Part shown: positions 1 to 57,744 of the stretch, one piece after another | How the letters are laid out: each line of letters begins with the position of its first letter | How positions within the stretch are numbered: position 1 is the first letter of the stretch | Virus record (IMG/VR): IMGVR_UViG_3300025525_000003 | Location: 1 to 57,744 of that record | DNA length: 57,744 nt | From: a virus | Direction: 5' to 3' (one strand) | The notes under the pieces: generated by a model | What the model was told of the DNA's origin: nothing | The model's input: only the letters and a program-made list of their open reading frames with translations | Database searches by the model: none | Translations under genes and position numbers: made by a program

Positions 1-115
1 TGATCCGATGCGGATGAGATAGCGCCCGTTTCCGACGCGCGATTGAACTGATAACCTGCCCGGGATTATAACGGCGTAGCGGCGATGAACTGCTGATAAA
101 ATATGCCCCCACTCT

Positions 116-127
116 CCTCGTAGTTCA
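116..127. other. candidate attL (5' tRNA-Arg fragment)
   Basis: The 12 bases CCTCGTAGTTCA are identical to positions 57637-57648, which lie in the acceptor/D-arm part of the tRNA-Arg gene at the other edge. The next 11 bases still match at 6 positions, in a D-arm-like pattern. The two copies bracket every phage gene and are about 57.5 kb apart, with the integrase next to the right copy. The match is short and involves the 5' half of the tRNA, whereas most tRNA-targeting phages use the 3' half, so this is a candidate rather than a proven site. An 8-bp inverted repeat, CGTAGTTC (119-126) and GAACTACG (165-172), also overlaps it. Confidence 0.5.
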
Positions 128-200
128 GGAGGTAGAATTATGGCCTATGTTGTTGTTTCACATGGAACTACGTGGCGTGCTATAGCAAATTCGTAGCATC

Positions 201-3200
201 TCAAAATCCATAGGCCTTCTCGATCTGCTCGGCCCGGCCACGCGCCTGCTTCCGGGTCTGCTTCTTCCGGATGTCGGCACCCAGAATCTCCTCGGCGGTC
301 TTCTTCTGCACGGTCTTAGGATCCAGCCGGATGATGTCCTCCGGCTTGGCTTGTTCGTTGTGGCGCTGGATGTCTTCGTAGTGGCCAATCAAGCGCTTCT
401 CGGCGACCTTGGCGGCTTCGCTGTCGCCTTTCTGTTCGGCTCGGTAAATCTCTGCCCTGGTGGCGGCCACCTTTGAATACCACTCCCGCCGCTTATCGTC
501 TACTCCCCGTTCTGCCCGGCGACGCGAGTTCTCCATTTCGCGGTACTCGGCAACGTCGGCCGGCGTGAAGCCAACAGCCTTGAGTGCAAGGTCTTCTGTC
601 GTCAGTTTCTCAGGTGGAATTACCGGGCGGCCTGTGGCGGCCGATTTAACGCCTTCCTTCGACCAGGCCCAGGCTGTCATCGGGTGCTTGACGAAATTCG
701 GCATGAGCTCTGCCACGGCCAACATCGTTCGATCTCTCTGCTGGTATTCAACGGCCCGGCTCAGGCGCTTGTAAGTCAGGTCAAACGGCACGCCCAAGGC
801 ATCTTCATTGGCGGCTGGAAGCAAGTCTCCCATGCCGATACGGCGGGATATCTCAGGCATGCCCTCGATTGCCCGTGGCGCGCCATGCGAAATCAGTTCG
901 GCAATTTTGGCGGAGCCCGTCATTTCGGCGACGGCGACGCGCAGGTCTGTCTTCACGTCCTTGTCCTGGCTGGCCAGCTTCTTGTACAGGCTCTCGAACA
1001 GGTCGCGCAGATCCTCGGCACCGGGCAAGCCCCATAGTCCGGCCACAAAAAGCAGGGCCAGCATCATCAGGCCAAGCGCGACGTTTCCCTCTCTGCCGTG
1101 CAGTGTCGCCAACCGGCTGTAGAGCTCAAGCGTCTGCCAGGTGAAGCTCTTGAACTGCAGGATTGCCGTGCCGACGCCGCGCATCATGGCCGGACGATTC
1201 ACCTTGCCCATGCGGTAGTGCGTCTCGTCGATCACCCATTCGGCGAAGGCCTCCGGCGTGAATTCGGCCAATTCGGACTGCGCCAGCGCGTTGTCGGCCA
1301 TGATCGCCTTGGCGCGATCGCCGAAGCCTTCCCGTTTGGCCATGCGGTAGGCGGCGATGAACGTCACCAAGCGGTTCAGGCGCTCGGCCATCGTGAATTG
1401 CAGCGAGACGACTTCCATAGCCGTGCGGGTTTTCTTCGACAGGCCGCGCATCACCTTGGAACGGTTTTGCGCAAGCCCCATCATTTCGAACGTCTGGAGC
1501 GGCACGAAAAAACCCTGATCCCAGGCATGCTGCAGGGCTTCCCGCATGTCGGTCGGTGCCTTTGCCGGGTCGAAGATATCGAGCCCCTTTCTGACTGTCA
1601 GCATGGCCAGCGCGTCTTTGTAGGCTCTGGTCAGGGATGCCGTCACTTGGGCAGGGTTGGCGAACTGCGTCAGATATGGCGCCGTGATCATCGGCACCTG
1701 CGTTGCGTTCACCATGGCCGTCGCCGGCACGCCGGACAGGTAGTAGAAGAACACCGTCTGGCGCAGCGCGGAAAGCTCCTCTACAGGTGTATTGGCGTAT
1801 TTCTGGTAGTTCCGGGCATAGTCGACCAGTTGCGGCTTGGTCGAACTGATGCCTTCGATGGCGGCTTCCCACTTCGGCAGGTACTCGCGGCGCGCCAGGT
1901 AGCCGCTGATGCCGACGATGTAGTCGGCGATGGCGCGTTCGAAGTCCGCGCTGTAGCCTGGAATATTGCGGCTGCCGAAGAAGTGCTTTCTGAACCCAGT
2001 CGCTTTCTTGGCCTTGTCGAGTTGGTCCTTCACGGCATCCCAGACGTTCTCGTTGATCTGCGCCAGCTGGGCGAGATGGTCGAGAGCAATCATGTCCACG
2101 GTAGCCGCCTCTTTCGGGTCGGCCAGATTCACCAAGCGGATGTTGGCCCCCGGGTACTTGCCTTCCAGGGTGGCCAGCCGCTCCTTGACCTCGCGGACGT
2201 TGCCCAACCTGCGCTTGTCTGCTGAAAACAGGCGCTCCGCCTTGCCAGCCACGCTGTCCAGTTCGACCTTCTCGAAGTGCAGGGTCTTCTTCTCAGCGCC
2301 GACCGTCTTCTCGACGACGATACCGACCTTGCCCCATCTGGTGAATGGAACGTAGCCAGTACGTCTGGCCTGCTCGATCTCGCGGATGACGGCGGCGATC
2401 CTCATCAGTCGCTCGGCTTCGGCGCCATCGGTTTCCTGCTGGGCGAGCTCGAGGATGTCCTTCGCCGTCTTCACGTCGGCCGGCAGATCCTGTTCGCGCA
2501 GGAACTGGTCCCGGAACAGGTTGAGCGCCTTGTCCATGGCGCGGCGGACACCCCAATAGCCGGACTTCTCGGCGTCGGTCAGTTCCAGCGTGTCGCCGGG
2601 CTTGGAAAGCCGGGCATCCTGTCCGGTGTTCTCGGCGACGACCGGCTCCTTGCCGCGGCCAAAGACTTCGCCCTGGAGCCTGCCAAGCTCGAGCACGGCG
2701 CTGACGCGCTCCTTGCCGGCGCGCGGCAGGTCGAAGTACGGCTGCGCCTCGTGCTGGATCATGGCGGCGATCTCGTCGCGGCGCTCGAACTGGTCGGATG
2801 CCGTCTGGAATACCGGCGTGAAGTCCTTGTCCATGGCGGCGATCATGCGCGGGTGCAGGGCCAGCCGCTTGAACAGGTTCAAGTCCTTCGGCAGCGAGCG
2901 GTCGGCGCCGAACAGGTTGGAGACTTCCGGTGAATCCGGAATTCCGGCGTCGTCGGTCAGCGCGGCATTGGCTTCCTCGGCGGATTCCTTGGCGGCGCGG
3001 CTGAACTTCGCTGTGATCGTGACATCCTTGTCGTCGAAGATAACGAAGTTATGATGGCCCTCACCCTTGCTACGACTGATGCCATCGAGGTAGCGAATTC
3101 CGCGAATTCCGGTGGATCTCAGCGTTTCAGAAGCTTGTTTCTTTCCACCAACCTTTTCTGTCAGCGTTTCGTACAGATGAGAGCCAGTAGGTCCACCATC

Positions 3201-6200
3201 AAGCCCGTTCTTCTTCCATGACGAAGACGCCCATTTCTCAATAACCGGAGTGGTCTGCAACGCCTCCTTCACCTTTTCGCTCTGCTCAGACAGACGCTTG
3301 TCCCAATCGAGATATTCATCCTCTTTCGGTGCAAGCTCGACTTCATAAATTCGCCCGGTTCCAAATTTCCAGCCATCCGCTTCCAGAACCGGCTTGAAGA
3401 CTCTACGCACTTCGCTGGGTGTCCAATGCAGTCCGCTGTAGGTAGTCGTTCCACGATGGTACGGATCGCGCTTGGTGGCGTTCTTGTCGACATACCGCTC
3501 GACGGTGACATAGCCATTCTGCGCATCGTAGGAGAGCACCTTGTCGAACGAGCCACCCATGGTCTGCACCACGCGGCCAGGCTTGTAATACTCGGCAAGA
3601 ATCTCTTCGCCTCTCAGCGTTTTCCCGTCCTTCGATATGGAAAGCGTTCTGATCTCCGTTTGCCTGTCAGATAGTTTTTCCTTGTACCACTTGGCAACCT
3701 CCTGACGACCAGAGAAGTAGAGCCCCCATCCGTAGGCCTGGGCACCCTCTCCGCTTCCGATGTGTTCTGTCGAGAATTCTTCGAAGTCGTGCGGCCCACC
3801 ATGGAATGCACGATGATAGACTGGCGCCAATTGTCCGGACTCGCCAAACTGTCTGCCTTCCTCGACGAACGTCCGGGCGTCGGCCAGCACGGCAAGAACT
3901 TCGGCGTCGGTCTTTGCTTCCAGCCAGTCTGCCACCTGGTCGAAGCCGTTGGCGCGCAGCCATTCCTGCACCCAGGCGATCAGCTTCTTCAAGCCGGTGA
4001 TTTTCTCGCCGCTGCCGGCAATATCGGCCAGGGCTTCCTCGATCGACAGGAAGTGTGCATCCTTCGCCGCCATCTTGTGCTCTTTGATGACGTCCTGGTT
4101 TTCCCGGATCCACTTGGCGGCGCGCGACCGCACCTGCTTGTTCGCCGACCACAGGCGCTGCAGGACGGGTTCGAGTTCCTTGCCGAAGAATCCGCGCAGG
4201 CCGTAGTGCCCCAGGCCTTCGTGGAAGACCGTGAATTGGACGCGCTGCGGGTCGTTGAGATTGCCGGCAACCAGCCATATCTGGCCACGCCAGTAGGCGC
4301 CCTCAACGTCGGCGGGTGCCGGGAAAGGAAGATCGGCTACGGATTCAACTACAGAGATTCGTGGGGCGTTGCGCCAGTTCTCGCGGAGCCGCGAGACGAC
4401 TTCCTCTACTTCACCGGCAGATAGCGCGCCACGTTCTCCGCGACTGTAGAGGCGACCCTGAAGTGTGGGGCCGGCTGCATCGCCCTGCTGCTCAACCAAC
4501 TTGCCAAGAAGTGCGCGCCATTCGGCGCCATCAACCTTGCCCGATAGGACGGTGCCTGCCAGAGCACTTCTTTCCAGCGTAGTGCGCCCCGCGTGCGCCG
4601 CTCGCGCTCCGGCCCGTCTGGATAGAGCGACGAAATCACTGCCCGAATATTCTCGTCCAGTGCTGGCGTCGCGGAATTGTCCTGAATCGAAGTCATAGTA
4701 GATGTTCTTGATGCCGGGCAAGTGGTGCTTAACCGCATTATAGGATGCTTCCAGCATCTGATTCAAGTTGAACGCGGTGTCGCCGGTCTTCCACTGCATG
4801 CCAGGCCAGTAGAAAGGCTCGCCTCTGCGCTTGCCGTCTACCCTCTGCAACTGGTCTTCATGGGGTGCCAGAAAGTCAGTCGAGCCGAACTTCAGCGCCA
4901 GCGAGATCATGTTCTCCGTGCGCCGGTAGATGGCGGGATTCGATACCCCGCCAGGATCGGCCACGAACACATAGCCGTTGTTGTGCGCCCAATTGCCGAC
5001 CAAGGCATACAGAGCCGAACCGCCGGAGCGGCCCTCTTCCAGAAGGGCGGCATTCAGCCAGACTTCCTTCTTTACCTCGTCCGTCGTCACCGTGGCGACA
5101 GTGCCGTTCTCCATCACCACATTCCAGTAGTGATTGCGGTCGCTGTAGGCGGACGTGCCCATGTCGTCGACGTACATGGTCGGATCGACCTCAGCGGCGA
5201 TCTCGGCCATGCCGATTGCCTCTGACTTCGGGTACTTGAAGATGCCGTCCTGATCAGTCAGCAGTGTAAAGAGCGTCGTGACCTTGGTGTCTTCGCCGGT
5301 CAGTGTGCGGGAGAGTCTTGCCTTCCCAGTTCTGTCCAGCCAGGCCTCGCCCATTTCGTTGAAATACAGCGCGCCCGCCGCCCGGTAATCCACGGGCATG
5401 GGGTGCGAGTATTGACTGATCTCGCTGATATTGGTCGGACTTTTGACGACAGGCGACGGCAATCGGCGCCGCGCCATAAACCTTAATCCGTTCGCTTCGG
5501 CGAATCCGGTAAAACTCTGAGGTACGCGGACGCCTTTCGGGCCGGTAGCGATGGCTTCTCCTGTTTCGGTGACGCGGAGGTGGACGCCGGCTTCGGGTTT
5601 TTCCAAACCAGCCGCTTGACGGCGTAGATCGGCAAGTCTCTCCGCGTCGATAGTGGTGCGCTGCTCTCCGGTTTCGGGTAGGAATCCATCGCTTTCATTA
5701 TAGGCAGCACGACTGAACAGCGCCACGCCTTTGTCGGTTTCCTTTGTCTCTACCGTCTTGAAGAAATTGTCAAAGGCCGATCGGATTTCCGGCACTTCGG
5801 CAGCGACAGGATAGGGATAAGATCCTTCCTTTTTCATGCCCAACGCGGCAGCAGCGTTCCAGTAGTCCTCTGAGACGATGTTGGCAAGATAGTCGTTCGA
5901 TGCGCCCTGATCCTGCAGCTTTGCGACGACGTAACTCTCGAAGGCACGCGCCGCCATCTCGAGGCCGGTACTCCAGTACGGCTTCGCCCGCGTCTGATCG
6001 AGTATCTGCGCGCGAGCCTTCAGCGCCGTGCCGTTGATGGCACGCATGGCCAGCCTGAAAGCGGCAACCATTTCCGGCCTGACGCCTTCGCCTGCCGCCT
6101 GTGTTTCTGTCAAGTAGCCGCTCTTTGCGCCACCCATTCTCGAAAAATAGTTATCGACGGCATGGAACCACTCGTGAGCTAGTGAGCCTACACCGCGTTT

Positions 6201-9200
6201 CTTGGTCAGGTTGATGACGATCTGTCCGGGTTCGTAGTGTGCCAATGGCGCGTTCTTGCCGCCTGTGCCGCGCGCACCGAAGGCCAGGCCGAGTTCGCCG
6301 TTGAGCGATAGCGCCTTTGGCGGGATATCCAGCACGCCGGCCAAATCCATCAGGGCGTCGTAGGTTTCATTCAGATCGGCCTGGCGGCGGTTGTTCTCGA
6401 CATAGTTGCCGAACTGGACGCCGCGGAACCCGAAGCTCTCCATGAATCTGTCAGGAGTGACATCGGCTCCGCTGCGATGATCAGTGCCGACGCGCGGAGA
6501 GTTCTCGGCCTTGCGTTCGCTCGGCACCTCCTTGAACTTCTCCAGAAGACCGACAAGTTCTTCCTGGTTGGCATCCTTCCAGGCGCGGGCTTCCCGGGCC
6601 GACTCGAAGCCGGACTTCAATTCGACGACATGGGCACCGATTTTCTTGCCGACAAAGAACTTGCCGGCGCGCGAGTAGATGCCGAAGTCGATCTTTGCAT
6701 CGGCGCGGGAATCCTCCGGAGCCTTCAGCCACGTCGCCTTGAAGGCGGCAATGGCTTCCTCGCGGGTATCTCCGCTGGCCAGCGTCTTTGGCCAATGACT
6801 CATGGCCGTCTTGGCGGCCTTGGCTTCCACCGTCCAGATACGCTTCGGCGGGCTGTACTGCTGGCCGTTGAAGACGCCATAGTCTCCGGCTGCAATGCGG
6901 ATTCCCTTCAGGCTTTTCTCGTGCCCGACTTCCATGTACAGGTCGATGCGGCTCTCGACATCGCGCAGCGACTTCCACTTGTCGTCCTTCAGGAGTTCCT
7001 TGGCGCGTGCCGGATCGATCTCGCCGGAAAGCATCTTGGCGGCAGTGTCTCGCAACATCTCTACCTTACCGACCCATGATCTCAGCTTCCAAGCCTGCTG
7101 AGGTTTTGTTGGAATCTCGTCGCGGGCAGCGTGCATGAAACCGACCGCCCACCTGTCGGCGCCACCGTCGATCAGCTTCTGGTAGTCCGGCTCCGGCCAC
7201 GACTTTGACAGCGGCGCTGCGGCAATGTCGACCTCCCGGGCTTCGCGCAGTACGGCAGCGTAGTCCTTCCTGGCACCGGTGATTTTCTCGCCGAAGTCCT
7301 CGATCTTGCCTTGGGTGGAAACCTCCTGCTTGCCACCTTTTCGACCGCCGATAACGTCGCGCAATTTTCCGATTTTCTGTGCGACGGAAGACGATAGAGC
7401 AGGGTCTTTGCGCGAATCAGCCCATGCCTGATATGCCTCAAACAGGACTTCTGGCGCAACCTCGCCAACGATCTGCGCATTCTTCAGCAACGGCTCGCCG
7501 TCAGTGCCAACGCCCTGGATATCCCCCGTCAGCAGGTACGCGCCGGTCGCCCCGCGGAAATCCAGATAGTCGATGTAGTTGCTGACAGCGCCGCCAAGAT
7601 TCACCGGATGGCTTGGCGGCAAGGCGTCGTCGGCGGAAACGTAGACGTTCAGTCCGTCGTCGTTGCTCAATGCCACCACGGACAGGCCGGCCTCGCGCTC
7701 TTTGGTTGTCCATGTGGATGACCGCCTGCCGCGAGCGTCGCCCTCGGCGTCTTTGGTGAAGCGAAGGTACACCGGGCGGCCGCCAGCGCCATCCGCTATC
7801 TTGCGCGAAAGCCTGTCGAGTGTCGTGATGTCCGTAGATTTCCTGCCACCTTCCACGGTGGGCTTGTGCCCAAGCTCAGACTCCGCCACAGTCATGTAGC
7901 CATCCTGCTGCGTGCGGACTTCAAGCCTGCCGTCCGGCAGAATCTTGGTAACGGTGCCGGAGATATTGACGCGGCCATTCAGCCCAGGCTTGGTCAACTT
8001 GACCTGATCGCCGGCTTTGTGGCCTGCTGCCGTGCTGGCCGGACTGATTTTCTCCGCCTTCGCCAGCGCCGCCATCCCGTCGATCAGTTCCTGCTCGTAC
8101 TGATCCGGGTCGCCGCGCCCGCCGAATTCTTCCATGTCTTCTTTGAGGTTGCGGCGGTATTCAGCCACCAGATCAGCCAGGTCGGCATTGTCGGTTTCGA
8201 CGGCCAGCGCCTCGGCGGCGTCTGCCAGATCTTCGACCGTGCCGAGCGCGTCATCGCCCTCGTCGTAGCGGTCGAGCAGGGACTGGATGGGGTTCTCTGG
8301 CTGCGCAGTGTTCGCCGTCTCGGCGGGACTGACTTTCAGATCAGGGTAGTCTGCGAGAACGTTGGTTGGGACGGGCTTGCCTTGCGCCAGAGCATATTCA
8401 ACATGACGGCGATGCGCGGTAGCGTTGTAATCGCGCATGTACTGCTCTGCCTCATCAGGAGACAGATAAACATCCGTCTTGGAATTATGGGTTGTCTCGT
8501 ACAGTCCGCTCTCTGGGCTTGGCGCAACTACCATAACACCACGAGCACTTTTCCACCCTTTTGCGTTCAGCGAACTGCCAACCTCTTTCTTGGTCATCTG
8601 CCACGGCTCTAGCTCCGTGCCGGCATGACTGACTTTCTCGTCTACTAGCGAACTACTGATTTCCTCAGATTTAGTAGTTGCGGTGGCCCCTGGGTAATTC
8701 TCCAGCAAGCGCGACTTGTAGGTGGTGGTGATGCGCTCCGGCGCGCGCATTCCGCGCTTGTACCCCTCAATCGTGATTTCGCCGGTTTCCTCATTGAAGC
8801 CGACAATCGTTGCCCGGTCGTAGGTGGTAAGCCCCTTCCTGTTCCCGAGGTAGACTGACGCGCCGGCCCATGTGGTGCCAATCTTGATTCCTATCGCACT
8901 TGCGCCCCTAATGGCGTCATTCCGCGCGGCGCCTGCCTCGGCCTTCCTTTCGCTCTTCCATTTGCGCCCCTTCTCTGCCTCGGCGAGTATGGAGGTACGG
9001 TCGAAGTTGTACTGTGATCCGATCACCGCGCTCTCGATGCTGCCGTCGCCATTACTAATGTAGGCGACGTGCCATTTGTCGCCGTTCGGCCTGACGCTGA
9101 TTTCCATCACGATGGAATCGCGCGGAAGTTCCCTAGCTTTCGCCATCGCTTCCTGGCTGGCGAGTCCGGGGCCATACTGGTGTTCTTGATTTTGGGTGTA

Positions 9201-12200
9201 GGTAGCATCAGGCGCAGCACCATCCCGGGCGGTCGCTACTTCGCCGTCACCGGACTCTCGCGGGCTTTCGCCGACTTCTCCGGGGCTTGGGCTCTCAGCT
9301 ACGGGCGTGGTGCTGCGTTGCTCCTGATTCGCTTGGACGCTGACCTTTCCGGTCGGCGTGAATAGCCCGCCCTGCTGCGTCCGGCCGGTTTCCTTCTCCT
9401 GGGTCTGCGGCGTGAGGGTGAAGGCTTCGCGCTCGCGGTCGGCCGCCTCCCGGGCAGCAACCGTCTCGTCTTCGGCGCGCGACTGCTTGGCGGCGAGATC
9501 CGCCGCCGAATAGGCGCTTAGGACTTCTTGCTGGGCTGCTGCTGGGCTTCCGCCCGGCGCTTCTTCCGGGCTTCCTGCATCCCGGTCGACAGGCTGTTCA
9601 GCACGCGGTTCTGCTGGTGCGGCTTCAGCGACTTGAACTTCTCGAGTTTCTGCTTCATGGATTGCCTCCTTGAACAGCGGCGTGACGGCAGCGATGAATT
9701 CCGCCTCGCTGGCTTGTTCGTACTGGACGGCCAGCCTTTCCAGCAGATCGGCGGCAGCGTCCTCGCCTAGTGTAGCAAACAATTCCGTCTTCAGTTCATC
9801 GAATGCGGCGCGCTCGGCGTCGGACAGGCCGGCCGGCGCCACGGCCGTCCGGATGTCGAGCTCTGCCTCGATCTGCTCGAATGGTCTGGCCACGGTTCGG
9901 ATGCCGAGTTCCTTGGCCCTGGCAATGGTCGCCCGGCGATATTCCTTCTCCTGTTCCTCAGCCATTTTCCGCTCGGCAACGTCGTGTGGCCAGACTTTTT
10001 CACCGCCGAGCGCACGCTGAAGCAAGTCTGTCAGCTGGGCAACGCCGTCGGTATCGTCAGCCGCCTCTGGATCAATGGGGAAATGATCCTCCATTGCCAA
10101 GATTCTCGCCAGACTGTCGAGCCCGTCGCCGTCCTTCTTGAACAGGCCGAACGGCACACGCGCCTTGGCGACGTTCGACTCGCCTGTAATGTCCTGCAGG
10201 TAGCGCATATTGATGCCGCCACGACGGCGAATGACTTGCAGCAAATCCTCGCCGCGGTAGGCGCTGCCTTTCTTCTTGGCTTCCGCTGGCTTTGGCTGGG
10301 CTGCGGCTTCCGGCTTGACGGCCGGCTGCTCGACCGACGGGGCCTGTTCCTGATGGCCAGCCTCGACCACGGCATACTTGCCGGAAACTGTCGGATGCGG
10401 AATGGCTTTCGATGGGAAACCGTTCTTGGTCAGATGCGCGGCCAGGCGGCCGGCCTGCCCTTTCTCCAGGGCCTTCAGCGGCTGTTCGGCTACCGGTTGC
10501 CGATCGGCAGGAATGGTATTGGGAAGCGGCGCGGCCGGCACCTGGGCGGGTGCGGCCACACCTTTATCATCCATGCCGGCCGATCCACCCTGTTCTGCCA
10601 CCTGAGCAGGCGGCACTTGCGCATTCCCTTGAACATCATCGGATTCCCTCTTGGTTTCCGGCTTCTGGTAGGCGACCGGCTTGGTCGTTTCGCCCGTCTT
10701 CAACCACGCCTTGAACTCGTCCGTGCTCATTTCCGAGACGGCACCGATGCGGCGCATGCCGGAGCCGTCAGAGAAGCCAGCCTGGTAAGTCTTCACGGCG
10801 TCACTCGGCTGGTCGAAGCCGATAAGCGCCTTGTGCTCGTCGAAGTTGCCGGTCGCCGGGTCGATCTGGTCGACGACGAACACGCGCTGCGACTGCGGGT
10901 TGTCGCCGATGTAGACGTCCACCTGATCGCCGTCGGCTCCCTCGGTGCGCTTCACATAACCGTAGGCGGCAGGCATCTGAACGCGCCACTCGTTTCCGCC
11001 GGCATCACGACCGCTGCGCTCCGACCCCTTGGGGTTCTCGATACTGATGTCCAAGCCATGAATCTTGACATGGGCCTTGCTGTAGTTGCCGGCCTCCTTC
11101 TGTGCCTCGGTCGGCTGTGTTTCGACCTGCTGGGCGGCCTGTTCGACGTGGGCGGCGTGTTCCACCTGAACCGGGGCTTCCCGCGTTCCGTCTCCGAAAG
11201 CCTCTGGCACGACCTGATAGCCGTCCTCCTGCAGGAAGGCGTAGGTCTCGCCGTCGTCTGTCACGACGCGCGCATCCCAGCCATTCTCGGCAGGATGGAC
11301 AGCGGCCAGCGTACCGGCGACATCGCCGACCGCAACGCGACTCCCGATAGCCGGCAGGCCGAATTCCTGAGCGTTTCTGACAGATCGTTCCTGCGCACGG
11401 ACAGCGGCACCCTGCGCCTGCTCGTCTGCGATCATGGCCATGGATTCGCGGCTAGCCTCGGCCTGCCGCATTGCGGCGGCATCGCGTTCCTGTTGCTGCG
11501 CTGCCTGCTCTGCCCGGATGGATTCCAGCGGCCTGGGATCGTTCAGTACGTCCTCGAGATCTCCGCGTGATCCAGGCATGGGTTGCGGCTTGGCCTGCTT
11601 CGGGCCTGGCACGGCAGACACGGCAGCGAATGGGCCGGCTGCTGCCGAACCTGCGGCACCGGCGTTGAACCAGCGCAAAAGGCTCTCGTCCGTAACCAGC
11701 TTCTCGCCCGTCGCCGTCGTGACGGCGGCGTCTTTGACGACCTCCTGGCCGGCCTCGTTGATGAATTCCTCGACAAGGTTTGCCGGTACTTCGCGGCCGA
11801 GCCGTCTGAAATAGTTGCTGTCGACTTCCTTCAGGGTTGTACCGGTGACATTGCGCAGGGTTCTTCCCGCGGGGCCAAGAAAGTCCAGCGCGCCATACGG
11901 TACGGCGCCGACAACCGCCAGTCCGGCCTGATCTTCCTTGCTCTTCTCGATCAGTTCGCCCTGGATATCCCCAAGGCCCATGGCGTATCCGGAGCCTCCC
12001 AAGCCGATGGCCGCGCCGCCTGGCCCTCCAAGCGCGCCGCCGATCAGAGTAGACAACGCAGACGCGCTCATGTAGGGAAGGCCTTGGCCGAAGTTAAAGG
12101 CAAACCAGTCGCCAAAGCCTTTCACGTCTCGAACGTCGGTAAGGTTCGGTGTCCGGCCCTGGTGCTTTTTCAGTTCCTCGGCATAGGCTTTCCATGACTG

Positions 12201-12806
12201 GATCAGCGCATCCTTGATTTCCTGATTCTCGCCGACACGCTGGATAGCGGTTTCACGCAGTTTGGCGCGCATCTCCGGCGGAGAATTCTGGTACATCCGT
12301 GCCCGTTGCGCCACGAAGTCGCCGCCCAGCGTGCGCACGGCTTCACCCTTGTCGATGCGATCATAGGCGCCCAGTTCGCTGTTCAGCGTCTTCATGGCAC
12401 CAATGGTCGGAATGGTGCCGATGGCCGGCAGCATCTGCTTGGCGCCGGTCCAGCCTGTTTTCAAGCCTTTTGTGAATTGGCTGTCTGGTGACGGCACGGC
12501 ATCATCAATGGCAGGCTCGATGTCCGACACATTCAGCGGATCTGTTTGCGCTGCCGGAACGGAGACTGGCTTGGTGATGGAAGTCGTGATGGCATCGCGG
12601 GCGCGCTTCAGCAGGGAAGGCTGCTCCGCCGTCTTGGTGGCCTTCGGCGTGCGGGTTTTCAGGTGATCGACGATCTCGGCATCCGAATACCCGGATGTGC
12701 GTGCCGAGTCGATGTCGAAGCCGAGATCCGGCTTCGCCTTCACATGGTCGATGATTTCTGAGTCTGAGTATCCGGAAGCGCGGGCGCCGTCGAAGTCAAA
12801 GGTCAT
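201..12806 (-). CDS. giant polyvalent protein (4201 aa)
   Basis: This is a multidomain phage protein of the 'polyvalent protein' class, which is thought to be packaged and ejected into the host to protect or prepare the incoming DNA. The N-terminus has two tandem copies of a GYSDxEIxDHxK motif (about residues 8-50). A Gly/Ala-rich hydrophobic stretch follows at about 245-330. Residues 570-700 match the inorganic-pyrophosphatase-like PolyVal domain (DGDQVDVYIGD). An LPD-type domain beginning FGFRGVQFGN (about 2120) runs into a zincin motif HEWFH (about 2208). A second zincin-like HEGLGH motif lies near 2859. An ADP-ribosyltransferase PolyVal domain lies at about 2995-3250, with HGGPHDFEEF and a C-terminal HHNFVIFDD. 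An LPD38-like region with a hydrophobic segment covers about 3640-3925. It is the last gene of the leftward late unit and its start overlaps the stop upstream by ATGA. Domain names come from remembered family patterns; which domains are active is unknown. Confidence 0.85.
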   Translation of the reverse strand: MTFDFDGARASGYSDSEIIDHVKAKPDLGFDIDSARTSGYSDAEIVDHLKTRTPKATKTAEQPSLLKRARDAITTSITKPVSVPAAQTDPLNVSDIEPAIDDAVPSPDSQFTKGLKTGWTGAKQMLPAIGTIPTIGAMKTLNSELGAYDRIDKGEAVRTLGGDFVAQRARMYQNSPPEMRAKLRETAIQRVGENQEIKDALIQSWKAYAEELKKHQGRTPNLTDVRDVKGFGDWFAFNFGQGLPYMSASALSTLIGGALGGPGGAAIGLGGSGYAMGLGDIQGELIEKSKEDQAGLAVVGAVPYGALDFLGPAGRTLRNVTGTTLKEVDSNYFRRLGREVPANLVEEFINEAGQEVVKDAAVTTATGEKLVTDESLLRWFNAGAAGSAAAGPFAAVSAVPGPKQAKPQPMPGSRGDLEDVLNDPRPLESIRAEQAAQQQERDAAAMRQAEASRESMAMIADEQAQGAAVRAQERSVRNAQEFGLPAIGSRVAVGDVAGTLAAVHPAENGWDARVVTDDGETYAFLQEDGYQVVPEAFGDGTREAPVQVEHAAHVEQAAQQVETQPTEAQKEAGNYSKAHVKIHGLDISIENPKGSERSGRDAGGNEWRVQMPAAYGYVKRTEGADGDQVDVYIGDNPQSQRVFVVDQIDPATGNFDEHKALIGFDQPSDAVKTYQAGFSDGSGMRRIGAVSEMSTDEFKAWLKTGETTKPVAYQKPETKRESDDVQGNAQVPPAQVAEQGGSAGMDDKGVAAPAQVPAAPLPNTIPADRQPVAEQPLKALEKGQAGRLAAHLTKNGFPSKAIPHPTVSGKYAVVEAGHQEQAPSVEQPAVKPEAAAQPKPAEAKKKGSAYRGEDLLQVIRRRGGINMRYLQDITGESNVAKARVPFGLFKKDGDGLDSLARILAMEDHFPIDPEAADDTDGVAQLTDLLQRALGGEKVWPHDVAERKMAEEQEKEYRRATIARAKELGIRTVARPFEQIEAELDIRTAVAPAGLSDAERAAFDELKTELFATLGEDAAADLLERLAVQYEQASEAEFIAAVTPLFKEAIHEAETREVQVAEAAPAEPRAEQPVDRDAGSPEEAPGGSPAAAQQEVLSAYSAADLAAKQSRAEDETVAAREAADREREAFTLTPQTQEKETGRTQQGGLFTPTGKVSVQANQEQRSTTPVAESPSPGEVGESPRESGDGEVATARDGAAPDATYTQNQEHQYGPGLASQEAMAKARELPRDSIVMEISVRPNGDKWHVAYISNGDGSIESAVIGSQYNFDRTSILAEAEKGRKWKSERKAEAGAARNDAIRGASAIGIKIGTTWAGASVYLGNRKGLTTYDRATIVGFNEETGEITIEGYKRGMRAPERITTTYKSRLLENYPGATATTKSEEISSSLVDEKVSHAGTELEPWQMTKKEVGSSLNAKGWKSARGVMVVAPSPESGLYETTHNSKTDVYLSPDEAEQYMRDYNATAHRRHVEYALAQGKPVPTNVLADYPDLKVSPAETANTAQPENPIQSLLDRYDEGDDALGTVEDLADAAEALAVETDNADLADLVAEYRRNLKEDMEEFGGRGDPDQYEQELIDGMAALAKAEKISPASTAAGHKAGDQVKLTKPGLNGRVNISGTVTKILPDGRLEVRTQQDGYMTVAESELGHKPTVEGGRKSTDITTLDRLSRKIADGAGGRPVYLRFTKDAEGDARGRRSSTWTTKEREAGLSVVALSNDDGLNVYVSADDALPPSHPVNLGGAVSNYIDYLDFRGATGAYLLTGDIQGVGTDGEPLLKNAQIVGEVAPEVLFEAYQAWADSRKDPALSSSVAQKIGKLRDVIGGRKGGKQEVSTQGKIEDFGEKITGARKDYAAVLREAREVDIAAAPLSKSWPEPDYQKLIDGGADRWAVGFMHAARDEIPTKPQQAWKLRSWVGKVEMLRDTAAKMLSGEIDPARAKELLKDDKWKSLRDVESRIDLYMEVGHEKSLKGIRIAAGDYGVFNGQQYSPPKRIWTVEAKAAKTAMSHWPKTLASGDTREEAIAAFKATWLKAPEDSRADAKIDFGIYSRAGKFFVGKKIGAHVVELKSGFESAREARAWKDANQEELVGLLEKFKEVPSERKAENSPRVGTDHRSGADVTPDRFMESFGFRGVQFGNYVENNRRQADLNETYDALMDLAGVLDIPPKALSLNGELGLAFGARGTGGKNAPLAHYEPGQIVINLTKKRGVGSLAHEWFHAVDNYFSRMGGAKSGYLTETQAAGEGVRPEMVAAFRLAMRAINGTALKARAQILDQTRAKPYWSTGLEMAARAFESYVVAKLQDQGASNDYLANIVSEDYWNAAAALGMKKEGSYPYPVAAEVPEIRSAFDNFFKTVETKETDKGVALFSRAAYNESDGFLPETGEQRTTIDAERLADLRRQAAGLEKPEAGVHLRVTETGEAIATGPKGVRVPQSFTGFAEANGLRFMARRRLPSPVVKSPTNISEISQYSHPMPVDYRAAGALYFNEMGEAWLDRTGKARLSRTLTGEDTKVTTLFTLLTDQDGIFKYPKSEAIGMAEIAAEVDPTMYVDDMGTSAYSDRNHYWNVVMENGTVATVTTDEVKKEVWLNAALLEEGRSGGSALYALVGNWAHNNGYVFVADPGGVSNPAIYRRTENMISLALKFGSTDFLAPHEDQLQRVDGKRRGEPFYWPGMQWKTGDTAFNLNQMLEASYNAVKHHLPGIKNIYYDFDSGQFRDASTGREYSGSDFVALSRRAGARAAHAGRTTLERSALAGTVLSGKVDGAEWRALLGKLVEQQGDAAGPTLQGRLYSRGERGALSAGEVEEVVSRLRENWRNAPRISVVESVADLPFPAPADVEGAYWRGQIWLVAGNLNDPQRVQFTVFHEGLGHYGLRGFFGKELEPVLQRLWSANKQVRSRAAKWIRENQDVIKEHKMAAKDAHFLSIEEALADIAGSGEKITGLKKLIAWVQEWLRANGFDQVADWLEAKTDAEVLAVLADARTFVEEGRQFGESGQLAPVYHRAFHGGPHDFEEFSTEHIGSGEGAQAYGWGLYFSGRQEVAKWYKEKLSDRQTEIRTLSISKDGKTLRGEEILAEYYKPGRVVQTMGGSFDKVLSYDAQNGYVTVERYVDKNATKRDPYHRGTTTYSGLHWTPSEVRRVFKPVLEADGWKFGTGRIYEVELAPKEDEYLDWDKRLSEQSEKVKEALQTTPVIEKWASSSWKKNGLDGGPTGSHLYETLTEKVGGKKQASETLRSTGIRGIRYLDGISRSKGEGHHNFVIFDDKDVTITAKFSRAAKESAEEANAALTDDAGIPDSPEVSNLFGADRSLPKDLNLFKRLALHPRMIAAMDKDFTPVFQTASDQFERRDEIAAMIQHEAQPYFDLPRAGKERVSAVLELGRLQGEVFGRGKEPVVAENTGQDARLSKPGDTLELTDAEKSGYWGVRRAMDKALNLFRDQFLREQDLPADVKTAKDILELAQQETDGAEAERLMRIAAVIREIEQARRTGYVPFTRWGKVGIVVEKTVGAEKKTLHFEKVELDSVAGKAERLFSADKRRLGNVREVKERLATLEGKYPGANIRLVNLADPKEAATVDMIALDHLAQLAQINENVWDAVKDQLDKAKKATGFRKHFFGSRNIPGYSADFERAIADYIVGISGYLARREYLPKWEAAIEGISSTKPQLVDYARNYQKYANTPVEELSALRQTVFFYYLSGVPATAMVNATQVPMITAPYLTQFANPAQVTASLTRAYKDALAMLTVRKGLDIFDPAKAPTDMREALQHAWDQGFFVPLQTFEMMGLAQNRSKVMRGLSKKTRTAMEVVSLQFTMAERLNRLVTFIAAYRMAKREGFGDRAKAIMADNALAQSELAEFTPEAFAEWVIDETHYRMGKVNRPAMMRGVGTAILQFKSFTWQTLELYSRLATLHGREGNVALGLMMLALLFVAGLWGLPGAEDLRDLFESLYKKLASQDKDVKTDLRVAVAEMTGSAKIAELISHGAPRAIEGMPEISRRIGMGDLLPAANEDALGVPFDLTYKRLSRAVEYQQRDRTMLAVAELMPNFVKHPMTAWAWSKEGVKSAATGRPVIPPEKLTTEDLALKAVGFTPADVAEYREMENSRRRAERGVDDKRREWYSKVAATRAEIYRAEQKGDSEAAKVAEKRLIGHYEDIQRHNEQAKPEDIIRLDPKTVQKKTAEEILGADIRKKQTRKQARGRAEQIEKAYGF

Positions 12807-13894
12807 CGCTCGAAGCTCGACAAGGGGGGTCGAGCTCCAGTATTGCCGGATTGACTTGGTGTCCCGCTATTCCAGACCTGTCCGGCAAGTCCTTGAGCCT
12901 TGCCAACCGGGTTTTTCTCGAGCGGATCGCCGATCAGTTTGCCGACCAGCGTACCGGCCAGCTTTCTGGCTTCCGGCCCCCTGATGGGACTGCCTTTCTC
13001 GTCCGTGGCCGTCTTGACCGTGCCGTCGCGCATAACCAGTATCAGTTCGCCGCGCTCATTGATCTTGGTCGATTGAACACGATTGCCAGTCGATCCGCCG
13101 CCACCGCCACTTGACCGCACCGGCCGCGCCGGCAGGTTCGGAATCTGCACCGGCTCGCCTTCTTCGGTAATGCCGACGCCGCGCATGGAGTCGTACCAGC
13201 GAATCTGCTTGTTCGGCGTGCCCATGCTCTTGGCAATGTCTTCCGGATTGCCGCCGCCCAGCACGGATTTGAAGGCTGCCTGCGCCTGACTGCCTTTCAG
13301 TCCAAGCTGATGCACGACCTGCGCCGCCCCGATGATCTTGGCCATTTGCCGGCGATTGCTGGCGATCTCCGGCGGCAACTCGATGCCGCGCTGGCGACCC
13401 CAATTCAGCGCCATCTGCACATCCGCCTCTGTCTTGGCGCTCCCCAGCATAGAGACGAACTTGTCGTCCATGGCGTCTGCAGCCTTCCGGTCTTCCTGCG
13501 CCAGACGAAAGGCCTCTGTGCCGGCCCCGCCTTCGACAAGCGTTCTGACTGCGCTGCCATTGCGCATCCGCGGAGAAGCGGGTGCCGCCGGAACCGCAGC
13601 TTGAGGAGGCGACGCAGGAGAAGGCGTCTGCTGCGGACCGGCGACAACCTGTGAGATCGGACTGGCCGGCGGCTGGTCTGCAGGCACCTGAATCTGCCCC
13701 GGTTGCTGCGCCACCACGCCAGAAATAGCGGGCTGGTCGTACATGCCCATGGCGGCCTGCCCGAGCGCCTTGTTCTTGACCTGCTCCTGCCTGCGCTGAT
13801 CACGGCGGTAATCGCGCTCCTCGCGCTGGTAGGCCGCATTCTCCCCGGCCTGCAGGGCGGCAATTGCCGGATTGACGGTGATGTAGTTAGGCAT
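12803..13894 (-). CDS. candidate internal virion / ejection protein
   Basis: This 363-residue protein has no enzymatic motif that I recognise. The N-terminus is a charged helix rich in Arg, Glu and Gln (residues 15-45). A Pro/Ala/Gln-rich linker follows (about 55-110), then a helical middle and a Gly/Ser-rich linker (about 265-275) before a basic C-terminus. It lies between the short glycine-rich protein at 13897 and the polyvalent protein, the position where podophages keep their DNA-ejection proteins. Its stop overlaps the next start by ATGA, so the two are probably co-translated. The ejection role is inferred from position and composition only. Confidence 0.55.
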   Translation of the reverse strand: MPNYITVNPAIAALQAGENAAYQREERDYRRDQRRQEQVKNKALGQAAMGMYDQPAISGVVAQQPGQIQVPADQPPASPISQVVAGPQQTPSPASPPQAAVPAAPASPRMRNGSAVRTLVEGGAGTEAFRLAQEDRKAADAMDDKFVSMLGSAKTEADVQMALNWGRQRGIELPPEIASNRRQMAKIIGAAQVVHQLGLKGSQAQAAFKSVLGGGNPEDIAKSMGTPNKQIRWYDSMRGVGITEEGEPVQIPNLPARPVRSSGGGGGSTGNRVQSTKINERGELILVMRDGTVKTATDEKGSPIRGPEARKLAGTLVGKLIGDPLEKNPVGKAQGLAGQVWNSGTPSQSGNTGARPPLSSFER

Positions 13895-13896
13895 GA

Positions 13897-14514
13897 TCAG
13901 CTGTCATAACGCGAACCGCGGTCGTCCCTGGCGAAGATGCTGCCGATATTCCCCAAGGTCTGCGCCCAAAGTGAGCCATTTGCGGTAGCCGCATTGGCGG
14001 TCGTGTCGCCCATGCCAGTCAGGGTATTGGCCGTCTGCTGGCCCAATTGGCTGGCCAGATTGGCTTGACCCGTAGCGGCACCCGTCGCCTGCCCGGCAAG
14101 GTTTGTCGCGGCCGTATCGACGCGGCCGCGGTTGCGCTCGACCATTCCGGACTTGGTGCGGTTCATCACGTCGTTGTGGACGCGCGCCACGCTGCGGCCA
14201 GCGCCACGCAGGCCTGACTTTGCCAAGCCAGCGTTCAGATTGCGGCTGGTGTCAGCCAACTGGATTTCCTGGGCAGGAGTAATCCGGTTTGGATCTCCGG
14301 CGACAATTTGCTGAAGGTGGGCTACGCCAGGCGCGGCATTGCGCTCGAGTTTTTTCAGGTGTTCCTGTGCGATCGCGTTGCCCTCGCGATGCGCCTGCAG
14401 TGCATTCCGGCTGGCCTCGATAGACGCATCCGCGGCTTCCTCGTTGGCATCACTGGCAAACATGCCGCCAATGAGCGACGCCCCTGCACCAATAAGATCG
14501 CCAAACCAGCCCAT
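13897..14514 (-). CDS. candidate DNA-ejection (internal virion) protein
   Basis: This is a 205-residue protein. It starts with a Gly/Ala-rich hydrophobic segment (MGWFGDLIGAGASLIGGMF), continues with a long Ala/Glu/Gln helical region (about 20-150), and ends in a Gly/Asn/Thr-rich tail. Small helical proteins with such glycine-zipper starts are typical of P22 gp7-like and T7 gp14-like ejection proteins. It lies 3 bases from the gene at 14517 and directly before the other candidate ejection proteins. The assignment rests on architecture and position; no diagnostic motif is present. Confidence 0.55.
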   Translation of the reverse strand: MGWFGDLIGAGASLIGGMFASDANEEAADASIEASRNALQAHREGNAIAQEHLKKLERNAAPGVAHLQQIVAGDPNRITPAQEIQLADTSRNLNAGLAKSGLRGAGRSVARVHNDVMNRTKSGMVERNRGRVDTAATNLAGQATGAATGQANLASQLGQQTANTLTGMGDTTANAATANGSLWAQTLGNIGSIFARDDRGSRYDS

Positions 14515-14516
14515 GA

Positions 14517-15785
14517 TTACCTCGCCACGATCCGGCCGATGACAGGACTGCCGGCCATCGATTGAGCGATATCCGGATCGCCCATACCTTGTGACATCCC
14601 GGACTGCATGGGTTGCATGCCTCCTGGTTGCTGACCGACGGCAGCCTGCGCCATCTGCGGGTCATTCGCCACTTGGGCACCGGCGCTACCGAATTCGTCC
14701 ATGAATTCACCGTTGGCCATCGCCGCCTCGGCACCAAGTTCCGCCGAGTAGTTGATGCCCTCAGAGTAGATGCGCAGCGCCTCCTCGATATTTCCTGACT
14801 TGACGGCCTCTACGGCCGGCGCAATGAATTGGCCGAAGATATGCCTGTAGACTTCCTGTGCGTCTGGACGGCTATCGACGGCCTCGACGACATCGGGCGC
14901 CATCATGTAATACTGATTCACCAGCATTTTGCCCTGCGGGGTTGCAGACATCACGTTGTCGCGGAACCAGCGCAGGACGTTCAGCGGCTCGGATTGTTCG
15001 ACGGCCTGGTCATCCATGCCCATTCCGTTCATGGTGGCCTTGGTGATGTGGCAACCGCCAGCACCAGCACCGGCACCGGCACCGCCATCTGCGCTTGTAG
15101 TGCCATCCGCAGAATTCGCCGCACCGGAGTCGACTGCAGTTGAATTGTCCGAGGTTGGGGCTGTAGTGCCATCCGCAGAATTCGCCGCACCGGAGTCGAC
15201 TGCAGTTGAATTGTCCGCAACCGCAACGCTGTTGTTTGCGTTATTGGCGGCATCCACTTCACCGACAACTGAAGGAGGGTCTGGCGGGGCAACGGGTGAT
15301 ACTGTAGCCACGCTATTGGATGGGGCTACCGCACCTGTCGCCGGGCCATTCGTTACCCCTGTGTCGTTATCATTCGCATTGACGGCGGCCATGTGGTTCA
15401 TGACCAAACTAATCACCCCTAATGGCCCAAACGGGACGCTCGTCAATGCTTCAAGGCTGAATGGCGTGTTTGGTCCGTTCACGTTGCCCGGGGTTGAATC
15501 TGCATCACCACCCCATCCATAACTTGCATTGAAAGGGCTTTTGCTTTCACTGCGGCTCGCTTCTACTTGCGGCTGGGCGATCACGTTGGCAATCGGCAGT
15601 TGATAGTTCGGCGCCGCGCCATACAGCGCGGCGTAATTGGCTGGCACCAGATTGCCATAGGCGTCCGTGACCATGCCGCCGAACCCGGCCGCCCTGGTTC
15701 TGCCTGGCGTATAGGGTGAAATGGCCGTCGGTGTGTTTGTCTGCGCTGTTCCCGATCGATACGACGTGTTACGTCTGTCAGCCAT
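14517..15785 (-). CDS. virion-associated protein with CFI-like cysteine domain
   Basis: This is a 422-residue protein in two parts. Residues 1-230 are low in complexity, rich in Ala, Asn, Ser and Thr, and include a duplicated 22-residue unit. Residues 245-350 begin CHITKATMNG and continue LRWFRDN, then YYMMAPDVVEAV. This resembles the 'CFIATA' (CFI-box) cysteine domain found at the ends of some phage and exported proteins, with His replacing Phe. That domain's function is not established. The gene lies among neck and ejection genes, 3 bases from the next one, so a virion role is likely but unproven. Confidence 0.5.
   Translation of the reverse strand: MADRRNTSYRSGTAQTNTPTAISPYTPGRTRAAGFGGMVTDAYGNLVPANYAALYGAAPNYQLPIANVIAQPQVEASRSESKSPFNASYGWGGDADSTPGNVNGPNTPFSLEALTSVPFGPLGVISLVMNHMAAVNANDNDTGVTNGPATGAVAPSNSVATVSPVAPPDPPSVVGEVDAANNANNSVAVADNSTAVDSGAANSADGTTAPTSDNSTAVDSGAANSADGTTSADGGAGAGAGAGGCHITKATMNGMGMDDQAVEQSEPLNVLRWFRDNVMSATPQGKMLVNQYYMMAPDVVEAVDSRPDAQEVYRHIFGQFIAPAVEAVKSGNIEEALRIYSEGINYSAELGAEAAMANGEFMDEFGSAGAQVANDPQMAQAAVGQQPGGMQPMQSGMSQGMGDPDIAQSMAGSPVIGRIVAR
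15096..15217. repeat. tandem 56-bp direct repeat in coding sequence
   Basis: Positions 15096-15151 and 15162-15217 are identical over 56 bp. The offset is 66 bp, or 22 codons, so the duplication keeps the frame and repeats the peptide NSTAVDSGAANSADGTT in the linker of the protein at 14517-15785. The two copies have no differences, which suggests a recent duplication by slippage or unequal exchange. Confidence 0.95.
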
Positions 15786-15795
15786 TCTCGGCCTC

Positions 15796-16281
15796 CTATC
15801 GTTGAATCTGCCACGCGAACGTCACGCTGTTCGAGGTTCCCGGTGCCGCAGATACCGTGACGGTGAACGTCGTCGTGGTCTTTGCGACGGCTGTCACAGT
15901 GTAGGCTCCCACTGCTGGTGTCCCACTGGCAGACTGCGCGGTCAGCGCGACATGGTAGTTGGTGTTCGTCTGCGCCGCCGGCAGCGTAACCAGGGCGGTC
16001 GAATTGGTGCCGGAAACAGTCACCGTGCCGGATGGCATGGCATCCAGTCGTTCCTTTTGCTGGAGAGATAGCAGGAGGGCGATGTTTGCCGTGTTCTGCG
16101 CCGTCGCCACGGTTCCGCTTGCCGGATCGGTGAGCTCCGCGAATTCCGTAGATTTGGCGTAGGCTCCGCTTAATTCAACTGCCTTATAAAAGCCCCAAGC
16201 CCACTCTATGACGGCAGCCAGATCTGCATTCGGGTTCCCGGTCAGTCTGGGTGGGGTCGGAACTGAACGAACCTCAGCCAT
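15796..16281 (-). CDS. small virion structural protein
   Basis: This 161-residue protein has a helical N-terminal third and a C-terminal half (about 80-161) made of Thr/Val/Ala-rich alternating strands, as in small beta-sandwich fibre or neck domains. No enzyme motif is visible. Its start lies on the last base of the gp10-like gene (16281), so the two are tightly coupled. A fibre, tail-needle or decoration role is possible; I cannot choose among them from sequence alone. Confidence 0.5.
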   Translation of the reverse strand: MAEVRSVPTPPRLTGNPNADLAAVIEWAWGFYKAVELSGAYAKSTEFAELTDPASGTVATAQNTANIALLLSLQQKERLDAMPSGTVTVSGTNSTALVTLPAAQTNTNYHVALTAQSASGTPAVGAYTVTAVAKTTTTFTVTVSAAPGTSNSVTFAWQIQR

Positions 16282-17681
16282 CAGCCAATCGCCTCGACCA
16301 GCGCGTCAATCCGGCGAATCTCAACCTCGCAGGCGGCCGTAATCTCCCACTCGACCTGGAAGGTGTCGGCAATCCCCATGCCGCCGAATTCGATTGCCAT
16401 CTGTTTATGGCCGGCCCGCCCGAGCCCCTTGCGGCGCCAGCGTGTCCAGTCCTTGTTGTCACGACGCACCCGCACGCTGATTGCCGGCTCGTCGGCATCA
16501 GATCCCACAAGGCCGCGCTTGAGCGTGATCCGCATGTTGTCGACCCTGGTCGTAATCCCGAAACGGTAATGTGCGGTACGGCCAAGGACGCGGCGAGTCG
16601 TGCCGGCATTGGTATAGGCGTCGGCACGCATTTCATAGACGCGGCCGGCACCGCCGACAAAATGCCGGTTCCACAGGGAATAGTAGGACCACCCCGGCCA
16701 GCGCTCCGGCAGGCCAAGCCCGTCGTTCCAGCCAAACAGGTTGAACCACTTCTTCTGGCGGTAATCGTAGAGCGCTGTCACCCCCTTGGTTTCGTAGACA
16801 TTCATGGCCTGCGGCATCTGCAGGAGGATGAACTTCTGACCGAGGATATTGATCGGGACCGCCCAGGCATCCGTCCAGTCGTCGATCGCCTCCAGGCTCA
16901 TGCCGATACTGTCGGAGACATCATGCGACAGTTGCCCGGTGATCTTCACGAACTCCTTGAGACGATTGACAGCCCAGACGCCGTTATCCACGGCAACCGC
17001 GGTGTAGGGTGCATAGACGCCCTCACCGACAGACCAGCGCCGGAAGAACGGCGTGTCGCCGGATGGCAGCCGCTCGAACTGCTCTATGGATTCAGGCCCG
17101 GCCATGATGAGCTCGCGGAACGGCGTAACGATGGCGGCATTCAGGTCATCCGGCTTGCCTTCCGCCGAAAAGACATTGATCGGATCCCAAACCCTGTAGC
17201 CGTCAGGTTCTGAGTGGTAGAAGCGTCCGCTGTTCTTCTCGATGGCGACGACGTAGCCGTCGACAAACCTGGCATGCGTTGATTCCGGCGCCTCCCGCGC
17301 CAGCATCTCGGTCTCCATCTTGGCCAGCCGCACGATGGGACCGCCGGCGGCCATCAGGAGCTCGTTTTCTGTCCGGTCAAAGATGACGCGCTTGCCGCCA
17401 GCCACGGAGACAGCCGTCACGTCGCGCTTGTTGGCCAGTCGATCGATCAGCGTGACCCGGCCGTTCGTCACCGCGACCAAATCGCCGCGCCATTCGTCTA
17501 AATAGGTTGGTGCCGACCCACCCAATGTGGCGAAGTCGATAAGCCCAGGGAATGCCGAGACGCCGCCTTCATCCGTGGCAAAGCAGTTTTCCAGCGCGGC
17601 GTTTCCCTTGGTCAGAACGGCTTCCTTGACGTTCTGCATGAGGTTCCCCTTGCCCAGGGGGATTTCCTGCCATTTGGCCAT
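16281..17681 (-). CDS. P22 gp10-like neck / DNA stabilization protein
   Basis: This is a 466-residue homologue of the P22 gp10-type packaged-DNA stabilization (tail-hub) proteins, which seal the portal after packaging. The family-typical core is visible: a beta-propeller-like series with GYRVWDPINVFSAEGKPDDL (about 150-170), then FRELIMAGPESIEQFE and a segment ending in VDNGVWAVNR. I chose the ATG at 17681 because it overlaps the tailspike stop (ATGA). An in-frame GTG at 17714 would add 11 unlikely residues. It works with the portal (28310) and the gp4-like factor (22703) to build the head-tail junction. Confidence 0.8.
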   Translation of the reverse strand: MAKWQEIPLGKGNLMQNVKEAVLTKGNAALENCFATDEGGVSAFPGLIDFATLGGSAPTYLDEWRGDLVAVTNGRVTLIDRLANKRDVTAVSVAGGKRVIFDRTENELLMAAGGPIVRLAKMETEMLAREAPESTHARFVDGYVVAIEKNSGRFYHSEPDGYRVWDPINVFSAEGKPDDLNAAIVTPFRELIMAGPESIEQFERLPSGDTPFFRRWSVGEGVYAPYTAVAVDNGVWAVNRLKEFVKITGQLSHDVSDSIGMSLEAIDDWTDAWAVPINILGQKFILLQMPQAMNVYETKGVTALYDYRQKKWFNLFGWNDGLGLPERWPGWSYYSLWNRHFVGGAGRVYEMRADAYTNAGTTRRVLGRTAHYRFGITTRVDNMRITLKRGLVGSDADEPAISVRVRRDNKDWTRWRRKGLGRAGHKQMAIEFGGMGIADTFQVEWEITAACEVEIRRIDALVEAIG

Positions 17682-19549
17682 CAGGACGACACGACCTCGA
17701 CGCCAGCCGTCCACTCGATGGTCTTGGCGGCGGCGCCCGTGACAAGAATCTGGATCTCGCCCTGATTGGCAGCGAAGTCGGCATTCCAGGCAGCATCCGT
17801 TTCAACCGCCGTCTCTATGCTGGCGGTAGAGCCGAGCAATGCAGCATTCTGCGGCGTCAGCGTGCCATTGACCGTGGCCGCCCCGCCCAGGGCGCCCGTG
17901 ATGGCCTCGTTGTTCAGGAAGACCCCGACGATATCGATCAGCGTCAGGGTTCCGGTGGCGCCGGAATCTGAATCCGCCACGATACGCGCCGTGGCTCCGG
18001 ACGTGCCGCCGGTAACGATCTCGCCCAAGGTGAAATTCGCAGTTTGCGCCTGATAGGCCAGCGTCGAACCCGGCCGGCGCGCCGAGCGCGCAATGTGGTA
18101 TCTGGCGTAGTCCTGCCCATTTCGCTGCCTGCCGATCACCACGGCACGGATGTTCACCACCTGTCCGGGTTCGAGGTTGATCGACCACGCCTCTGTTGCC
18201 GTAGCGTCTGCCGTCAGCCCGGCCGAAGCCGGCAGGGATTCCCATATCGACTGCCGGCGTATCCACTTGGCGCCATCGACGCCATTCACCGTCAGCGTGG
18301 CGTCCTCGACGCAATCCAGCACCAGAATAGGATTGGTGACGAGCGCCAGGGTGTAAGTACCGCCGGTCAGTTCCATGCCGGAGAACACGACATCCTGGCA
18401 CGTCCCGGCAAAGGTGCTGATTCCAGAATCGATGGCGCCATCCCGCAGGCGCAGGCCGATTACCTTGTTGTCGGTCTTCGTGGTGTCGTCATCGTCGAGA
18501 ACCTCCAGATTGTTGGTGTTGGCGTACCACCAGCAGCCGCCGAGCGTCGTCCAGCGCGCCCCCTTGATCTTGACTGCGGTTCCGGTGTTGCTCTCGAAAC
18601 CGACATCCGACAACGTATTGTGATAGACGCGCTTGTCCTCATAGGAGAGTTCGACGCCAATGCCGGTACAGGTTGTCACCAGACCGCCGTTCCAGCGGTT
18701 GTTGCTGAATTCCTCGCCATCCGACCCGCCGCCGGCATCGAGGTCGCCATGCAGTTTGGCCCCGGTAACGCAGTTGTCAATATAGAGATTCGTCCAATCG
18801 GCCGCGTAGCCACCCTTGTAGTAAAGACCTGTCTCGAAGCGCTTGACCAACACGTTGTCGAATACCGTTTCGTCGTTGGCTTTTGAGAATACGCCGACTG
18901 ACCCGGCCTGGAGGCTGACGCCATCCAGCGTCAGCGAGCGAAAGCCGGCGCCGTCTCCGGTGAGCGTGACGGCGCGATCCGCAACCTGCGACTGCAGAAT
19001 GGTGACGCCGCGCCCGCGGCCGCGCAGGACGACATTCTGCGGAATGGTGATCTGGTTGAACGGCCATGTTCCTTCCGGCACCAGCACTTCACCGCCGCTG
19101 ATGGCCGCTGCCGCGGCAATGGCGGCATTCAGTATGGCCGTGTTGCCGCTGGCCGACGATGCACTCAGCGTTCCGTAGGACTCGGCATTGATCTCGTCGG
19201 CCAGCACGTCTTCCAGGGCGCGCGCCTGCGGACCGTTGGCTGGCGTGACAAGCGCCTCGCTGGCATTCTCTCCGGACAGCGTGACAATCGGCGGGCGCTG
19301 CACGCCGGTTTGATCGGTCGAGTTGATTTCGAGTTCATAGGCCGCGCCGACATAGATCGGCAAGGTGAATTTGCCGTAGTCAGTGCCGTCAATGATCTTC
19401 GACGACAATACCTGCGGATTGCCGGCGGATATCGTCAGCGCCTCATCGAGGAAGCAGTTGAGCAGCGTGGTTGTCCCGGCCTGATATATCTTGACCGTTG
19501 CCCCGCCGTAGCCAGGCTGCCAGAGATCGAATTCCTGAACCCTCATCAT
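17681..19549 (-). CDS. tailspike, beta-helix (pectate-lyase fold)
   Basis: This is a 622-residue receptor-binding tailspike candidate. Residues 1-110 form a head-binding-like domain typical of podophage spikes (MRVQEFDLWQPGYGGATVKIYQ). Residues 140-420 carry the regular short-strand pattern of a right-handed beta-helix, including GGEVLVPEGTW at its start and RGRGRGVTIL. The C-terminal part (about 430-622) is Thr/Ala/Gly-rich and probably trimerises. Such spikes bind and often cut host surface polysaccharide; no catalytic residues can be assigned here. Two ATG codons stand at the start (19549 and 19546). It lies between the gp10-like gene and a fibre-assembly-like gene. Confidence 0.75.
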   Translation of the reverse strand: MMRVQEFDLWQPGYGGATVKIYQAGTTTLLNCFLDEALTISAGNPQVLSSKIIDGTDYGKFTLPIYVGAAYELEINSTDQTGVQRPPIVTLSGENASEALVTPANGPQARALEDVLADEINAESYGTLSASSASGNTAILNAAIAAAAAISGGEVLVPEGTWPFNQITIPQNVVLRGRGRGVTILQSQVADRAVTLTGDGAGFRSLTLDGVSLQAGSVGVFSKANDETVFDNVLVKRFETGLYYKGGYAADWTNLYIDNCVTGAKLHGDLDAGGGSDGEEFSNNRWNGGLVTTCTGIGVELSYEDKRVYHNTLSDVGFESNTGTAVKIKGARWTTLGGCWWYANTNNLEVLDDDDTTKTDNKVIGLRLRDGAIDSGISTFAGTCQDVVFSGMELTGGTYTLALVTNPILVLDCVEDATLTVNGVDGAKWIRRQSIWESLPASAGLTADATATEAWSINLEPGQVVNIRAVVIGRQRNGQDYARYHIARSARRPGSTLAYQAQTANFTLGEIVTGGTSGATARIVADSDSGATGTLTLIDIVGVFLNNEAITGALGGAATVNGTLTPQNAALLGSTASIETAVETDAAWNADFAANQGEIQILVTGAAAKTIEWTAGVEVVSS

Positions 19550-19563
19550 TCACCCCGCTATCA

Positions 19564-20091
19564 TCATTCCGGCGCATCCTTCGTCGCCCAACTCGCTACG
19601 TAAATCCCCTGCACATGGCCCAGCAGTGCTGCGGCGAGATCAGTGATCTGCGCGACATCCATCTGATGCGTCACGTTGTCCATTGTGCGAACCGGCACTG
19701 TCGCGTCCGCCGGCAGGATGCCGACGTTGAAGGCCAACACATATCCTGTCATCTGCGCCTGGAAGACGGTATCGCAGTGCCAGCGGTTCCCGCCGTGCTC
19801 GAAGCCCGCCGCCATGGCTTCGTTGAGTTTTTCTTCCGCGCGCTGCCTGCGCTTTGCCCTCTTTAATTCCTTCACTTCTGCCGCAGGCTTCGGCGTGTTC
19901 ACCACGTAGGGCGGCTCGTCGATCTCCTGCACGAAATGCGTTTCTTCGCTTTCCCGCAGCGGATCCTGAATCTCAATGACATTGAACCTCTTGCGATTCG
20001 CGGGACTGGTCAGGTCTATTCCATGCTCGCCGGTTTCCGGGTCGTCGTAGCGCACATCGATATTGATGCGCCTGCCGTTCTTGATGAACAT
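19564..20091 (-). CDS. DUF4376-like fibre-associated protein
   Basis: This is a 175-residue protein. The C-terminal half (about 75-170) has a charged helix rich in Lys, Arg and Glu, then HCDTVFQAQMTGYVLAF, and ends in repeated hydrophobic helices. This resembles DUF4376 domains found on phage tail-fibre accessory proteins. Its first codon shares one base with the stop of the fibre gene upstream (20091). A chaperone or fibre-tip role is inferred from neighbours. Confidence 0.55.
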   Translation of the reverse strand: MFIKNGRRINIDVRYDDPETGEHGIDLTSPANRKRFNVIEIQDPLRESEETHFVQEIDEPPYVVNTPKPAAEVKELKRAKRRQRAEEKLNEAMAAGFEHGGNRWHCDTVFQAQMTGYVLAFNVGILPADATVPVRTMDNVTHQMDVAQITDLAAALLGHVQGIYVASWATKDAPE

Positions 20092-21680
20092 TACGGATTC
20101 CCTTCTGCGTTGTTGTACTTGAACACTCCGTCATTCGCCGCGACGGAAAACGTGTTGCTTCCCGCCGTGTTGTAGCTGGCGCTACTGGTGCGAACCTTGA
20201 AACCCCCTGCCAGTTTGTCGGCATGAGTTCCCCAGGTCACGGCGTTGCCGTTGATAGTCATGGAAGTTGGTGTGCCGTTGAGCCAAACGAACGGGCCATC
20301 TGCTGCCGCGTTTCCGGTGAATGAGCCGGAAGTGGTCACGCTGCCTGCTGGCCGGTTCTTCGTGTTGAGTGCCTTGAAGCCTGTCGGGGGCGTGTAGGCA
20401 AAGGCACGCTGGCCGAAGTTGAGTGTAAACGTACAAGTAACCGCTGAACTGCTTCCTCTCCCGACTGCCGGACTCCAAACACCAGATAGCCCTGTTGCAA
20501 CAGGATTGCCGGAATTAGCGGCAGTACCATTCACCGAGTAGTACAGTTTTCCAGCATCTACCCAAAATGCCAACAGCGCACCGTCTGACCATCCTGTGTA
20601 AGTTCCAACCGTCGACCCATTTACTACTACGCCACCAGCAGATGTGACATATATCCCGCCAGTACCAGACAAAGACGACGTGACAGCTAAATCTTCTCTA
20701 GCCAGTCCGACCGTGCCGTGCGTTGCATCATTAGTATCAGTCAGGATTTCCCAATACTTTTTATCAACCGTGGCGATATCAAAGAACTGAGAACTCTTTA
20801 TATGACTGTTCGCAATGGCATTAGTGTTTGTAACGCGCAGAGTGCCGTTGGAAATTGTGTGGTTTGACGCAGCCGCGACAGGATTTAATGTGCACCAGTT
20901 ATTCGTCGGCGTGTCTTCCATCCAGTCATCATTTACCCCGGCGCTGCGCGTGAAGTTGGTCAGCGTCCAGTTGTTGCCCTTGCCGGAGAAGTCGTAGCCA
21001 AGCGTGGTGGTGGATGTGCCGTCGTTGAAGTCCAGCATGAAGCTGTTGGTGCCACCGGCATCGACCACGGACTTGACGGCAGCAGCGGGCTTGCTGCGCC
21101 ACTGGCCATTAGGGTCGGTGTAGGCGAAGTTGGAAGCCGGAATCCTGGAGCCATAGACAAGGCATACCCGAGCCATGTACCCGCCTAAGTAGGTCGCTGC
21201 GGTTGCTTGCCTGCCAAGGTACTGGATGACTGCCGCCCCGAAGGACATATCTCGGTTCAATGCCGGATACGTCGCACCGCCGGCATGGGACAGGACGGCC
21301 CCGTTGACAGTAAAGACAACTCTGTCCGCAGCTGTCGCCTGAGTCGTATCCCACCCAACGACTACATGCAGCCATGCGGTCGGGTCACGATACTGTGCAG
21401 AAGTTTTAACCTGAGTTGTTCCAGCGGTAGAAATCAGTGTGAGAGTATTGTCACTCTCGAATCCGATCTGGTCATATGAGGAACCCTTGTCCGCCGACAA
21501 CAGCGGTTGTAGGGCAACAGAAAGTTCGCTGCGCTTGACCCACAGGGAGAGCGTGCCTATCTTCTGATCCGCCGCGCCGGCGGGGGTCTTGCTGATGTAG
21601 GCAGAGTCTGCCGAATTGAAGCGCAATGACCGCCCGATCTCCGGGAGTTGCGATCTTCCGCCGATATGCCCAACGATCAT
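20091..21680 (-). CDS. tail protein with LamG/concanavalin and SPRY-like domains
   Basis: This is a 529-residue protein starting MIVGHIGGRSQLPEIGRSLR at 21680, where ATG overlaps the upstream stop (ATGA); longer in-frame starts were rejected for that reason. Residues 20-200 look like a concanavalin/laminin-G domain (SLRFNSADSAYISKTP, then a strand series with YLGRQATAATYLGGYMARV). Residues 270-430 look like a SPRY domain (KKYWEILTD, VGLAREDL). Such pairs occur in phage tail proteins that bind cell-surface sugars. The middle (about 20430-20900) is visibly AT-richer than its neighbours, which hints at separate origin of that module. Confidence 0.65.
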   Translation of the reverse strand: MIVGHIGGRSQLPEIGRSLRFNSADSAYISKTPAGAADQKIGTLSLWVKRSELSVALQPLLSADKGSSYDQIGFESDNTLTLISTAGTTQVKTSAQYRDPTAWLHVVVGWDTTQATAADRVVFTVNGAVLSHAGGATYPALNRDMSFGAAVIQYLGRQATAATYLGGYMARVCLVYGSRIPASNFAYTDPNGQWRSKPAAAVKSVVDAGGTNSFMLDFNDGTSTTTLGYDFSGKGNNWTLTNFTRSAGVNDDWMEDTPTNNWCTLNPVAAASNHTISNGTLRVTNTNAIANSHIKSSQFFDIATVDKKYWEILTDTNDATHGTVGLAREDLAVTSSLSGTGGIYVTSAGGVVVNGSTVGTYTGWSDGALLAFWVDAGKLYYSVNGTAANSGNPVATGLSGVWSPAVGRGSSSAVTCTFTLNFGQRAFAYTPPTGFKALNTKNRPAGSVTTSGSFTGNAAADGPFVWLNGTPTSMTINGNAVTWGTHADKLAGGFKVRTSSASYNTAGSNTFSVAANDGVFKYNNAEGNP

Positions 21681-22699
21681 CAGTACGGCCCGATCACCGA
21701 GCAGTAGGCATTTGTGCCATCGCTCGTATAGTCTATTCTGTAGGTGCCGGTTGCCGAGAGGATGGTCAGGTCGCTGGTGGAAATCTTCGTGTTGGCATGC
21801 GCACTGACGGCATAACTGCTGCCGTTTACGAAGATGACCGATCCGGAAATGCCATCGGACTGGTTGGCGAAGGTGAGCGTGACGGCGCCGGTAGGCGTGC
21901 ATTTGAAGTTCTGCTTCGCGCCGAGATCAAATGATCCGTCGTTGTCGGACAGATATGCCGAGCGCTGCGGCGCCGTGAAGTTCTGCGCGATATCGATGCC
22001 GGCCACCGTCAGACTGGCGTCAGGTAAGGTGATCGTGCGATCGTCTGTCGGATCTGCGACAACCACATCCGTCTCGAAGTCGTTGTCCGTCGCACCCTCG
22101 AACTTGATCTTCGTGCCGGCGCCCATGATCAGGTCGCCAGTCATGATGTCTCCGGCCTTGTCCAGCTTCGCGGCCAGGTTGGCTGAGAGATCGACGAAGT
22201 ATTTCCACTTGTTTGCCGCCAGGTCTGTGGCGAAGGTTCCCGACGTGTGGGCGGCCACGCACAGGTACATCACGTTCGAATAAACGGCGGTGTCGTTTCT
22301 CGCATAGGCGGTGGTCGTCAGCCAGTCGCCGCGGTGGCGGAATACGTAGTCTCCCGTGTCGTTCCAGGACGCGCCGCTGTCGAAGCTGTACTGCAGCTTG
22401 GCCGTGGCCTGATCGACACGGAATTCCGGCATGCTGCTGATGATTCCCGTATCGTGATCCGGCACGGTGATGCCGGAGATGGTGGCAACGACTGGCTCAT
22501 CGATGTAGATGGCGCCCTGGCTCTTGCCCTCGCTGTCCAGCAACATCGGGTTCTCGTGCTGGTCGCTGCCGGTTGGCGCCGTGTACAGCGTTGCATGCGT
22601 CGTGGTCTTGGCACCGCCCGAGACGGTCCAGAAGTCGACTTGGGCACCTGAATAGATCGGGTTGGCCAGACTGAATTCGATGATGGCTTTGCGTGGCAT
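21680..22699 (-). CDS. tail fibre protein
   Basis: This is a 339-residue fibre protein. Residues 1-90 form an N-terminal attachment domain (MPRKAIIEFSLANPIYSGAQ) common in phage fibres. Residues 118-160 hold a small carbohydrate-binding-like unit (YVFRHRGDWLTTTAYARNDT followed by a Trp/Tyr cluster). The region from about 170 has shaft repeats, including GDIMTGDLIMGAGTKI, and the end (about 240-339) is a beta-rich tip. It lies next to the gp4-like neck gene and overlaps the following tail gene by ATGA. Confidence 0.7.
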   Translation of the reverse strand: MPRKAIIEFSLANPIYSGAQVDFWTVSGGAKTTTHATLYTAPTGSDQHENPMLLDSEGKSQGAIYIDEPVVATISGITVPDHDTGIISSMPEFRVDQATAKLQYSFDSGASWNDTGDYVFRHRGDWLTTTAYARNDTAVYSNVMYLCVAAHTSGTFATDLAANKWKYFVDLSANLAAKLDKAGDIMTGDLIMGAGTKIKFEGATDNDFETDVVVADPTDDRTITLPDASLTVAGIDIAQNFTAPQRSAYLSDNDGSFDLGAKQNFKCTPTGAVTLTFANQSDGISGSVIFVNGSSYAVSAHANTKISTSDLTILSATGTYRIDYTSDGTNAYCSVIGPY

Positions 22700-22702
22700 G
22701 AA

Positions 22703-23428
22703 TCAGGCTCCCCAGGCTTGCGTGCGGCGAACGCCGCGCTTCTCGCGGTTGGAATAGGCCGTCAGGCGTGCACGCGACGTCTCAGCGTCTCGTTTGATGT
22801 CGTCGGTTTCGGATTTCATCAGGCGGCGCACCGGGCCGCTGCCGATGTCGGCTGCCGTCTGGTTGATGATCCAGCGCTGCCACTCGACAGGCCATCCGTG
22901 CGGGACATTGCCGCTCGTCGCCGCGCCAACCTTGACGGTGACGGTGTTGGCGTAGGTCTGGCAGACAAGGCGCAGGGTGTAAATGCCGGCCGAAACCGGA
23001 ACCGGATGGACGTAGAGATTCTGATCGTCCTTCAGGCGGTCGATATAGACTATCTCTGGCTTCCCGGTGGCATCCTTGTCGGTGATCGCCTCGTACTCGC
23101 GCCGGCTGACCAGCCTCACCTCGCCATCGTTGCCGCTGCTGTCGCGCAGGTAGGCGTCTGCCGGAAAGATGATGCCGTTGCCCGGGTAGCTCTGCCCGGC
23201 GGCATCTGAAAGATCATAGGAATTCGCGGTAGTCAGCGGGATATCGATGGTGACTGGAATCAGCCAATGGCAGCGCTCGGCGCCGACGAACTCGGCGATG
23301 GCCATATCCATCCAGAACAGGGTTTCATGCAGTTCCTCTGGATCGGCCGCCGTGTCGTTGATCGAGAAAGCCCCGATCTTGCGAAGCGCCCGCTCCGCAA
23401 GTTCCCTGGCGGAGAACAGGCGCGACAT
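22703..23428 (-). CDS. P22 gp4-like head-tail adaptor
   Basis: This is a 241-residue homologue of the P22 gp4-type tail accessory factors, which bind the portal and start neck assembly. The family pattern is clear: an N-terminal helical motif (ELAERALRKIGAFS), then EELHETLFWMDMAIAEFVG, a strand region ending in YLRDS, then the helical C-terminal arm. It stands 3 bases upstream of the fibre gene and shortly after the capsid genes, as in P22-like order. Confidence 0.75.
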   Translation of the reverse strand: MSRLFSARELAERALRKIGAFSINDTAADPEELHETLFWMDMAIAEFVGAERCHWLIPVTIDIPLTTANSYDLSDAAGQSYPGNGIIFPADAYLRDSSGNDGEVRLVSRREYEAITDKDATGKPEIVYIDRLKDDQNLYVHPVPVSAGIYTLRLVCQTYANTVTVKVGAATSGNVPHGWPVEWQRWIINQTAADIGSGPVRRLMKSETDDIKRDAETSRARLTAYSNREKRGVRRTQAWGA

Positions 23429-23431
23429 CTA

Positions 23432-23947
23432 TCAAGCCGCCTTCTTCTTGATCAGCGGGGAATCCTCGATCACCTTCTCGATGCCGTCGAGTTCGGAGAT
23501 CTTGCCCTCTGAACCACGGGAGACACCTTCGTCTCTCCGGCTGGCAGTCTTGATGAAATCGATCAGTTCGGTATCGCTGGAGGTTTTCTTGAGCTCTTCC
23601 GAGCCAGGCAGAATCTTGGCGCGCTTCCACAGTGCCGCGCGGCTCAGTTCCTCGTATTCTGCAACGACTTCGCCTTCGCCCAGCTTGAGCGGCTGGCTGT
23701 CATCGCGCCTTGCCACCGGCTTCATGACGTTGCCCTTGGCGTCCTCGACGATGAATGCCTTGTCGACGAGGAACTTCATGGCATGGTCGAGCGGCATCTC
23801 GGTGTGCTCATCCGAGCGCAGCTTGTAAACCTTGGTGATGGGTTCTCCGCTCGGGATGACCTGGACGATTATTTCATGCGTGCGCGCCTCTCCGGGCCTG
23901 GCCATCGTGTCCCTGACGAACGCGACTTCTTCCTTTTCCTCTGCCAT
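23432..23947 (-). CDS. uncharacterised head-region protein
   Basis: This is a 171-residue acidic protein with an AAGGAG ribosome site in front of its ATG. Residues 20-70 look like a small alpha/beta unit, and the C-terminal third is a charged helix. I do not recognise a family. Its place between the capsid block and the gp4-like adaptor suggests a head-completion or assembly role, but nothing in the sequence proves it. Confidence 0.5.
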   Translation of the reverse strand: MAEEKEEVAFVRDTMARPGEARTHEIIVQVIPSGEPITKVYKLRSDEHTEMPLDHAMKFLVDKAFIVEDAKGNVMKPVARRDDSQPLKLGEGEVVAEYEELSRAALWKRAKILPGSEELKKTSSDTELIDFIKTASRRDEGVSRGSEGKISELDGIEKVIEDSPLIKKKAA

Positions 23948-24000
23948 GCGGTTCTCCTTGAAAAGCGGGGCAGGTTTCCCTGCCCCTATGTACCGTGCGC

Positions 24001-24735
24001 TTACGCGGTGAGGATGTACGGAAGGATCAGGAACCCTTCCGCCGTGTCCGCAGCAGCGAGGAGCGTGTAGGTGATACTGACAGCGTTCGACCCGGTGATG
24101 ACGTGGGCCTCGTGGGTCAAGTCGCCGGCGTTTACCGAGTCCTGAACCTCGAACAGCGCTCCCAGCGTGTTGCCGGCGTTGGCGATGGTTGCCCGCACCA
24201 GTCCGACCGTCGCGCAGGAAACCGCGTCGATGAAGCCGTCGGCGTCACCGGCGGTCTCGCTCGACTTCAGGCCAGCTTCCAGGGTGATAGCGGCATCCGC
24301 GGTGGTGATGCGCACCAGCGGAGTCGGCAACACGGCCGCATAGAGCGGGAAGTCGAAGCCTGTATCTGTCTCTGTCGCCGCCGTGGTATCGGCGATTGAG
24401 AACGGAATCTTGGCCACCTGGTTGAGTTGCTGGGTGTCGACCGCGAAGTCATAGCCGCCGCTGCCCGGAACCACGCCTGTCTTGACGAGGAACTGGCCAC
24501 CGGGTGCCATGATGTAGAGGTCGACCGCATTGACCGTATTGGCGACGTAGAACTCCGCGCCGCCATTGGTCATGGAAACCGGGTTGGCTTGGGCTGTCCC
24601 GTCCTTTTTCAGGAGAGTTTCCTTCTGCGCATCCCCGGACTTTGCGACGTAGCAGACGCCACCGGCAGCGGTGATCATCTCGCCGGCCATTACGCCGGCG
24701 CCAACGCCATACAACTGGATATTGACTTTCTGCAT
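24001..24735 (-). CDS. putative head decoration / capsid-associated protein
   Basis: This 244-residue protein is rich in Ala, Gly and Thr, with many predicted short strands and few charged clusters. It follows the major capsid gene by 15 bases and has a strong GGAGGATACG site before its ATG. Abundant proteins encoded beside N4-type capsid genes are often decoration or minor capsid proteins. This is inferred from position; there is no diagnostic motif. Confidence 0.5.
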   Translation of the reverse strand: MQKVNIQLYGVGAGVMAGEMITAAGGVCYVAKSGDAQKETLLKKDGTAQANPVSMTNGGAEFYVANTVNAVDLYIMAPGGQFLVKTGVVPGSGGYDFAVDTQQLNQVAKIPFSIADTTAATETDTGFDFPLYAAVLPTPLVRITTADAAITLEAGLKSSETAGDADGFIDAVSCATVGLVRATIANAGNTLGALFEVQDSVNAGDLTHEAHVITGSNAVSITYTLLAAADTAEGFLILPYILTA

Positions 24736-24750
24736 CTTCGTATCCTCCGG

Positions 24751-25872
24751 TTAGTTGGCCGCGGCCGCAGTCTTGATCGACACGCAGCCGTAGTCCTCCC
24801 GCGACTGGTTGTCGAAGCGGGATTTGAACTGCGGCTTGAGCATGCCGACGATGCGGCTGATGCCAATGGCCGGCCGGTTGCCGTAGTCGGTGTTGTCCGA
24901 CTCGTTCATGCCGGGCGTGCCGTCGTTGAGTTCGGCGTAGCCCATGGCCTGCGCCCCCAGCAGCATGGCCTGCGCGCCGTGAATGGTGCCGCCGGCGCCC
25001 CAACGGTTGCCGCTGCCGAGGCCAAGGGTGTTGTAGACCTTCTGGTGGTCGTAGATCACGACATCCGAGATGATCTTCTTGGCGTTGTTGAACAGCGGGT
25101 TGTCGAGGCCGCGCGGCATGGCCTGGGCGTGCAGGGTCTTGTAGTCGCTCGACTGCTCGAGATCGCGGCACTGCTCGGTGCTGCAGACCAGGAAGTAGAA
25201 GTTGCGACCGCCAGCCCGCACGGGACGGATGCGCTTGCGCTTGGCGAAGGACTTGGCCTGAATCACCAGATCCCATGTCAGCTTGTCGGAGGCCGTAATG
25301 GTGGCTTCCGAAGTCGCTGCGCCGGCATGCATGACGCGGTTGGTGGAAGCCGCCGCCACGTCGGCCGCGAAGGATAACTGCGGCAGCTGGGAGCCGGTGC
25401 GGGTCGAGCCGTCCGTATTCACGGAGAAGGCGCGGCCGGCGGCCACCAGGAACTGCAGTTCGTCCAGCGTGTCGGCCAGCCAGAATGCCAGGGCATCCTT
25501 GCCTTGCGCGCGGAAGCGGATGACCGTCTGCTGTTCGCTCATGCGGCCTTTCGAGCGCACGCCGTTTCGCAGTTGGTCGATACGGATGGTCTGAGTATCC
25601 GCCAGCAGCGAAGCCTCATTCCCCTCCAATTGGTTGTCGCCCACCACGCCGCCGCCGGACAGATCCGCGACCAGCGGCATGACGCATTCCGTGCCACGCT
25701 CGGTCTTGGTCAGTTCGGTGACGCGCTGGACGGGCTTGGTCGTGTCGTTCGTGCCAGAAGACATGAAGCCGTTCGACATCCAGAAATTGTCGTCGCGGCC
25801 CTGCTTGCTGACTTGAAGCGACCAGACCTTTTTCTGGAGCTCGCTGAGAGCCCCAAAGTCAGTCGTTGCCAT
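24751..25872 (-). CDS. major capsid protein, N4 gp56 / DUF4043 family
   Basis: This 373-residue protein has the character of the N4 gp56-type (DUF4043) major capsid proteins. It shows an early conserved segment (LQVSKQGRDDNFWMSNGFM), then QRVTELTKTERGTECVMPLV, a central FYFLVCSTEQCRDLEQSSDY, and a terminal DYGCVSIKTA. It follows the scaffold-like gene by 14 bases and has an AAGGAG ribosome site. An N4-type capsid is paired here with P22-type portal, gp4 and gp10 neck proteins. Confidence 0.85.
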   Translation of the reverse strand: MATTDFGALSELQKKVWSLQVSKQGRDDNFWMSNGFMSSGTNDTTKPVQRVTELTKTERGTECVMPLVADLSGGGVVGDNQLEGNEASLLADTQTIRIDQLRNGVRSKGRMSEQQTVIRFRAQGKDALAFWLADTLDELQFLVAAGRAFSVNTDGSTRTGSQLPQLSFAADVAAASTNRVMHAGAATSEATITASDKLTWDLVIQAKSFAKRKRIRPVRAGGRNFYFLVCSTEQCRDLEQSSDYKTLHAQAMPRGLDNPLFNNAKKIISDVVIYDHQKVYNTLGLGSGNRWGAGGTIHGAQAMLLGAQAMGYAELNDGTPGMNESDNTDYGNRPAIGISRIVGMLKPQFKSRFDNQSREDYGCVSIKTAAAAN

Positions 25873-25885
25873 TTTTCAACACTCC

Positions 25886-26920
25886 TTATCCTGTTCGTCC
25901 GAAAAGTTGCCCGTGCAACCGGGCTTTCACGGTCGGCATGGAATCCAGCATCGCCAGGGCTTCGTCATCGGTCATGCCATCCATCTTGGCCATGATCTCT
26001 GCGTCGCTCGGCGTCACACCGGATGCGGCCGACCCCATCTTCGATACGTCGGGCGGCATGGTTTCGGCGAGTTTCAGCTTTGCGTCACGCGCGGCTGCCG
26101 TATCGCTCAAACCTGCGGCCTTCTCGGGCGGCTGGCCGGATTCAGGAGTTTTGGGGGTTTCCCCATACAGGCGGGTTGCAATCTTCGCAATCCGTTCGCG
26201 CAGTTGCTTGGTGCCTTCGACACCGGCCCGGATCGGCTTGCCTTCGGCACGCGCCTCCTCGTAAGCCAGGGTTGCCAGCGATTGCGTCTGCGATTCGGTG
26301 AGCTTGTTGAGTACCGGGTATTTATTGACCAACTGGACGACATGCTCCTCCAGTGATTGATCATTTCGTACCACGTCCTCGTTGCGCCGGGATTCCTTGA
26401 TCTGGTCGATACTGTCAGACAGCTTCCGCTCCTCGCGCTTCCATTCGACGGCGCTGATTTCGCCCTTGTCGAACTTCTCCGCCAGTGCTTCCTGCTGCGC
26501 GTACAGGCCTTCCAGTGGATCATCGGGTTGTTCCGGTTCGGCTTGCCTGCCGGCGTCTGCCGGTTGCTCGCCTGGCCTGGCCATGGATGACAGGACTTCA
26601 ACCTGTCCTTCCAGTTGGGCGGCGCGCATTTCGGCTGCTTGCCGGAGCTTGCGCTCCTTGTAGACGGCCGATACGGGCACCTTCGGTTCATCCCGCTTTT
26701 CCGGCGCTTTCTGCTCTCCTGGCTTGGCTTCCCCTTGGGCCTCACCTTCGACCGGCTTGGTTTCCGGCTTGGTTTCCGCCTTGAGGGCTGCTTCGGCCGC
26801 CGCCAGTTCCGCTTCGTAGGGGTCTGACGGTTCCGCAGTCTGCGCGCTCTCCGGTTGCACCGGAGCCTGTTGTCCTTCCTCTGCCTTGATCGCTTCCGCG
26901 ACCTTCTCAATATCAGCCAT
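25886..26920 (-). CDS. candidate scaffold protein
   Basis: This is a 344-residue, strongly charged, helical protein directly upstream of the capsid gene. Residues 1-110 are rich in Glu, Pro, Lys and Ala with coiled-coil character; the region 130-260 has long amphipathic helices (YAQQEALAEKFDKGEISAVE); the C-terminus (about 300-344) is compact. Composition and place immediately before the capsid protein fit an assembly scaffold. No protease gene is visible nearby, so the scaffold is presumably released rather than cleaved; that is inference. Confidence 0.65.
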   Translation of the reverse strand: MADIEKVAEAIKAEEGQQAPVQPESAQTAEPSDPYEAELAAAEAALKAETKPETKPVEGEAQGEAKPGEQKAPEKRDEPKVPVSAVYKERKLRQAAEMRAAQLEGQVEVLSSMARPGEQPADAGRQAEPEQPDDPLEGLYAQQEALAEKFDKGEISAVEWKREERKLSDSIDQIKESRRNEDVVRNDQSLEEHVVQLVNKYPVLNKLTESQTQSLATLAYEEARAEGKPIRAGVEGTKQLRERIAKIATRLYGETPKTPESGQPPEKAAGLSDTAAARDAKLKLAETMPPDVSKMGSAASGVTPSDAEIMAKMDGMTDDEALAMLDSMPTVKARLHGQLFGRTG

Positions 26921-27064
26921 TGCCCTATCCTTTCCAGGTCGGATTCCCGTTCGCCCGCATGCTCCCGGCGGCGGAGTGTTGCCTGTTCAACGGACAGGCT
27001 CCGCTTTCGCCCGATTACCCCCGGCGGCAGGGTTGGCCGGCGGGCGCTACCCGCCAGACCTGAA
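26921..27064 (-). promoter_or_regulatory. structured leader before scaffold/capsid genes
   Basis: This is a 144-base gap in an otherwise packed unit. It contains two clear inverted repeats: GGCGGG (27039-27044) with CCCGCC (27050-27055), and a two-tier stem GCGGAG (26971-26976) with CTCCGC (26999-27004) around CCTGT (26982-26986) with ACAGG (26994-26998). No T-run follows, so they need not terminate transcription; they could be an attenuator, an RNA processing site or a stabiliser for capsid mRNA. No small gene is evident. Confidence 0.45.
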
Positions 27065-27439
27065 TCAGTCGCGCTTCAGCGTGACGACGACGTGGCCGCG
27101 CGGCGAACCGCCCGAGCCGCCGCCAGTCACGGCAAGCGAAATTTTGTCGCCCCTGGCCACATTGGCCACAGGTTCGGTCGGCACGGCTTCGGCAATCGTG
27201 CCTGCGCCGGAACCCGCCGTCGGCAGCGTCACCACGCCACCCGGCACGGCCACGCCATTCAGGGATGTCGTGATGACGACATCGGCCGTACCGATCGCGC
27301 CATCCACGATCGCCTGGATCCGGGTCAGCCGACCCGGACACGGCGCGATCAGGTAATAGGTGGCATCGGCCGACAGGTCGGCAATCGGCTTGTGCAGGTA
27401 TTCCTCGACTCCACCGGTTTCTGGCGCTGCTGTACTCAT
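27065..27439 (-). CDS. small head protein, possible decoration
   Basis: This is a 124-residue, strand-rich protein with Gly/Ser/Ala turns and an Arg/Lys end (HVVVTLKRD). It resembles the small beta-sandwich proteins encoded beside phage capsid genes, but I cannot name a family. It ends just before the structured gap that precedes the scaffold gene. Confidence 0.5.
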   Translation of the reverse strand: MSTAAPETGGVEEYLHKPIADLSADATYYLIAPCPGRLTRIQAIVDGAIGTADVVITTSLNGVAVPGGVVTLPTAGSGAGTIAEAVPTEPVANVARGDKISLAVTGGGSGGSPRGHVVVTLKRD

Positions 27440-27448
27440 GTCTTGTCC

Positions 27449-27991
27449 TCAGTTCGGTGTCAGCGAATATCTGGAGCTCTCGACGGCATGGGCGGCGCTG
27501 ATGGACTCGCCCTGGGCCAGCCGGACGCGCTGATTGCGGCTATGTTCCATGCCGTACATCCACTCCTTCCACTTGGCGATCATCTGTTCGCAGTGTTCGG
27601 CGAAGTCCTCCATTTCGAAGGCCTTCAGGCGTTCCATCGGCAATGGGAACTCCTCGACGATCTGCAGATCGCCGTCGCGGTCCTTCCACAGCAGGTAAAA
27701 TTGCTGGCCGATCCAGCCGGCCAGCCAAGCCCCGCCGTGGCTACTGCATTTGTTGACGAAACGGCAGATCTTGCGCGCCATTTCTCTGTGGTCGTTGTGC
27801 AGCAGACAGGGCTCCGGGAAACTGGCGTAACGCCATTTGCCGTCCATCTGCAGCGCACAAATCCACCATTGCGCACCGCGCGCCTCCTCGAACATCCAGC
27901 CGCGCACACGCGCGCCAAGCCAGGCGTCTGGCAGGCCGTGAGTGTTCTGCTCGCCTCGCAGGATGTCCGTCGTAATGACTTGCGTATCCAT
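27449..27991 (-). CDS. uncharacterised protein
   Basis: This is a 180-residue protein rich in Trp and in Glu/Arg helices (MERLKAFEMEDFAEHCEQMI near 115-135). There is no known motif and no membrane segment. It follows the only sizeable gap between portal and capsid genes, and a 14-bp element shared with the tRNA upstream region stands 24 bases before its ATG. It may therefore have its own promoter. Function unknown. Confidence 0.5.
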   Translation of the reverse strand: MDTQVITTDILRGEQNTHGLPDAWLGARVRGWMFEEARGAQWWICALQMDGKWRYASFPEPCLLHNDHREMARKICRFVNKCSSHGGAWLAGWIGQQFYLLWKDRDGDLQIVEEFPLPMERLKAFEMEDFAEHCEQMIAKWKEWMYGMEHSRNQRVRLAQGESISAAHAVESSRYSLTPN

Positions 27992-28014
27992 AGCACCCCT
28001 ATTCCATCATCGGT

Positions 28015-28028
28015 TTCTTGGTGTCCCC
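28015..28028 (-). promoter_or_regulatory. 14-bp shared upstream element, copy 1
   Basis: Read on the minus strand this is GGGGACACCAAGAA. The identical 14-mer stands at 39404-39417. Both copies lie 22-24 bases upstream of a minus-strand start (the ATG at 27991 and the tRNA at 39382). An 11-bp partial copy lies at 12855-12865, 49 bases before the polyvalent protein. It could be a promoter element or an RNA processing site. Confidence 0.35.
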
Positions 28029-28088
28029 TTGGAATCTTGCCGCCAGCCGACGAGCCTATTCAGTCAGCATTGAGGCAAACCAGCGATT

Positions 28089-28101
28089 ATTTGTGACAAA
28101 T
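28089..28101. promoter_or_regulatory. 13-bp perfect palindrome
   Basis: ATTTGTGACAAAT is a perfect dyad with a one-base centre, in the gap between two minus-strand genes. It is the size of an operator for a dimeric regulator. It does not match the repressor operators at 46.7 and 48.4 kb, so a different protein would bind it, if any does. Confidence 0.3.
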
Positions 28102-28134
28102 GCATGACGGGATATGCCGGCAGTCGCCTTATTG

Positions 28135-28317
28135 CTACCGCTCGGTATCACTTGGCTCGGTTTCTTTGAACCAGCCCTCCAACTCGGCGGCTTCACGTCT
28201 GGCAATGCCCTGGGTCATGGCCTGAAGCGCTTGCAGTGGAATCACGGGGTTGCTTTGCTTGGCGGCTTCCATGGCGGCTTCGTGCCCTACGATTTCGAGT
28301 CCGATCAGGTCAGCCAT
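28135..28317 (-). CDS. small protein after portal gene
   Basis: This is a 60-residue, mostly helical protein (ADLIGLEIVGHEAAMEAAKQ at the start, WFKETEPSD near the end). Its start overlaps the portal stop by 8 bases, so it is probably translationally coupled. Small helical proteins directly after a portal gene are common, but I do not recognise this one. Confidence 0.5.
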   Translation of the reverse strand: MADLIGLEIVGHEAAMEAAKQSNPVIPLQALQAMTQGIARREAAELEGWFKETEPSDTER

Positions 28318-30331
28318 TGAGCGGTGCTCCAGCAGCCATTGGATTCCCCTGAATCGGAGTCGGCGTCTGATCTGTCATGCCTTGGCCTGGCGCGGCAGCC
28401 ATGGGCTGACCCGGCATCGTCGCCGGTTGCGGTGCCATCGGTGCCGCCGTTCTGACCGGGATGCCTTGGGCGATTTGGATGGCGTTGATGCGCTGCTTGA
28501 TCTCGTCCTTGCGCGGCAGGCTGGAGATGTCCACGGCGATATCCTGAATCAGCGGGGCCGGCAACAAGCCCTTCTCAACCATGTCCATGAGTTCTTCGAA
28601 CTGCGCCGAGAGGAAATTTGCCGACAGCGGCGTCTCGTCTACGCTCACCGTGTAGTTCCCGACCGTTACGTCGTTGTGGATCTGGCCGGTGGCTAAGCGC
28701 AGGTTTATGGTTTCCTGAGTGATTTCTCCGCTGGGGTTGAGGATGCGGAAGCTGCGTTCCTCGCTCATGTGGTTCTGCACCATCTCCAGGTGTTTGCGCC
28801 CGCACATCTTGTTGCTGCGCTTGTTGTTGTCCATGTAGGTCTGAATCGACAGAACGGACTGGCGCTGGCGTGCCTCCAGGGCGCGGCCTGACTGCACGCG
28901 GTCGAGTTGGCCAAGGGCTGAATCGTTGATTCCGGAGATTTCCTTGAGATCGCCCGTTGCCTGTTCCTCCAGACGCTCGAAGGCCATCGGCGGCACGCCG
29001 GGTTCGATGCGGGACGGCTTCAGTCCGGGTTCACCCCGCCACTCGAGGTTGATGCCCGGCATGGCGCCGAATTCCTCGAGTTTCTGCTTCTCTTCCTCGC
29101 GCAGGCTGTCCTGGTGATACATCCAGCCGGCGTGTGCGGTTCGCGTGACGATATCCACGCGGGCGCTGCGACGCTTGTTGATCTCGACCTGCGGATCGAT
29201 CAGGTCATCAACCATGCCCTTGGTCTGGCCGCGGCGGAAATACGGAAAGAATGGAATCAGGGTGAATGTCTCGTAGGGGCTCCAGTTGTCGTAGACCAGC
29301 AGATCGCCAACCATGGTGGTCCAGCGCACGCGGCGCACGGGGCGAGTCACGACGCGAAACGGCGATACCGTGCCTCTTGAGCGGGCCAGTTCATCACACC
29401 AGGCCATGAGCTTTTGCAGCCTTGCGCCATCCCAGCTGTCAGGTATCGGTTCGCGGCGCCCGGATTCAAGATCTACGATGCAGCGCTGCCACGTTCTGAT
29501 GTAGTGCTGGCAGTCGATCAAGCGGATGTTCTTTCTGGCCGGGTCGTAGCAGTTGGCGAGGTAGGACTGGATGGAAGGCCCGCCCCGTTCCTGCCCGCCG
29601 AAGTTACGCCAGGGCGTGATTTCATCTTGAAATTCGGCCATCGAGAACGGAATGCCGCCGGCGTAGCCGCCGCGATGGACAAATCCCCACAGAAACTGTG
29701 AGGCCGACTTTCCGTAGGTGAATTCAACCTCGTCAAGATTGACCCATCGCCCCTCGAAGACGTAATTGCCTTCATTCAGGTCGTACTGATCGGCCTCCGG
29801 GTCCGGGTAGATGGCGAACGGATCTTTCGCCCGCGCCTTGATCTCGCCCAGGTCGTTGCGCTCGAAGTTGAGGCGGTAGTCGTAGTAGCCGCGCCCGGTC
29901 AGGATGCCGTCGAAGAACACTTCGGCGTCTACGTATTCCTTATCGTTTTCGTCGTTGGACTGCTTGACGATGCGGGTAATGGCCTCGGCGACGGTATGAC
30001 TGCCGGAGTTGTCGAAGGACGGCAGGTATTTTGTGTCCATCCTGTTGTTGCGGTGGTAGCCGAGCACCAGGCGCACCAAAGGCGATATCTTGTTGAACGT
30101 CAGCGCCGGCCGATCTTCGCGCTCCAGCTTCTTCAGGGCATCTTCTGACCACTGCTTGCCCTCGAAGAACTCGACGCACTGCTTGGCGCGATTTGCCCAA
30201 TCCTGCATGCCGTCACTGGCGTATTGGAAGCGTTCGGCCATGAGCAAGGTAAGATCGGTATTCACGCCGACCGGAAGGTTTTTGAGCACTTGTCCGTAAT
30301 CGTCCGGCACACCATTGACCTGAATAAGCAT
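28310..30331 (-). CDS. portal protein, P22 gp1-like
   Basis: This is a 673-residue portal, which forms the dodecameric channel for DNA entry and exit. It begins with family-typical helices (DWANRAKQCVEFFEGKQWSE) and PALTFNKISPLVRLVLGYHR (about 75-95). The wing/stem region holds AKDPFAIYPDPEADQYDLNE (about 170-190), and SGINDSALGQLDRVQSGRAL (about 470-490) lies in the stem helices. A Pro/Met/Ala-rich tail follows (about 625-673). The length fits P22-like portals. A GAGG site stands before its ATG inside the end of the small gene upstream. Confidence 0.85.
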   Translation of the reverse strand: MLIQVNGVPDDYGQVLKNLPVGVNTDLTLLMAERFQYASDGMQDWANRAKQCVEFFEGKQWSEDALKKLEREDRPALTFNKISPLVRLVLGYHRNNRMDTKYLPSFDNSGSHTVAEAITRIVKQSNDENDKEYVDAEVFFDGILTGRGYYDYRLNFERNDLGEIKARAKDPFAIYPDPEADQYDLNEGNYVFEGRWVNLDEVEFTYGKSASQFLWGFVHRGGYAGGIPFSMAEFQDEITPWRNFGGQERGGPSIQSYLANCYDPARKNIRLIDCQHYIRTWQRCIVDLESGRREPIPDSWDGARLQKLMAWCDELARSRGTVSPFRVVTRPVRRVRWTTMVGDLLVYDNWSPYETFTLIPFFPYFRRGQTKGMVDDLIDPQVEINKRRSARVDIVTRTAHAGWMYHQDSLREEEKQKLEEFGAMPGINLEWRGEPGLKPSRIEPGVPPMAFERLEEQATGDLKEISGINDSALGQLDRVQSGRALEARQRQSVLSIQTYMDNNKRSNKMCGRKHLEMVQNHMSEERSFRILNPSGEITQETINLRLATGQIHNDVTVGNYTVSVDETPLSANFLSAQFEELMDMVEKGLLPAPLIQDIAVDISSLPRKDEIKQRINAIQIAQGIPVRTAAPMAPQPATMPGQPMAAAPGQGMTDQTPTPIQGNPMAAGAPLNG

Positions 30332-30334
30332 TCT

Positions 30335-30490
30335 CTAAACCTCGTAGCGGTCGTTTTCCCCGGTATCGGCAACCGGGGTTCGTACAGGGTGCATGACGAT
30401 CAAGCCGCGCACGGGAAGCCGGCCGGCAATAACGGGCGGCAGTACACCACCGGCGCCGTCACTCCACCACCAGAGAATCAGATGGAACAT
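30335..30490 (-). CDS. small protein between structural genes
   Basis: This is a 51-residue frame starting MFHLILWWWSDG and ending DTGENDRYEV. It overlaps the end of the gene at 30478 by 13 bases and stops 4 bases before the portal start, filling exactly the only gap there. The tight packing on the coding strand is the main support; no family is recognised. The strongly hydrophobic N-terminus (LILWWW) could insert in a membrane or a protein core. Confidence 0.45.
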   Translation of the reverse strand: MFHLILWWWSDGAGGVLPPVIAGRLPVRGLIVMHPVRTPVADTGENDRYEV

Positions 30491-30723
30491 TTGGCGATCT
30501 CGATGGCCAGGGCCACGGCCGGCTTTCCGGCGTCCGGGAAGGTCTTGCGCAGTCTGGCGTAGGCCTGATGGCGCTTGAATTCGCCATTGGTGCCTCTACA
30601 GGTCGATTCGATTTCGGCAATGACTGCGGCGGCGCGCGCCATCAGCTCTGGCGAGACGGCTGGCAAAGCCCCCATGTGCATGGCCAGGCGCAGGAACAGA
30701 CGGCCAATCTTCTGCTTGATCAT
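30478..30723 (-). CDS. uncharacterised small helical protein
   Basis: This is an 81-residue basic, helical protein (MIKQKIGRLFLRLAMHMGAL at the start). It overlaps the upstream stop by ATGA at 30720-30723. There is no membrane span long enough for a holin and no known domain. It is part of the accessory virion block between terminase and portal; its role is unknown. Confidence 0.5.
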   Translation of the reverse strand: MIKQKIGRLFLRLAMHMGALPAVSPELMARAAAVIAEIESTCRGTNGEFKRHQAYARLRKTFPDAGKPAVALAIEIAKCSI

Positions 30724-31775
30724 GTCGGATCAACCTCCGTAATCGGGTCACGCGCGCCAGTCGTCACAGGCGCTTGCCAGGCCAAGGTAGCATCGTCTTC
30801 TTGGTAGACCTGCAGGTTTCCGCCGCTGATTCGCACCCGGTTTCGCAGGGCGCGCAGGGCATCCCGGACAAGACGGCCTGAGTTGCTGCCGCCAGCGATC
30901 GCTCTGGCCAAGATGGCGTCGGCAATCTTCTCGGCGGCGGCGGCTGACAGTTCTGTGGCACCGACCGCATCTGCGGCAAGCGCTGCTGAATCTATGGATC
31001 CAGCTGCAAAACTTGTCGATGAAATTCCACCAGCAGCAATAGACACCCCGTCTGCCAACAATTTGGCCCATACGGCGTCGGCCAGTGCATTCAGATCGAC
31101 GCCGCCGGTGCTCGCCGTGGAAAGCGCCTGCGCTGCATTCCCCGTGTCGGCGTAGTTGGCAAGAATGGCTGTCCATACCGCGTCGCGCAGCCCTTCGGGG
31201 GTGAGTTCGCCATATCCGACGATGGAAGCACCGATATCCATCAGCGCAGTGTTCCCGGCATTCACCGCACCCTCGCCAGCGATGGACGCCGCCAGATCGG
31301 CCAACCCTTGCGCGGTAGCTGCGACGCTCCCTGCGCCCGTCAGGTTCGCCGCCATCGTCGCCAGGGCTTCTATCGTGGCGGACGATACCGTACCGCTTCC
31401 GGCAATGGCCGCAGCAATCGAGACAATCAGGCCGATCTGGCACGGCGGGATGTCCCCGGAGCCGGAAATGGACGCCTCGATGTTGTAGCCGGACTGCCCA
31501 TCAGAAGCTGTAGCACCCGTACCGGTGATGGTATTGCGTGCCGATAGCAGGCCGGGTTTCTGCGGCATCACCCATGCGGCTGGATGACGATAGCCCGAAG
31601 GAATGCCGACCAGCGGATTATCAACGCCCTCCCCCGCCGCGAAATTCCTCTGCGCCCCCGTACGCTTCCAGTTCGCCGCCAGCGTGCCAGGTAATGCCCC
31701 GTTGGAGAGCGTCGGCCCTCCAGTAAATCCGGCCAGTCCGTAGCTGTCGCGGTAGCCGTTGTTGAGCAGCGCCAT
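30720..31775 (-). CDS. repeat-containing virion protein
   Basis: This is a 351-residue protein from the ATG at 31775, which overlaps the preceding stop by ATGA (longer in-frame starts rejected). Residues about 105-205 hold four or five imperfect 25-30-residue repeats with a core like IxGxGxVxxAxxxALxxLA. Then come two helical stretches with DAVWxxxL motifs, and a C-terminal basic helix. Such Ala/Gly repeats suggest an elongated structural protein, perhaps a fibre or collar component. No enzyme motif is visible. Confidence 0.5.
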   Translation of the reverse strand: MALLNNGYRDSYGLAGFTGGPTLSNGALPGTLAANWKRTGAQRNFAAGEGVDNPLVGIPSGYRHPAAWVMPQKPGLLSARNTITGTGATASDGQSGYNIEASISGSGDIPPCQIGLIVSIAAAIAGSGTVSSATIEALATMAANLTGAGSVAATAQGLADLAASIAGEGAVNAGNTALMDIGASIVGYGELTPEGLRDAVWTAILANYADTGNAAQALSTASTGGVDLNALADAVWAKLLADGVSIAAGGISSTSFAAGSIDSAALAADAVGATELSAAAAEKIADAILARAIAGGSNSGRLVRDALRALRNRVRISGGNLQVYQEDDATLAWQAPVTTGARDPITEVDPT

Positions 31776-31927
31776 CAGAGCGCCTCGGCGGCTTCCGGGA
31801 ACCCGGCATCGATCAGTTTTTGCCGGTCGATCTCCTTCTGCTTCTCCATCACCAGCACGGCGAGGCGGTAGCTGTCGCCCTTCCATTGGGCGAAGTCGGA
31901 AACGAGTTCAAGGATTTCGCGTTCCAT
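31775..31927 (-). CDS. 50-aa helical protein
   Basis: This short frame reads MEREILELVSDFAQWKGDSY and continues as one amphipathic helix rich in Glu, Lys and Gln. It is joined to both neighbours by ATGA overlaps (31925-31928 and 31774-31777), which strongly supports translation. Function unknown; it may be a small assembly factor for the virion proteins on either side. Confidence 0.6.
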   Translation of the reverse strand: MEREILELVSDFAQWKGDSYRLAVLVMEKQKEIDRQKLIDAGFPEAAEAL

Positions 31928-32826
31928 CAGCCGCCCCACGCATAGTCGAAGTTCACAAACGCCGTCGAGCCGCTCGGCGTGGCCGCCGTATGAAAGCAGA
32001 TGAAGCGGATGTTCGCGCCGTCTGGAATCTTGCGCAGCGACGGCAGGGCATTGACGAAATCCAGCATGGTATGAATGCCGTTGGCAGGCACCGGGATGGT
32101 AAAGAGCGGCTTGACCAGATGAATCACCGCAGAACCGGAAGCGTGCGCCGTGCCGGACCATGTGAGGGTTTCGATGTCGCTGATGCCGGTGTCCCCGGCG
32201 GCGAGGCCAAGGAACGGATTGAACTTGTTGGCCGCAGCGCCGGAGTTGAGAATCAGGCCAGTAGCGCCTGAAGCCGTCGAGGTAAAGGCAATCGTTGCCC
32301 TGCCGGTTGTGCCAAGTGAGTTTGTATAGTTGACGATGCAGGTCGGCGCGTTCGCACCCATCGCACCGTTGGCGGAGACATACATTCTCAAGCCTTCGCC
32401 GTTCGGGTAGCGATCCACCTTGGCCGTCGTATTGCTGATCGGCGTCATGGTGATCGTCTTGGCCCCTGTGGTCGATACGTCCGTACCGGACAGCGGCACG
32501 TAGCCGACCATATCCACGGCCATGAGGCACCACGGCGCACCCGTGGCGTTGTACAGCGATCCACCTGCGGAAAGGAAGTGCTTGGTCGCAGGACTCTTGT
32601 CGCCGCCGGTGTAAATCGTGCCTTCTGACCAAGTGTCGTCCGTCGCTACAAAGGTGCGGGAAGCTCCGGCGTAGGTCGAGGCCGGAATACTGCCGCCCGA
32701 CACGCCGAAGTCCGTCCACGCGCCAGCGACGGCAGCGGCGGCCAGCGTTTTTTGATACACAACGGTATCCGTCTTGCCGTTGGTCGTGATCTGGTTGATT
32801 AGATCGTCTTGCGAAGTGAATCCCAT
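31927..32826 (-). CDS. virion protein, paralogue of the 32836 gene
   Basis: This is a 299-residue, strand-rich protein. It aligns by eye with the next gene (32836-33750). Both have a variable start, then YPNGEGLRMYVSANGA versus YTSGRGVRMMLVLQAS, then GISDIETLTW versus GVRAVTSVQL, then VIHLVKPLF versus AIVLVQPLF, and an aromatic end. This is an ancient tandem duplication. The block between terminase and portal often holds decoration or fibre genes, so a surface role is plausible. Confidence 0.6.
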   Translation of the reverse strand: MGFTSQDDLINQITTNGKTDTVVYQKTLAAAAVAGAWTDFGVSGGSIPASTYAGASRTFVATDDTWSEGTIYTGGDKSPATKHFLSAGGSLYNATGAPWCLMAVDMVGYVPLSGTDVSTTGAKTITMTPISNTTAKVDRYPNGEGLRMYVSANGAMGANAPTCIVNYTNSLGTTGRATIAFTSTASGATGLILNSGAAANKFNPFLGLAAGDTGISDIETLTWSGTAHASGSAVIHLVKPLFTIPVPANGIHTMLDFVNALPSLRKIPDGANIRFICFHTAATPSGSTAFVNFDYAWGG

Positions 32827-32835
32827 TGTGTCCTC

Positions 32836-33750
32836 TCAGTTCCAGACGGTTTCGATGAATGCGATGAAGCGGCTGCCGGTCTGCCCACTGACCGAGTTTG
32901 GGCATTTGGATATCACCCCAAGAAACGCGCCGTCCTCAATATGAATGTTGGCGTAGTTGTGAATCAGGTTTTGATATTCGATTGGGGAACCAAACGAATC
33001 CAGGTTGCCGGTCGTGGTGCGGCGGCATTCCTGCGGCGCGTAGCCGAAGAACAAAGGCTGCACCAGCACAATCGCCGCCAGCCCGCCCCAATCTGCGGAC
33101 AACTGAACGGAAGTCACCGCCCGCACGCCGCTGTCACCAGGGGCGAGCGGGACGAATGGGTGTAAGTTTGATGCGTTCGCCGCGCCAAAGTTGGGGGCTA
33201 CACACCCTGACGCGGCATACGCCGCCCACATCAAATTCAACGAGACAGTCTTTTCAGCGCCGTCCTGGTTGATGTACTTGATGGTGATAACGGAGGTCGC
33301 GTAGTTGCCGTTCGACGCCTGTAGCACAAGCATCATGCGTACCCCGCGCCCGCTGGTGTAGCGCGGCAGGGTTATGGTGTTGTCCATAACTTGTTCATCG
33401 GTGGACACCAGGTCGATGAACGGGTAATACATCAGGTAGTCGCAGAGGATGAACGACTGGTTCTGGTTTGCTGTGCCGGTCGCGCCGTTCGCCGGAAGCA
33501 TAACGCGCAGGTTGTGCAGCCATTGCTTTTTCGGCGCAACACTCGGCACCGGGACGCGTTGGGAGGCAATAGTCGCGGCAGTCAGCGGGGCAGAAGCAAA
33601 ATAGTTCGGCTGCGGATAACCCGCGCCACCCGACCAATCAACCCATCCACCCTGACTGGACGCAGACGCACCCGCCTTGTTCATCATGCCAAACCAGTTC
33701 TGCCCGCCCTCTGCGGCGGCGGCATACTCGCCGACGTTGACAAAGCTCAC
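32836..33750 (-). CDS. virion protein, paralogue of the 31927 gene
   Basis: This is a 304-residue, beta-rich protein (MSFVNVGEYAAAAEGGQNWF at the start; aromatic end IAFIETVWN). It shares its segment order with the following gene, described there. The extra N-terminal region (residues 1-60) has Gly/Ser turns and differs from its partner. No catalytic motif is visible; it probably forms part of the virion surface. Confidence 0.6.
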   Translation of the reverse strand: MSFVNVGEYAAAAEGGQNWFGMMNKAGASASSQGGWVDWSGGAGYPQPNYFASAPLTAATIASQRVPVPSVAPKKQWLHNLRVMLPANGATGTANQNQSFILCDYLMYYPFIDLVSTDEQVMDNTITLPRYTSGRGVRMMLVLQASNGNYATSVITIKYINQDGAEKTVSLNLMWAAYAASGCVAPNFGAANASNLHPFVPLAPGDSGVRAVTSVQLSADWGGLAAIVLVQPLFFGYAPQECRRTTTGNLDSFGSPIEYQNLIHNYANIHIEDGAFLGVISKCPNSVSGQTGSRFIAFIETVWN

Positions 33751-33784
33751 GCCTTCACCCCGCCTTTACCAGACAGGCACGCGC

Positions 33785-34015
33785 TCAGACACACCGTCCG
33801 GTTGCCCATGTCAGGAACTTGCGGATGTACCAGTCCACCCTCAGCCGGTACGGCACTCCGTTCATCGTCCCGTCGCCCGTCAGCAGGCTTTTCCTCGGCG
33901 CGTTTATCGTTGCTGTCGTGTGCTTGCATGTCCGTTTCACCTTGTCCTTTCTGACCTTCACCTTCGCGCCACACTCGGCGCAGCTATAGAGGTAGGGGTA
34001 TTGTGGGAGGATCAT
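33785..34015 (-). CDS. small zinc-ribbon-like protein
   Basis: This is a 76-residue protein starting MILPQYPYLYSCAECGAKVK at 34015, where the ATG overlaps the upstream stop (ATGA). Cys12 and Cys15 form a CxxC knuckle and Cys30-Lys-His32 could complete a zinc site. The rest is basic. A neighbouring overlapping frame (33747-33974) was rejected because it is low in complexity. The role is unknown; small zinc ribbons near terminase genes may bind DNA or capsid proteins. Confidence 0.55.
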   Translation of the reverse strand: MILPQYPYLYSCAECGAKVKVRKDKVKRTCKHTTATINAPRKSLLTGDGTMNGVPYRLRVDWYIRKFLTWATGRCV

Positions 34016-34452
34016 GTCTCGGTGATCACAAGCGCATTGGCAAGGAATTGCGGCGTGATGGAAGCGTTTGCACCAATGGTGATCGGGCTGTTCAGCGCGC
34101 CGTAGTGCCACACCGCCGTGGCCCCGGAAACCGTTGTGCCGGTACTCACCGTATGCAGTGTTGCGCCCGTTGCGCCGGACTGCGGGAATTGCAGCAGGGC
34201 CGAGTTGGATGTAGACCCGCCAGAACCAGCCACCCATCCGGTAGAACGGGCCACCGCTTGGCGAGCATAGTTTGTGTAGGCAACCTCGTTCTCGGCCTGC
34301 GAGTTGGTCGCCGCCGTGAGCGTGGCTGTATGCAGGGCCACATATACGTTGGTGAGCGGGGAAGCGGCCGCGTTATCCGCGACGTTCGCCCAGGCCGCAG
34401 CGCGGTACATGAGGTTCAGAATCTTGTTACATGCGTCGGTTGATTTAGGCAT
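34012..34452 (-). CDS. virion structural protein
   Basis: This is a 146-residue protein from the ATG at 34452, chosen because AGGAGG lies 10 bases upstream; a start 30 bases earlier lacks this. The N-terminus is helical (MPKSTDACNKILNLMYRAAA), followed by VYVALHTATLTAATNSQAEN, a pattern I associate with small phage tail or head proteins. The remainder is Thr/Ser/Gly-rich strand. It lies two genes downstream of TerL. Confidence 0.55.
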   Translation of the reverse strand: MPKSTDACNKILNLMYRAAAWANVADNAAASPLTNVYVALHTATLTAATNSQAENEVAYTNYARQAVARSTGWVAGSGGSTSNSALLQFPQSGATGATLHTVSTGTTVSGATAVWHYGALNSPITIGANASITPQFLANALVITET

Positions 34453-34490
34453 CTGGTCCTTCCTCCTTTCGTTAGACTTCAATGTGTTTC

Positions 34491-34787
34491 TCAGTGCACA
34501 CCCAGCCTTAAATAGATCGCGCCCATCGTGTAATCAGCCGTCTTGCAGCCCATGCGGATCTCACATCCTTCATCTGTGACGTAGGACTTCTCGGCATTGG
34601 CGTCTGTCCAGGCATCCACGTCGCGCCAATTCACGCCATCCAGGCGCCGCTGCAGGGTGACAGTGCCGGCCGCGCCGCTGGCGAATGTCACCGAGAGGCT
34701 GCCGACATCGCCTGGCGAGACATGCAGGGCTTCCGTCCATTCGTTCGGGCCGGTGATCGTGGCCGTGACTGAGCGCCGTATACCCAT
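34491..34787 (-). CDS. small virion protein, beta-rich
   Basis: This is a 98-residue protein with alternating strands (VTATITGPNEWTEALHV, VTLQRRLDGVNWRDV), as in small beta-sandwich domains of phage surface proteins. It begins one base after the terminase stop. I see no catalytic or metal motif; decoration is a plausible but unproven role. Confidence 0.5.
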   Translation of the reverse strand: MGIRRSVTATITGPNEWTEALHVSPGDVGSLSVTFASGAAGTVTLQRRLDGVNWRDVDAWTDANAEKSYVTDEGCEIRMGCKTADYTMGAIYLRLGVH

Positions 34788-36353
34788 TCATCTTCCCTGC
34801 CAGCCGCCGCTGCGCTTGGCCTGGAGCTTCTTCGCCCATTCAGGCCGGGCATTGAATTCGATCACGTCGGCCACGCTCTCGGCGAACGTCAGGCCGAGGG
34901 CATCGGCAATGTCCGGGGAGAACAGCAAGCGCTTCTTGATGGATTCCTTGGGCTCGAGGACCAGCCTCGAGTTGGCGTCGTAGCGGTAGCTTGTGGCGGC
35001 CAAGTGGCGCTGCCATTCGTCGGCATCCGGGATCTGCGCGCCGCCGGCATCTGTCAGCCACTCCTTCATGCGGCCGTACATCTCGGCACGCTTGTTGAGG
35101 TATTTGTCGGGCTCGGTCGCCGCACTGCCGAAATTGATGGCGCGCACGCGGTTATCGAATCCCATCTGGCACAGACGGTCATAGACGCCGGCTCCCAGGC
35201 CGGTAATGTCGATGAATGCCATCTTGGCCTGGCTTTCACGGATGGCCAGTGCGACGGCATCCGCCACGACCATGAGATCGTTTGAATCGATGACTTGGTT
35301 GCGACGCCCACCGGCAATGCGACCCTGCCGGCTGATGATGCGCGTAATGTCGCCACCGCCTCGCGCCACGTCGACGCCGAGCGCAACCGGCTGATGGTCC
35401 TGGTCTGGGGCCTTGAACTTGCGCGCCGCCATGATTGCCGAGGTTGGGATGTAAGAGTCGGCTCCGGATGTCTGGAAGGCGAGCTCCGGAGTTGCCGGAT
35501 ACTCTTGGTGGAAGCGCCAGCAGAGTTTGCCGGGCTCACCGCCGAGCTCGATGTTCTTGTCGTGCATCCACTGAACCTGTTCAGGCGACAGGCCATGGGT
35601 TTCGGCGTACTCGATCTCCTCATTGCTGGGCGTAAAGTCCGGCCGCAGCGGCTTCTGGTAGTCCTTGGCCCAATACCACGGGATGAAAATGGCGATGAAC
35701 GGGCTGCGCCCCTGCTCTGCCTGGATCCATTGCTCATAAAAGAAACCACCGACGCCATTGGCCGTACTCTCGTAGATGATCTCGGTGTCCGACAGATCCG
35801 GCACGGCCTGGACGATGCCGGCGGCGTGGTCATGGGCATTCGGCCAGAAGGCGACCTCGGAGCCATGGAAGTTCTGGATGGTGTCGCCGCGGCCGCGCGC
35901 CTTGGTCTTGGCCGTGCCAACCCGGTAGCCGGAATCCAGCTTTCCGAAGTCCAGTTCATTGGCGTTGTCGGCCGTGGCCACCGGCCGGTAGTCCCGCGCC
36001 ATGTTTTCGTGTATCCGCGAAACCATGTCGAACAGGTTCTGGGTGGCGGCATCTTCGTGAGTCAGGATGAAGGTGCGCTGCCCCATCCATAGCGTCGTCT
36101 TGTGGTAGAACCTGGCGCCGATATAGGTAGAGATACCGCGTTGCCGGGCCTTCAGCACCAGGGCTCGCACACGGCCCGTCGCCCGCTTTTGCTCCTCGAT
36201 CTGGCGATGTACGTAAGCCTGCTCGCGGTTCCAATAGAAAGGCTTGATCCGGCCGTCTTTGGTCTTGATTTTGATCAGGTTGGCGCAGTACATATCCAGA
36301 CGCTGCCGCATCAAGGCATCGGATTCGGCAAAGAGCCTTTCACTCTTTCCCAT
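34788..36353 (-). CDS. terL: terminase large subunit
   Basis: This is a 521-residue DNA-packaging motor. The N-terminal ATPase has a terminase-type Walker A, VLKARQRGIST (residues 66-76), and a Walker B TEIIYESTANG (190-200) with catalytic Glu195. The C-terminal RNase-H-like nuclease begins at ALGVDVARGGGD (about 327-338) and continues through ITGLGAGVYDRL. The length is normal for P22/N4-type large subunits. Its start overlaps the small-subunit gene by 14 bases. Confidence 0.93.
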   Translation of the reverse strand: MGKSERLFAESDALMRQRLDMYCANLIKIKTKDGRIKPFYWNREQAYVHRQIEEQKRATGRVRALVLKARQRGISTYIGARFYHKTTLWMGQRTFILTHEDAATQNLFDMVSRIHENMARDYRPVATADNANELDFGKLDSGYRVGTAKTKARGRGDTIQNFHGSEVAFWPNAHDHAAGIVQAVPDLSDTEIIYESTANGVGGFFYEQWIQAEQGRSPFIAIFIPWYWAKDYQKPLRPDFTPSNEEIEYAETHGLSPEQVQWMHDKNIELGGEPGKLCWRFHQEYPATPELAFQTSGADSYIPTSAIMAARKFKAPDQDHQPVALGVDVARGGGDITRIISRQGRIAGGRRNQVIDSNDLMVVADAVALAIRESQAKMAFIDITGLGAGVYDRLCQMGFDNRVRAINFGSAATEPDKYLNKRAEMYGRMKEWLTDAGGAQIPDADEWQRHLAATSYRYDANSRLVLEPKESIKKRLLFSPDIADALGLTFAESVADVIEFNARPEWAKKLQAKRSGGWQGR

Positions 36354-37026
36354 TAACCAGCCTCAAATGCGGAACATCAGGAATTTCAGGCGGATTCTGG
36401 GAGTAAGTACGGACGCGCTCCTCCACCGGCTTGTCGTCATTGCCACCCTCCCGGGAGTCAATACCAAAGGCTTCGCGCTCCAAGGTAATCAGCGTCTTGA
36501 GTGTGGTAGCCAGTTTCTCCATTGACCCCACCCGGCTTGGCAGGCTGATAGCCTTCATCATGGCTTGATAGCGCTGAGTACTCCTGTCGTCGGCCGTGAT
36601 GAGTTCGGCCAGCTGCTCGAGAAATTCGGCGCCATCGGTGCCGAGCTCAAGTTCCTCGGCCAATTTGTTACAGATGACCCGATAGCGCTGGATGTCCGTC
36701 CGATGGCTCAACCTGACCTGCACCTGGATGGCTGCATTGGCCTCGACAACCTCCTTTTCGGTTGCCAAGGCAATTTCTTTGGCAACCGCCTTCTTGGCAA
36801 CTTCCGTATCGGCCTTTTTCCGGATGCGTTCGGCCAAGTCCCTTGTCCAACCCTCCTTCTTGGCGCGCCTCTGGATTGCCGTATGGGACACCATCTGTTC
36901 CGAGCCGATCTGGCGATCAGTCTTGATGCCAGCGCAGTAATCTTTCCTAACGGCTTCCCAGTCGACCTTCCCGCGCCCGGATGGCTTCCTGGTCTTTGCC
37001 GAAGGCTTTGCGATAGCCTCAACCAT
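36340..37026 (-). CDS. terS: terminase small subunit
   Basis: This 228-residue protein precedes terL. The N-terminal part (about 25-60) is a helix-turn-helix with AIQRRAKKEGWTRDLAERIR, a sequence found in many small terminase subunits that recognise the packaging site. A long basic/acidic helical middle (60-150) would drive oligomer formation, and the C-terminus is Pro-rich. Its ATG shares a base with the stop of the zinc-ribbon gene upstream. Confidence 0.8.
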   Translation of the reverse strand: MVEAIAKPSAKTRKPSGRGKVDWEAVRKDYCAGIKTDRQIGSEQMVSHTAIQRRAKKEGWTRDLAERIRKKADTEVAKKAVAKEIALATEKEVVEANAAIQVQVRLSHRTDIQRYRVICNKLAEELELGTDGAEFLEQLAELITADDRSTQRYQAMMKAISLPSRVGSMEKLATTLKTLITLEREAFGIDSREGGNDDKPVEERVRTYSQNPPEIPDVPHLRLVNGKE

Positions 37027-37232
37027 CAGTGCAGTCTCTCGAATTGGCGAGGGGCTTCCTCAGCCGGCATGGAGTCGCGGACACCACAGGACGGGCATTC
37101 GAGGATGTTGTCCGGCGTGCCGAGCGATCGCATGGAGACCCATTCACGTCCGCAGGCAGCGCAGGCCATGTCCTCGACCGTCCAGATATCGCGCTCGTCT
37201 CGCAGGATGGGGATGCCGGCCACAGCACTCAT
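37026..37232 (-). CDS. small zinc-ribbon protein
   Basis: This is a 68-residue protein with two CxxC knuckles, CAAC (24-27) and CPSC (46-49), spaced as in a four-Cys zinc ribbon. It is coupled on both sides by ATGA-type overlaps, directly before terS. It could bind DNA or terminase, but nothing specific is known from its sequence. Confidence 0.65.
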   Translation of the reverse strand: MSAVAGIPILRDERDIWTVEDMACAACGREWVSMRSLGTPDNILECPSCGVRDSMPAEEAPRQFERLH

Positions 37233-37642
37233 TTGAACGACCGCTCTGTAACGCCTGGCTGCTGTATCGTCGCGCTCGGCACACGGATATTGACGTTCTG
37301 ATCACCGCCCGACTTGAGATAGGCACCAACTAGGCCAAGGCCCACCAGCGCGACAATGGCCAATATCCCGCCGATCACCCACCGCCTGGTTTCCAGCAAG
37401 GCCGGCATGTCGATTTCCAAGGTACGGATGCGGGTTTCATGGGCATCATGTCCTGCCTCGGTTTTTTTGATGGCCTCGAAGGCGCGCTCCAGCCCATCCC
37501 GCGTTTCGGCATGCCGTTGCTCGAGCATGGCCAATTGAGCCGTGTTCTCGCCGATCTTCTCGACGGCATCGGCGATTCGCTCGACGGCGCGCTCGACAGC
37601 TGAAACCCGGTGATGCAACACCTGGACGTCTGGATCACTCAT
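37229..37642 (-). CDS. coiled-coil membrane protein of the lysis region
   Basis: This 137-residue protein has a long N-terminal coiled coil (residues 5-80, heptad-like Leu/Val/Ala with Glu/Arg). A single membrane span follows (RRWVIGGILAIVALVGLGLV, about 86-106), and then a short polar tail. The layout resembles hemolysin XhlA-like or spanin-accessory proteins. It is joined to the Rz gene by ATGA, so a lysis role is likely but not proven. Confidence 0.6.
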   Translation of the reverse strand: MSDPDVQVLHHRVSAVERAVERIADAVEKIGENTAQLAMLEQRHAETRDGLERAFEAIKKTEAGHDAHETRIRTLEIDMPALLETRRWVIGGILAIVALVGLGLVGAYLKSGGDQNVNIRVPSATIQQPGVTERSFK

Positions 37643-38205
37643 TTAGCTGCGGCTCCTATCTCTTTCAGGTAACTCTGTGCTGCCCGGAGTCGCGCTCGAT
37701 CGGCGTTGCAGGCTTCGGCGTTGTCGAGGGCGTTGGCGATGAGGGTGGTCGGGGTAACAGGATCGGCTCCGACGGGGGCACCATCAGGTCGGCAGGCACC
37801 GGCGGTCGCGGACAGACCGACACACAGCCCTGCATTCCAATGCTCGACGTAATCAGCGCCAAAGCGCACAGCGCTCGGAATGACCAGCTTGAACCCGCCA
37901 CCGGCGGGGCATTCAACGGCAACGGTTCCATGGTTCCTCCATTTCTCGACCTCGGCACGCAGCCGGCGGGTGTCGGCTTGGCGTTTGGCGGTTTCCTCGG
38001 CCAGGGCTTTGCCCAAGCCTTGCGCGATGTCGGTCAGGCGGGCGTATTCGGCCTGCTCGGCCTTGACCCGGACGGCTTCCTTGGCCTGGTAGTGGTTCTG
38101 CACCAGTTTGCCGCCAGCGAAGGCACCGGCAATGAACACAAGCAGGGCGGCCAGCGCCCAGGCGGCGATCCGCTGTCCCGCGGTCAGGGAGGGTGGCGCG
38201 ATCAT
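37639..38205 (-). CDS. Rz: Rz-like inner-membrane spanin subunit
   Basis: This is a 188-residue i-spanin candidate. It has one N-terminal membrane anchor (WALAALLVFIAGAFAGGKLV, about 15-35) and then a long periplasmic coiled coil rich in Glu, Arg and Ala (38-95), as in Rz proteins, and a Cys-containing C-terminal part. A lipoprotein frame of the Rz1 type lies inside it, which confirms the identification. With Rz1 it would fuse inner and outer membranes in the last lysis step. Confidence 0.75.
   Translation of the reverse strand: MIAPPSLTAGQRIAAWALAALLVFIAGAFAGGKLVQNHYQAKEAVRVKAEQAEYARLTDIAQGLGKALAEETAKRQADTRRLRAEVEKWRNHGTVAVECPAGGGFKLVIPSAVRFGADYVEHWNAGLCVGLSATAGACRPDGAPVGADPVTPTTLIANALDNAEACNADRARLRAAQSYLKEIGAAAK
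37665..37931 (-). CDS. Rz1: Rz1-like o-spanin lipoprotein embedded in Rz
   Basis: This 88-residue frame lies wholly within the Rz gene in another reading frame. It has a signal-like segment (RALCALALITSSIGMQGC) with the lipidated Cys at residue 36, and then a Pro-rich mature part (PRPPVPADLMVPPSEPILLP), exactly the layout of Rz1. GGAGG stands 4 bases before the ATG at 37931, so this start is preferred over the in-frame one at 37958. The lipobox (MQGC) is non-standard but acceptable. Confidence 0.75.
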   Translation of the reverse strand: MEPLPLNAPPVAGSSWSFRALCALALITSSIGMQGCVSVCPRPPVPADLMVPPSEPILLPRPPSSPTPSTTPKPATPIERDSGQHRVT

Positions 38206-38384
38206 GGTGCCGCCGGGCGCTGTTGGCCGAACCAGAAGCCGATGGCCAGCGCCAAGAGCGGCGACCAGACGGCGAGGTAGTCATTGAAGGCGATGGCGCC
38301 ATTCACCAGCCCCCAAGCCGAGACGGCCTGGACGCAGACGACGAGGAACAGTGTGAGGATGGCCATGAAACCGAGTTGTTTCAT
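38202..38384 (-). CDS. holin-like two-span membrane protein
   Basis: This is a 60-residue protein from the ATG at 38384, which overlaps the endolysin stop (ATGA). It has two hydrophobic spans, LGFMAILTLFLVVCVQAVSA (4-23) and WSPLLALAIGFWFG (about 38-51), with a short loop. It lies between endolysin and Rz, a usual place for a holin or holin partner. A second candidate holin lies at 39018, so one may be holin and the other antiholin. Confidence 0.6.
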   Translation of the reverse strand: MKQLGFMAILTLFLVVCVQAVSAWGLVNGAIAFNDYLAVWSPLLALAIGFWFGQQRPAAP

Positions 38385-39028
38385 GTGCACACCCCCCTGC
38401 CCCAGGCCAGATACTTCGGCTGATGGCGTTCGATGATCCGCTTCGGGTAGCCCAGGTTCTCCGCGCAGTGCTTGACGCTGCGGCTCGCCCGGCCGCATTG
38501 GGCATCCACGCTTCCCCTATCCTTGGGGTCTGCGGTCAGGCGGGCCTCCTTGAGCCAGTGGCCGAGCCCGCCGTTGTAGCTGCGCAGGACCGCCCACATG
38601 ATGTTGCATTCGGCTCCGGCCATGGACAGCCGGTCCCACAACCAGCGGTCGTACTGGATCAGGGCGCGCATCGCCCAGGTCGGGTTCGTGGTATCGCAGC
38701 CGGCGGGCAGGTTCGGGTAGGCGCCGCAGATCCAGCGGGCGGTAGCCGGCATGAACTGCGCCATGCCCGACGCCCCCACCGGCGAGACGGCATCCCGTCT
38801 CCAGCCTGATTCCTGGTGGATCTGGCCGGCAAAGGTGGCGATCGGGGCATTTAGCCCCCATATCAGCCGCGCCTGGCGCGTCAGGTCCGCCCGATGGCGG
38901 TTCGCCTCGGCCGGGATTTGGCCGAAGGCGCCGCTACTCCACAGAACAAGGACGACCAGCAGCCAGACGCCGATGGCGACCGGCCAGGACGGCTCCCAAT
39001 CCCCGTCGAATGGGGCTCTACGCGCCAA
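38381..39028 (-). CDS. SLT-type endolysin with membrane anchor
   Basis: This is a 215-residue lytic transglycosylase that cuts the glycan strands of peptidoglycan. An N-terminal span (WPVAIGVWLLVVLVLWSSGA, about 15-34) could act as a signal-arrest-release anchor. The catalytic domain shows QIHQESGW (about 69-76) with the catalytic Glu, then SPVGASGMAQFMP (about 82-94), the SLT signature. The C-terminus is Trp/Tyr-rich with several Cys. It overlaps the membrane-protein genes on both sides. Confidence 0.85.
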   Translation of the reverse strand: MARRAPFDGDWEPSWPVAIGVWLLVVLVLWSSGAFGQIPAEANRHRADLTRQARLIWGLNAPIATFAGQIHQESGWRRDAVSPVGASGMAQFMPATARWICGAYPNLPAGCDTTNPTWAMRALIQYDRWLWDRLSMAGAECNIMWAVLRSYNGGLGHWLKEARLTADPKDRGSVDAQCGRASRSVKHCAENLGYPKRIIERHQPKYLAWGRGVCT

Positions 39029-39284
39029 GGGACACCCCGATGATGCAGGCCGACACGATCAAGGCGCGGCGGATCTGCGCCCAGGCCGAAAAGTAGCCAT
39101 CCAGCCGGTCCGGCCGGCCATACGGAAATAATCTGCGATCCAGCCAGTAGCCGCCCGCCCCGGCGATGGCCAGCAGCGACAGCTTGTATAGGGTGACGCC
39201 GATCTGCTGCGGCGCAATGATGGCGATCAGTGTGCCAAGGATCACGGCACCGATCAGCCAGTCGTCCATTCGGAATCGTTTCAT
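39018..39284 (-). CDS. holin-like membrane protein
   Basis: This 88-residue protein has three hydrophobic stretches: WLIGAVILGTLIAIIAP (about 9-25), LYKLSLLAIAGAGGYWL (about 32-48) and RALIVSACIIGVSLGA at the end. Small size, several spans and a position directly before the endolysin gene (11-base overlap) fit a holin. The alternative is an antiholin partner to the gene at 38202. Confidence 0.65.
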   Translation of the reverse strand: MKRFRMDDWLIGAVILGTLIAIIAPQQIGVTLYKLSLLAIAGAGGYWLDRRLFPYGRPDRLDGYFSAWAQIRRALIVSACIIGVSLGA

Positions 39285-39310
39285 GGCACCCCCGCGTCCT
39301 GTGATTTGGT

Positions 39311-39382
39311 TGCGGGGGTCGGACTTGAACCGACGACCTCGGGATTATGACTCCAGCGCTCTAACCAACTGAGCTACCCCGC
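39311..39382 (-). tRNA. phage tRNA, CAT anticodon (Met or lysidine-Ile)
   Basis: Read on the minus strand this is a cloverleaf with acceptor GCGGGG paired to CCCCGC, a D-arm AGCTCAGTTGGTTAGAGC, an anticodon loop GTCATAA and a T-arm GTCGGTTCAAGTCCGAC. The anticodon stem has one mismatch and the seventh acceptor pair is not perfect. CAT could mean elongator Met, initiator Met or Ile after lysidine change; the sequence does not decide. It lies between the lysis cassette and the accessory block. Confidence 0.8.
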
Positions 39383-39386
39383 TCAC

Positions 39387-39434
39387 GCGATGGTATGTCG
39401 GGGTTCTTGGTGTCCCCGCGAAGCTGTCCATCGC
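39387..39434 (-). promoter_or_regulatory. nested hairpin with 14-bp shared element (copy 2)
   Basis: GCGATGG (39387-39393) pairs with CCATCGC (39428-39434), and CGGGG (39399-39403) pairs with CCCCG (39414-39418). The element GGGGACACCAAGAA (minus strand, 39404-39417) lies in the inner hairpin, 22 bases before the tRNA. It may separate the upstream mRNA from the tRNA by termination or processing, or include a promoter. Confidence 0.4.
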
Positions 39435-39451
39435 TTATTGCGAAGAACTTC

Positions 39452-39913
39452 TCACCGGCCTTCCTTATTCTCGTTTTTTGGCGGAACCAACATCGGCATC
39501 CAGTGCGTCGGTTCCACAGTTACCGGCTCCCTGTTCATGCCTTGGTAGAACTCGCCCGTAGTCCAGCACGGCAGATAGAAAACGTCACTTCTGATTCTGC
39601 GAACATCTCCGTTATCAAGAAGTCCGAGAATCCAACTTCCATCGCGCGGCGCCGACTCAATTAACTGCCATTCCGTCACACGTCGCAATCGTTCGATTTC
39701 ATCAGCAGCCATACCACAATCTATCGACGAGCAAGAACAATCTGAAACTGTGCCAATGCTGGATATTTCCCGCATTCTGGCGACTATATCCTTCCAGTCT
39801 GAATCACTCTGATTCTTCATAGCGATCTCCCGAATCAACGCATTTAGCACGACTAGCGCTGCCGCCTCATTCTCGCATGCCCTGATCTTTCTGAGAGCGC
39901 TCAGGACATTCAT
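39452..39913 (-). CDS. DUF551-like protein
   Basis: This 153-residue protein's C-terminal part (about 80-150) reads WQLIESAPRDGSWILGLLDN and ends near THWMPMLVPP, the pattern of DUF551, a small domain widespread in phages with no known activity. The N-terminal part is helical. The ATG at 39913 overlaps the upstream stop by ATGA and is preferred to the in-frame one at 39937. The gene is AT-richer than its neighbours. Confidence 0.65.
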   Translation of the reverse strand: MNVLSALRKIRACENEAAALVVLNALIREIAMKNQSDSDWKDIVARMREISSIGTVSDCSCSSIDCGMAADEIERLRRVTEWQLIESAPRDGSWILGLLDNGDVRRIRSDVFYLPCWTTGEFYQGMNREPVTVEPTHWMPMLVPPKNENKEGR

Positions 39914-40182
39914 TTGGGTTTGCAGCACCGGCACCACGCCGGGAAGATGTTGACGTCGACCTCTCTCGCGGCAACGTAGATGTACGGTTTCCCCGTTCGG
40001 CGCAAGCCTGTTTGCTTGACATTGCCACGCGACGCGAGAACGTGCATGTAGGTGGCTACCGCTGTTGTCGGCACGCCAAGCCGCTGCGCAATCTGCTTTT
40101 GGGTAAGCCCAGGTTCTTGGGAAAGAATGGCCACGATTCTGTTTCTCATGTGCTCTCTTTTTTCTTTCAGGCCACGCCGCAT
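39910..40182 (-). CDS. winged-helix DNA-binding protein
   Basis: This is a 90-residue regulator candidate. Residues 14-60 form a helix-turn-helix of MarR/ROK-like character (LTQKQIAQRLGVPTTAVATY), followed by a basic wing and a Cys-rich tail (CRCC). A second possible start at 40149 has a GAGAG site close upstream, so the true protein may be 79 residues. It could regulate the late or accessory genes downstream; the target is unknown. Confidence 0.65.
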   Translation of the reverse strand: MRRGLKEKREHMRNRIVAILSQEPGLTQKQIAQRLGVPTTAVATYMHVLASRGNVKQTGLRRTGKPYIYVAAREVDVNIFPAWCRCCKPK

Positions 40183-40183
40183 T

Positions 40184-40612
40184 TCAGATTTCCGTGACGA
40201 CGACCCCGTGGATGGCCTTCAACTGGCGCACCTTGATGCGGTACGCCTTCTCCTTGCGTGTGGCCGGGCTCTTGACATCCTCGATCACGCGCTTGCCGGC
40301 CTTCGTCTCGTACATGAAGTCGCAGCGGTACTCGGTATTGCCGGGCAGCCCGAACCGCACTTGACGCGCCAGCCAGCGGATCTCGCCGGCCCGCAGCATG
40401 ACGCCCAACTCACGCCAGCGCCGCTCTTCCTTCTTCGAGTCGTGCCGGAGGCCTTCGGCGTCGACAACGACGTGGTTGCGGTACTTCTTGTCCCCGGGCG
40501 GCTTCGGGATGGCGGCCGGCTTCTCGCCCTTGACCTGGCCGACGGCAATCCCCCATGCGCTTTTGTTGCGCGCCTGGAGGGCTTCAAACTCGGCTGGATT
40601 CAACTTCAGCAT
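40184..40612 (-). CDS. DUF1064 nuclease-like protein
   Basis: This is a 142-residue member of the DUF1064 group, small phage proteins with a restriction-endonuclease-like fold thought to act as DNA-structure nucleases. Key acidic and Lys positions are visible: KKEERRWRELG (about 60-70), YRCDFMYE (about 95-102) and VIEDVKSP (about 109-116), the last giving the E-D-x-K core. A role in recombination or branch resolution before packaging is inferred from family. Confidence 0.75.
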   Translation of the reverse strand: MLKLNPAEFEALQARNKSAWGIAVGQVKGEKPAAIPKPPGDKKYRNHVVVDAEGLRHDSKKEERRWRELGVMLRAGEIRWLARQVRFGLPGNTEYRCDFMYETKAGKRVIEDVKSPATRKEKAYRIKVRQLKAIHGVVVTEI

Positions 40613-40915
40613 CTACAACTCGAGGCAATCGAGTTGTCGACTCACGCCGGACGCGATCTCGTCGAGCCTTCCTATCTGTTCGCGGATCCTGGCACTCAGA
40701 TCACACGACGACACCCGCGTCAGCTTGCTGCTATCCGGTGCGGTCGGTTCGACTCGCGTTGCCTTGGCCAGGCGGCCCTGCAGTCTGGTGATGCCGCCAT
40801 CCAGGCGAGAAATAGCCGCTTCCAATTCTGCGAGGGCCGACGGAATATCCGTTTCCTTTGGCGTGTTGACCCCTTCTGCTCCTCCGTACGATGGCGCCAT
40901 AGCTGCTCTTTCCAT
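40613..40915 (-). CDS. coiled-coil protein
   Basis: This 100-residue protein has two heptad stretches (ALAELEAAISRLDGGITRLQ, about 27-46; SARIREQIGRLDEIASGVSR, about 74-93) joined by a polar linker. AGGAGAG lies close to its ATG. No known domain; probably an oligomeric accessory factor. Confidence 0.5.
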   Translation of the reverse strand: MERAAMAPSYGGAEGVNTPKETDIPSALAELEAAISRLDGGITRLQGRLAKATRVEPTAPDSSKLTRVSSCDLSARIREQIGRLDEIASGVSRQLDCLEL

Positions 40916-40982
40916 GTTTCTCTCCTATTGGATTCACAAGCGACGCGCCGACATGGCGCGCCGCGATTTCGATTGACAAGGT

Positions 40983-41039
40983 TTAGCAGCCCTTCTTGCC
41001 GCCGCCCTTGCCCTTGCCGCCTTTGCCTTTCTTGGCCAT
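40983..41039 (-). CDS. 18-aa Lys/Gly peptide
   Basis: A minimal frame reads MAKKGKGGKGKGGGKKGC, 8 Lys and 7 Gly, then a stop. It is preceded by AGGAGGTGAT, as strong a Shine-Dalgarno as any in the window, 4 bases before the ATG and overlapping the stop of the DUF1364 gene. The site and spacing argue for real, high translation. Such a peptide could bind nucleic acid; the terminal Cys could allow coupling or metal contact. Nothing is known of function. Confidence 0.6.
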   Translation of the reverse strand: MAKKGKGGKGKGGGKKGC

Positions 41040-41044
41040 CTAAA

Positions 41045-41374
41045 TCACCTCCTTTCGTCTTTCAATCCGATGATGCCAGCACCCCACAGGTAGGCCCAGG
41101 TGCGGTGCATGGCGTAGCAAAACATTTCCCACTTGTCGGCGCGGGTCGCCTGATAGCGCCCGGTCGGATCCATGCCGGCCCCTCCGTGGTCAAGCCACGC
41201 ATGACAGCGACAGCATAGGTGTGCCGAGAAAATATCCATGGCCTTGAAACCAACCCCCTTGCCAAGGTGCTGCCGGTTCGCGTGGGCAGCAACCACGGTG
41301 CCGTCCTGTGCGCCACAGTTCTGGCAGCATGCACCATTGGCGTGGTCAAGGAGTTTTCGGGCGCGGATGGTCAT
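41045..41374 (-). CDS. DUF1364-like zinc/HNH-like protein
   Basis: This 109-residue protein starts at 41374, where the ATG overlaps the upstream stop (ATGA). It has the DUF1364 pattern: CCQNCGAQDG (about 16-25), VVAAHANRQHLGKGVGFKA (about 27-45), then LCCRCHAWLDHG (about 53-64). The paired Cys and His positions resemble an HNH-like zinc nuclease core. Related genes lie in recombination or accessory blocks of lambdoid phages; the substrate is unknown. Confidence 0.7.
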   Translation of the reverse strand: MTIRARKLLDHANGACCQNCGAQDGTVVAAHANRQHLGKGVGFKAMDIFSAHLCCRCHAWLDHGGAGMDPTGRYQATRADKWEMFCYAMHRTWAYLWGAGIIGLKDERR

Positions 41375-41814
41375 TTGAATCTCACCCAATCCACGCCGCG
41401 CGCCGCGTAGTCGGACACGGCCATGGCGATGCGGACGGCCTTGACGGCATCGGCGCCGGCCATCAGCGCACCCAGCGCGATTTCCTGTCCGGCGCCGTGG
41501 GCATGAACGCCAGATCGGTATTGCATATAAATCAACCGCGAGTTCAGCCGCCAGATGCGCCGCTGGTCGTCAATCACTACCGCACAGTCTCGCGCCTGAT
41601 CATCGGCCAGGCATGGGCTTGGTGGCGGAGCGTCACACCGCATCCAGCGCAGAACATCGGCACAAAAAGCGCCATCACCAGAGAAAGCAACAAGGAAAGT
41701 GCGCCCATCCAGTGATCTCAGACGATGAACCTTCCTCACTGGCTGATGCAAGCCGTTGCTCCACGCCCCCCTGTCTGCCGCCAGCGTTCGACCATCCCAA
41801 GCTATGGTGGTCAT
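41371..41814 (-). CDS. proteasome/HslV-like Ntn hydrolase
   Basis: This 147-residue protein starts MTTIAWDGRTLAADRG at 41814 (ATGA overlap; a longer frame was rejected). After Met removal a Thr nucleophile would be N-terminal, as in HslV and proteasome beta subunits; Asp13 (TLAADR) and Lys27 (VRKV) of the mature chain take the places of the usual Asp17 and Lys33. A Gly-rich FSGDGAF segment follows, and the C-terminus has AHGAGQEIALGALMAGADA, typical of the fold. Phage members of this family exist; substrate and partner are unknown. No HslU-like ATPase is in the window. Confidence 0.75.
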   Translation of the reverse strand: MTTIAWDGRTLAADRGAWSNGLHQPVRKVHRLRSLDGRTFLVAFSGDGAFCADVLRWMRCDAPPPSPCLADDQARDCAVVIDDQRRIWRLNSRLIYMQYRSGVHAHGAGQEIALGALMAGADAVKAVRIAMAVSDYAARGVDWVRFK

Positions 41815-42038
41815 CTCGCCCCCAACCAGTGATGCCTGAACCCGCGATACCAGCCGGCGGTGTAGATGAAGGCAAGACAGAAAATCCCCCACTGCCCTGC
41901 CTGCCAGGTGGCGTAGAACCACGCCGGCTGCGCGGCCAGCCCGAAGATGCAGGCCCATCGCCGCACCGGCTCCCTGGGGTCATTCGTCAGCCATACCGAT
42001 GTCAGGCCGCAAATGCCGATGATGATCTGCTCGATCAC
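41811..42038 (-). CDS. small membrane protein
   Basis: This 75-residue protein has an N-terminal hydrophobic segment (MIEQIIIGICGLTSVWL) and a second and third near 30-62 (ACIFGLAAQPAWFYATW, WGIFCLAFIYTAGWY). It is ATGA-joined to the Ntn hydrolase gene. Too little is visible to assign a function; a membrane partner of the hydrolase is one possibility. Confidence 0.55.
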   Translation of the reverse strand: MIEQIIIGICGLTSVWLTNDPREPVRRWACIFGLAAQPAWFYATWQAGQWGIFCLAFIYTAGWYRGFRHHWLGAR

Positions 42039-42505
42039 GACACAAACCCCATCCTCTTATTCGTCATTGCGTGTTCACCGAACCTAGCAGTAACCGCAGC
42101 ATCAAAAGCTGCTGCGGCCTCAGCTTCCGTATCAAACGTCCCAAGAGTTATTGTTTTCCCGTCAACACGGAGGACAGCGCAAAATCGTCCTGATGGCCGT
42201 CTGTAAACCCCCTTGTATCCTGATTTTCCCCACCCCCTGCGGTTAGCATTCTGGAGTGATGGAGTTACCCACCTGCAATTGCCTGGTTCATAGCCGACTG
42301 TAGGATCTATCCTGTCGATTTGAAGTGAATCATTTGCCTCTCCCATATCCTCTAAGAAATTAGCGAATGATTCCCATCGATCACATACGGTTATTCCGGC
42401 ACCGCCGTAGTATCTGTAGAACATGTGATTTTTGTTCCGGCAACGATCTAGCATCGCTCGCCAGGCGTTGTACGTCCTAGTGCTGAGCCTCCAATATCTG
42501 GTCAT
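42035..42505 (-). CDS. HNH endonuclease with AP2 domain
   Basis: This is a 156-residue homing-type endonuclease. Residues 25-85 hold the HNH-like region (CDRWESFANFLEDMG, then IDRIDPTVGYEPGNCRWVT). Residues 95-145 form an AP2 DNA-binding domain (GYKGVYRRPSGRFCAVLRVD, then LGTFDTEAEAAAAFDAA). HNH-AP2 proteins are free-standing mobile endonucleases in phages. The gene is AT-richer than its neighbours yet is fitted into the unit by ATGA overlaps, as expected for a settled invader. Confidence 0.85.
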   Translation of the reverse strand: MTRYWRLSTRTYNAWRAMLDRCRNKNHMFYRYYGGAGITVCDRWESFANFLEDMGEANDSLQIDRIDPTVGYEPGNCRWVTPSLQNANRRGWGKSGYKGVYRRPSGRFCAVLRVDGKTITLGTFDTEAEAAAAFDAAVTARFGEHAMTNKRMGFVS

Positions 42506-43017
42506 TGCTCGAACTCCTCAAGCACCTGTTCCATCATCTCGGCACGCTGCGCCTCATCAAGGTGCGGCCACAGGTACTTGGCGGCATGCGGACCGCGCAG
42601 GAACGTCACTACCTGCTCGTGGTACTGGCGGAATTCTTCCTCGTCAGCCTTGGCATAACTGATTGACCTTGGAATCGGCACCACGCCGCCTTTCGGGCCG
42701 GCCGCCCACGTCACCCAGCCGGCGCCAACTTTCAGCCAGTAGCGGAACATTTCAAAGTTGTCGAACCGCTCCTGGGCGTCGAACAGGTGTTGCTCGATGG
42801 CCATGTGGAAACGGTGGAATGGGCCGCTGCGCGGAAACACCATGTCGACGGCAAGCATTTCACCTGGCTCGGACTCGACGAGGCGTTTCCAGACACGACG
42901 CCAGGCGCGCTTGTCGTCTCTATTGAAGCCATCCAGTGCACCGAACAGCAGTTCGCGCGCCGCGTCCATGTTCGCCGGCATGGCCTTGTCAGTTCTCAAA
43001 ATTGTGATCTTGCTCAT
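42502..43017 (-). CDS. DUF1367-like protein
   Basis: This 171-residue protein starts MSKITILRTDKAMPANMDAA at 43017 (ATGA overlap). The body matches the DUF1367 pattern, with RAWRRVWKRLVESEPGEMLA (about 37-56) and a conserved SISYAKADEEEFRQYHEQVV (about 119-138). DUF1367 proteins occur in the nin-like region of lambdoid phages and have no firm function; a DNA-replication or recombination link is inferred from context. Confidence 0.7.
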   Translation of the reverse strand: MSKITILRTDKAMPANMDAARELLFGALDGFNRDDKRAWRRVWKRLVESEPGEMLAVDMVFPRSGPFHRFHMAIEQHLFDAQERFDNFEMFRYWLKVGAGWVTWAAGPKGGVVPIPRSISYAKADEEEFRQYHEQVVTFLRGPHAAKYLWPHLDEAQRAEMMEQVLEEFEQ

Positions 43018-43328
43018 GCCGCCCTCCAAACCCGCTCCGGCCGGCCGGAAGCCGATAGCCTTTCCTCGCCCGTCGGCGCCGCCTTGCCGGCCTTCTGCAG
43101 GTCCGGCAAGCGGCGCGCAACCTGAACAGCAGTCAGATGCGTGCGCTTGGCGATTTCGTCGATGGTCTGGCCGCCATACTCGCGCAGCGTGGTCAGGATG
43201 ACGGCGCAGTGGCCGCTGGCGAATTCGCGCACCCTGGCTGCGGCTTCATGGCTGGTGCCGGGATCGCCGCGGCGCGCGTGCGTGCGCGCGTCGAACTCGA
43301 TGGCCAATTGGATGCCGGAAAATCCCAT
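43014..43328 (-). CDS. winged-helix protein
   Basis: This 104-residue protein starts MGFSGIQLAIEFDARTHARR at 43328 (ATGA overlap). Residues 40-85 form a helix-turn-helix with wing (TLREYGGQTIDEIAKRTHLT, then QVARRLPDLQKAGKA). A role in regulating or assisting replication is likely from its position after DnaB; the binding site is unknown. Confidence 0.65.
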   Translation of the reverse strand: MGFSGIQLAIEFDARTHARRGDPGTSHEAAARVREFASGHCAVILTTLREYGGQTIDEIAKRTHLTAVQVARRLPDLQKAGKAAPTGEERLSASGRPERVWRAA

Positions 43329-43414
43329 TACTTTCTCCACGCGCGTTTCTGCAACCACATGATCGCCTTGGTTATGGCGCGCTCGGCACGGGTCATTTCG
43401 ATGCCGAAGAACAT
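43328..43414 (-). CDS. 28-aa helical peptide
   Basis: This is a 28-codon frame, MFFGIEMTRAERAITKAIMW and on to RAWRK. Its start and stop each form an ATGA overlap with the neighbours (43414 and 43328), so it bridges two genes exactly, and translation would otherwise have to skip this gap. It is an amphipathic basic helix. Function unknown. Confidence 0.55.
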   Translation of the reverse strand: MFFGIEMTRAERAITKAIMWLQKRAWRK

Positions 43415-43728
43415 CACGCCGCCCGCCTTTCCTCGGCACGCGCCGCCAGCGCTCTGGATTCGGCCGCCCTGGTCGCGGCGGCTGTCTTCGCCAGAAACTT
43501 CCTCGCCTCTCCCGCCGCCTCGGCAAGGTACTGGCGGGCACCGTCGGCGTCGGTCTTCCACCAGTGCCGGAAGTCGGCGCGCAGTTCCTCGACTTGAGCC
43601 TCGGTCCAGCCGATCGTCAGGTGATGGCATGAGAGGTCTTCCATGTCCTGCCTGGCCTGCTCGTCCAGGTCGCCGGCCTTGACGCGCATCTGCGAGAAGC
43701 GGGCCGCGGCGTCAGTCGTCTTCGCCAT
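43414..43728 (-). CDS. small helical protein after DnaB
   Basis: This 104-residue protein is almost wholly helical and rich in Ala, Glu and Arg, with two Trp near 40-57 (LTIGWTEAQVEELRADFRHW). It overlaps the helicase stop by 17 bases. It might be a helicase-associated factor; no known family is visible. Confidence 0.5.
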   Translation of the reverse strand: MAKTTDAAARFSQMRVKAGDLDEQARQDMEDLSCHHLTIGWTEAQVEELRADFRHWWKTDADGARQYLAEAAGEARKFLAKTAAATRAAESRALAARAEERRAA

Positions 43729-45094
43729 AGCGCCTCCGGGTCTTTGGCTTAAGTTCTGTCACGCGGCGCGTGCCCTGGTAGGCGCAGTCCTCGAAACGAA
43801 CGTACTGGCCAAGGAAGGTTAGCCGCGCCATGCCGGTCGCCCCCTGGCGCTGCTTGCGAATGAGGACTTCCGCCGTGCCGGCGTCGGGCGAGTCCGAGTG
43901 ATAAACCTCGTCCCGATAGACGAACATGATTACGTCGGCGTCCTGCTCGAGGGCGCCGCTGTCTCGCAAGTCCGACATCATCGGCCGCCTGTCGGTGCGT
44001 TCCTCGCACTTGCGCGAGAGTTGCGACAGCGCCACCACCGGCACATTCAGTTCCTTGGCCAGCGCTTTTAGGCCGCGCGAGATTTCCTCAAGCTGGCTGT
44101 TGCGGTTGTCGCCGTCGCCTTGCATGAGTTGAAGGTAGTCGACCACCACCAGCCCCAGGCCATGCTTGCGCCGACAGGAACGGGCCTTGGCGCGCACATC
44201 CATGACGGTGAGGGCCGGCTGATCGTCGATCACCACGCGGGCCTCGGAGAGCCGCGCGATCGCGCCTGCCATGCGGTCGGCGTTCTCGCCATGCACATGA
44301 CCGTGGATCACGTCCTGCAGCGGCACCCGGCCGACAGAGGCGAGCATGCGGCTGCCCAACTGGACTTCCGACATTTCCATCGACAGCACCAGCGGGATGC
44401 CGCCGTCCAGGGCGAAACTCTGCGCGATCTGCACGCCAAGCGTCGTCTTACCCATGGCCGGCCTGCCGGCGATCAGGACCAGATCACCCGGCTGCAGGCC
44501 ACCCGACAAGGCTTGATCGAGATCCGCCAGCCCCGTCGGTACGCCGATCACCTGGCCGTTCATGCGGCGATCCATTTCGTCGAGGACGGACACCAGCACG
44601 TCTTTCAGCAGGCGCGGTTCCCGCGGCGCGGCGCCTTCGGTGAGCGACATCACCAGCGCCTGCGCATGGTTCAGCTTGTCCATGACGCCGCGTGTTTTGT
44701 CATAGACCGTCGCCGCGATCTCGTCGCCCACCGCCATCAGGCTGCGCTCCAGCGCCCGCTCACGGACGATGCGCGCGTAGTTGTGGATGTTCGCCGCCGA
44801 GGCCGTGCTGGAGGCCAGATCGACGAGATAGGCCTGCCCGCCGGCATTGTCCAGGTCGCCGGACTCGCGCAGCGCTTCGGCCACCGTCAGGATGTCCGCC
44901 TCGCGTCCGCTCTGGATCTGGCCGACGATGGCGCGGTAGATGCGCTTGTGATCGTCGCGGTAGAAGTGTTCCGGTAGGACGCTGCCGATGCGGTCAATCG
45001 CCTCGTTGTCGAGCAGCAGGCCGCCCAGCAGGGATTGCTCGGCCTCGATGCTCATGGGCGGCAGTTTCAGTTCCGGCGCGTTGGGGTGATTCAT
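43712..45094 (-). CDS. dnaB: replicative DNA helicase, DnaB family
   Basis: This is a 460-residue hexameric helicase that unwinds DNA at the phage fork. The N-terminal domain starts with PPMSIEAEQSLLGGLLLDNE (about 12-31), typical of DnaB. The RecA-like core has Walker A RPAMGKTTLG (about 208-217), LSMEMSEVQLGSRML (about 236-250) and Walker B VVVDYLQLM (about 317-325). The length fits DnaB. It follows the initiator gene with an ATGA overlap, giving the usual initiator-helicase pair. Confidence 0.93.
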   Translation of the reverse strand: MNHPNAPELKLPPMSIEAEQSLLGGLLLDNEAIDRIGSVLPEHFYRDDHKRIYRAIVGQIQSGREADILTVAEALRESGDLDNAGGQAYLVDLASSTASAANIHNYARIVRERALERSLMAVGDEIAATVYDKTRGVMDKLNHAQALVMSLTEGAAPREPRLLKDVLVSVLDEMDRRMNGQVIGVPTGLADLDQALSGGLQPGDLVLIAGRPAMGKTTLGVQIAQSFALDGGIPLVLSMEMSEVQLGSRMLASVGRVPLQDVIHGHVHGENADRMAGAIARLSEARVVIDDQPALTVMDVRAKARSCRRKHGLGLVVVDYLQLMQGDGDNRNSQLEEISRGLKALAKELNVPVVALSQLSRKCEERTDRRPMMSDLRDSGALEQDADVIMFVYRDEVYHSDSPDAGTAEVLIRKQRQGATGMARLTFLGQYVRFEDCAYQGTRRVTELKPKTRRRYGEDD

Positions 45095-45981
45095 GCGGCC
45101 TCCCGCGTGGCAAGGTCGGCCTGCCGGCCAACCGTGGTGAGGACAAACCCGTTATCGGCCGCGCGCCAGAGATCGAACCAGTTGCCCTCGATGGCGTTGA
45201 GGAAGTGCCGGCGCCAGTCGATGTAGCGCTTGGCCTTGTAGCCGGCGTCGTTGAGGTAGCGGTCGCAGAACTTCGCCCAGGCGATCTGGATCCAGTCCGG
45301 GTCAAGTCCGACCGCCTTGGCGTGGTCCCAAACCGGCTGATAGGTCGAGATCGGTTTCTCGCCTTTTGACTTGATGACTTCCAGCCATGCCTTGAAAATG
45401 ATTTTCTTCGGCTTTGGGGGGGTCTCTTTATTTCCGTTAGGAAATAAAGAGGGGGGTGTACACTGTTCCTGTTCCTGAATGCACATATTCTTGCCGATAG
45501 GCTTTCGCATAGGCTTTGCACAAGCCTTGTCGAATGCCTCGACGAATGCCTCTGGATTGTTACAATCCATTGATTTAAGGGTATTTCTTAGCGCCTCCCA
45601 AGCCTGTGCTTTGAGGTCACAATCGGGCAGCAAACTCCATGTTTTGCCCCATCCGATGACCACCTTCGGAGACTGCGGCAGGTTGTATTTCAGGGCGTTC
45701 GGCACCCAGATCAGACGGGCCTTGAAATCGGCTATGGCCAAGCCTTGCGCATAGACTTCCGCATAGGCTATGTCGAAGGCTTCAAGGGACCATTCCAGTT
45801 GTTCGGCCATGGCGGCGCGGCCGATCGACATCAAGCCGGGAATGTTCGAGGTTTGTTCGCCAACCAACAGCACCAACCAGAGGGACTGGCCGCAGGGCTG
45901 TAGTCTGGACAAGCTGCGGAACTTCTCATCGGCCCACATGCCGATCGAGACGCGCCGGTAAGGACTGAGTTCTCTACTCAC
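45091..45981 (-). CDS. replication initiator, DnaT/O-like
   Basis: This is a 296-residue protein from a GTG start at 45981 with a long G-rich ribosome site. The N-terminal part (about 1-125) has wing-helix character (FRSLSRLQPCGQSLWLVLLV, LIWVPNALKYNLPQSP). A low-complexity joint follows (about 165-200), with the 12-bp hairpin in its DNA. The C-terminal 95 residues resemble the DnaT-type domain (WIQIAWAKFCDRYLNDAGYK, then YIDWRRHFLNAIEGNW). It would load the DnaB encoded next to it. Confidence 0.7.
   Translation of the reverse strand: MSRELSPYRRVSIGMWADEKFRSLSRLQPCGQSLWLVLLVGEQTSNIPGLMSIGRAAMAEQLEWSLEAFDIAYAEVYAQGLAIADFKARLIWVPNALKYNLPQSPKVVIGWGKTWSLLPDCDLKAQAWEALRNTLKSMDCNNPEAFVEAFDKACAKPMRKPIGKNMCIQEQEQCTPPSLFPNGNKETPPKPKKIIFKAWLEVIKSKGEKPISTYQPVWDHAKAVGLDPDWIQIAWAKFCDRYLNDAGYKAKRYIDWRRHFLNAIEGNWFDLWRAADNGFVLTTVGRQADLATREAA
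45424..45451. repeat. perfect 12-bp hairpin in initiator gene
   Basis: CTCTTTATTTCC (45424-45435) and GGAAATAAAGAG (45440-45451) are exact reverse complements around a GTTA loop, flanked by G runs on both outer sides. It lies inside the linker of the initiator, as lambda's origin lies inside gene O. It encodes SLFPNGNKE. Possible roles are origin strand opening, a protein site or an mRNA structure. Confidence 0.75.
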
Positions 45982-45999
45982 ACTCCCCCCCTGGTTGAT

Positions 46000-46194
46000 T
46001 TAGTTGAATAGGTCGGGCTGACGCCGCGCAGGGAGGGAACGCCGCGTCAGTGGGGTATTTCCCCGTCCCGGTTGATTGATGGCCGCACGGATGGTTTTCA
46101 GCAGCAGCTGAATTTGGTAACGCTTGGTTTCCCGATGCTTGAGCAAGGGAATCCTTTGCGCCTGACTATTGGCGACTCGCCATAAATCAACCAT
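46000..46194 (-). CDS. small basic protein
   Basis: This 64-residue protein has an Arg/Gln/Leu-rich helical middle (RYQIQLLLKTIRAAINQPGR) and a basic tail. GGGGAG lies close before its ATG. It overlaps the previous stop by 8 bases. No known family; it may be a small regulator at the start of the early leftward unit. Confidence 0.5.
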   Translation of the reverse strand: MVDLWRVANSQAQRIPLLKHRETKRYQIQLLLKTIRAAINQPGRGNTPLTRRSLPARRQPDLFN

Positions 46195-46447
46195 GGTTCT
46201 CCCCTTGCCCCATTCCCGCCCTGCCCTGTTGCCGGTTCTGGATTAACCTGATCCTCCAGATGGTTCCGTACAGGTGGTCGTGAATGAGGTCACGCAGATA
46301 CTCGGAAACGGTTTGCCCATGCAGGACGGCCAGCGCCGACAGTCGGTCACGGTCTTCCTCGGACAGATGCGTCTTTGCTTCGGTAGTGGATTTTCCGGTC
46401 GGATTGCTGTTGGTGCTGCGCGCGAAAACCGGGTGTTCGTCGCTCAT
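46187..46447 (-). CDS. ribbon-helix-helix-like protein
   Basis: This is an 86-residue protein from the ATG at 46447, which overlaps the Cro-like stop (ATGA). Residues 22-60 read STTEAKTHLSEEDRDRLSAL and go on to a second helix ending HDHLYG, the spacing of a ribbon-helix-helix or CopG-like DNA-binding unit. As the second early gene it may be an early repressor; its operator is not known. Confidence 0.55.
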   Translation of the reverse strand: MSDEHPVFARSTNSNPTGKSTTEAKTHLSEEDRDRLSALAVLHGQTVSEYLRDLIHDHLYGTIWRIRLIQNRQQGRAGMGQGENHG

Positions 46448-46692
46448 GCCGCAGCCTTTCGTTTTCCGGATTCGCGGAGATATTTCCACTCGGCAAGGAG
46501 ATCAGGACGCAACTTCTCGCACGTCACCTTCTGGCCTGACTCCTGCTCTATGGCTACACACAGCGATTCGCCGAGCTTCTGGTTTGTCGAGATGGCCTTG
46601 CGCAGATAACCAATGGAAGTCTTGCACCTGGCAGCAAACTCATCGCGCTCGTCAGGAGATAGTGAATTGATGTATTCGAGTAATTCATTCAT
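46444..46692 (-). CDS. Cro-like repressor (YdaS type)
   Basis: This is an 82-residue protein from the ATG at 46692. Residues 10-55 form a helix-turn-helix of the YdaS/Cro kind (SPDERDEFAARCKTSIGYLR, then a recognition-like helix), followed by EWKYLRES. It is the first leftward early gene, diverging from the CI-like gene. The predicted transcription start lies about one base before the ATG, so the message may be leaderless. It would shut off lysogenic transcription on entry to the lytic path. Confidence 0.75.
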   Translation of the reverse strand: MNELLEYINSLSPDERDEFAARCKTSIGYLRKAISTNQKLGESLCVAIEQESGQKVTCEKLRPDLLAEWKYLRESGKRKAAA

Positions 46693-46699
46693 GACGTCA

Positions 46700-46728
46700 A
46701 ATTTACCCGTGGGTAATGTATTTGTCAA
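46700..46728 (-). promoter_or_regulatory. PR-like leftward early promoter
   Basis: On the minus strand TTGACA (46728-46723) and TAAATT (46705-46700) are 17 bases apart. The best operator (46703-46716) lies between and over the -10 box, so a bound repressor should block polymerase. The expected start, about 46693, falls beside the Cro-like ATG (46692). Confidence 0.7.
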
Positions 46729-46754
46729 CCCGCAGGTTATTTCCCTGTGGGGAA
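46703..46754. promoter_or_regulatory. cI-cro operators (three sites)
   Basis: A perfect 14-bp palindrome TTACCCGTGGGTAA stands at 46703-46716. Weaker relatives are at 46726-46739 (9 of 14 bases) and 46741-46754 (11 of 14, TTCCCTGTGGGGAA). The same family recurs at 48403-48441. Sites in the divergent gap and at the other early promoter are what a CI repressor needs. Confidence 0.7.
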
Positions 46755-46775
46755 AGGGAATTCACAATTGCAACG

Positions 46776-47456
46776 ATGGATAAATACGAGTACAGGCGAA
46801 CCAAATTAATCGAGGTTCGTGACAAAAAATGTGAAGGAAAGAACAGTGTTCTTGCCGCTGCTATCGGGAGAGAGCCATCTTACGTGTCGAGGATGCTTGC
46901 GGCCCCCGGGAAGGCGGGAAGAAAGCGCATCTCAGATGACATGATCGATGTTATCGAAGCTGCTTTCCCCGGCTGGCTTGGTCATGGCGGCCCTATTAGA
47001 TTCCGGGCCATAGAAACAAGCAGGGATGCAATAGACGTTCCTCTGATGAACGCAGTTGGCAGTATGGGAGTTGGGCGGCCCCTACCGGAGAACGATGCCG
47101 TGATAGATCACATGCGACTGACGCGCGCCTGGGTGCGCACAATGTTCCCATCCCTGAGTCACCCGAAGCATTTAGCCGTGTTGGCGGCTTGCGGAGATTC
47201 AATGCGCCCCACTTTCGACGATGGCGACTTGCTGTTGGTTGATACCGGTGTGGCGGACATCAAGATAGATGCGGTATACGTACTCGCGCTAGAAGATGAG
47301 TTGTACATCAAGCGATTGCAGCGCCGGCCGGACGGAAAGTATCTGATGATCTCAGACAACAAGAGCTACGAACCTTATGTCATTGATAACGGAGTGAAAC
47401 AGCGCTTTGCTGTGAAGGGGCGCGTGTTGTTTGCCTGGAACGGAAGGCGTCTGTGA
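46776..47456 (+). CDS. cI: CI-like S24 phage repressor
   Basis: This is a 226-residue LexA/CI-type repressor. The N-terminal DNA-binding domain (about 1-65) has an HTH near LAAAIGREPSYVSRMLAAPG. The C-terminal peptidase has CGDSMRPTF with Ser142 and a Lys at 179 (LYIKRL), the Ser-Lys pair for self-cleavage upon DNA damage; a V-G bond near NAVGSMG may be the cut site. It keeps the prophage silent and should be RecA-inducible. I take the ATG at 46776; an earlier in-frame start would run across the operators. Confidence 0.88.
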   Translation: MDKYEYRRTKLIEVRDKKCEGKNSVLAAAIGREPSYVSRMLAAPGKAGRKRISDDMIDVIEAAFPGWLGHGGPIRFRAIETSRDAIDVPLMNAVGSMGVGRPLPENDAVIDHMRLTRAWVRTMFPSLSHPKHLAVLAACGDSMRPTFDDGDLLLVDTGVADIKIDAVYVLALEDELYIKRLQRRPDGKYLMISDNKSYEPYVIDNGVKQRFAVKGRVLFAWNGRRL

Positions 47457-47626
47457 GCGACGCTCAATTCTCCTCACTCATGTTTTTGACTTTCTACCTT
47501 GGAGCCATGGTAATGGCATTCAAGCTGCCGCAAGTCTTTTGGTGGGTTGTCATCATTCTCTGGGCACTCTCTTTTGCGCTTAGTGGAAGCACAGAATGCG
47601 TTTCGTCTCGTTTCATCGACTGTTGA
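47453..47626 (+). CDS. 57-aa membrane protein in cI operon
   Basis: This is a 57-codon GTG frame whose start overlaps the repressor stop (GTGA), so it is probably coupled to cI. It has two hydrophobic spans (MFLTFYLGAMVMAFKL, about 10-25; VFWWVVIILWALSFALSG, about 28-45) and a Cys-containing tail. It is expressed with the repressor in lysogens if the overlap works. Superinfection exclusion or envelope change is a natural guess but not proven. Confidence 0.6.
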   Translation: MSDAQFSSLMFLTFYLGAMVMAFKLPQVFWWVVIILWALSFALSGSTECVSSRFIDC

Positions 47627-48294
47627 TTTTCTGCTCCGCGCTTCTTGCGCCGCCATGCTCGGCCATGGAATTCACGCTGGTTGGCAGCACACTGATTCTT
47701 TCTGGTGGCGTGGTCGATACTGATCTCGCAAAAATAAAAGATAACCTCGATCCGGCGAAAGTTAGGCTGATCGTACTCCACACCAATTACGGCGGAGATC
47801 TCTGGAATGCGCTGAGAATTGGCGAGAGATTAAGGGAAAGCGGTATTCACGTAACGACATCTGGCACTTGCATTTCGGCATGTGGATTAATCTTTCTGGG
47901 CGGCGCGAAGCGCACTTACAGCGATGGGCAGGAACTGAAAAAGGTAGTCGTTGGGTTGCATGGCACTTACGACAAGGATTCAAAGGAGTTAAAGACCACC
48001 AATTTGCCGCAAGTTACACACTACATTGAAAGGATGAGTGGCGGGAAATTCCCGCTCAATCTGATTGAGCGGGTGTTTCATAAACGAAATATTGAGGATG
48101 TCATTTTCTTTTTTCATCAGAAAGTGTTCAAGCGAACACCAGGCGGTGTCGTTGAATGCGTCCACGACAATAGCGGAAAGCGGATTTGCACATTAATTAG
48201 TGGCCTCGACTCGCTATCCGTTGGCGTCATCACGAGCCAGGAGATCACTATCCTTGACGATGAAGTCAAGGAGCGGCTGAAAAGCCTCATGTGA
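47596..48294 (+). CDS. exported ClpP/SppA-like protein
   Basis: This 232-residue protein has a signal peptide (MRFVSFHRLLIFCSALLAPP, cleavage likely after CSA at 21-23). The mature part has a ClpP/crotonase-like fold signature: HTNYGGDLWNALRIGERLRE (about 62-81), then TSGTCISACGLIFLGG (about 88-103) with Ser94 in the nucleophile place, and His122 in VVGLHGTYD. The gene overlaps the 57-aa membrane gene in the cI operon and is AT-richer than the phage core. It would act in the periplasm of the lysogen; activity is inferred, and the third catalytic residue is not certain. Confidence 0.65.
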   Translation: MRFVSFHRLLIFCSALLAPPCSAMEFTLVGSTLILSGGVVDTDLAKIKDNLDPAKVRLIVLHTNYGGDLWNALRIGERLRESGIHVTTSGTCISACGLIFLGGAKRTYSDGQELKKVVVGLHGTYDKDSKELKTTNLPQVTHYIERMSGGKFPLNLIERVFHKRNIEDVIFFFHQKVFKRTPGGVVECVHDNSGKRICTLISGLDSLSVGVITSQEITILDDEVKERLKSLM

Positions 48295-48332
48295 TGTGCC
48301 TCTTCATCCCCATCGATGCGTTGGCACTCAAA

Positions 48333-48354
48333 CAGGCCATCAAAGGCCTGCTTT
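48333..48354 (+). terminator. candidate terminator of cI operon
   Basis: CAGGCC (48333-48338) pairs with GGCCTG (48345-48350) around ATCAAA, with A before and CTTT after. It stands 39 bases after the ClpP-like stop and before the rightward promoter. The stem is short and the T-run weak, so termination may be partial. Confidence 0.45.
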
Positions 48355-48402
48355 ACTGTAACTAATCTCAAAAAATAGTCAGAAACACCCCGCGTAAAAA
48401 AA

Positions 48403-48444
48403 TAACCCGTGGGTATTGACTTAGAAGTTACCCGCGGGTAATAT
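48403..48444 (+). promoter_or_regulatory. PL-like promoter with two operators
   Basis: TTGACT (48416-48421) and TAATAT (48439-48444) are 17 bases apart, a strong promoter. Operators lie over both boxes: TAACCCGTGGGTAT at 48403-48416 (12 of 14) and the perfect palindrome TTACCCGCGGGTAA at 48428-48441 (13 of 14 to the cI-cro site). Transcription should start near 48451 and drive the rightward recombination operon. Confidence 0.8.
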
Positions 48445-48462
48445 CTGCGCATCATTCAATGA

Positions 48463-48951
48463 ATGAGGGTGCAGGTGCAAACACATCTTGAGGATTTCCG
48501 CCTGGCCGCGATGGCCATCGAGAACCGCGCGAAGGAAGAGGCCTCCAGCGCGCTGACCGCAAACATCTACCTGGCCAGCGCCTTCAAGGCGCGCGCCGAG
48601 GAACTGGCGCGCATGGCGGACGCCGAGGCCGCCAATTTCCGGCTGGCCGTGCGCAATCCGGTGCGGCTGGTTGCTGCCTTCTGTGGCCAGGCCGGCGGAC
48701 CCAGCGCCGAGGATATCGGCAAGGTGCTGCGCGCCTTTTGTGAGTACCTGGCGGAGCGACCCGAGTTGGCTGACGTGCGTCTGCATGTCGAGCGCGCCGC
48801 CGAGGACGCCGAATCCGCCGCCGAGGCTGATCGCATCCGTGCCGAGGAAGACCTGGACGCCGCCGCTGCCGCCGCGTCAGACGAAGCCTACGACCGCAAG
48901 GTCGACGCCGGCCTGATCGGGCGCTGCCCACTGAACCCGGAGGTCGCGTGA
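48463..48951 (+). CDS. helical early protein
   Basis: This 162-residue protein, first in the rightward operon, is rich in Ala, Glu, Arg and Asp and almost wholly helical (FRLAAMAIENRAKEEASSAL, then FKARAEELARMADAEAANFR). There is no DNA-binding or enzyme motif. It begins 12 bases after the expected transcription start. The next gene overlaps its stop (GTGA). Function unknown. Confidence 0.55.
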   Translation: MRVQVQTHLEDFRLAAMAIENRAKEEASSALTANIYLASAFKARAEELARMADAEAANFRLAVRNPVRLVAAFCGQAGGPSAEDIGKVLRAFCEYLAERPELADVRLHVERAAEDAESAAEADRIRAEEDLDAAAAAASDEAYDRKVDAGLIGRCPLNPEVA

Positions 48952-49058
48952 ACGACGAGCAGGAATTCGACTGGCTCGGCGACGCCCTCCTGTTGTTCGT
49001 TATTTGCGGCCTGTGCTTCTCGGTTGGTCTGGCAATTGGCTGGGGGGTATGGGCATGA
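48948..49058 (+). CDS. 36-aa membrane peptide
   Basis: A GTG frame overlaps the previous stop by GTGA and the next start by ATGA. It encodes a short acidic start (MNDEQEFDWLGD) and one span (ALLLFVICGLCFSVGLAIGW). The double coupling supports translation. It may alter the host envelope or host lysis timing; unproven. Confidence 0.5.
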   Translation: MNDEQEFDWLGDALLLFVICGLCFSVGLAIGWGVWA

Positions 49059-49234
49059 ATGCGAAGGTCAGGCTTTGGGACGAGGAAGACGAGCGCCGTC
49101 ACCGCGCGTTTCAGGAATGGGCAACCTCGCCCAGGCCACCCATTCAGGAAACCTACCCGCTGCACCAGATGGGTGCCGACGGCAAGCGCAAGGCGCGCTA
49201 CAGGAAGGGTGATAGCCATGAAAAAACGTCTTGA
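49055..49234 (+). CDS. small charged protein
   Basis: This 59-residue protein starts MNAKVRLWDEEDERRHRAFQ at 49055, overlapping the previous stop. It is rich in charged residues, with a Pro-rich middle and a basic tail. No family is seen. Its end overlaps the next start by 17 bases. Confidence 0.5.
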   Translation: MNAKVRLWDEEDERRHRAFQEWATSPRPPIQETYPLHQMGADGKRKARYRKGDSHEKTS

Positions 49235-49400
49235 TCGCCTCTACCTGTTCTGGCTGCACTTCCTGCGCTACGCCGAATGGATCGAACTGGCCGGCGCGAA
49301 GCAGTCCGGCAACCTCAACGCGGTCGCATTTGGTCGCGTACGTATATCCCAACTGGACCAGCAGATCGACCAGATCAGCCTGTCCTGTGCCATCAACTAA
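49218..49400 (+). CDS. 60-aa helical protein
   Basis: This 60-residue protein starts MKKRLDRLYLFWLHFLRYAE at 49218, with an aromatic amphipathic helix and a second helix near the end (SQLDQQIDQISLS). It stands just before recT. It may be a helper of the recombination genes; nothing proves this. Confidence 0.5.
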   Translation: MKKRLDRLYLFWLHFLRYAEWIELAGAKQSGNLNAVAFGRVRISQLDQQIDQISLSCAIN

Positions 49401-49412
49401 AGGAGAGCTTCA

Positions 49413-50402
49413 ATGAACATGCCAGAAGTGAAAAACCCGGTGGTCGGTTTCAGCGGCTTCCTCGAGAAATTCAAACCGCAACTCGCGCTGGCTCTGCCCT
49501 CGCACATGAACGCGAACCGCATGGCCAGGCTGGCGCTGACCGCATTCAGCTCTAGCGCGCAGTTGCAGAAATGCGACGCCAAGAGCATCGCCGCTTCGCT
49601 CATGACAGCCGGCCAGTTGGGCCTGGAGCCCGGCGTCAATGGCGCCGGCTTCCTGGTGCCTTACGGGACAACCTGCACCTTCGTTCCGGGCTGGAAAGGC
49701 TTGGTCGATCTGGTTGCGCGCAGTGGTCGCGGTACTGTCTTTACTGGCGTCATTTTCCGCGATCAGGAATTCACCTTTACCGACGGCGCTCGCCGCGATC
49801 TGGTGATCCACAACGAGACGGACATGGAAGAAGCCGAGGACATTACTCATGCCTACGCTATCGGTTGGGTGCGTGACGCCACATTGCCGATCATCGAACT
49901 GTGGCGCGTCAGCAAGATCAAGCGCCACCGCGACAAATACAACAAGGTAGGTCAGAAGCATTACTCCTACCGCGATTGGGAAATGTACTGCCGCAAGGTT
50001 CCGCTCCTGCAGGTTCTGAAATACATGCCTTGCTCGGTAGAGGTCGCCAACGCCATCGACATCAGCAACGCCGCCGAGAGGGGCCACACCGCCAACATCA
50101 TCGAGGGGGTCGTCATCGACACGGATGAAAGTGAGGCGGATGGCCGGCAGCAGGAGCGGGAAACCTACAAAGACGAGGACTTCAAAAAGAACCTGCCTGA
50201 CTGGAAAAAGCTGATCTCAGGCGGGAAGAAAACACCAGAACAAGTCATAGCCACGGTGCAAAACAAGCACCCGCTCACAGAAGAGCAGAAGGCAGCAATC
50301 ATGGCCATGGGTGCTGCGCCAAGCCCTGGCGGCGATGGCGTGATGACGGATGAGGAAGTAGCCGCCATCAAAGCCAGAGAAATGGCCGAAGCCGGCCAGT
50401 AA
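49413..50402 (+). CDS. recT: RecT-family single-strand annealing protein
   Basis: This is a 329-residue annealing recombinase. The RecT core is clear: ALTAFSSSAQLQKCDAKSIA (about 42-61), LMTAGQLGLEPGVNGAGFLV (about 63-82), TFVPGWKGLVDLVARSG (about 89-105), then the conserved RDWEMYCRKVPLLQVLKYMP (about 188-207). The tail is acidic and flexible. AAGGAG stands before the ATG. With the exonuclease downstream it forms a phage recombination pair. Confidence 0.9.
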   Translation: MNMPEVKNPVVGFSGFLEKFKPQLALALPSHMNANRMARLALTAFSSSAQLQKCDAKSIAASLMTAGQLGLEPGVNGAGFLVPYGTTCTFVPGWKGLVDLVARSGRGTVFTGVIFRDQEFTFTDGARRDLVIHNETDMEEAEDITHAYAIGWVRDATLPIIELWRVSKIKRHRDKYNKVGQKHYSYRDWEMYCRKVPLLQVLKYMPCSVEVANAIDISNAAERGHTANIIEGVVIDTDESEADGRQQERETYKDEDFKKNLPDWKKLISGGKKTPEQVIATVQNKHPLTEEQKAAIMAMGAAPSPGGDGVMTDEEVAAIKAREMAEAGQ

Positions 50403-50410
50403 CCATCAAT

Positions 50411-50472
50411 GGGGCGGCGAACGGCGATCTCGTCCATCGCTGCGAACCGGTAGCGTTCCACGGCGCCGCCCC
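50411..50472 (+). promoter_or_regulatory. stem between recT and exonuclease
   Basis: GGGGCGGCG (50411-50419) and CGCCGCCCC (50464-50472) are exact reverse complements in the 91-base gap, with a 44-base loop. It ends 13 bases before the ribosome site of the exonuclease. It could set the ratio of the two proteins. Confidence 0.45.
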
Positions 50473-50493
50473 TCCAAACACAAGGAGAGAGTA

Positions 50494-52110
50494 ATGCGCG
50501 AAATCCACGAACTCGATCAGGGCAGCGAAGCCTGGCACGCCCACCGAGCCAAGTACCTCAACGCATCGGAAGCCGCCGCCATGCTCGGCATCAGCCAGTA
50601 CCAGACCCGCGGCGACCTGTTGCGCCAGAAGGCGACCGGCTGGGTGCCTGAGGTCGACGCTGCCACGCAGCGCCGCTTCGACGACGGCCATGCGGCCGAA
50701 GCCGCCGCCCGACCGATTGCCGAAGGCATCGTCGGCGCCGACCTGTATCCGATCACGGCAACGCTGTATGTCGATGGCCTGCCCCTGTCAGCCAGCTACG
50801 ACGGCGCGACGATGGAAGAAGACATCATCTTCGAGCACAAGCTGGCCAACAAGGAACTGAAAGCCAGCCTCGCCGAGGGCATCATTCCCAACCAGTACCT
50901 GCCGCAACTGGAACAGCAACTGCTGATCCTCGGGGCAGAGAAATGCCTGTTCATGGCGTCGAACGGCGATGGCCAGTTGCACGCATGGTATGAGTCCGAC
51001 CCAGCCATGCGCGCCACCCTGATCGCCGGCTGGAAGCAGTTCGCGGAAGACCTGGCCAACTACGCGCCGCCCGAGGTCATCCCCGCCGCCGTCGCCGCGC
51101 CGCAGGCGTCCCTGCCGGCCGTCGCCGTCACCGTGACCGGCAGCATCGCCATCCGCGACAACCTGACCGTCTTTGGCGATGCCCTCACGACCTACGTCGA
51201 GCGGATCAACAGGAAGCCGGAAACCGATCAGGATTTCGCCGATCTGGAGGCGACCGCCAAGGCGCTCAAGACCGCCGAGGAAGCGCTTGACGCCGCCGAG
51301 AACAACGCCCTGGCGCAGACCGGCGACCTCGATGCCTTGCGCCGCACCATCAGCCAGTACCGAGATCTCGCGCGCCAGAACCGCCTGATGGTCGAAAAGC
51401 TGGTCAAGGCCGAGAAGGAGAACCGGCGCAACGCGATCATGCAGGGCGGAGTCACGGCGCTGCGCGCGCACGTCGACGCGCTGAACAAGCGGCTGGGCAA
51501 ACCCTACATGCCCGACACGCAATGGGCCAACTTCCCGGCGGCCATGAAGGGACTCAAGACCATGGCAAGCCTGCAGAACGCCGTGGACACCGAACTTGCC
51601 CAAGCCAAGATCAATTCCAGCGCCTGCGCTGATCGGATTGAGATCAACCTCAAGGGCTTGAGCGCGTTCTGCGGCGACACGGACTACGGTTTCCTGTTCC
51701 GCGATCTTCCCTCTCTGGTGCTGAAAGCGCCGGACGACTTCGCCGCAGCCGTGACGCTGCGCATCAACGAGCACAAGGTCGCCGAGGAAAAGCGCCTCGA
51801 AGCGGAGCGCGCCAAAATCCGCGCCGAGGAAGAGGCCAAGGCGGCAGCCAAACAGAATACTCAACCGGAGCCAGCTAAAACACCGGCGAACGAGGGAACT
51901 GGGGCTACTCCTGCTGGTGGCGCAGCAAAACCCCAAATGGTGCAAGCGGCTGCGACAGTAAGGCTGCCCACGGGGCGGCCGACGGATGACGAGATCATCG
52001 CCGCCGTCGCCCTTGCCTTCCGCGTCCATGAGAGCAAGGCAATCGAGTGGCTGCTTGACGTCGACCTGAACGCGGCATCCGATCGCATGGTGAAGGAGTT
52101 TGCAGCATGA
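50494..52110 (+). CDS. YqaJ-type recombination exonuclease with C-terminal extension
   Basis: This is a 538-residue protein. Residues 1-195 are the YqaJ/lambda-exonuclease-like nuclease: RAKYLNASEAAAMLGISQYQ (about 18-37), GHAAEAAARPIAEGI (about 66-80), then the catalytic Asp in SASYDGATMEED (about 98-109) and Glu-x-Lys in FEHKLAN (about 112-118). Residues 215-450 are long helices not present in typical 200-300-residue relatives, and the end has a Lys/Ala/Pro-rich linker and a small domain. AAGGAG precedes the ATG. It would trim 5' ends for RecT. Confidence 0.85.
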   Translation: MREIHELDQGSEAWHAHRAKYLNASEAAAMLGISQYQTRGDLLRQKATGWVPEVDAATQRRFDDGHAAEAAARPIAEGIVGADLYPITATLYVDGLPLSASYDGATMEEDIIFEHKLANKELKASLAEGIIPNQYLPQLEQQLLILGAEKCLFMASNGDGQLHAWYESDPAMRATLIAGWKQFAEDLANYAPPEVIPAAVAAPQASLPAVAVTVTGSIAIRDNLTVFGDALTTYVERINRKPETDQDFADLEATAKALKTAEEALDAAENNALAQTGDLDALRRTISQYRDLARQNRLMVEKLVKAEKENRRNAIMQGGVTALRAHVDALNKRLGKPYMPDTQWANFPAAMKGLKTMASLQNAVDTELAQAKINSSACADRIEINLKGLSAFCGDTDYGFLFRDLPSLVLKAPDDFAAAVTLRINEHKVAEEKRLEAERAKIRAEEEAKAAAKQNTQPEPAKTPANEGTGATPAGGAAKPQMVQAAATVRLPTGRPTDDEIIAAVALAFRVHESKAIEWLLDVDLNAASDRMVKEFAA

Positions 52111-52679
52111 GCGACGACACCGCAGAGTTACGCGAAATACCATTCCTCAATGGTCGGTATTTCGCAACGAGTGATGGCCGCATTTGGTCGAAGCGTCGAA
52201 AAAGATTTCGGTCACCGTCACTACAGATCACAGGTTACAAGACGGTAACGATTCGTGACGAGATTACAAAAAAAACCGTAACTATGTTAGTGCATCGACT
52301 CGTTGCTGCCGCATGGATACCAAATCCAGCTAAAGCACCACAGATAAATCACAAAGACGGTGACAAGACCAACAATGACGTAACAAATCTTGAATGGTGC
52401 GACGGCTCACACAACATGAAGCATGCGTGGAGGATCGGTCTGCAACCAGTGACTGCCGCAATGCAGGAAAGCGCAAGACGATGCGCAAGAAGCGGCGGAC
52501 TCAAGCGCCGGAAACTCACCGCAGAAATGATTGAGGCTGCGAGAACACGAGTTGCGTGTGGAGAGCAGCAAAAAGACATTTCATTGGAGTACGGCGTGAG
52601 CCAGGCATGTTTGAGTATGCACCTAAGCGGGAAAACCTATACAGGGTCCAACGAAACCAAGAAGGAGGAAGCGGCATGA
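52107..52679 (+). CDS. HNH homing endonuclease (NUMOD4-like)
   Basis: This is a 190-residue endonuclease. Residues 9-40 look like the NUMOD4 start (EIPFLNGRYFATSDGRIWSK); the HNH core is VHRLVAAAWIPNP (about 62-74), INHKDGDKTNNDVTNLEWCD (about 80-99); the C-terminus has an HTH-like stretch (DISLEYGVSQACLSMHLSGK). It is AT-richer than its neighbours and joined by ATGA overlaps on both sides. It is mobile but placed without breaking a gene. Confidence 0.85.
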   Translation: MSDDTAELREIPFLNGRYFATSDGRIWSKRRKRFRSPSLQITGYKTVTIRDEITKKTVTMLVHRLVAAAWIPNPAKAPQINHKDGDKTNNDVTNLEWCDGSHNMKHAWRIGLQPVTAAMQESARRCARSGGLKRRKLTAEMIEAARTRVACGEQQKDISLEYGVSQACLSMHLSGKTYTGSNETKKEEAA

Positions 52680-52903
52680 CCGCGACGCAACCGCAATTCA
52701 CCTGGCTTGCGGTGATGGACTTCCTGTCCGGCGTGCCCAATGCCACAAACAAGGAAATAGCCGGACATTTCCGCGTGTCACTACAGGACGCCAGCAGCAT
52801 GACGCGCCTCATGCGCAGCGCCGGCGTGATCGATGGCAACAAGCTGCCGCAGACGATGGGCGCGGCGATCCGATATTTCGTCAACAAGGAGAAAACCGCA
52901 TGA
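52676..52903 (+). CDS. small winged-helix protein
   Basis: This is a 75-residue protein from the ATG at 52676 (ATGA overlap). Residues 15-60 form a helix-turn-helix (NKEIAGHFRVSLQDASSMTR, then a hydrophobic wing), and the end is basic. It may regulate the rightward operon; no operator is known. Confidence 0.6.
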   Translation: MTATQPQFTWLAVMDFLSGVPNATNKEIAGHFRVSLQDASSMTRLMRSAGVIDGNKLPQTMGAAIRYFVNKEKTA

Positions 52904-53232
52904 GCAACATCCGCCCGGCGCAAGCCACCCTCAACGAACTGCGCGACGGCACCGTGATGAACGAACTCGCCGTCGCCATCCATGACGCCATGGCGGCGGT
53001 CGGCGAACACAACAAGGCCGCCACCGTCAATCTTTCCATCACCATCCGGCCGCTCGGCACCAAGGGCGTATCCGGCGCCTTTGAAATGCTGGCCGATGTC
53101 TCGACCAAACTGCCGAAGGCCGAGCCGCCGTCGACCCTGTTCTTCAAGGATGCCGACGGCAACCCGTCACGCCAGCAGGATCGCCAGCGCGATCTGCCGG
53201 GCCTTTCCATCGCTGAAAAAGGAGCCGCGTAA
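52900..53232 (+). CDS. conserved-looking phage protein
   Basis: This 110-residue protein has a helical start, then a strand pair NLSITIRPLG (about 45-54) that I have seen in proteins placed before DUF2303 genes, and a Lys/Pro-rich middle. Its function is unknown. It begins by ATGA overlap and lies 2 bases before the next gene. Confidence 0.5.
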   Translation: MSNIRPAQATLNELRDGTVMNELAVAIHDAMAAVGEHNKAATVNLSITIRPLGTKGVSGAFEMLADVSTKLPKAEPPSTLFFKDADGNPSRQQDRQRDLPGLSIAEKGAA

Positions 53233-53234
53233 CC

Positions 53235-54095
53235 ATGAATCCCCTGAACCCGCCAGCCCATACCGTCATTCAAGAATGCGACACCGCCGTCGCCCTCGAG
53301 GCCGGCCGCCAACTTGGCGCCGCAAAAGCCAACCCGATGAGGGACGGCATGCCCTATGCCGTCTTGAAGGATGCTCAGGGCCGCGAGCGCATCGAATACC
53401 TCGACGAAGGCCAGCAACGCCAGCCGCATCGCCTCTACGGCACTGTGAAACTGGCAGACGAGGAAAGTTTCTGCGCCTACTTCACCCAGTTCGGCGAGCC
53501 GGCGAACATCTATGCCTCGCTCGATCCGGCGCGCTTCGTGGCCGTTTTCAACGACCACAAGAAAGAAATGCCGGGGTTCCGCGATCACCGCGCCGTACTT
53601 ACGCTGGCGCATTCGCGCGAGTGGGAGGCGTGGAAGAGCATGGACGGCAAGAAATTCGACGGCAACGTCGCCTTTGCCGAATGGCTGGAGGACCAGGCGC
53701 CGGACATGGTGAAGCCCAGCGGGGCCGACATGATGCAGTTGGCGCTGAATTTCCGTGTCGCCGAGAAGATCGCCTTCGCCAACCCGACGCGGCTGCAGGA
53801 CGGCCAGACCGAACTCACCTACAGCCAGATCGTCGAGGGCTCATCGCAGAGCGCCAAGGGCGGCAAGGTGAAGATCCCGGAAACCTTCACCATCGAAATC
53901 CCCATCTTCGCCGGCCTCAACGCAGTCCGGCACGCCATCGAGGCGCGCTTCCGCTATCGCCTTGTCGGGGGTGTGCTGTCGATCTGGTATGACCTGGTGC
54001 GTCCGCACAAGGCCGTCGAGGAAGCCTTCCGCGCGGTTTGGGACTACATCCAGGATGAAACCCAAACCACGATCCTGCACGGATCACCAGAGTAA
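53235..54095 (+). CDS. DUF2303 (YfdQ-like) protein
   Basis: This is a 286-residue member of the DUF2303/YfdQ family, common in prophages beside RecT-type genes and of unknown function. Typical parts include PHRLYGTVKLADEESFCAYF (about 56-75), then RFVAVFNDHKKEMPGFRDHR (about 96-115), FAEWLEDQAPDM (about 145-156) and FTIEIPIFAG. The length is normal for the family. Confidence 0.8.
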   Translation: MNPLNPPAHTVIQECDTAVALEAGRQLGAAKANPMRDGMPYAVLKDAQGRERIEYLDEGQQRQPHRLYGTVKLADEESFCAYFTQFGEPANIYASLDPARFVAVFNDHKKEMPGFRDHRAVLTLAHSREWEAWKSMDGKKFDGNVAFAEWLEDQAPDMVKPSGADMMQLALNFRVAEKIAFANPTRLQDGQTELTYSQIVEGSSQSAKGGKVKIPETFTIEIPIFAGLNAVRHAIEARFRYRLVGGVLSIWYDLVRPHKAVEEAFRAVWDYIQDETQTTILHGSPE

Positions 54096-54105
54096 GGGGG
54101 AGCAC

Positions 54106-54330
54106 ATGAGAACACCCGGCAATCCCTATTCAGCGGTGCGCCTGATGCGCCACAAGACGCGCCTGAACCAGTCCGCCTTCTGGGGCCGCATCGGCGTCAC
54201 CCAATCGGGCGGCAGCCGCTACGAAACCGGCCGTCCGATTCCCAACCCGGTCAAGCTGCTGCTGACCCTGGCCCACGGTACACCGAAGGAGGCCAGGACG
54301 CTGTTCGACAAGCTGCGGGGCAAGGCATGA
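54106..54330 (+). CDS. small HTH protein
   Basis: This 74-residue protein has residues 14-50 that read RHKTRLNQSAFWGRIGVTQS and continue into a recognition-like helix (GGSRYETGRPIP), an XRE-type helix-turn-helix. A GGGGGAG site stands before the ATG. It may be a late regulator of the rightward operon. Confidence 0.65.
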   Translation: MRTPGNPYSAVRLMRHKTRLNQSAFWGRIGVTQSGGSRYETGRPIPNPVKLLLTLAHGTPKEARTLFDKLRGKA

Positions 54331-54515
54331 CCCACCTGGAGCGCATCGAGAGAATCGAGAACGAAATCCGCGGCGTCGTCTCGCTCTACGGCATCACGTC
54401 CTGGGAGCGCGAATTCCTGAACAACGGAAAGACACGCCAGTTCATGACGGAAAAGCAGTTGGACATCCTTGCCGGGATCGAGAAGAAGGTATTCGGTGGT
54501 AACAAGGATGACTGA
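54327..54515 (+). CDS. small helical protein
   Basis: This 62-residue protein starts MTHLERIERIENEIRGVVSL, overlapping the previous stop by ATGA. It is helical and charged. No known family. It is the last gene before the cassette-like region. Confidence 0.5.
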   Translation: MTHLERIERIENEIRGVVSLYGITSWEREFLNNGKTRQFMTEKQLDILAGIEKKVFGGNKDD

Positions 54516-54534
54516 TCGCGCATGGAGAAAAAGC

Positions 54535-54777
54535 ATGAGCAAACAACAGTATCGGCACAGAGAAGACTGCGCGATTGTGCGTGACCATCGTGATTATCCG
54601 GCAAGTGCGGTGCTGATGGACTGCGACGGCGATGTTGTCCATCGGTTTGACGAGGACTGGACGGACGACCAAATTTTTGCGGCGCTGGCCTTCGCAAACA
54701 AGGCGTATGCGACTGGTATAGAGGTAGGGCGGATGGAAAAGGCATATCAGATTCGGGCGGCGCTGAATGTGGCCTAA
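54535..54777 (+). CDS. 80-aa protein ending in attC-like box
   Basis: This 80-residue protein starts MSKQQYRHREDCAIVRDHRD at 54535, chosen for the GGAG about 10 bases before. It has an acidic, aromatic middle (VVHRFDEDWTDDQIFAALAF). Its stop TAA lies within the attC-like R'' box GCCTAAC (54772-54778), as often seen in integron cassettes. No reverse-complement partner of that box was found upstream, so the left border of its cassette, if any, is lost. Confidence 0.55.
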   Translation: MSKQQYRHREDCAIVRDHRDYPASAVLMDCDGDVVHRFDEDWTDDQIFAALAFANKAYATGIEVGRMEKAYQIRAALNVA

Positions 54778-54841
54778 CGCTTGAATTCAGGGGCGCGACG
54801 CAGCCTTATCGCGGCGCGTCCCTTCGCACGACGGGTTGTGC
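54772..54841 (+). repeat. attC-like site 1
   Basis: GCCTAAC (54772-54778) and GTTGTGC (54835-54841) frame a 70-base hairpin. The inner arms GGGCGCGACGC and GCGGCGCGTCCC pair at 10 of 11 places with one extra T on the right arm. Size, box shape and the bulged base resemble integron attC sites. The bulge is on the arm opposite to classical attC sites, and GTTGTGC departs from GTTRRRY at one base, so the call is tentative. Confidence 0.5.
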
Positions 54842-54891
54842 GGCAACGGCTCAGAAGTCGGCGCTGGTGACACGGCGATGAAAGGAAAGCA

Positions 54892-55662
54892 GTGAATGAG
54901 TTGGCTCTTTTCGCGGGCGCTGGTGGCGGAATACTCGGCGGCAAGCTGCTCGGGTGGAGAACCGTCTGCGCCGTTGAGCGTGATGCCTACGCCGCACAAG
55001 TTCTGGCACAGCGGCAAAACGATGGATGCCTTGAGCCTTTCCCGATTTGGTCTGACGTGTGCAGTTTTGACGGAAGACCTTGGGCGGGAATTGTTGACGT
55101 TGTTTCTGGCGGCTTCCCTTGCCAAGACATCAGCAGCGCAGGGAAAGGAGAAGGACTCGACGGCGAACGCTCCGGCCTTTGGCGAGAAATGGCCCGGATT
55201 GTTGGCGAGGTTCGACCGAGATTCGTTTTTGTGGAGAACTCCCCAATGCTCACTCTTCGAGGACTCGGAACCGTGCTTGGAGACTTGGCCTCGCTGGGGT
55301 TTGATGCGCGCTGGGGAGTGCTGGGAGCTTCCGCCTTTGGTGCGCCACACAGAAGAGAGCGAATCTGGATTGCTGCCTACGCTGACCGTGATTTCGTGCG
55401 AGCACCCTGGGCGCTTCAAGATCAAGCCAGGGCAGCAGACGTGCATCTCGGCGGAACTGGCGAAGCGGGACGGGTGGAAAGTTGGTGGAAAGTACAGCCC
55501 GAGCCATGCAGCGTGGTTCATGGGGTGGCCGGAGTGGTGGACGAGCTTAGGCCGCTCGGTAACGGACAGGTTCCATGCGTGGCAGCAAGCGCATGGCGGA
55601 TTTTGACGCACAACGTAGAAGGTGAGCGGGGGCGCGCTTGCGCGACCTCCGCTCGACCGTAG
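54892..55662 (+). CDS. C5-cytosine DNA methyltransferase
   Basis: This is a 256-residue m5C methyltransferase, small for the family. Motif I is ALFAGAGGGILGG (5-17), motif IV GGFPCQDIS with Cys77, motif VI FVFVENS, motif VIII RRERIWI, and motif X LGNGQVPCVAASAWRIL. The target-recognition part between VIII and X is only about 60 residues. It would protect phage DNA from restriction. It starts at GTG 54892, four bases before an ATG that opens a second, overlapping frame, and shares its ribosome site AAAGGAAAG. The end runs through attC-like site 2. Confidence 0.85.
   Translation: MNELALFAGAGGGILGGKLLGWRTVCAVERDAYAAQVLAQRQNDGCLEPFPIWSDVCSFDGRPWAGIVDVVSGGFPCQDISSAGKGEGLDGERSGLWREMARIVGEVRPRFVFVENSPMLTLRGLGTVLGDLASLGFDARWGVLGASAFGAPHRRERIWIAAYADRDFVRAPWALQDQARAADVHLGGTGEAGRVESWWKVQPEPCSVVHGVAGVVDELRPLGNGQVPCVAASAWRILTHNVEGERGRACATSARP
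54896..55606 (+). CDS. 236-aa overlapping frame, phage-family-like
   Basis: This frame lies almost entirely inside the methyltransferase gene, offset by one base. It starts MSWLFSRALVAEYSAASCSG, has DSFLWRTPQCSLFEDSEPCL (about 110-129), TWPRWGLMRAGE and SGLLPTLTV, and ends AAWFMGWPEWWTSLGRSVTD (about 205-224). I remember this order, including the Trp/Pro end, from free-standing phage proteins, though I cannot check it here. Its stop TGA (55604-55606) stands one base before the attC-like R'' box, the usual cassette place. It may be a real gene or a shadow kept by methyltransferase constraint. Confidence 0.5.
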   Translation: MSWLFSRALVAEYSAASCSGGEPSAPLSVMPTPHKFWHSGKTMDALSLSRFGLTCAVLTEDLGRELLTLFLAASLAKTSAAQGKEKDSTANAPAFGEKWPGLLARFDRDSFLWRTPQCSLFEDSEPCLETWPRWGLMRAGECWELPPLVRHTEESESGLLPTLTVISCEHPGRFKIKPGQQTCISAELAKRDGWKVGGKYSPSHAAWFMGWPEWWTSLGRSVTDRFHAWQQAHGGF

Positions 55663-55670
55663 TGTTCGGC
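55608..55670 (+). repeat. attC-like site 2
   Basis: GCACAAC (55608-55614) and GTTCGGC (55664-55670) frame 63 bases. GGTGAGCGG pairs with CCGCTCGACC leaving one extra G, with an inner GCGC/GCGC stem. GCACAAC is the exact reverse complement of GTTGTGC at 54835, the start of the same putative cassette, as integron rules require. The bulge is on the non-classical arm. Confidence 0.55.
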
Positions 55671-55690
55671 GTATTACGGAGACTGACTTT

Positions 55691-55870
55691 ATGAAGCTGA
55701 TGCAGCACGAAGGCAATTTCAGGCCGATAGCGATAGTGCTTGAGACAGAGGAAGACGCGGCCACATTCTGGGACATGGTACTGAGGATCGAGAAATGCAC
55801 GGACGTTGAGGCCGAGCATGACATGGCTGTGAAAATTTCCAACTGGTTCAGCAATCAGGCGAAGCTGTGA
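55691..55870 (+). CDS. 59-aa cassette-like gene
   Basis: This is a 59-residue acidic protein, MKLMQHEGNFRPIAIVLETE and on to a helical end, from the ATG at 55691 with GGAG before it. It starts 27 bases after GTTCGGC and its TGA stands one base before GCCGAAC. A 10-bp inverted repeat TGTTCGGCGT (55663-55672) and ACGCCGAACA (55870-55879) frames it exactly. Function unknown; it may be a small regulator or antitoxin-like protein. Confidence 0.6.
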   Translation: MKLMQHEGNFRPIAIVLETEEDAATFWDMVLRIEKCTDVEAEHDMAVKISNWFSNQAKL

Positions 55871-55871
55871 C

Positions 55872-55908
55872 GCCGAACATTAAGTAGACCTTCCGTGCAA
55901 GGTAGACC
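55872..55908 (+). repeat. partial attC-like site 3
   Basis: GCCGAAC (55872-55878) is the exact reverse complement of GTTCGGC at 55664. Behind it, ACCTT and AAGGT form a small stem, but no R' box of the GTTRRRY type appears before the next gene. The site looks truncated or decayed, and may mark the right border of the cassette block. Confidence 0.4.
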
Positions 55909-56220
55909 ATGTATCGAGTGACCAAAAAAGCCGCAGCGCAGCGCACCAAGTTGGCGAACATTCGCCGGTCGCGCGACGCCGCCAGAATCGCCGAGCCGGC
56001 ACCGGACTATCCTGCCGTGCTGCCGGATCTGAGGCGGCGCATCACAATCGAAACATTCGACTTCGGCCATGAAATCCACGTCATCGAAATGTTCAGGTCT
56101 GACAGAATTGATTGCTTTCGCGTGGAGGTCGACGGCAAGCCATGGAAGGCGCGGATAGGCTGGTCACAAATCCTCGCCGGGTTGCGTAAGTCCATGCCGA
56201 GGGTGGGGGCGGCAGAATGA
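55909..56220 (+). CDS. basic phage protein
   Basis: This is a 103-residue, Arg-rich protein with a basic N-terminal helix (KKAAAQRTKLANIRRSRDAA) and a C-terminal strand-helix part (IDCFRVEVDGKPWKARIGWS). No known family. It ends by ATGA overlap at the excisionase-like start. It may bind DNA; this is inferred from charge alone. Confidence 0.5.
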   Translation: MYRVTKKAAAQRTKLANIRRSRDAARIAEPAPDYPAVLPDLRRRITIETFDFGHEIHVIEMFRSDRIDCFRVEVDGKPWKARIGWSQILAGLRKSMPRVGAAE

Positions 56221-56468
56221 GCCTCGTCACCCAGATGTTCCTGCTCGACAAGTACGGACCGATTCTGTCTGTCGCCAACTTGGCCGACCTGATGGATCGC
56301 GACGAGCAGACCATCCGCAACCAGATCAGCGCCGGGGCATTCGAGATACCGACGACGCGCAACCGTAGCGGTCGCCGCGTCGCGCACTACCAGGATGCCG
56401 CCGCCTATATCGACAGTCTCAAATCCCCTTCGCCTTCTTCGCCTGCTCAAGCCGTTCGTGCAGCTTGA
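56217..56468 (+). CDS. excisionase-like HTH protein
   Basis: This is an 83-residue protein that starts MSLVTQMFLLDKYGPILSVA and has a helix-turn-helix (LADLMDRDEQTIRNQISAGA) and a basic wing (TTRNRSGRRVAHYQD). The pattern fits AlpA/PrtN-like or recombination-directionality factors. Its last 50 bases overlap the integrase end on the other strand, so the two messages are complementary there. It would favour excision. Confidence 0.65.
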   Translation: MSLVTQMFLLDKYGPILSVANLADLMDRDEQTIRNQISAGAFEIPTTRNRSGRRVAHYQDAAAYIDSLKSPSPSSPAQAVRAA

Positions 56469-57468
56469 TCGGGTCGATGTTGGTGTAGCGCTCCTGAACT
56501 TCCCATTTCCGCGGCCCACCGGCCGCCGTGATCTCCTGCGGGGTCAGTCCGAGCTCGGCCAGTGAACTGGTCGCCTCACGCTTCAAGTCGTGCAGATGCA
56601 GATTCTCGATGCCGCAGGCGTCGCAGGCCCATTTGAAATATTTGCTGACCGTGCCCGGCTTGAACGGAAAGATGCGTGGTTCGCCGTCGCGCCTTGGCTG
56701 GCGCTGGATGATCTCCCAGGCTTCGGCTGGCAGCAACACGAACTCGTCATTGCCTTCCTTTTTTCGCGGATGCTTGCGGTCGCGCACCACCACGCCGCGG
56801 CGCGCCGGATCAAGGTCGCGCCACTCGATGCGGGATACCTCTCCGCGGCGCAGGATGGACTGCCTGGCGACTTCTATGATGTCTTGCATGGGGATGTCGT
56901 ACTCGGGATGATCGCGGAACCAGCGGTAGATGCGTGCCAGTTCGTCGGCCTGTGGGCGCCTGGTGCGTTTCTTCGCCTCGGCGATCAGGCCGTAGTGCTG
57001 CAGGGTCGGCCGTGCCTCACCGACGATGTCCGGCAGGCGCAGGCGCAGCAGGCTGGCCGTGTGCTTGAGGACGGTGCCCAGCTTGGAGACCTCCATGTTG
57101 AGCGCCACAGGACCGCTGCCACCGCGCTTCCGGCCGGTGCCTTCGCGGCGCCGGCCCTGTGCCCAAGCCAGCAACTTGGCCGTGTCGAGCTCTGCCGCCG
57201 AATGGTGCCCAAGCCCATCGGCCAGGTGCGCGAGGATGTAGTGCTCGTTGCTTTTCGGGTTGATCGGCCGGCCCGAGGCGGCGCGGGCCTCGCGGTAAGC
57301 CAGAATGAGATCGGCAATCCTGGCGTTGCCGTGGTCGTTGCCGCCCTCGATCTCAAGCACCCAGCGCGCAGCTGCGGCTTTCGTCGGGAAGGTCTTTGAG
57401 ATAGACTTGCGGCCCGGCTGGCGGATCTGCGCGCGCCAGCGATTGCCGATCTTGAGAATGGATGCCAC
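56419..57468 (-). CDS. int: tyrosine recombinase (prophage integrase)
   Basis: This 349-residue integrase starts at GTG 57468. It has an N-terminal arm-binding unit (about 1-50), a core-binding region (50-160) and the catalytic domain from about 170. Visible are the first Arg in ILRRGEVSRIEW, the Lys in RKHPRKKEG, the box LHLHDLKREATSSLAELGL and the Tyr in ERYTNID. In that box Lys stands where HxxR has Arg, though an Arg follows, and the usual GH further on is GP (GGPRKWEVQERY). It would act at the tRNA-Arg site 170 bases away. Confidence 0.88.
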   Translation of the reverse strand: MASILKIGNRWRAQIRQPGRKSISKTFPTKAAAARWVLEIEGGNDHGNARIADLILAYREARAASGRPINPKSNEHYILAHLADGLGHHSAAELDTAKLLAWAQGRRREGTGRKRGGSGPVALNMEVSKLGTVLKHTASLLRLRLPDIVGEARPTLQHYGLIAEAKKRTRRPQADELARIYRWFRDHPEYDIPMQDIIEVARQSILRRGEVSRIEWRDLDPARRGVVVRDRKHPRKKEGNDEFVLLPAEAWEIIQRQPRRDGEPRIFPFKPGTVSKYFKWACDACGIENLHLHDLKREATSSLAELGLTPQEITAAGGPRKWEVQERYTNIDPIKLHERLEQAKKAKGI

Positions 57469-57478
57469 ACCCGCCCCC

Positions 57479-57497
57479 TGTAGCAGTTTTGTAGCAG
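57479..57497. repeat. TGTAGCAG direct pair
   Basis: TGTAGCAG occurs at 57479-57486 and 57490-57497, eleven bases apart, about one helix turn, just before the integrase start. It could be an integrase arm site or an autoregulatory site. The 10-bp CGGGATTATA at 57510 also occurs at 61-70, outside the suggested left border; I take this as chance. Confidence 0.4.
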
Positions 57498-57634
57498 TCG
57501 ATCAGGAGACGGGATTATAGAGTATCGGGGCAACGGTATAACGGACGGACCCGAAAAAAAGCAGGAACAGCATGAATTAAAAGGGATTTGCCAGCAACAT
57601 CAAAGGGTTGGTTCTTCCCATTGATGTACCCCCT

Positions 57635-57709
57635 CCCCTCGTAGTTCAATGGATAGAACGGCCGCCTCCTAAGCGGCAAATACAGGTTCGATTCCTGTCG
57701 AGGGGGCCA
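57635..57709 (+). tRNA. tRNA-Arg (CCT)
   Basis: This is a complete cloverleaf: acceptor CCCCTCG paired to CGAGGGG, D-arm GTTCAATGGATAGAAC, anticodon stem GCCGC/GCGGC with loop CTCCTAA (anticodon CCT), T-arm ACAGG/CCTGT, discriminator G and an encoded CCA. It is the probable integration target; its first 14 bases contain the 12-bp repeat shared with the left border. Confidence 0.95.
57637..57648. other. candidate attR core
   Basis: CCTCGTAGTTCA is identical to 116-127 and lies at the 5' side of the tRNA-Arg gene. If it is the crossover, the phage supplies the sequence upstream of the tRNA and the first acceptor bases. The bases just before differ (CTCCTCG left, CCCCTCG right), but both still pair with the 3' acceptor, one with a wobble. 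Confidence 0.5.
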
Positions 57710-57744
57710 GCCCGCAATTCCTCGGAGAAAGTCAGCACCATAGA

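Follow-up and report, generated by a model that had tools for sequence, protein, structure and literature searches.

A probable reverse-polarity integron array in the early operon of a temperate phage

The window, as we refer to the whole stretch of DNA analysed (57,744 bases), comes from IMG/VR as a virus record and has the appearance of a temperate phage; the features surrounding the array studied here are collected in Table 1. Following the RecT-like and YqaJ-like genes of the early operon are found, in this order, the array region, an excisionase-like gene, a tyrosine integrase reading leftward, and a tRNA gene. That integrase was discarded as a candidate integron integrase (IntI), its XerA-type match being weak and far under the cut-off and the integron-integrase model TIGR02249 giving no match to it. 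A scan of the whole window with Rfam returned two tRNAs and nothing further, the second of those genes lying within the phage contig at 39310-39383 on the minus strand. The array is bordered on its left by an 80-aa ORF whose TAA stop falls inside a GCCTAAC box; since the GTTAGGC start boxes upstream of that ORF occur only at 13886 and 47761, we do not regard it as a box-delimited cassette.

Table 1. Features of the window in and around the array; the E-values of the attC model are rough, its calibration having been short.
Feature	Position	Strand	Remarks
RecT-like protein and YqaJ-like exonuclease	49413-52110	rightward	Early operon; named from sequence
80-aa ORF	54535-54777	+	Left flank of the array; within ORF-list entry 54469-54777
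attC1	54841-54772	-	70 nt; full-length model match, 38.1 bits, E=7.4e-10; minus-strand boxes R' GTTAGGC, R'' GCACAAC
Mobile unit 1	54778-55613	+	From hairpin through GTTGTGC and the methyltransferase gene to GCACAA; AA|C crossover at each end
C5 cytosine DNA methyltransferase, 256 aa	54892-55662	+	PF00145 E=3.1e-31; phrog_363 E=5.7e-64
attC2	55670-55608	-	63 nt; full-length model match, 38.0 bits, E=7.8e-10; minus-strand boxes R' GTTGTGC, R'' GCCGAAC
Mobile unit 2	55614-55877	+	Hairpin, GTTCGGC, 59-aa gene, GCCGAA; 9-nt matched boxes
59-aa cassette ORF	55691-55870	+	Gene of mobile unit 2
attI-like site	55872-55908	-	First-cassette box (GTTCGGC on minus) continuing into the conserved leader of the 103-aa gene
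103-aa conserved phage gene	55909-56220	+	Occupies the position of intI in IntI phages
Putative excisionase	56217-56468	+	phrog_1300 E=5e-8
Phage tyrosine integrase	56419-57468	-	PF00589
tRNA gene	57635-57706	+	RF00005 E=5.9e-13; likely attachment site

The covariance model of attC that we applied was derived from 33 bacterial attCs, none of them of phage origin, gathered by a short-pattern scan of bacterial genomes; with both strands of the 57.7-kb window it gave exactly two matches, both on the minus strand and opposite to the genes. On the gene strand, the start box GTTGTGCG (54835) pairs across 8 nt with the end box at 55607-55614, and the start box GTTCGGCGT (55664) across 9 nt with 55870-55878, for which matches the probabilities of occurrence by chance at the given positions are 1.2e-3 and 3.1e-4, respectively. 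An earlier sequence-only reading had located these boxes and proposed that the hairpins of 70 and 63 nt were attC sites; the extended matches bore out the location, and the full-length covariance matches (roughly 7e-10 each) the nature of the hairpins, with the model matching on the minus strand. That reading had also foreseen that the hairpins might turn out to be ordinary repeats of the host, in place of which we found integron attC sites of the Betaproteobacteria type; of the three attC-like boundaries that it had counted, only two are attC, no attC-like stem being present after the GCCGAAC at 55872.

In an ordinary integron the cassette gene runs in the direction of the attC. The array of the window departs from that layout, the gene being antisense to the attC and the hairpin lying 5' of the gene. 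It is in the minus strand that the R'' and R' boxes, the two-arm stem, and extra-helical bases on the R''-L'' arm are read, the bulged bases of this hairpin family being situated on the arm that adjoins the gene-strand GTT box; in the attCs of ordinary integrons the extra-helical bases sit on that same R''-L'' arm, and when they are inverted the choice of strand is inverted too and crossover occurs at the R'' box instead (PMC2727003). The two matches are less than 900 bp apart with no intI nearby, as in a CALIN, and the window lacks the TIGR02249 integrase gene of a complete integron: as had been anticipated from the letters, that model matched neither the window nor any of 11 related contigs, of which several are incomplete. 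The position of the hairpins between genes of a single operon, together with the report that attC sites may be weak terminators (PMC9892861), would suit an explanation in which those hairpins were transcription attenuators or terminators of the phage and the box pairs mere decoration; but that explanation is scarcely credible in view of the full-length match to bacterial attC with E~1e-9 (down to 1e-25 in relatives), of the matched boxes flanking each gene, and of the turnover of whole units.

Two frames, 54892-55662 and 54896-55606, overlap over the full length of the latter in the first unit, and both are open in 6/6 phage homologues, each frame also having a match among the PHROG families. 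Because the substitutions are concentrated at the third codon positions of the first frame (707 versus 275 and 189), we assign the gene to that frame and reject the second one, which is without constraint of its own. The stop codon of the methyltransferase therewith falls within attC2, and of the two stops that had been described as standing one base before the box, that of the 59-aa gene (55868-55870) holds, while that at 55604-55606 is out of the methyltransferase frame. The 59-aa ORF had no match in PHROG, nor did an 82-aa reading of the same ORF in Pfam; in viral contigs no relative was confirmed for it or for the 80-aa ORF, and a homologue of the 59-aa gene was recognised by eye in L002 (5824-6008), between the different boxes GTTAGCC and GGCTAAC.

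The extent of the mobile unit could be fixed by comparisons between closely related phages. Around intI, L312 and L313 share 99.9% identity, with L312 having one unit more: where L313 has the junction ...GTGCCCTCC-AACGACAGAG..., L312 has ...GTGCCCTCC-AACGCAGAG...hairpin...GTTATGCGC...gene...GGCGCAT-AACGACAGAG..., that is, an extra unit CCTCC|AAC...GCAT|AAC with the hairpin at its start and the box at its end, while the old hairpin still precedes the downstream gene. A canonical unit, in which the hairpin belongs with the gene upstream of it, was tried and rejected, for an insertion at G|TT would have placed the old hairpin beside the upstream gene, which is not the case in L312. Moreover, L012, a member of the family of the window and lacking an IntI, has units of 421, 387, and 342 bp that recur at 100% identity in L311 and L304, both IntI phages; every one of these shared units spans from AAC-hairpin to box-AAC. 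The L312/L313 difference and the identical units thus define the unit as hairpin-GTT-gene-box, with AA|C as its cut site in the gene strand, and, on comparisons of this type, the hairpin in the window is one that moves with the gene downstream of it. The boundaries in Table 1, hairpin first, accordingly replace those of the sequence-only reading, which had drawn each unit from start box to end box; its argument that the R' bases travel with the cassette was sound as to the logic of the boxes, but it took the strand that recombines, and the limits of the units, the wrong way round.

These boundaries also weigh upon the possibility that the units were ordinary cassettes (gene followed by attC, with a G|TT crossover on the gene strand) carried by chance through a bacterial IntI, as in the published phage CALINs. 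Boxes and hairpins do look alike on the gene strand, stop codons often abut the box, and phage CALINs of ordinary layout exist (PMC9892861; TJE1). Nevertheless, the attC model matches the minus strand only, the natural insertions and the identical shared units are bounded at AA|C with the hairpin first, and the complete arrays of the family have an attC before the first unit and none after the last, all of which renders ordinary cassettes highly improbable.

The reversal extends well beyond the window. Among 14 related loci, 43/43 attC matches are opposite to the genes, with the whole array being on the other strand in L146; and when 79 phage loci were oriented by one cargo protein, 32/32 attC matches were on the minus strand. 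Strand calling by the longest ORF proved too noisy in GC-rich DNA and was abandoned in favour of a codon score, and then of this protein-anchored test. With the codon score, the box-delimited cassettes beside an attC pattern were 58 reversed, 1 ordinary, and 18 undecided in viral sequences versus 8 reversed, 93 ordinary, and 31 undecided in bacterial ones, which difference, for the decided cassettes only, gave a Fisher p of 1.5e-33; that score was trained partly on the same loci, whereas the protein-anchored test and the comparison of shared units are independent of it. Hairpins of identical type thus accompany cassettes whose genes run one way in bacteria and the other way in these phages. 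Longer box repeats, by comparison, did not qualify as a phage trait, the mean being 9.4 nt in phages and bacteria alike. In L175, a 10.4-kb contig of a Betaproteobacteria metagenome-assembled genome (MAG), both attC-adjacent cassettes are reversed, so that phage DNA may here have been binned with a bacterium. The reversal is not universal in phages, since TJE1, one of the phages of PMC9892861, has the ordinary polarity as read by eye.

Although the window has none, integron integrases are encoded by phages carrying such arrays. A full IntI was present in 3/50 other viral contigs with attCs of this kind, and a search with these IntIs brought to light relatives of IntI, adjoining arrays, in about 29 viral contigs. 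The cassette genes are codirectional with intI in 23/23 of the phage contigs having enough upstream sequence, whereas in bacteria they run away from intI in 13/15 loci, one of the two exceptions being a contig of a Thiobacillus MAG that looks like a prophage situated beside gltX and has the same attI as the phages. With respect to the sites themselves, 40/41 attC matches are opposite to intI in the IntI phages (a tally in which the identical L312 and L314 are counted twice) and 23/23 in the bacterial intI loci; this geometry being common to both, only the cassette genes are flipped. The intI-proximal junction AACTTAAATTCNNCGACA, or a sequence one base off, occurs in 14/23 of the phages, preceded by boxes that vary. 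In a tree of 21 IntIs, incomplete in that several true ones were dropped by the frame picker, a single branch with a support of 99/99 splits the 13 phage from the 8 bacterial enzymes, so that most of the phage IntIs sampled are set apart.

The exception in the attC tally is L324, where an attC lies 3' of intI on the same strand (5471-5565) and the phage-type attI is absent; its IntI grouped with the bacterial ones in an earlier, larger tree in which three rows were misread in frame. The Thiobacillus prophage (L302, G076:C56, 4544-6677), for its part, adjoins gltX and combines an IntI, a phage integrase, and the phage-type attI, and a simple scan would class it as a bacterial integron; a Thiobacillus MAG is thus the host of a related IntI prophage.

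In the family of the window the position of intI is occupied in every member by the 103-aa gene, whose product is encoded by some ten further contigs and whose leader is seen in two more (L146 and L150). In most of these relatives the array lies immediately 5' of that gene with its last box fused to the leader, a few contigs being too short leftward to show an array. The leader stands directly after the last box in the loci of the family, as well as in L146 and L150, while the boxes themselves vary; and 3' of GCCGAAC it is conserved in more than 12 related loci, in part because this stretch (55878-55908) contains a ribosome-binding site. The exact coincidence in position with intI throughout the family could mean that the 103-aa protein is a recombination factor replacing intI, but we think this unlikely: 103 aa are too few for a tyrosine recombinase, and Pfam, PHROG, PDB, and viral-model fold searches all ended without a match, so the gene may be a plain phage gene. 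The AlphaFold model (pLDDT 82) predicts a helix and a four-stranded sheet, and neither the bacterial genome contigs nor the phage collection, when searched, yielded the gene.

Seven relatives contain 41 box-delimited units besides the two of the window, almost all consisting of one small plus-strand ORF, and the loci L004-L012 hold other genes between boxes of the same kinds, as would be expected from the cassette nature proposed at the outset. All of the phage sequences are metagenomic contigs, in which array regions can misassemble. L011 and L012 have flanks 99.7% identical on the left and 99.0% on the right and wholly different arrays, of 5 versus 11 units; the common flanks stop at GTTTAAC and restart at AACGTTAAGT. 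Likewise, the IntI phages L310 and L311 are 96.5% alike from AACTTAAATTC, at the attI, onward and 99.96% further left, with only the attI-adjacent units differing. No empty site was found. Such turnover might be attributed to homologous recombination between phages at similar hairpins or flanks, with no site-specific enzyme, inasmuch as the hairpins of different arrays are 70-97% alike and usable as short homologies, and L004 contains one hybrid unit with non-matching boxes; and yet the box pairs are specific to each unit and match over 7-14 nt, the independent exchange points fall within AAC even beside the hairpin-free attI, and IntI genes adjoin the arrays of the viral contigs cited above, which observations make that explanation quite improbable.

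We therefore propose, with a probability that we estimate at about 0.93, that the window contains a two-cassette integron array of reversed polarity in the early operon of a temperate phage, operating as follows. Each unit would have the form [C-hairpin-GTTRRRY-gene-RYYYAA]; an integron integrase would recombine the folded single-stranded plus strand, here the bottom strand of the attC, at AA|C; and the units would be joined to an attI-like site formed by the leader of the 103-aa gene. Since neither the window nor its 11 related contigs yielded an IntI, we infer the recombining enzyme, which the family probably receives in trans from an IntI phage or from the host, many related phages having an IntI and attI of their own. 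This supply in trans, of enzyme and cassettes alike, is supported by the units common to L012 and the IntI phages and by the methyltransferase unit of the window (54789-55614), which is 90.6% identical over 826 nt to 3031-3856 of L312, the unit adjoining the attI-like site of that IntI-encoding phage. The original suggestion that cassettes had entered a prophage early operon through an IntI encoded elsewhere has gained accordingly from the attC matches, from the absence of IntI, and from the unit shared with L312. Of this picture, the sequences themselves show the identity and polarity of the attC sites, where the units end, the turnover of the arrays, and the occurrence of common units in IntI phages; the chemistry of IntI, its provision in trans, transcription of the cassettes with the early operon, the gain against restriction, and selection for expression as the source of the orientation are inferences.

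The orientation of the genes might follow from expression. With the attI at the downstream end of the operon, the phage promoter would read only those cassette genes that are antisense to their attC; a cassette of ordinary polarity at the phage attI would be antisense to the operon, and selection would fill the phages with reversed ones, so that their cassette pool would come to be opposite in gene orientation to that of bacteria. In addition, as a cassette of either pool would be antisense in the operon of the other, the two pools would be kept apart. On this basis we consider it likely, though with less assurance than the reading of the window itself, that temperate phages of Betaproteobacteria-like hosts own a class of integrons with a distinct IntI lineage, an attI consisting of the junction AACTTAAATTCNNCGACA or of the 103-aa gene's leader, and a cassette pool of their own, gene-inverted and separate from the bacterial one, with the branch of the window having lost or never possessed intI and using an IntI in trans.

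Clusters of attC without IntI, and a few integrons, are known from phage genomes, with methyltransferases among the cargo (Qi et al., 2023, PMC9892861), and 5/6 of the phage attCs tested in that work recombined with IntI1/attI1. The window resembles those CALINs in being an IntI-less attC cluster with methyltransferase cargo in a phage, and differs from them in the reversed layout of its family, theirs being ordinary or having divergent sites; a conserved phage attI, a reversed polarity, and exchange between near-identical phages were not reported for them. The sedentary chromosomal integrons of Betaproteobacteria (Thiobacillus, Sulfuritalea, Gallionella, and others) have near-identical attC hairpins and the same polarity of attC versus intI, but their cassette genes point away from attI and intI, whereas those of the phages point toward them. 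In spirochaetes (Treponema and others) a reverse-oriented intI has been noted (PMC9668308), and the direction between intI and array is altered as in the phages; there, however, it is intI that is flipped, while in the phage integrons intI, attI, and the attC geometry are as usual and the cassette genes are flipped. Searches of the literature, outside of which were preprints and most subscription journals, turned up neither cassettes of reversed polarity nor an attI of the phage type, and a phage integron of this layout appears not to have been described before. If the proposal is true, integrons would be a working gene-capture device of phages, beyond stray passengers; the inverted gene orientation would provide a simple rule that parts the phage and bacterial pools and marks phage cassettes in metagenomes; and the reversed arrays would constitute natural attC substrates of inverted polarity for tests of the strand choice of IntI.

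As to the cargo, Pfam searches with 20 cassette ORFs identified C5, N6/N4, and MT-A70 methyltransferases, Mom, an RNA ligase, and a GNAT acetyltransferase, with about half of the 20 being without a match and a Dam-like protein scoring just below the cut-off. DNA methyltransferases and Mom make up much of the cargo. This DNA-modification theme, as judged from the names of the families, suggests evasion of restriction, and the methyltransferases, Dam-like protein included, together with Mom fit the earlier guess of defence or counter-defence genes. Phages might in this manner trade DNA-modifying enzymes and so evade restriction; if so, they would stock and swap such genes cassette by cassette, which capacity would bear on their keeping pace with the restriction systems of the host. 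One cargo protein, of 185 aa (MTVAVLFARAD...; L016-L094) and with no match in Pfam, is widespread in phage contigs, for the most part with no attC close by, and is related to proteins of Microviridae records and of a small (11-kb) Xanthomonas phage.
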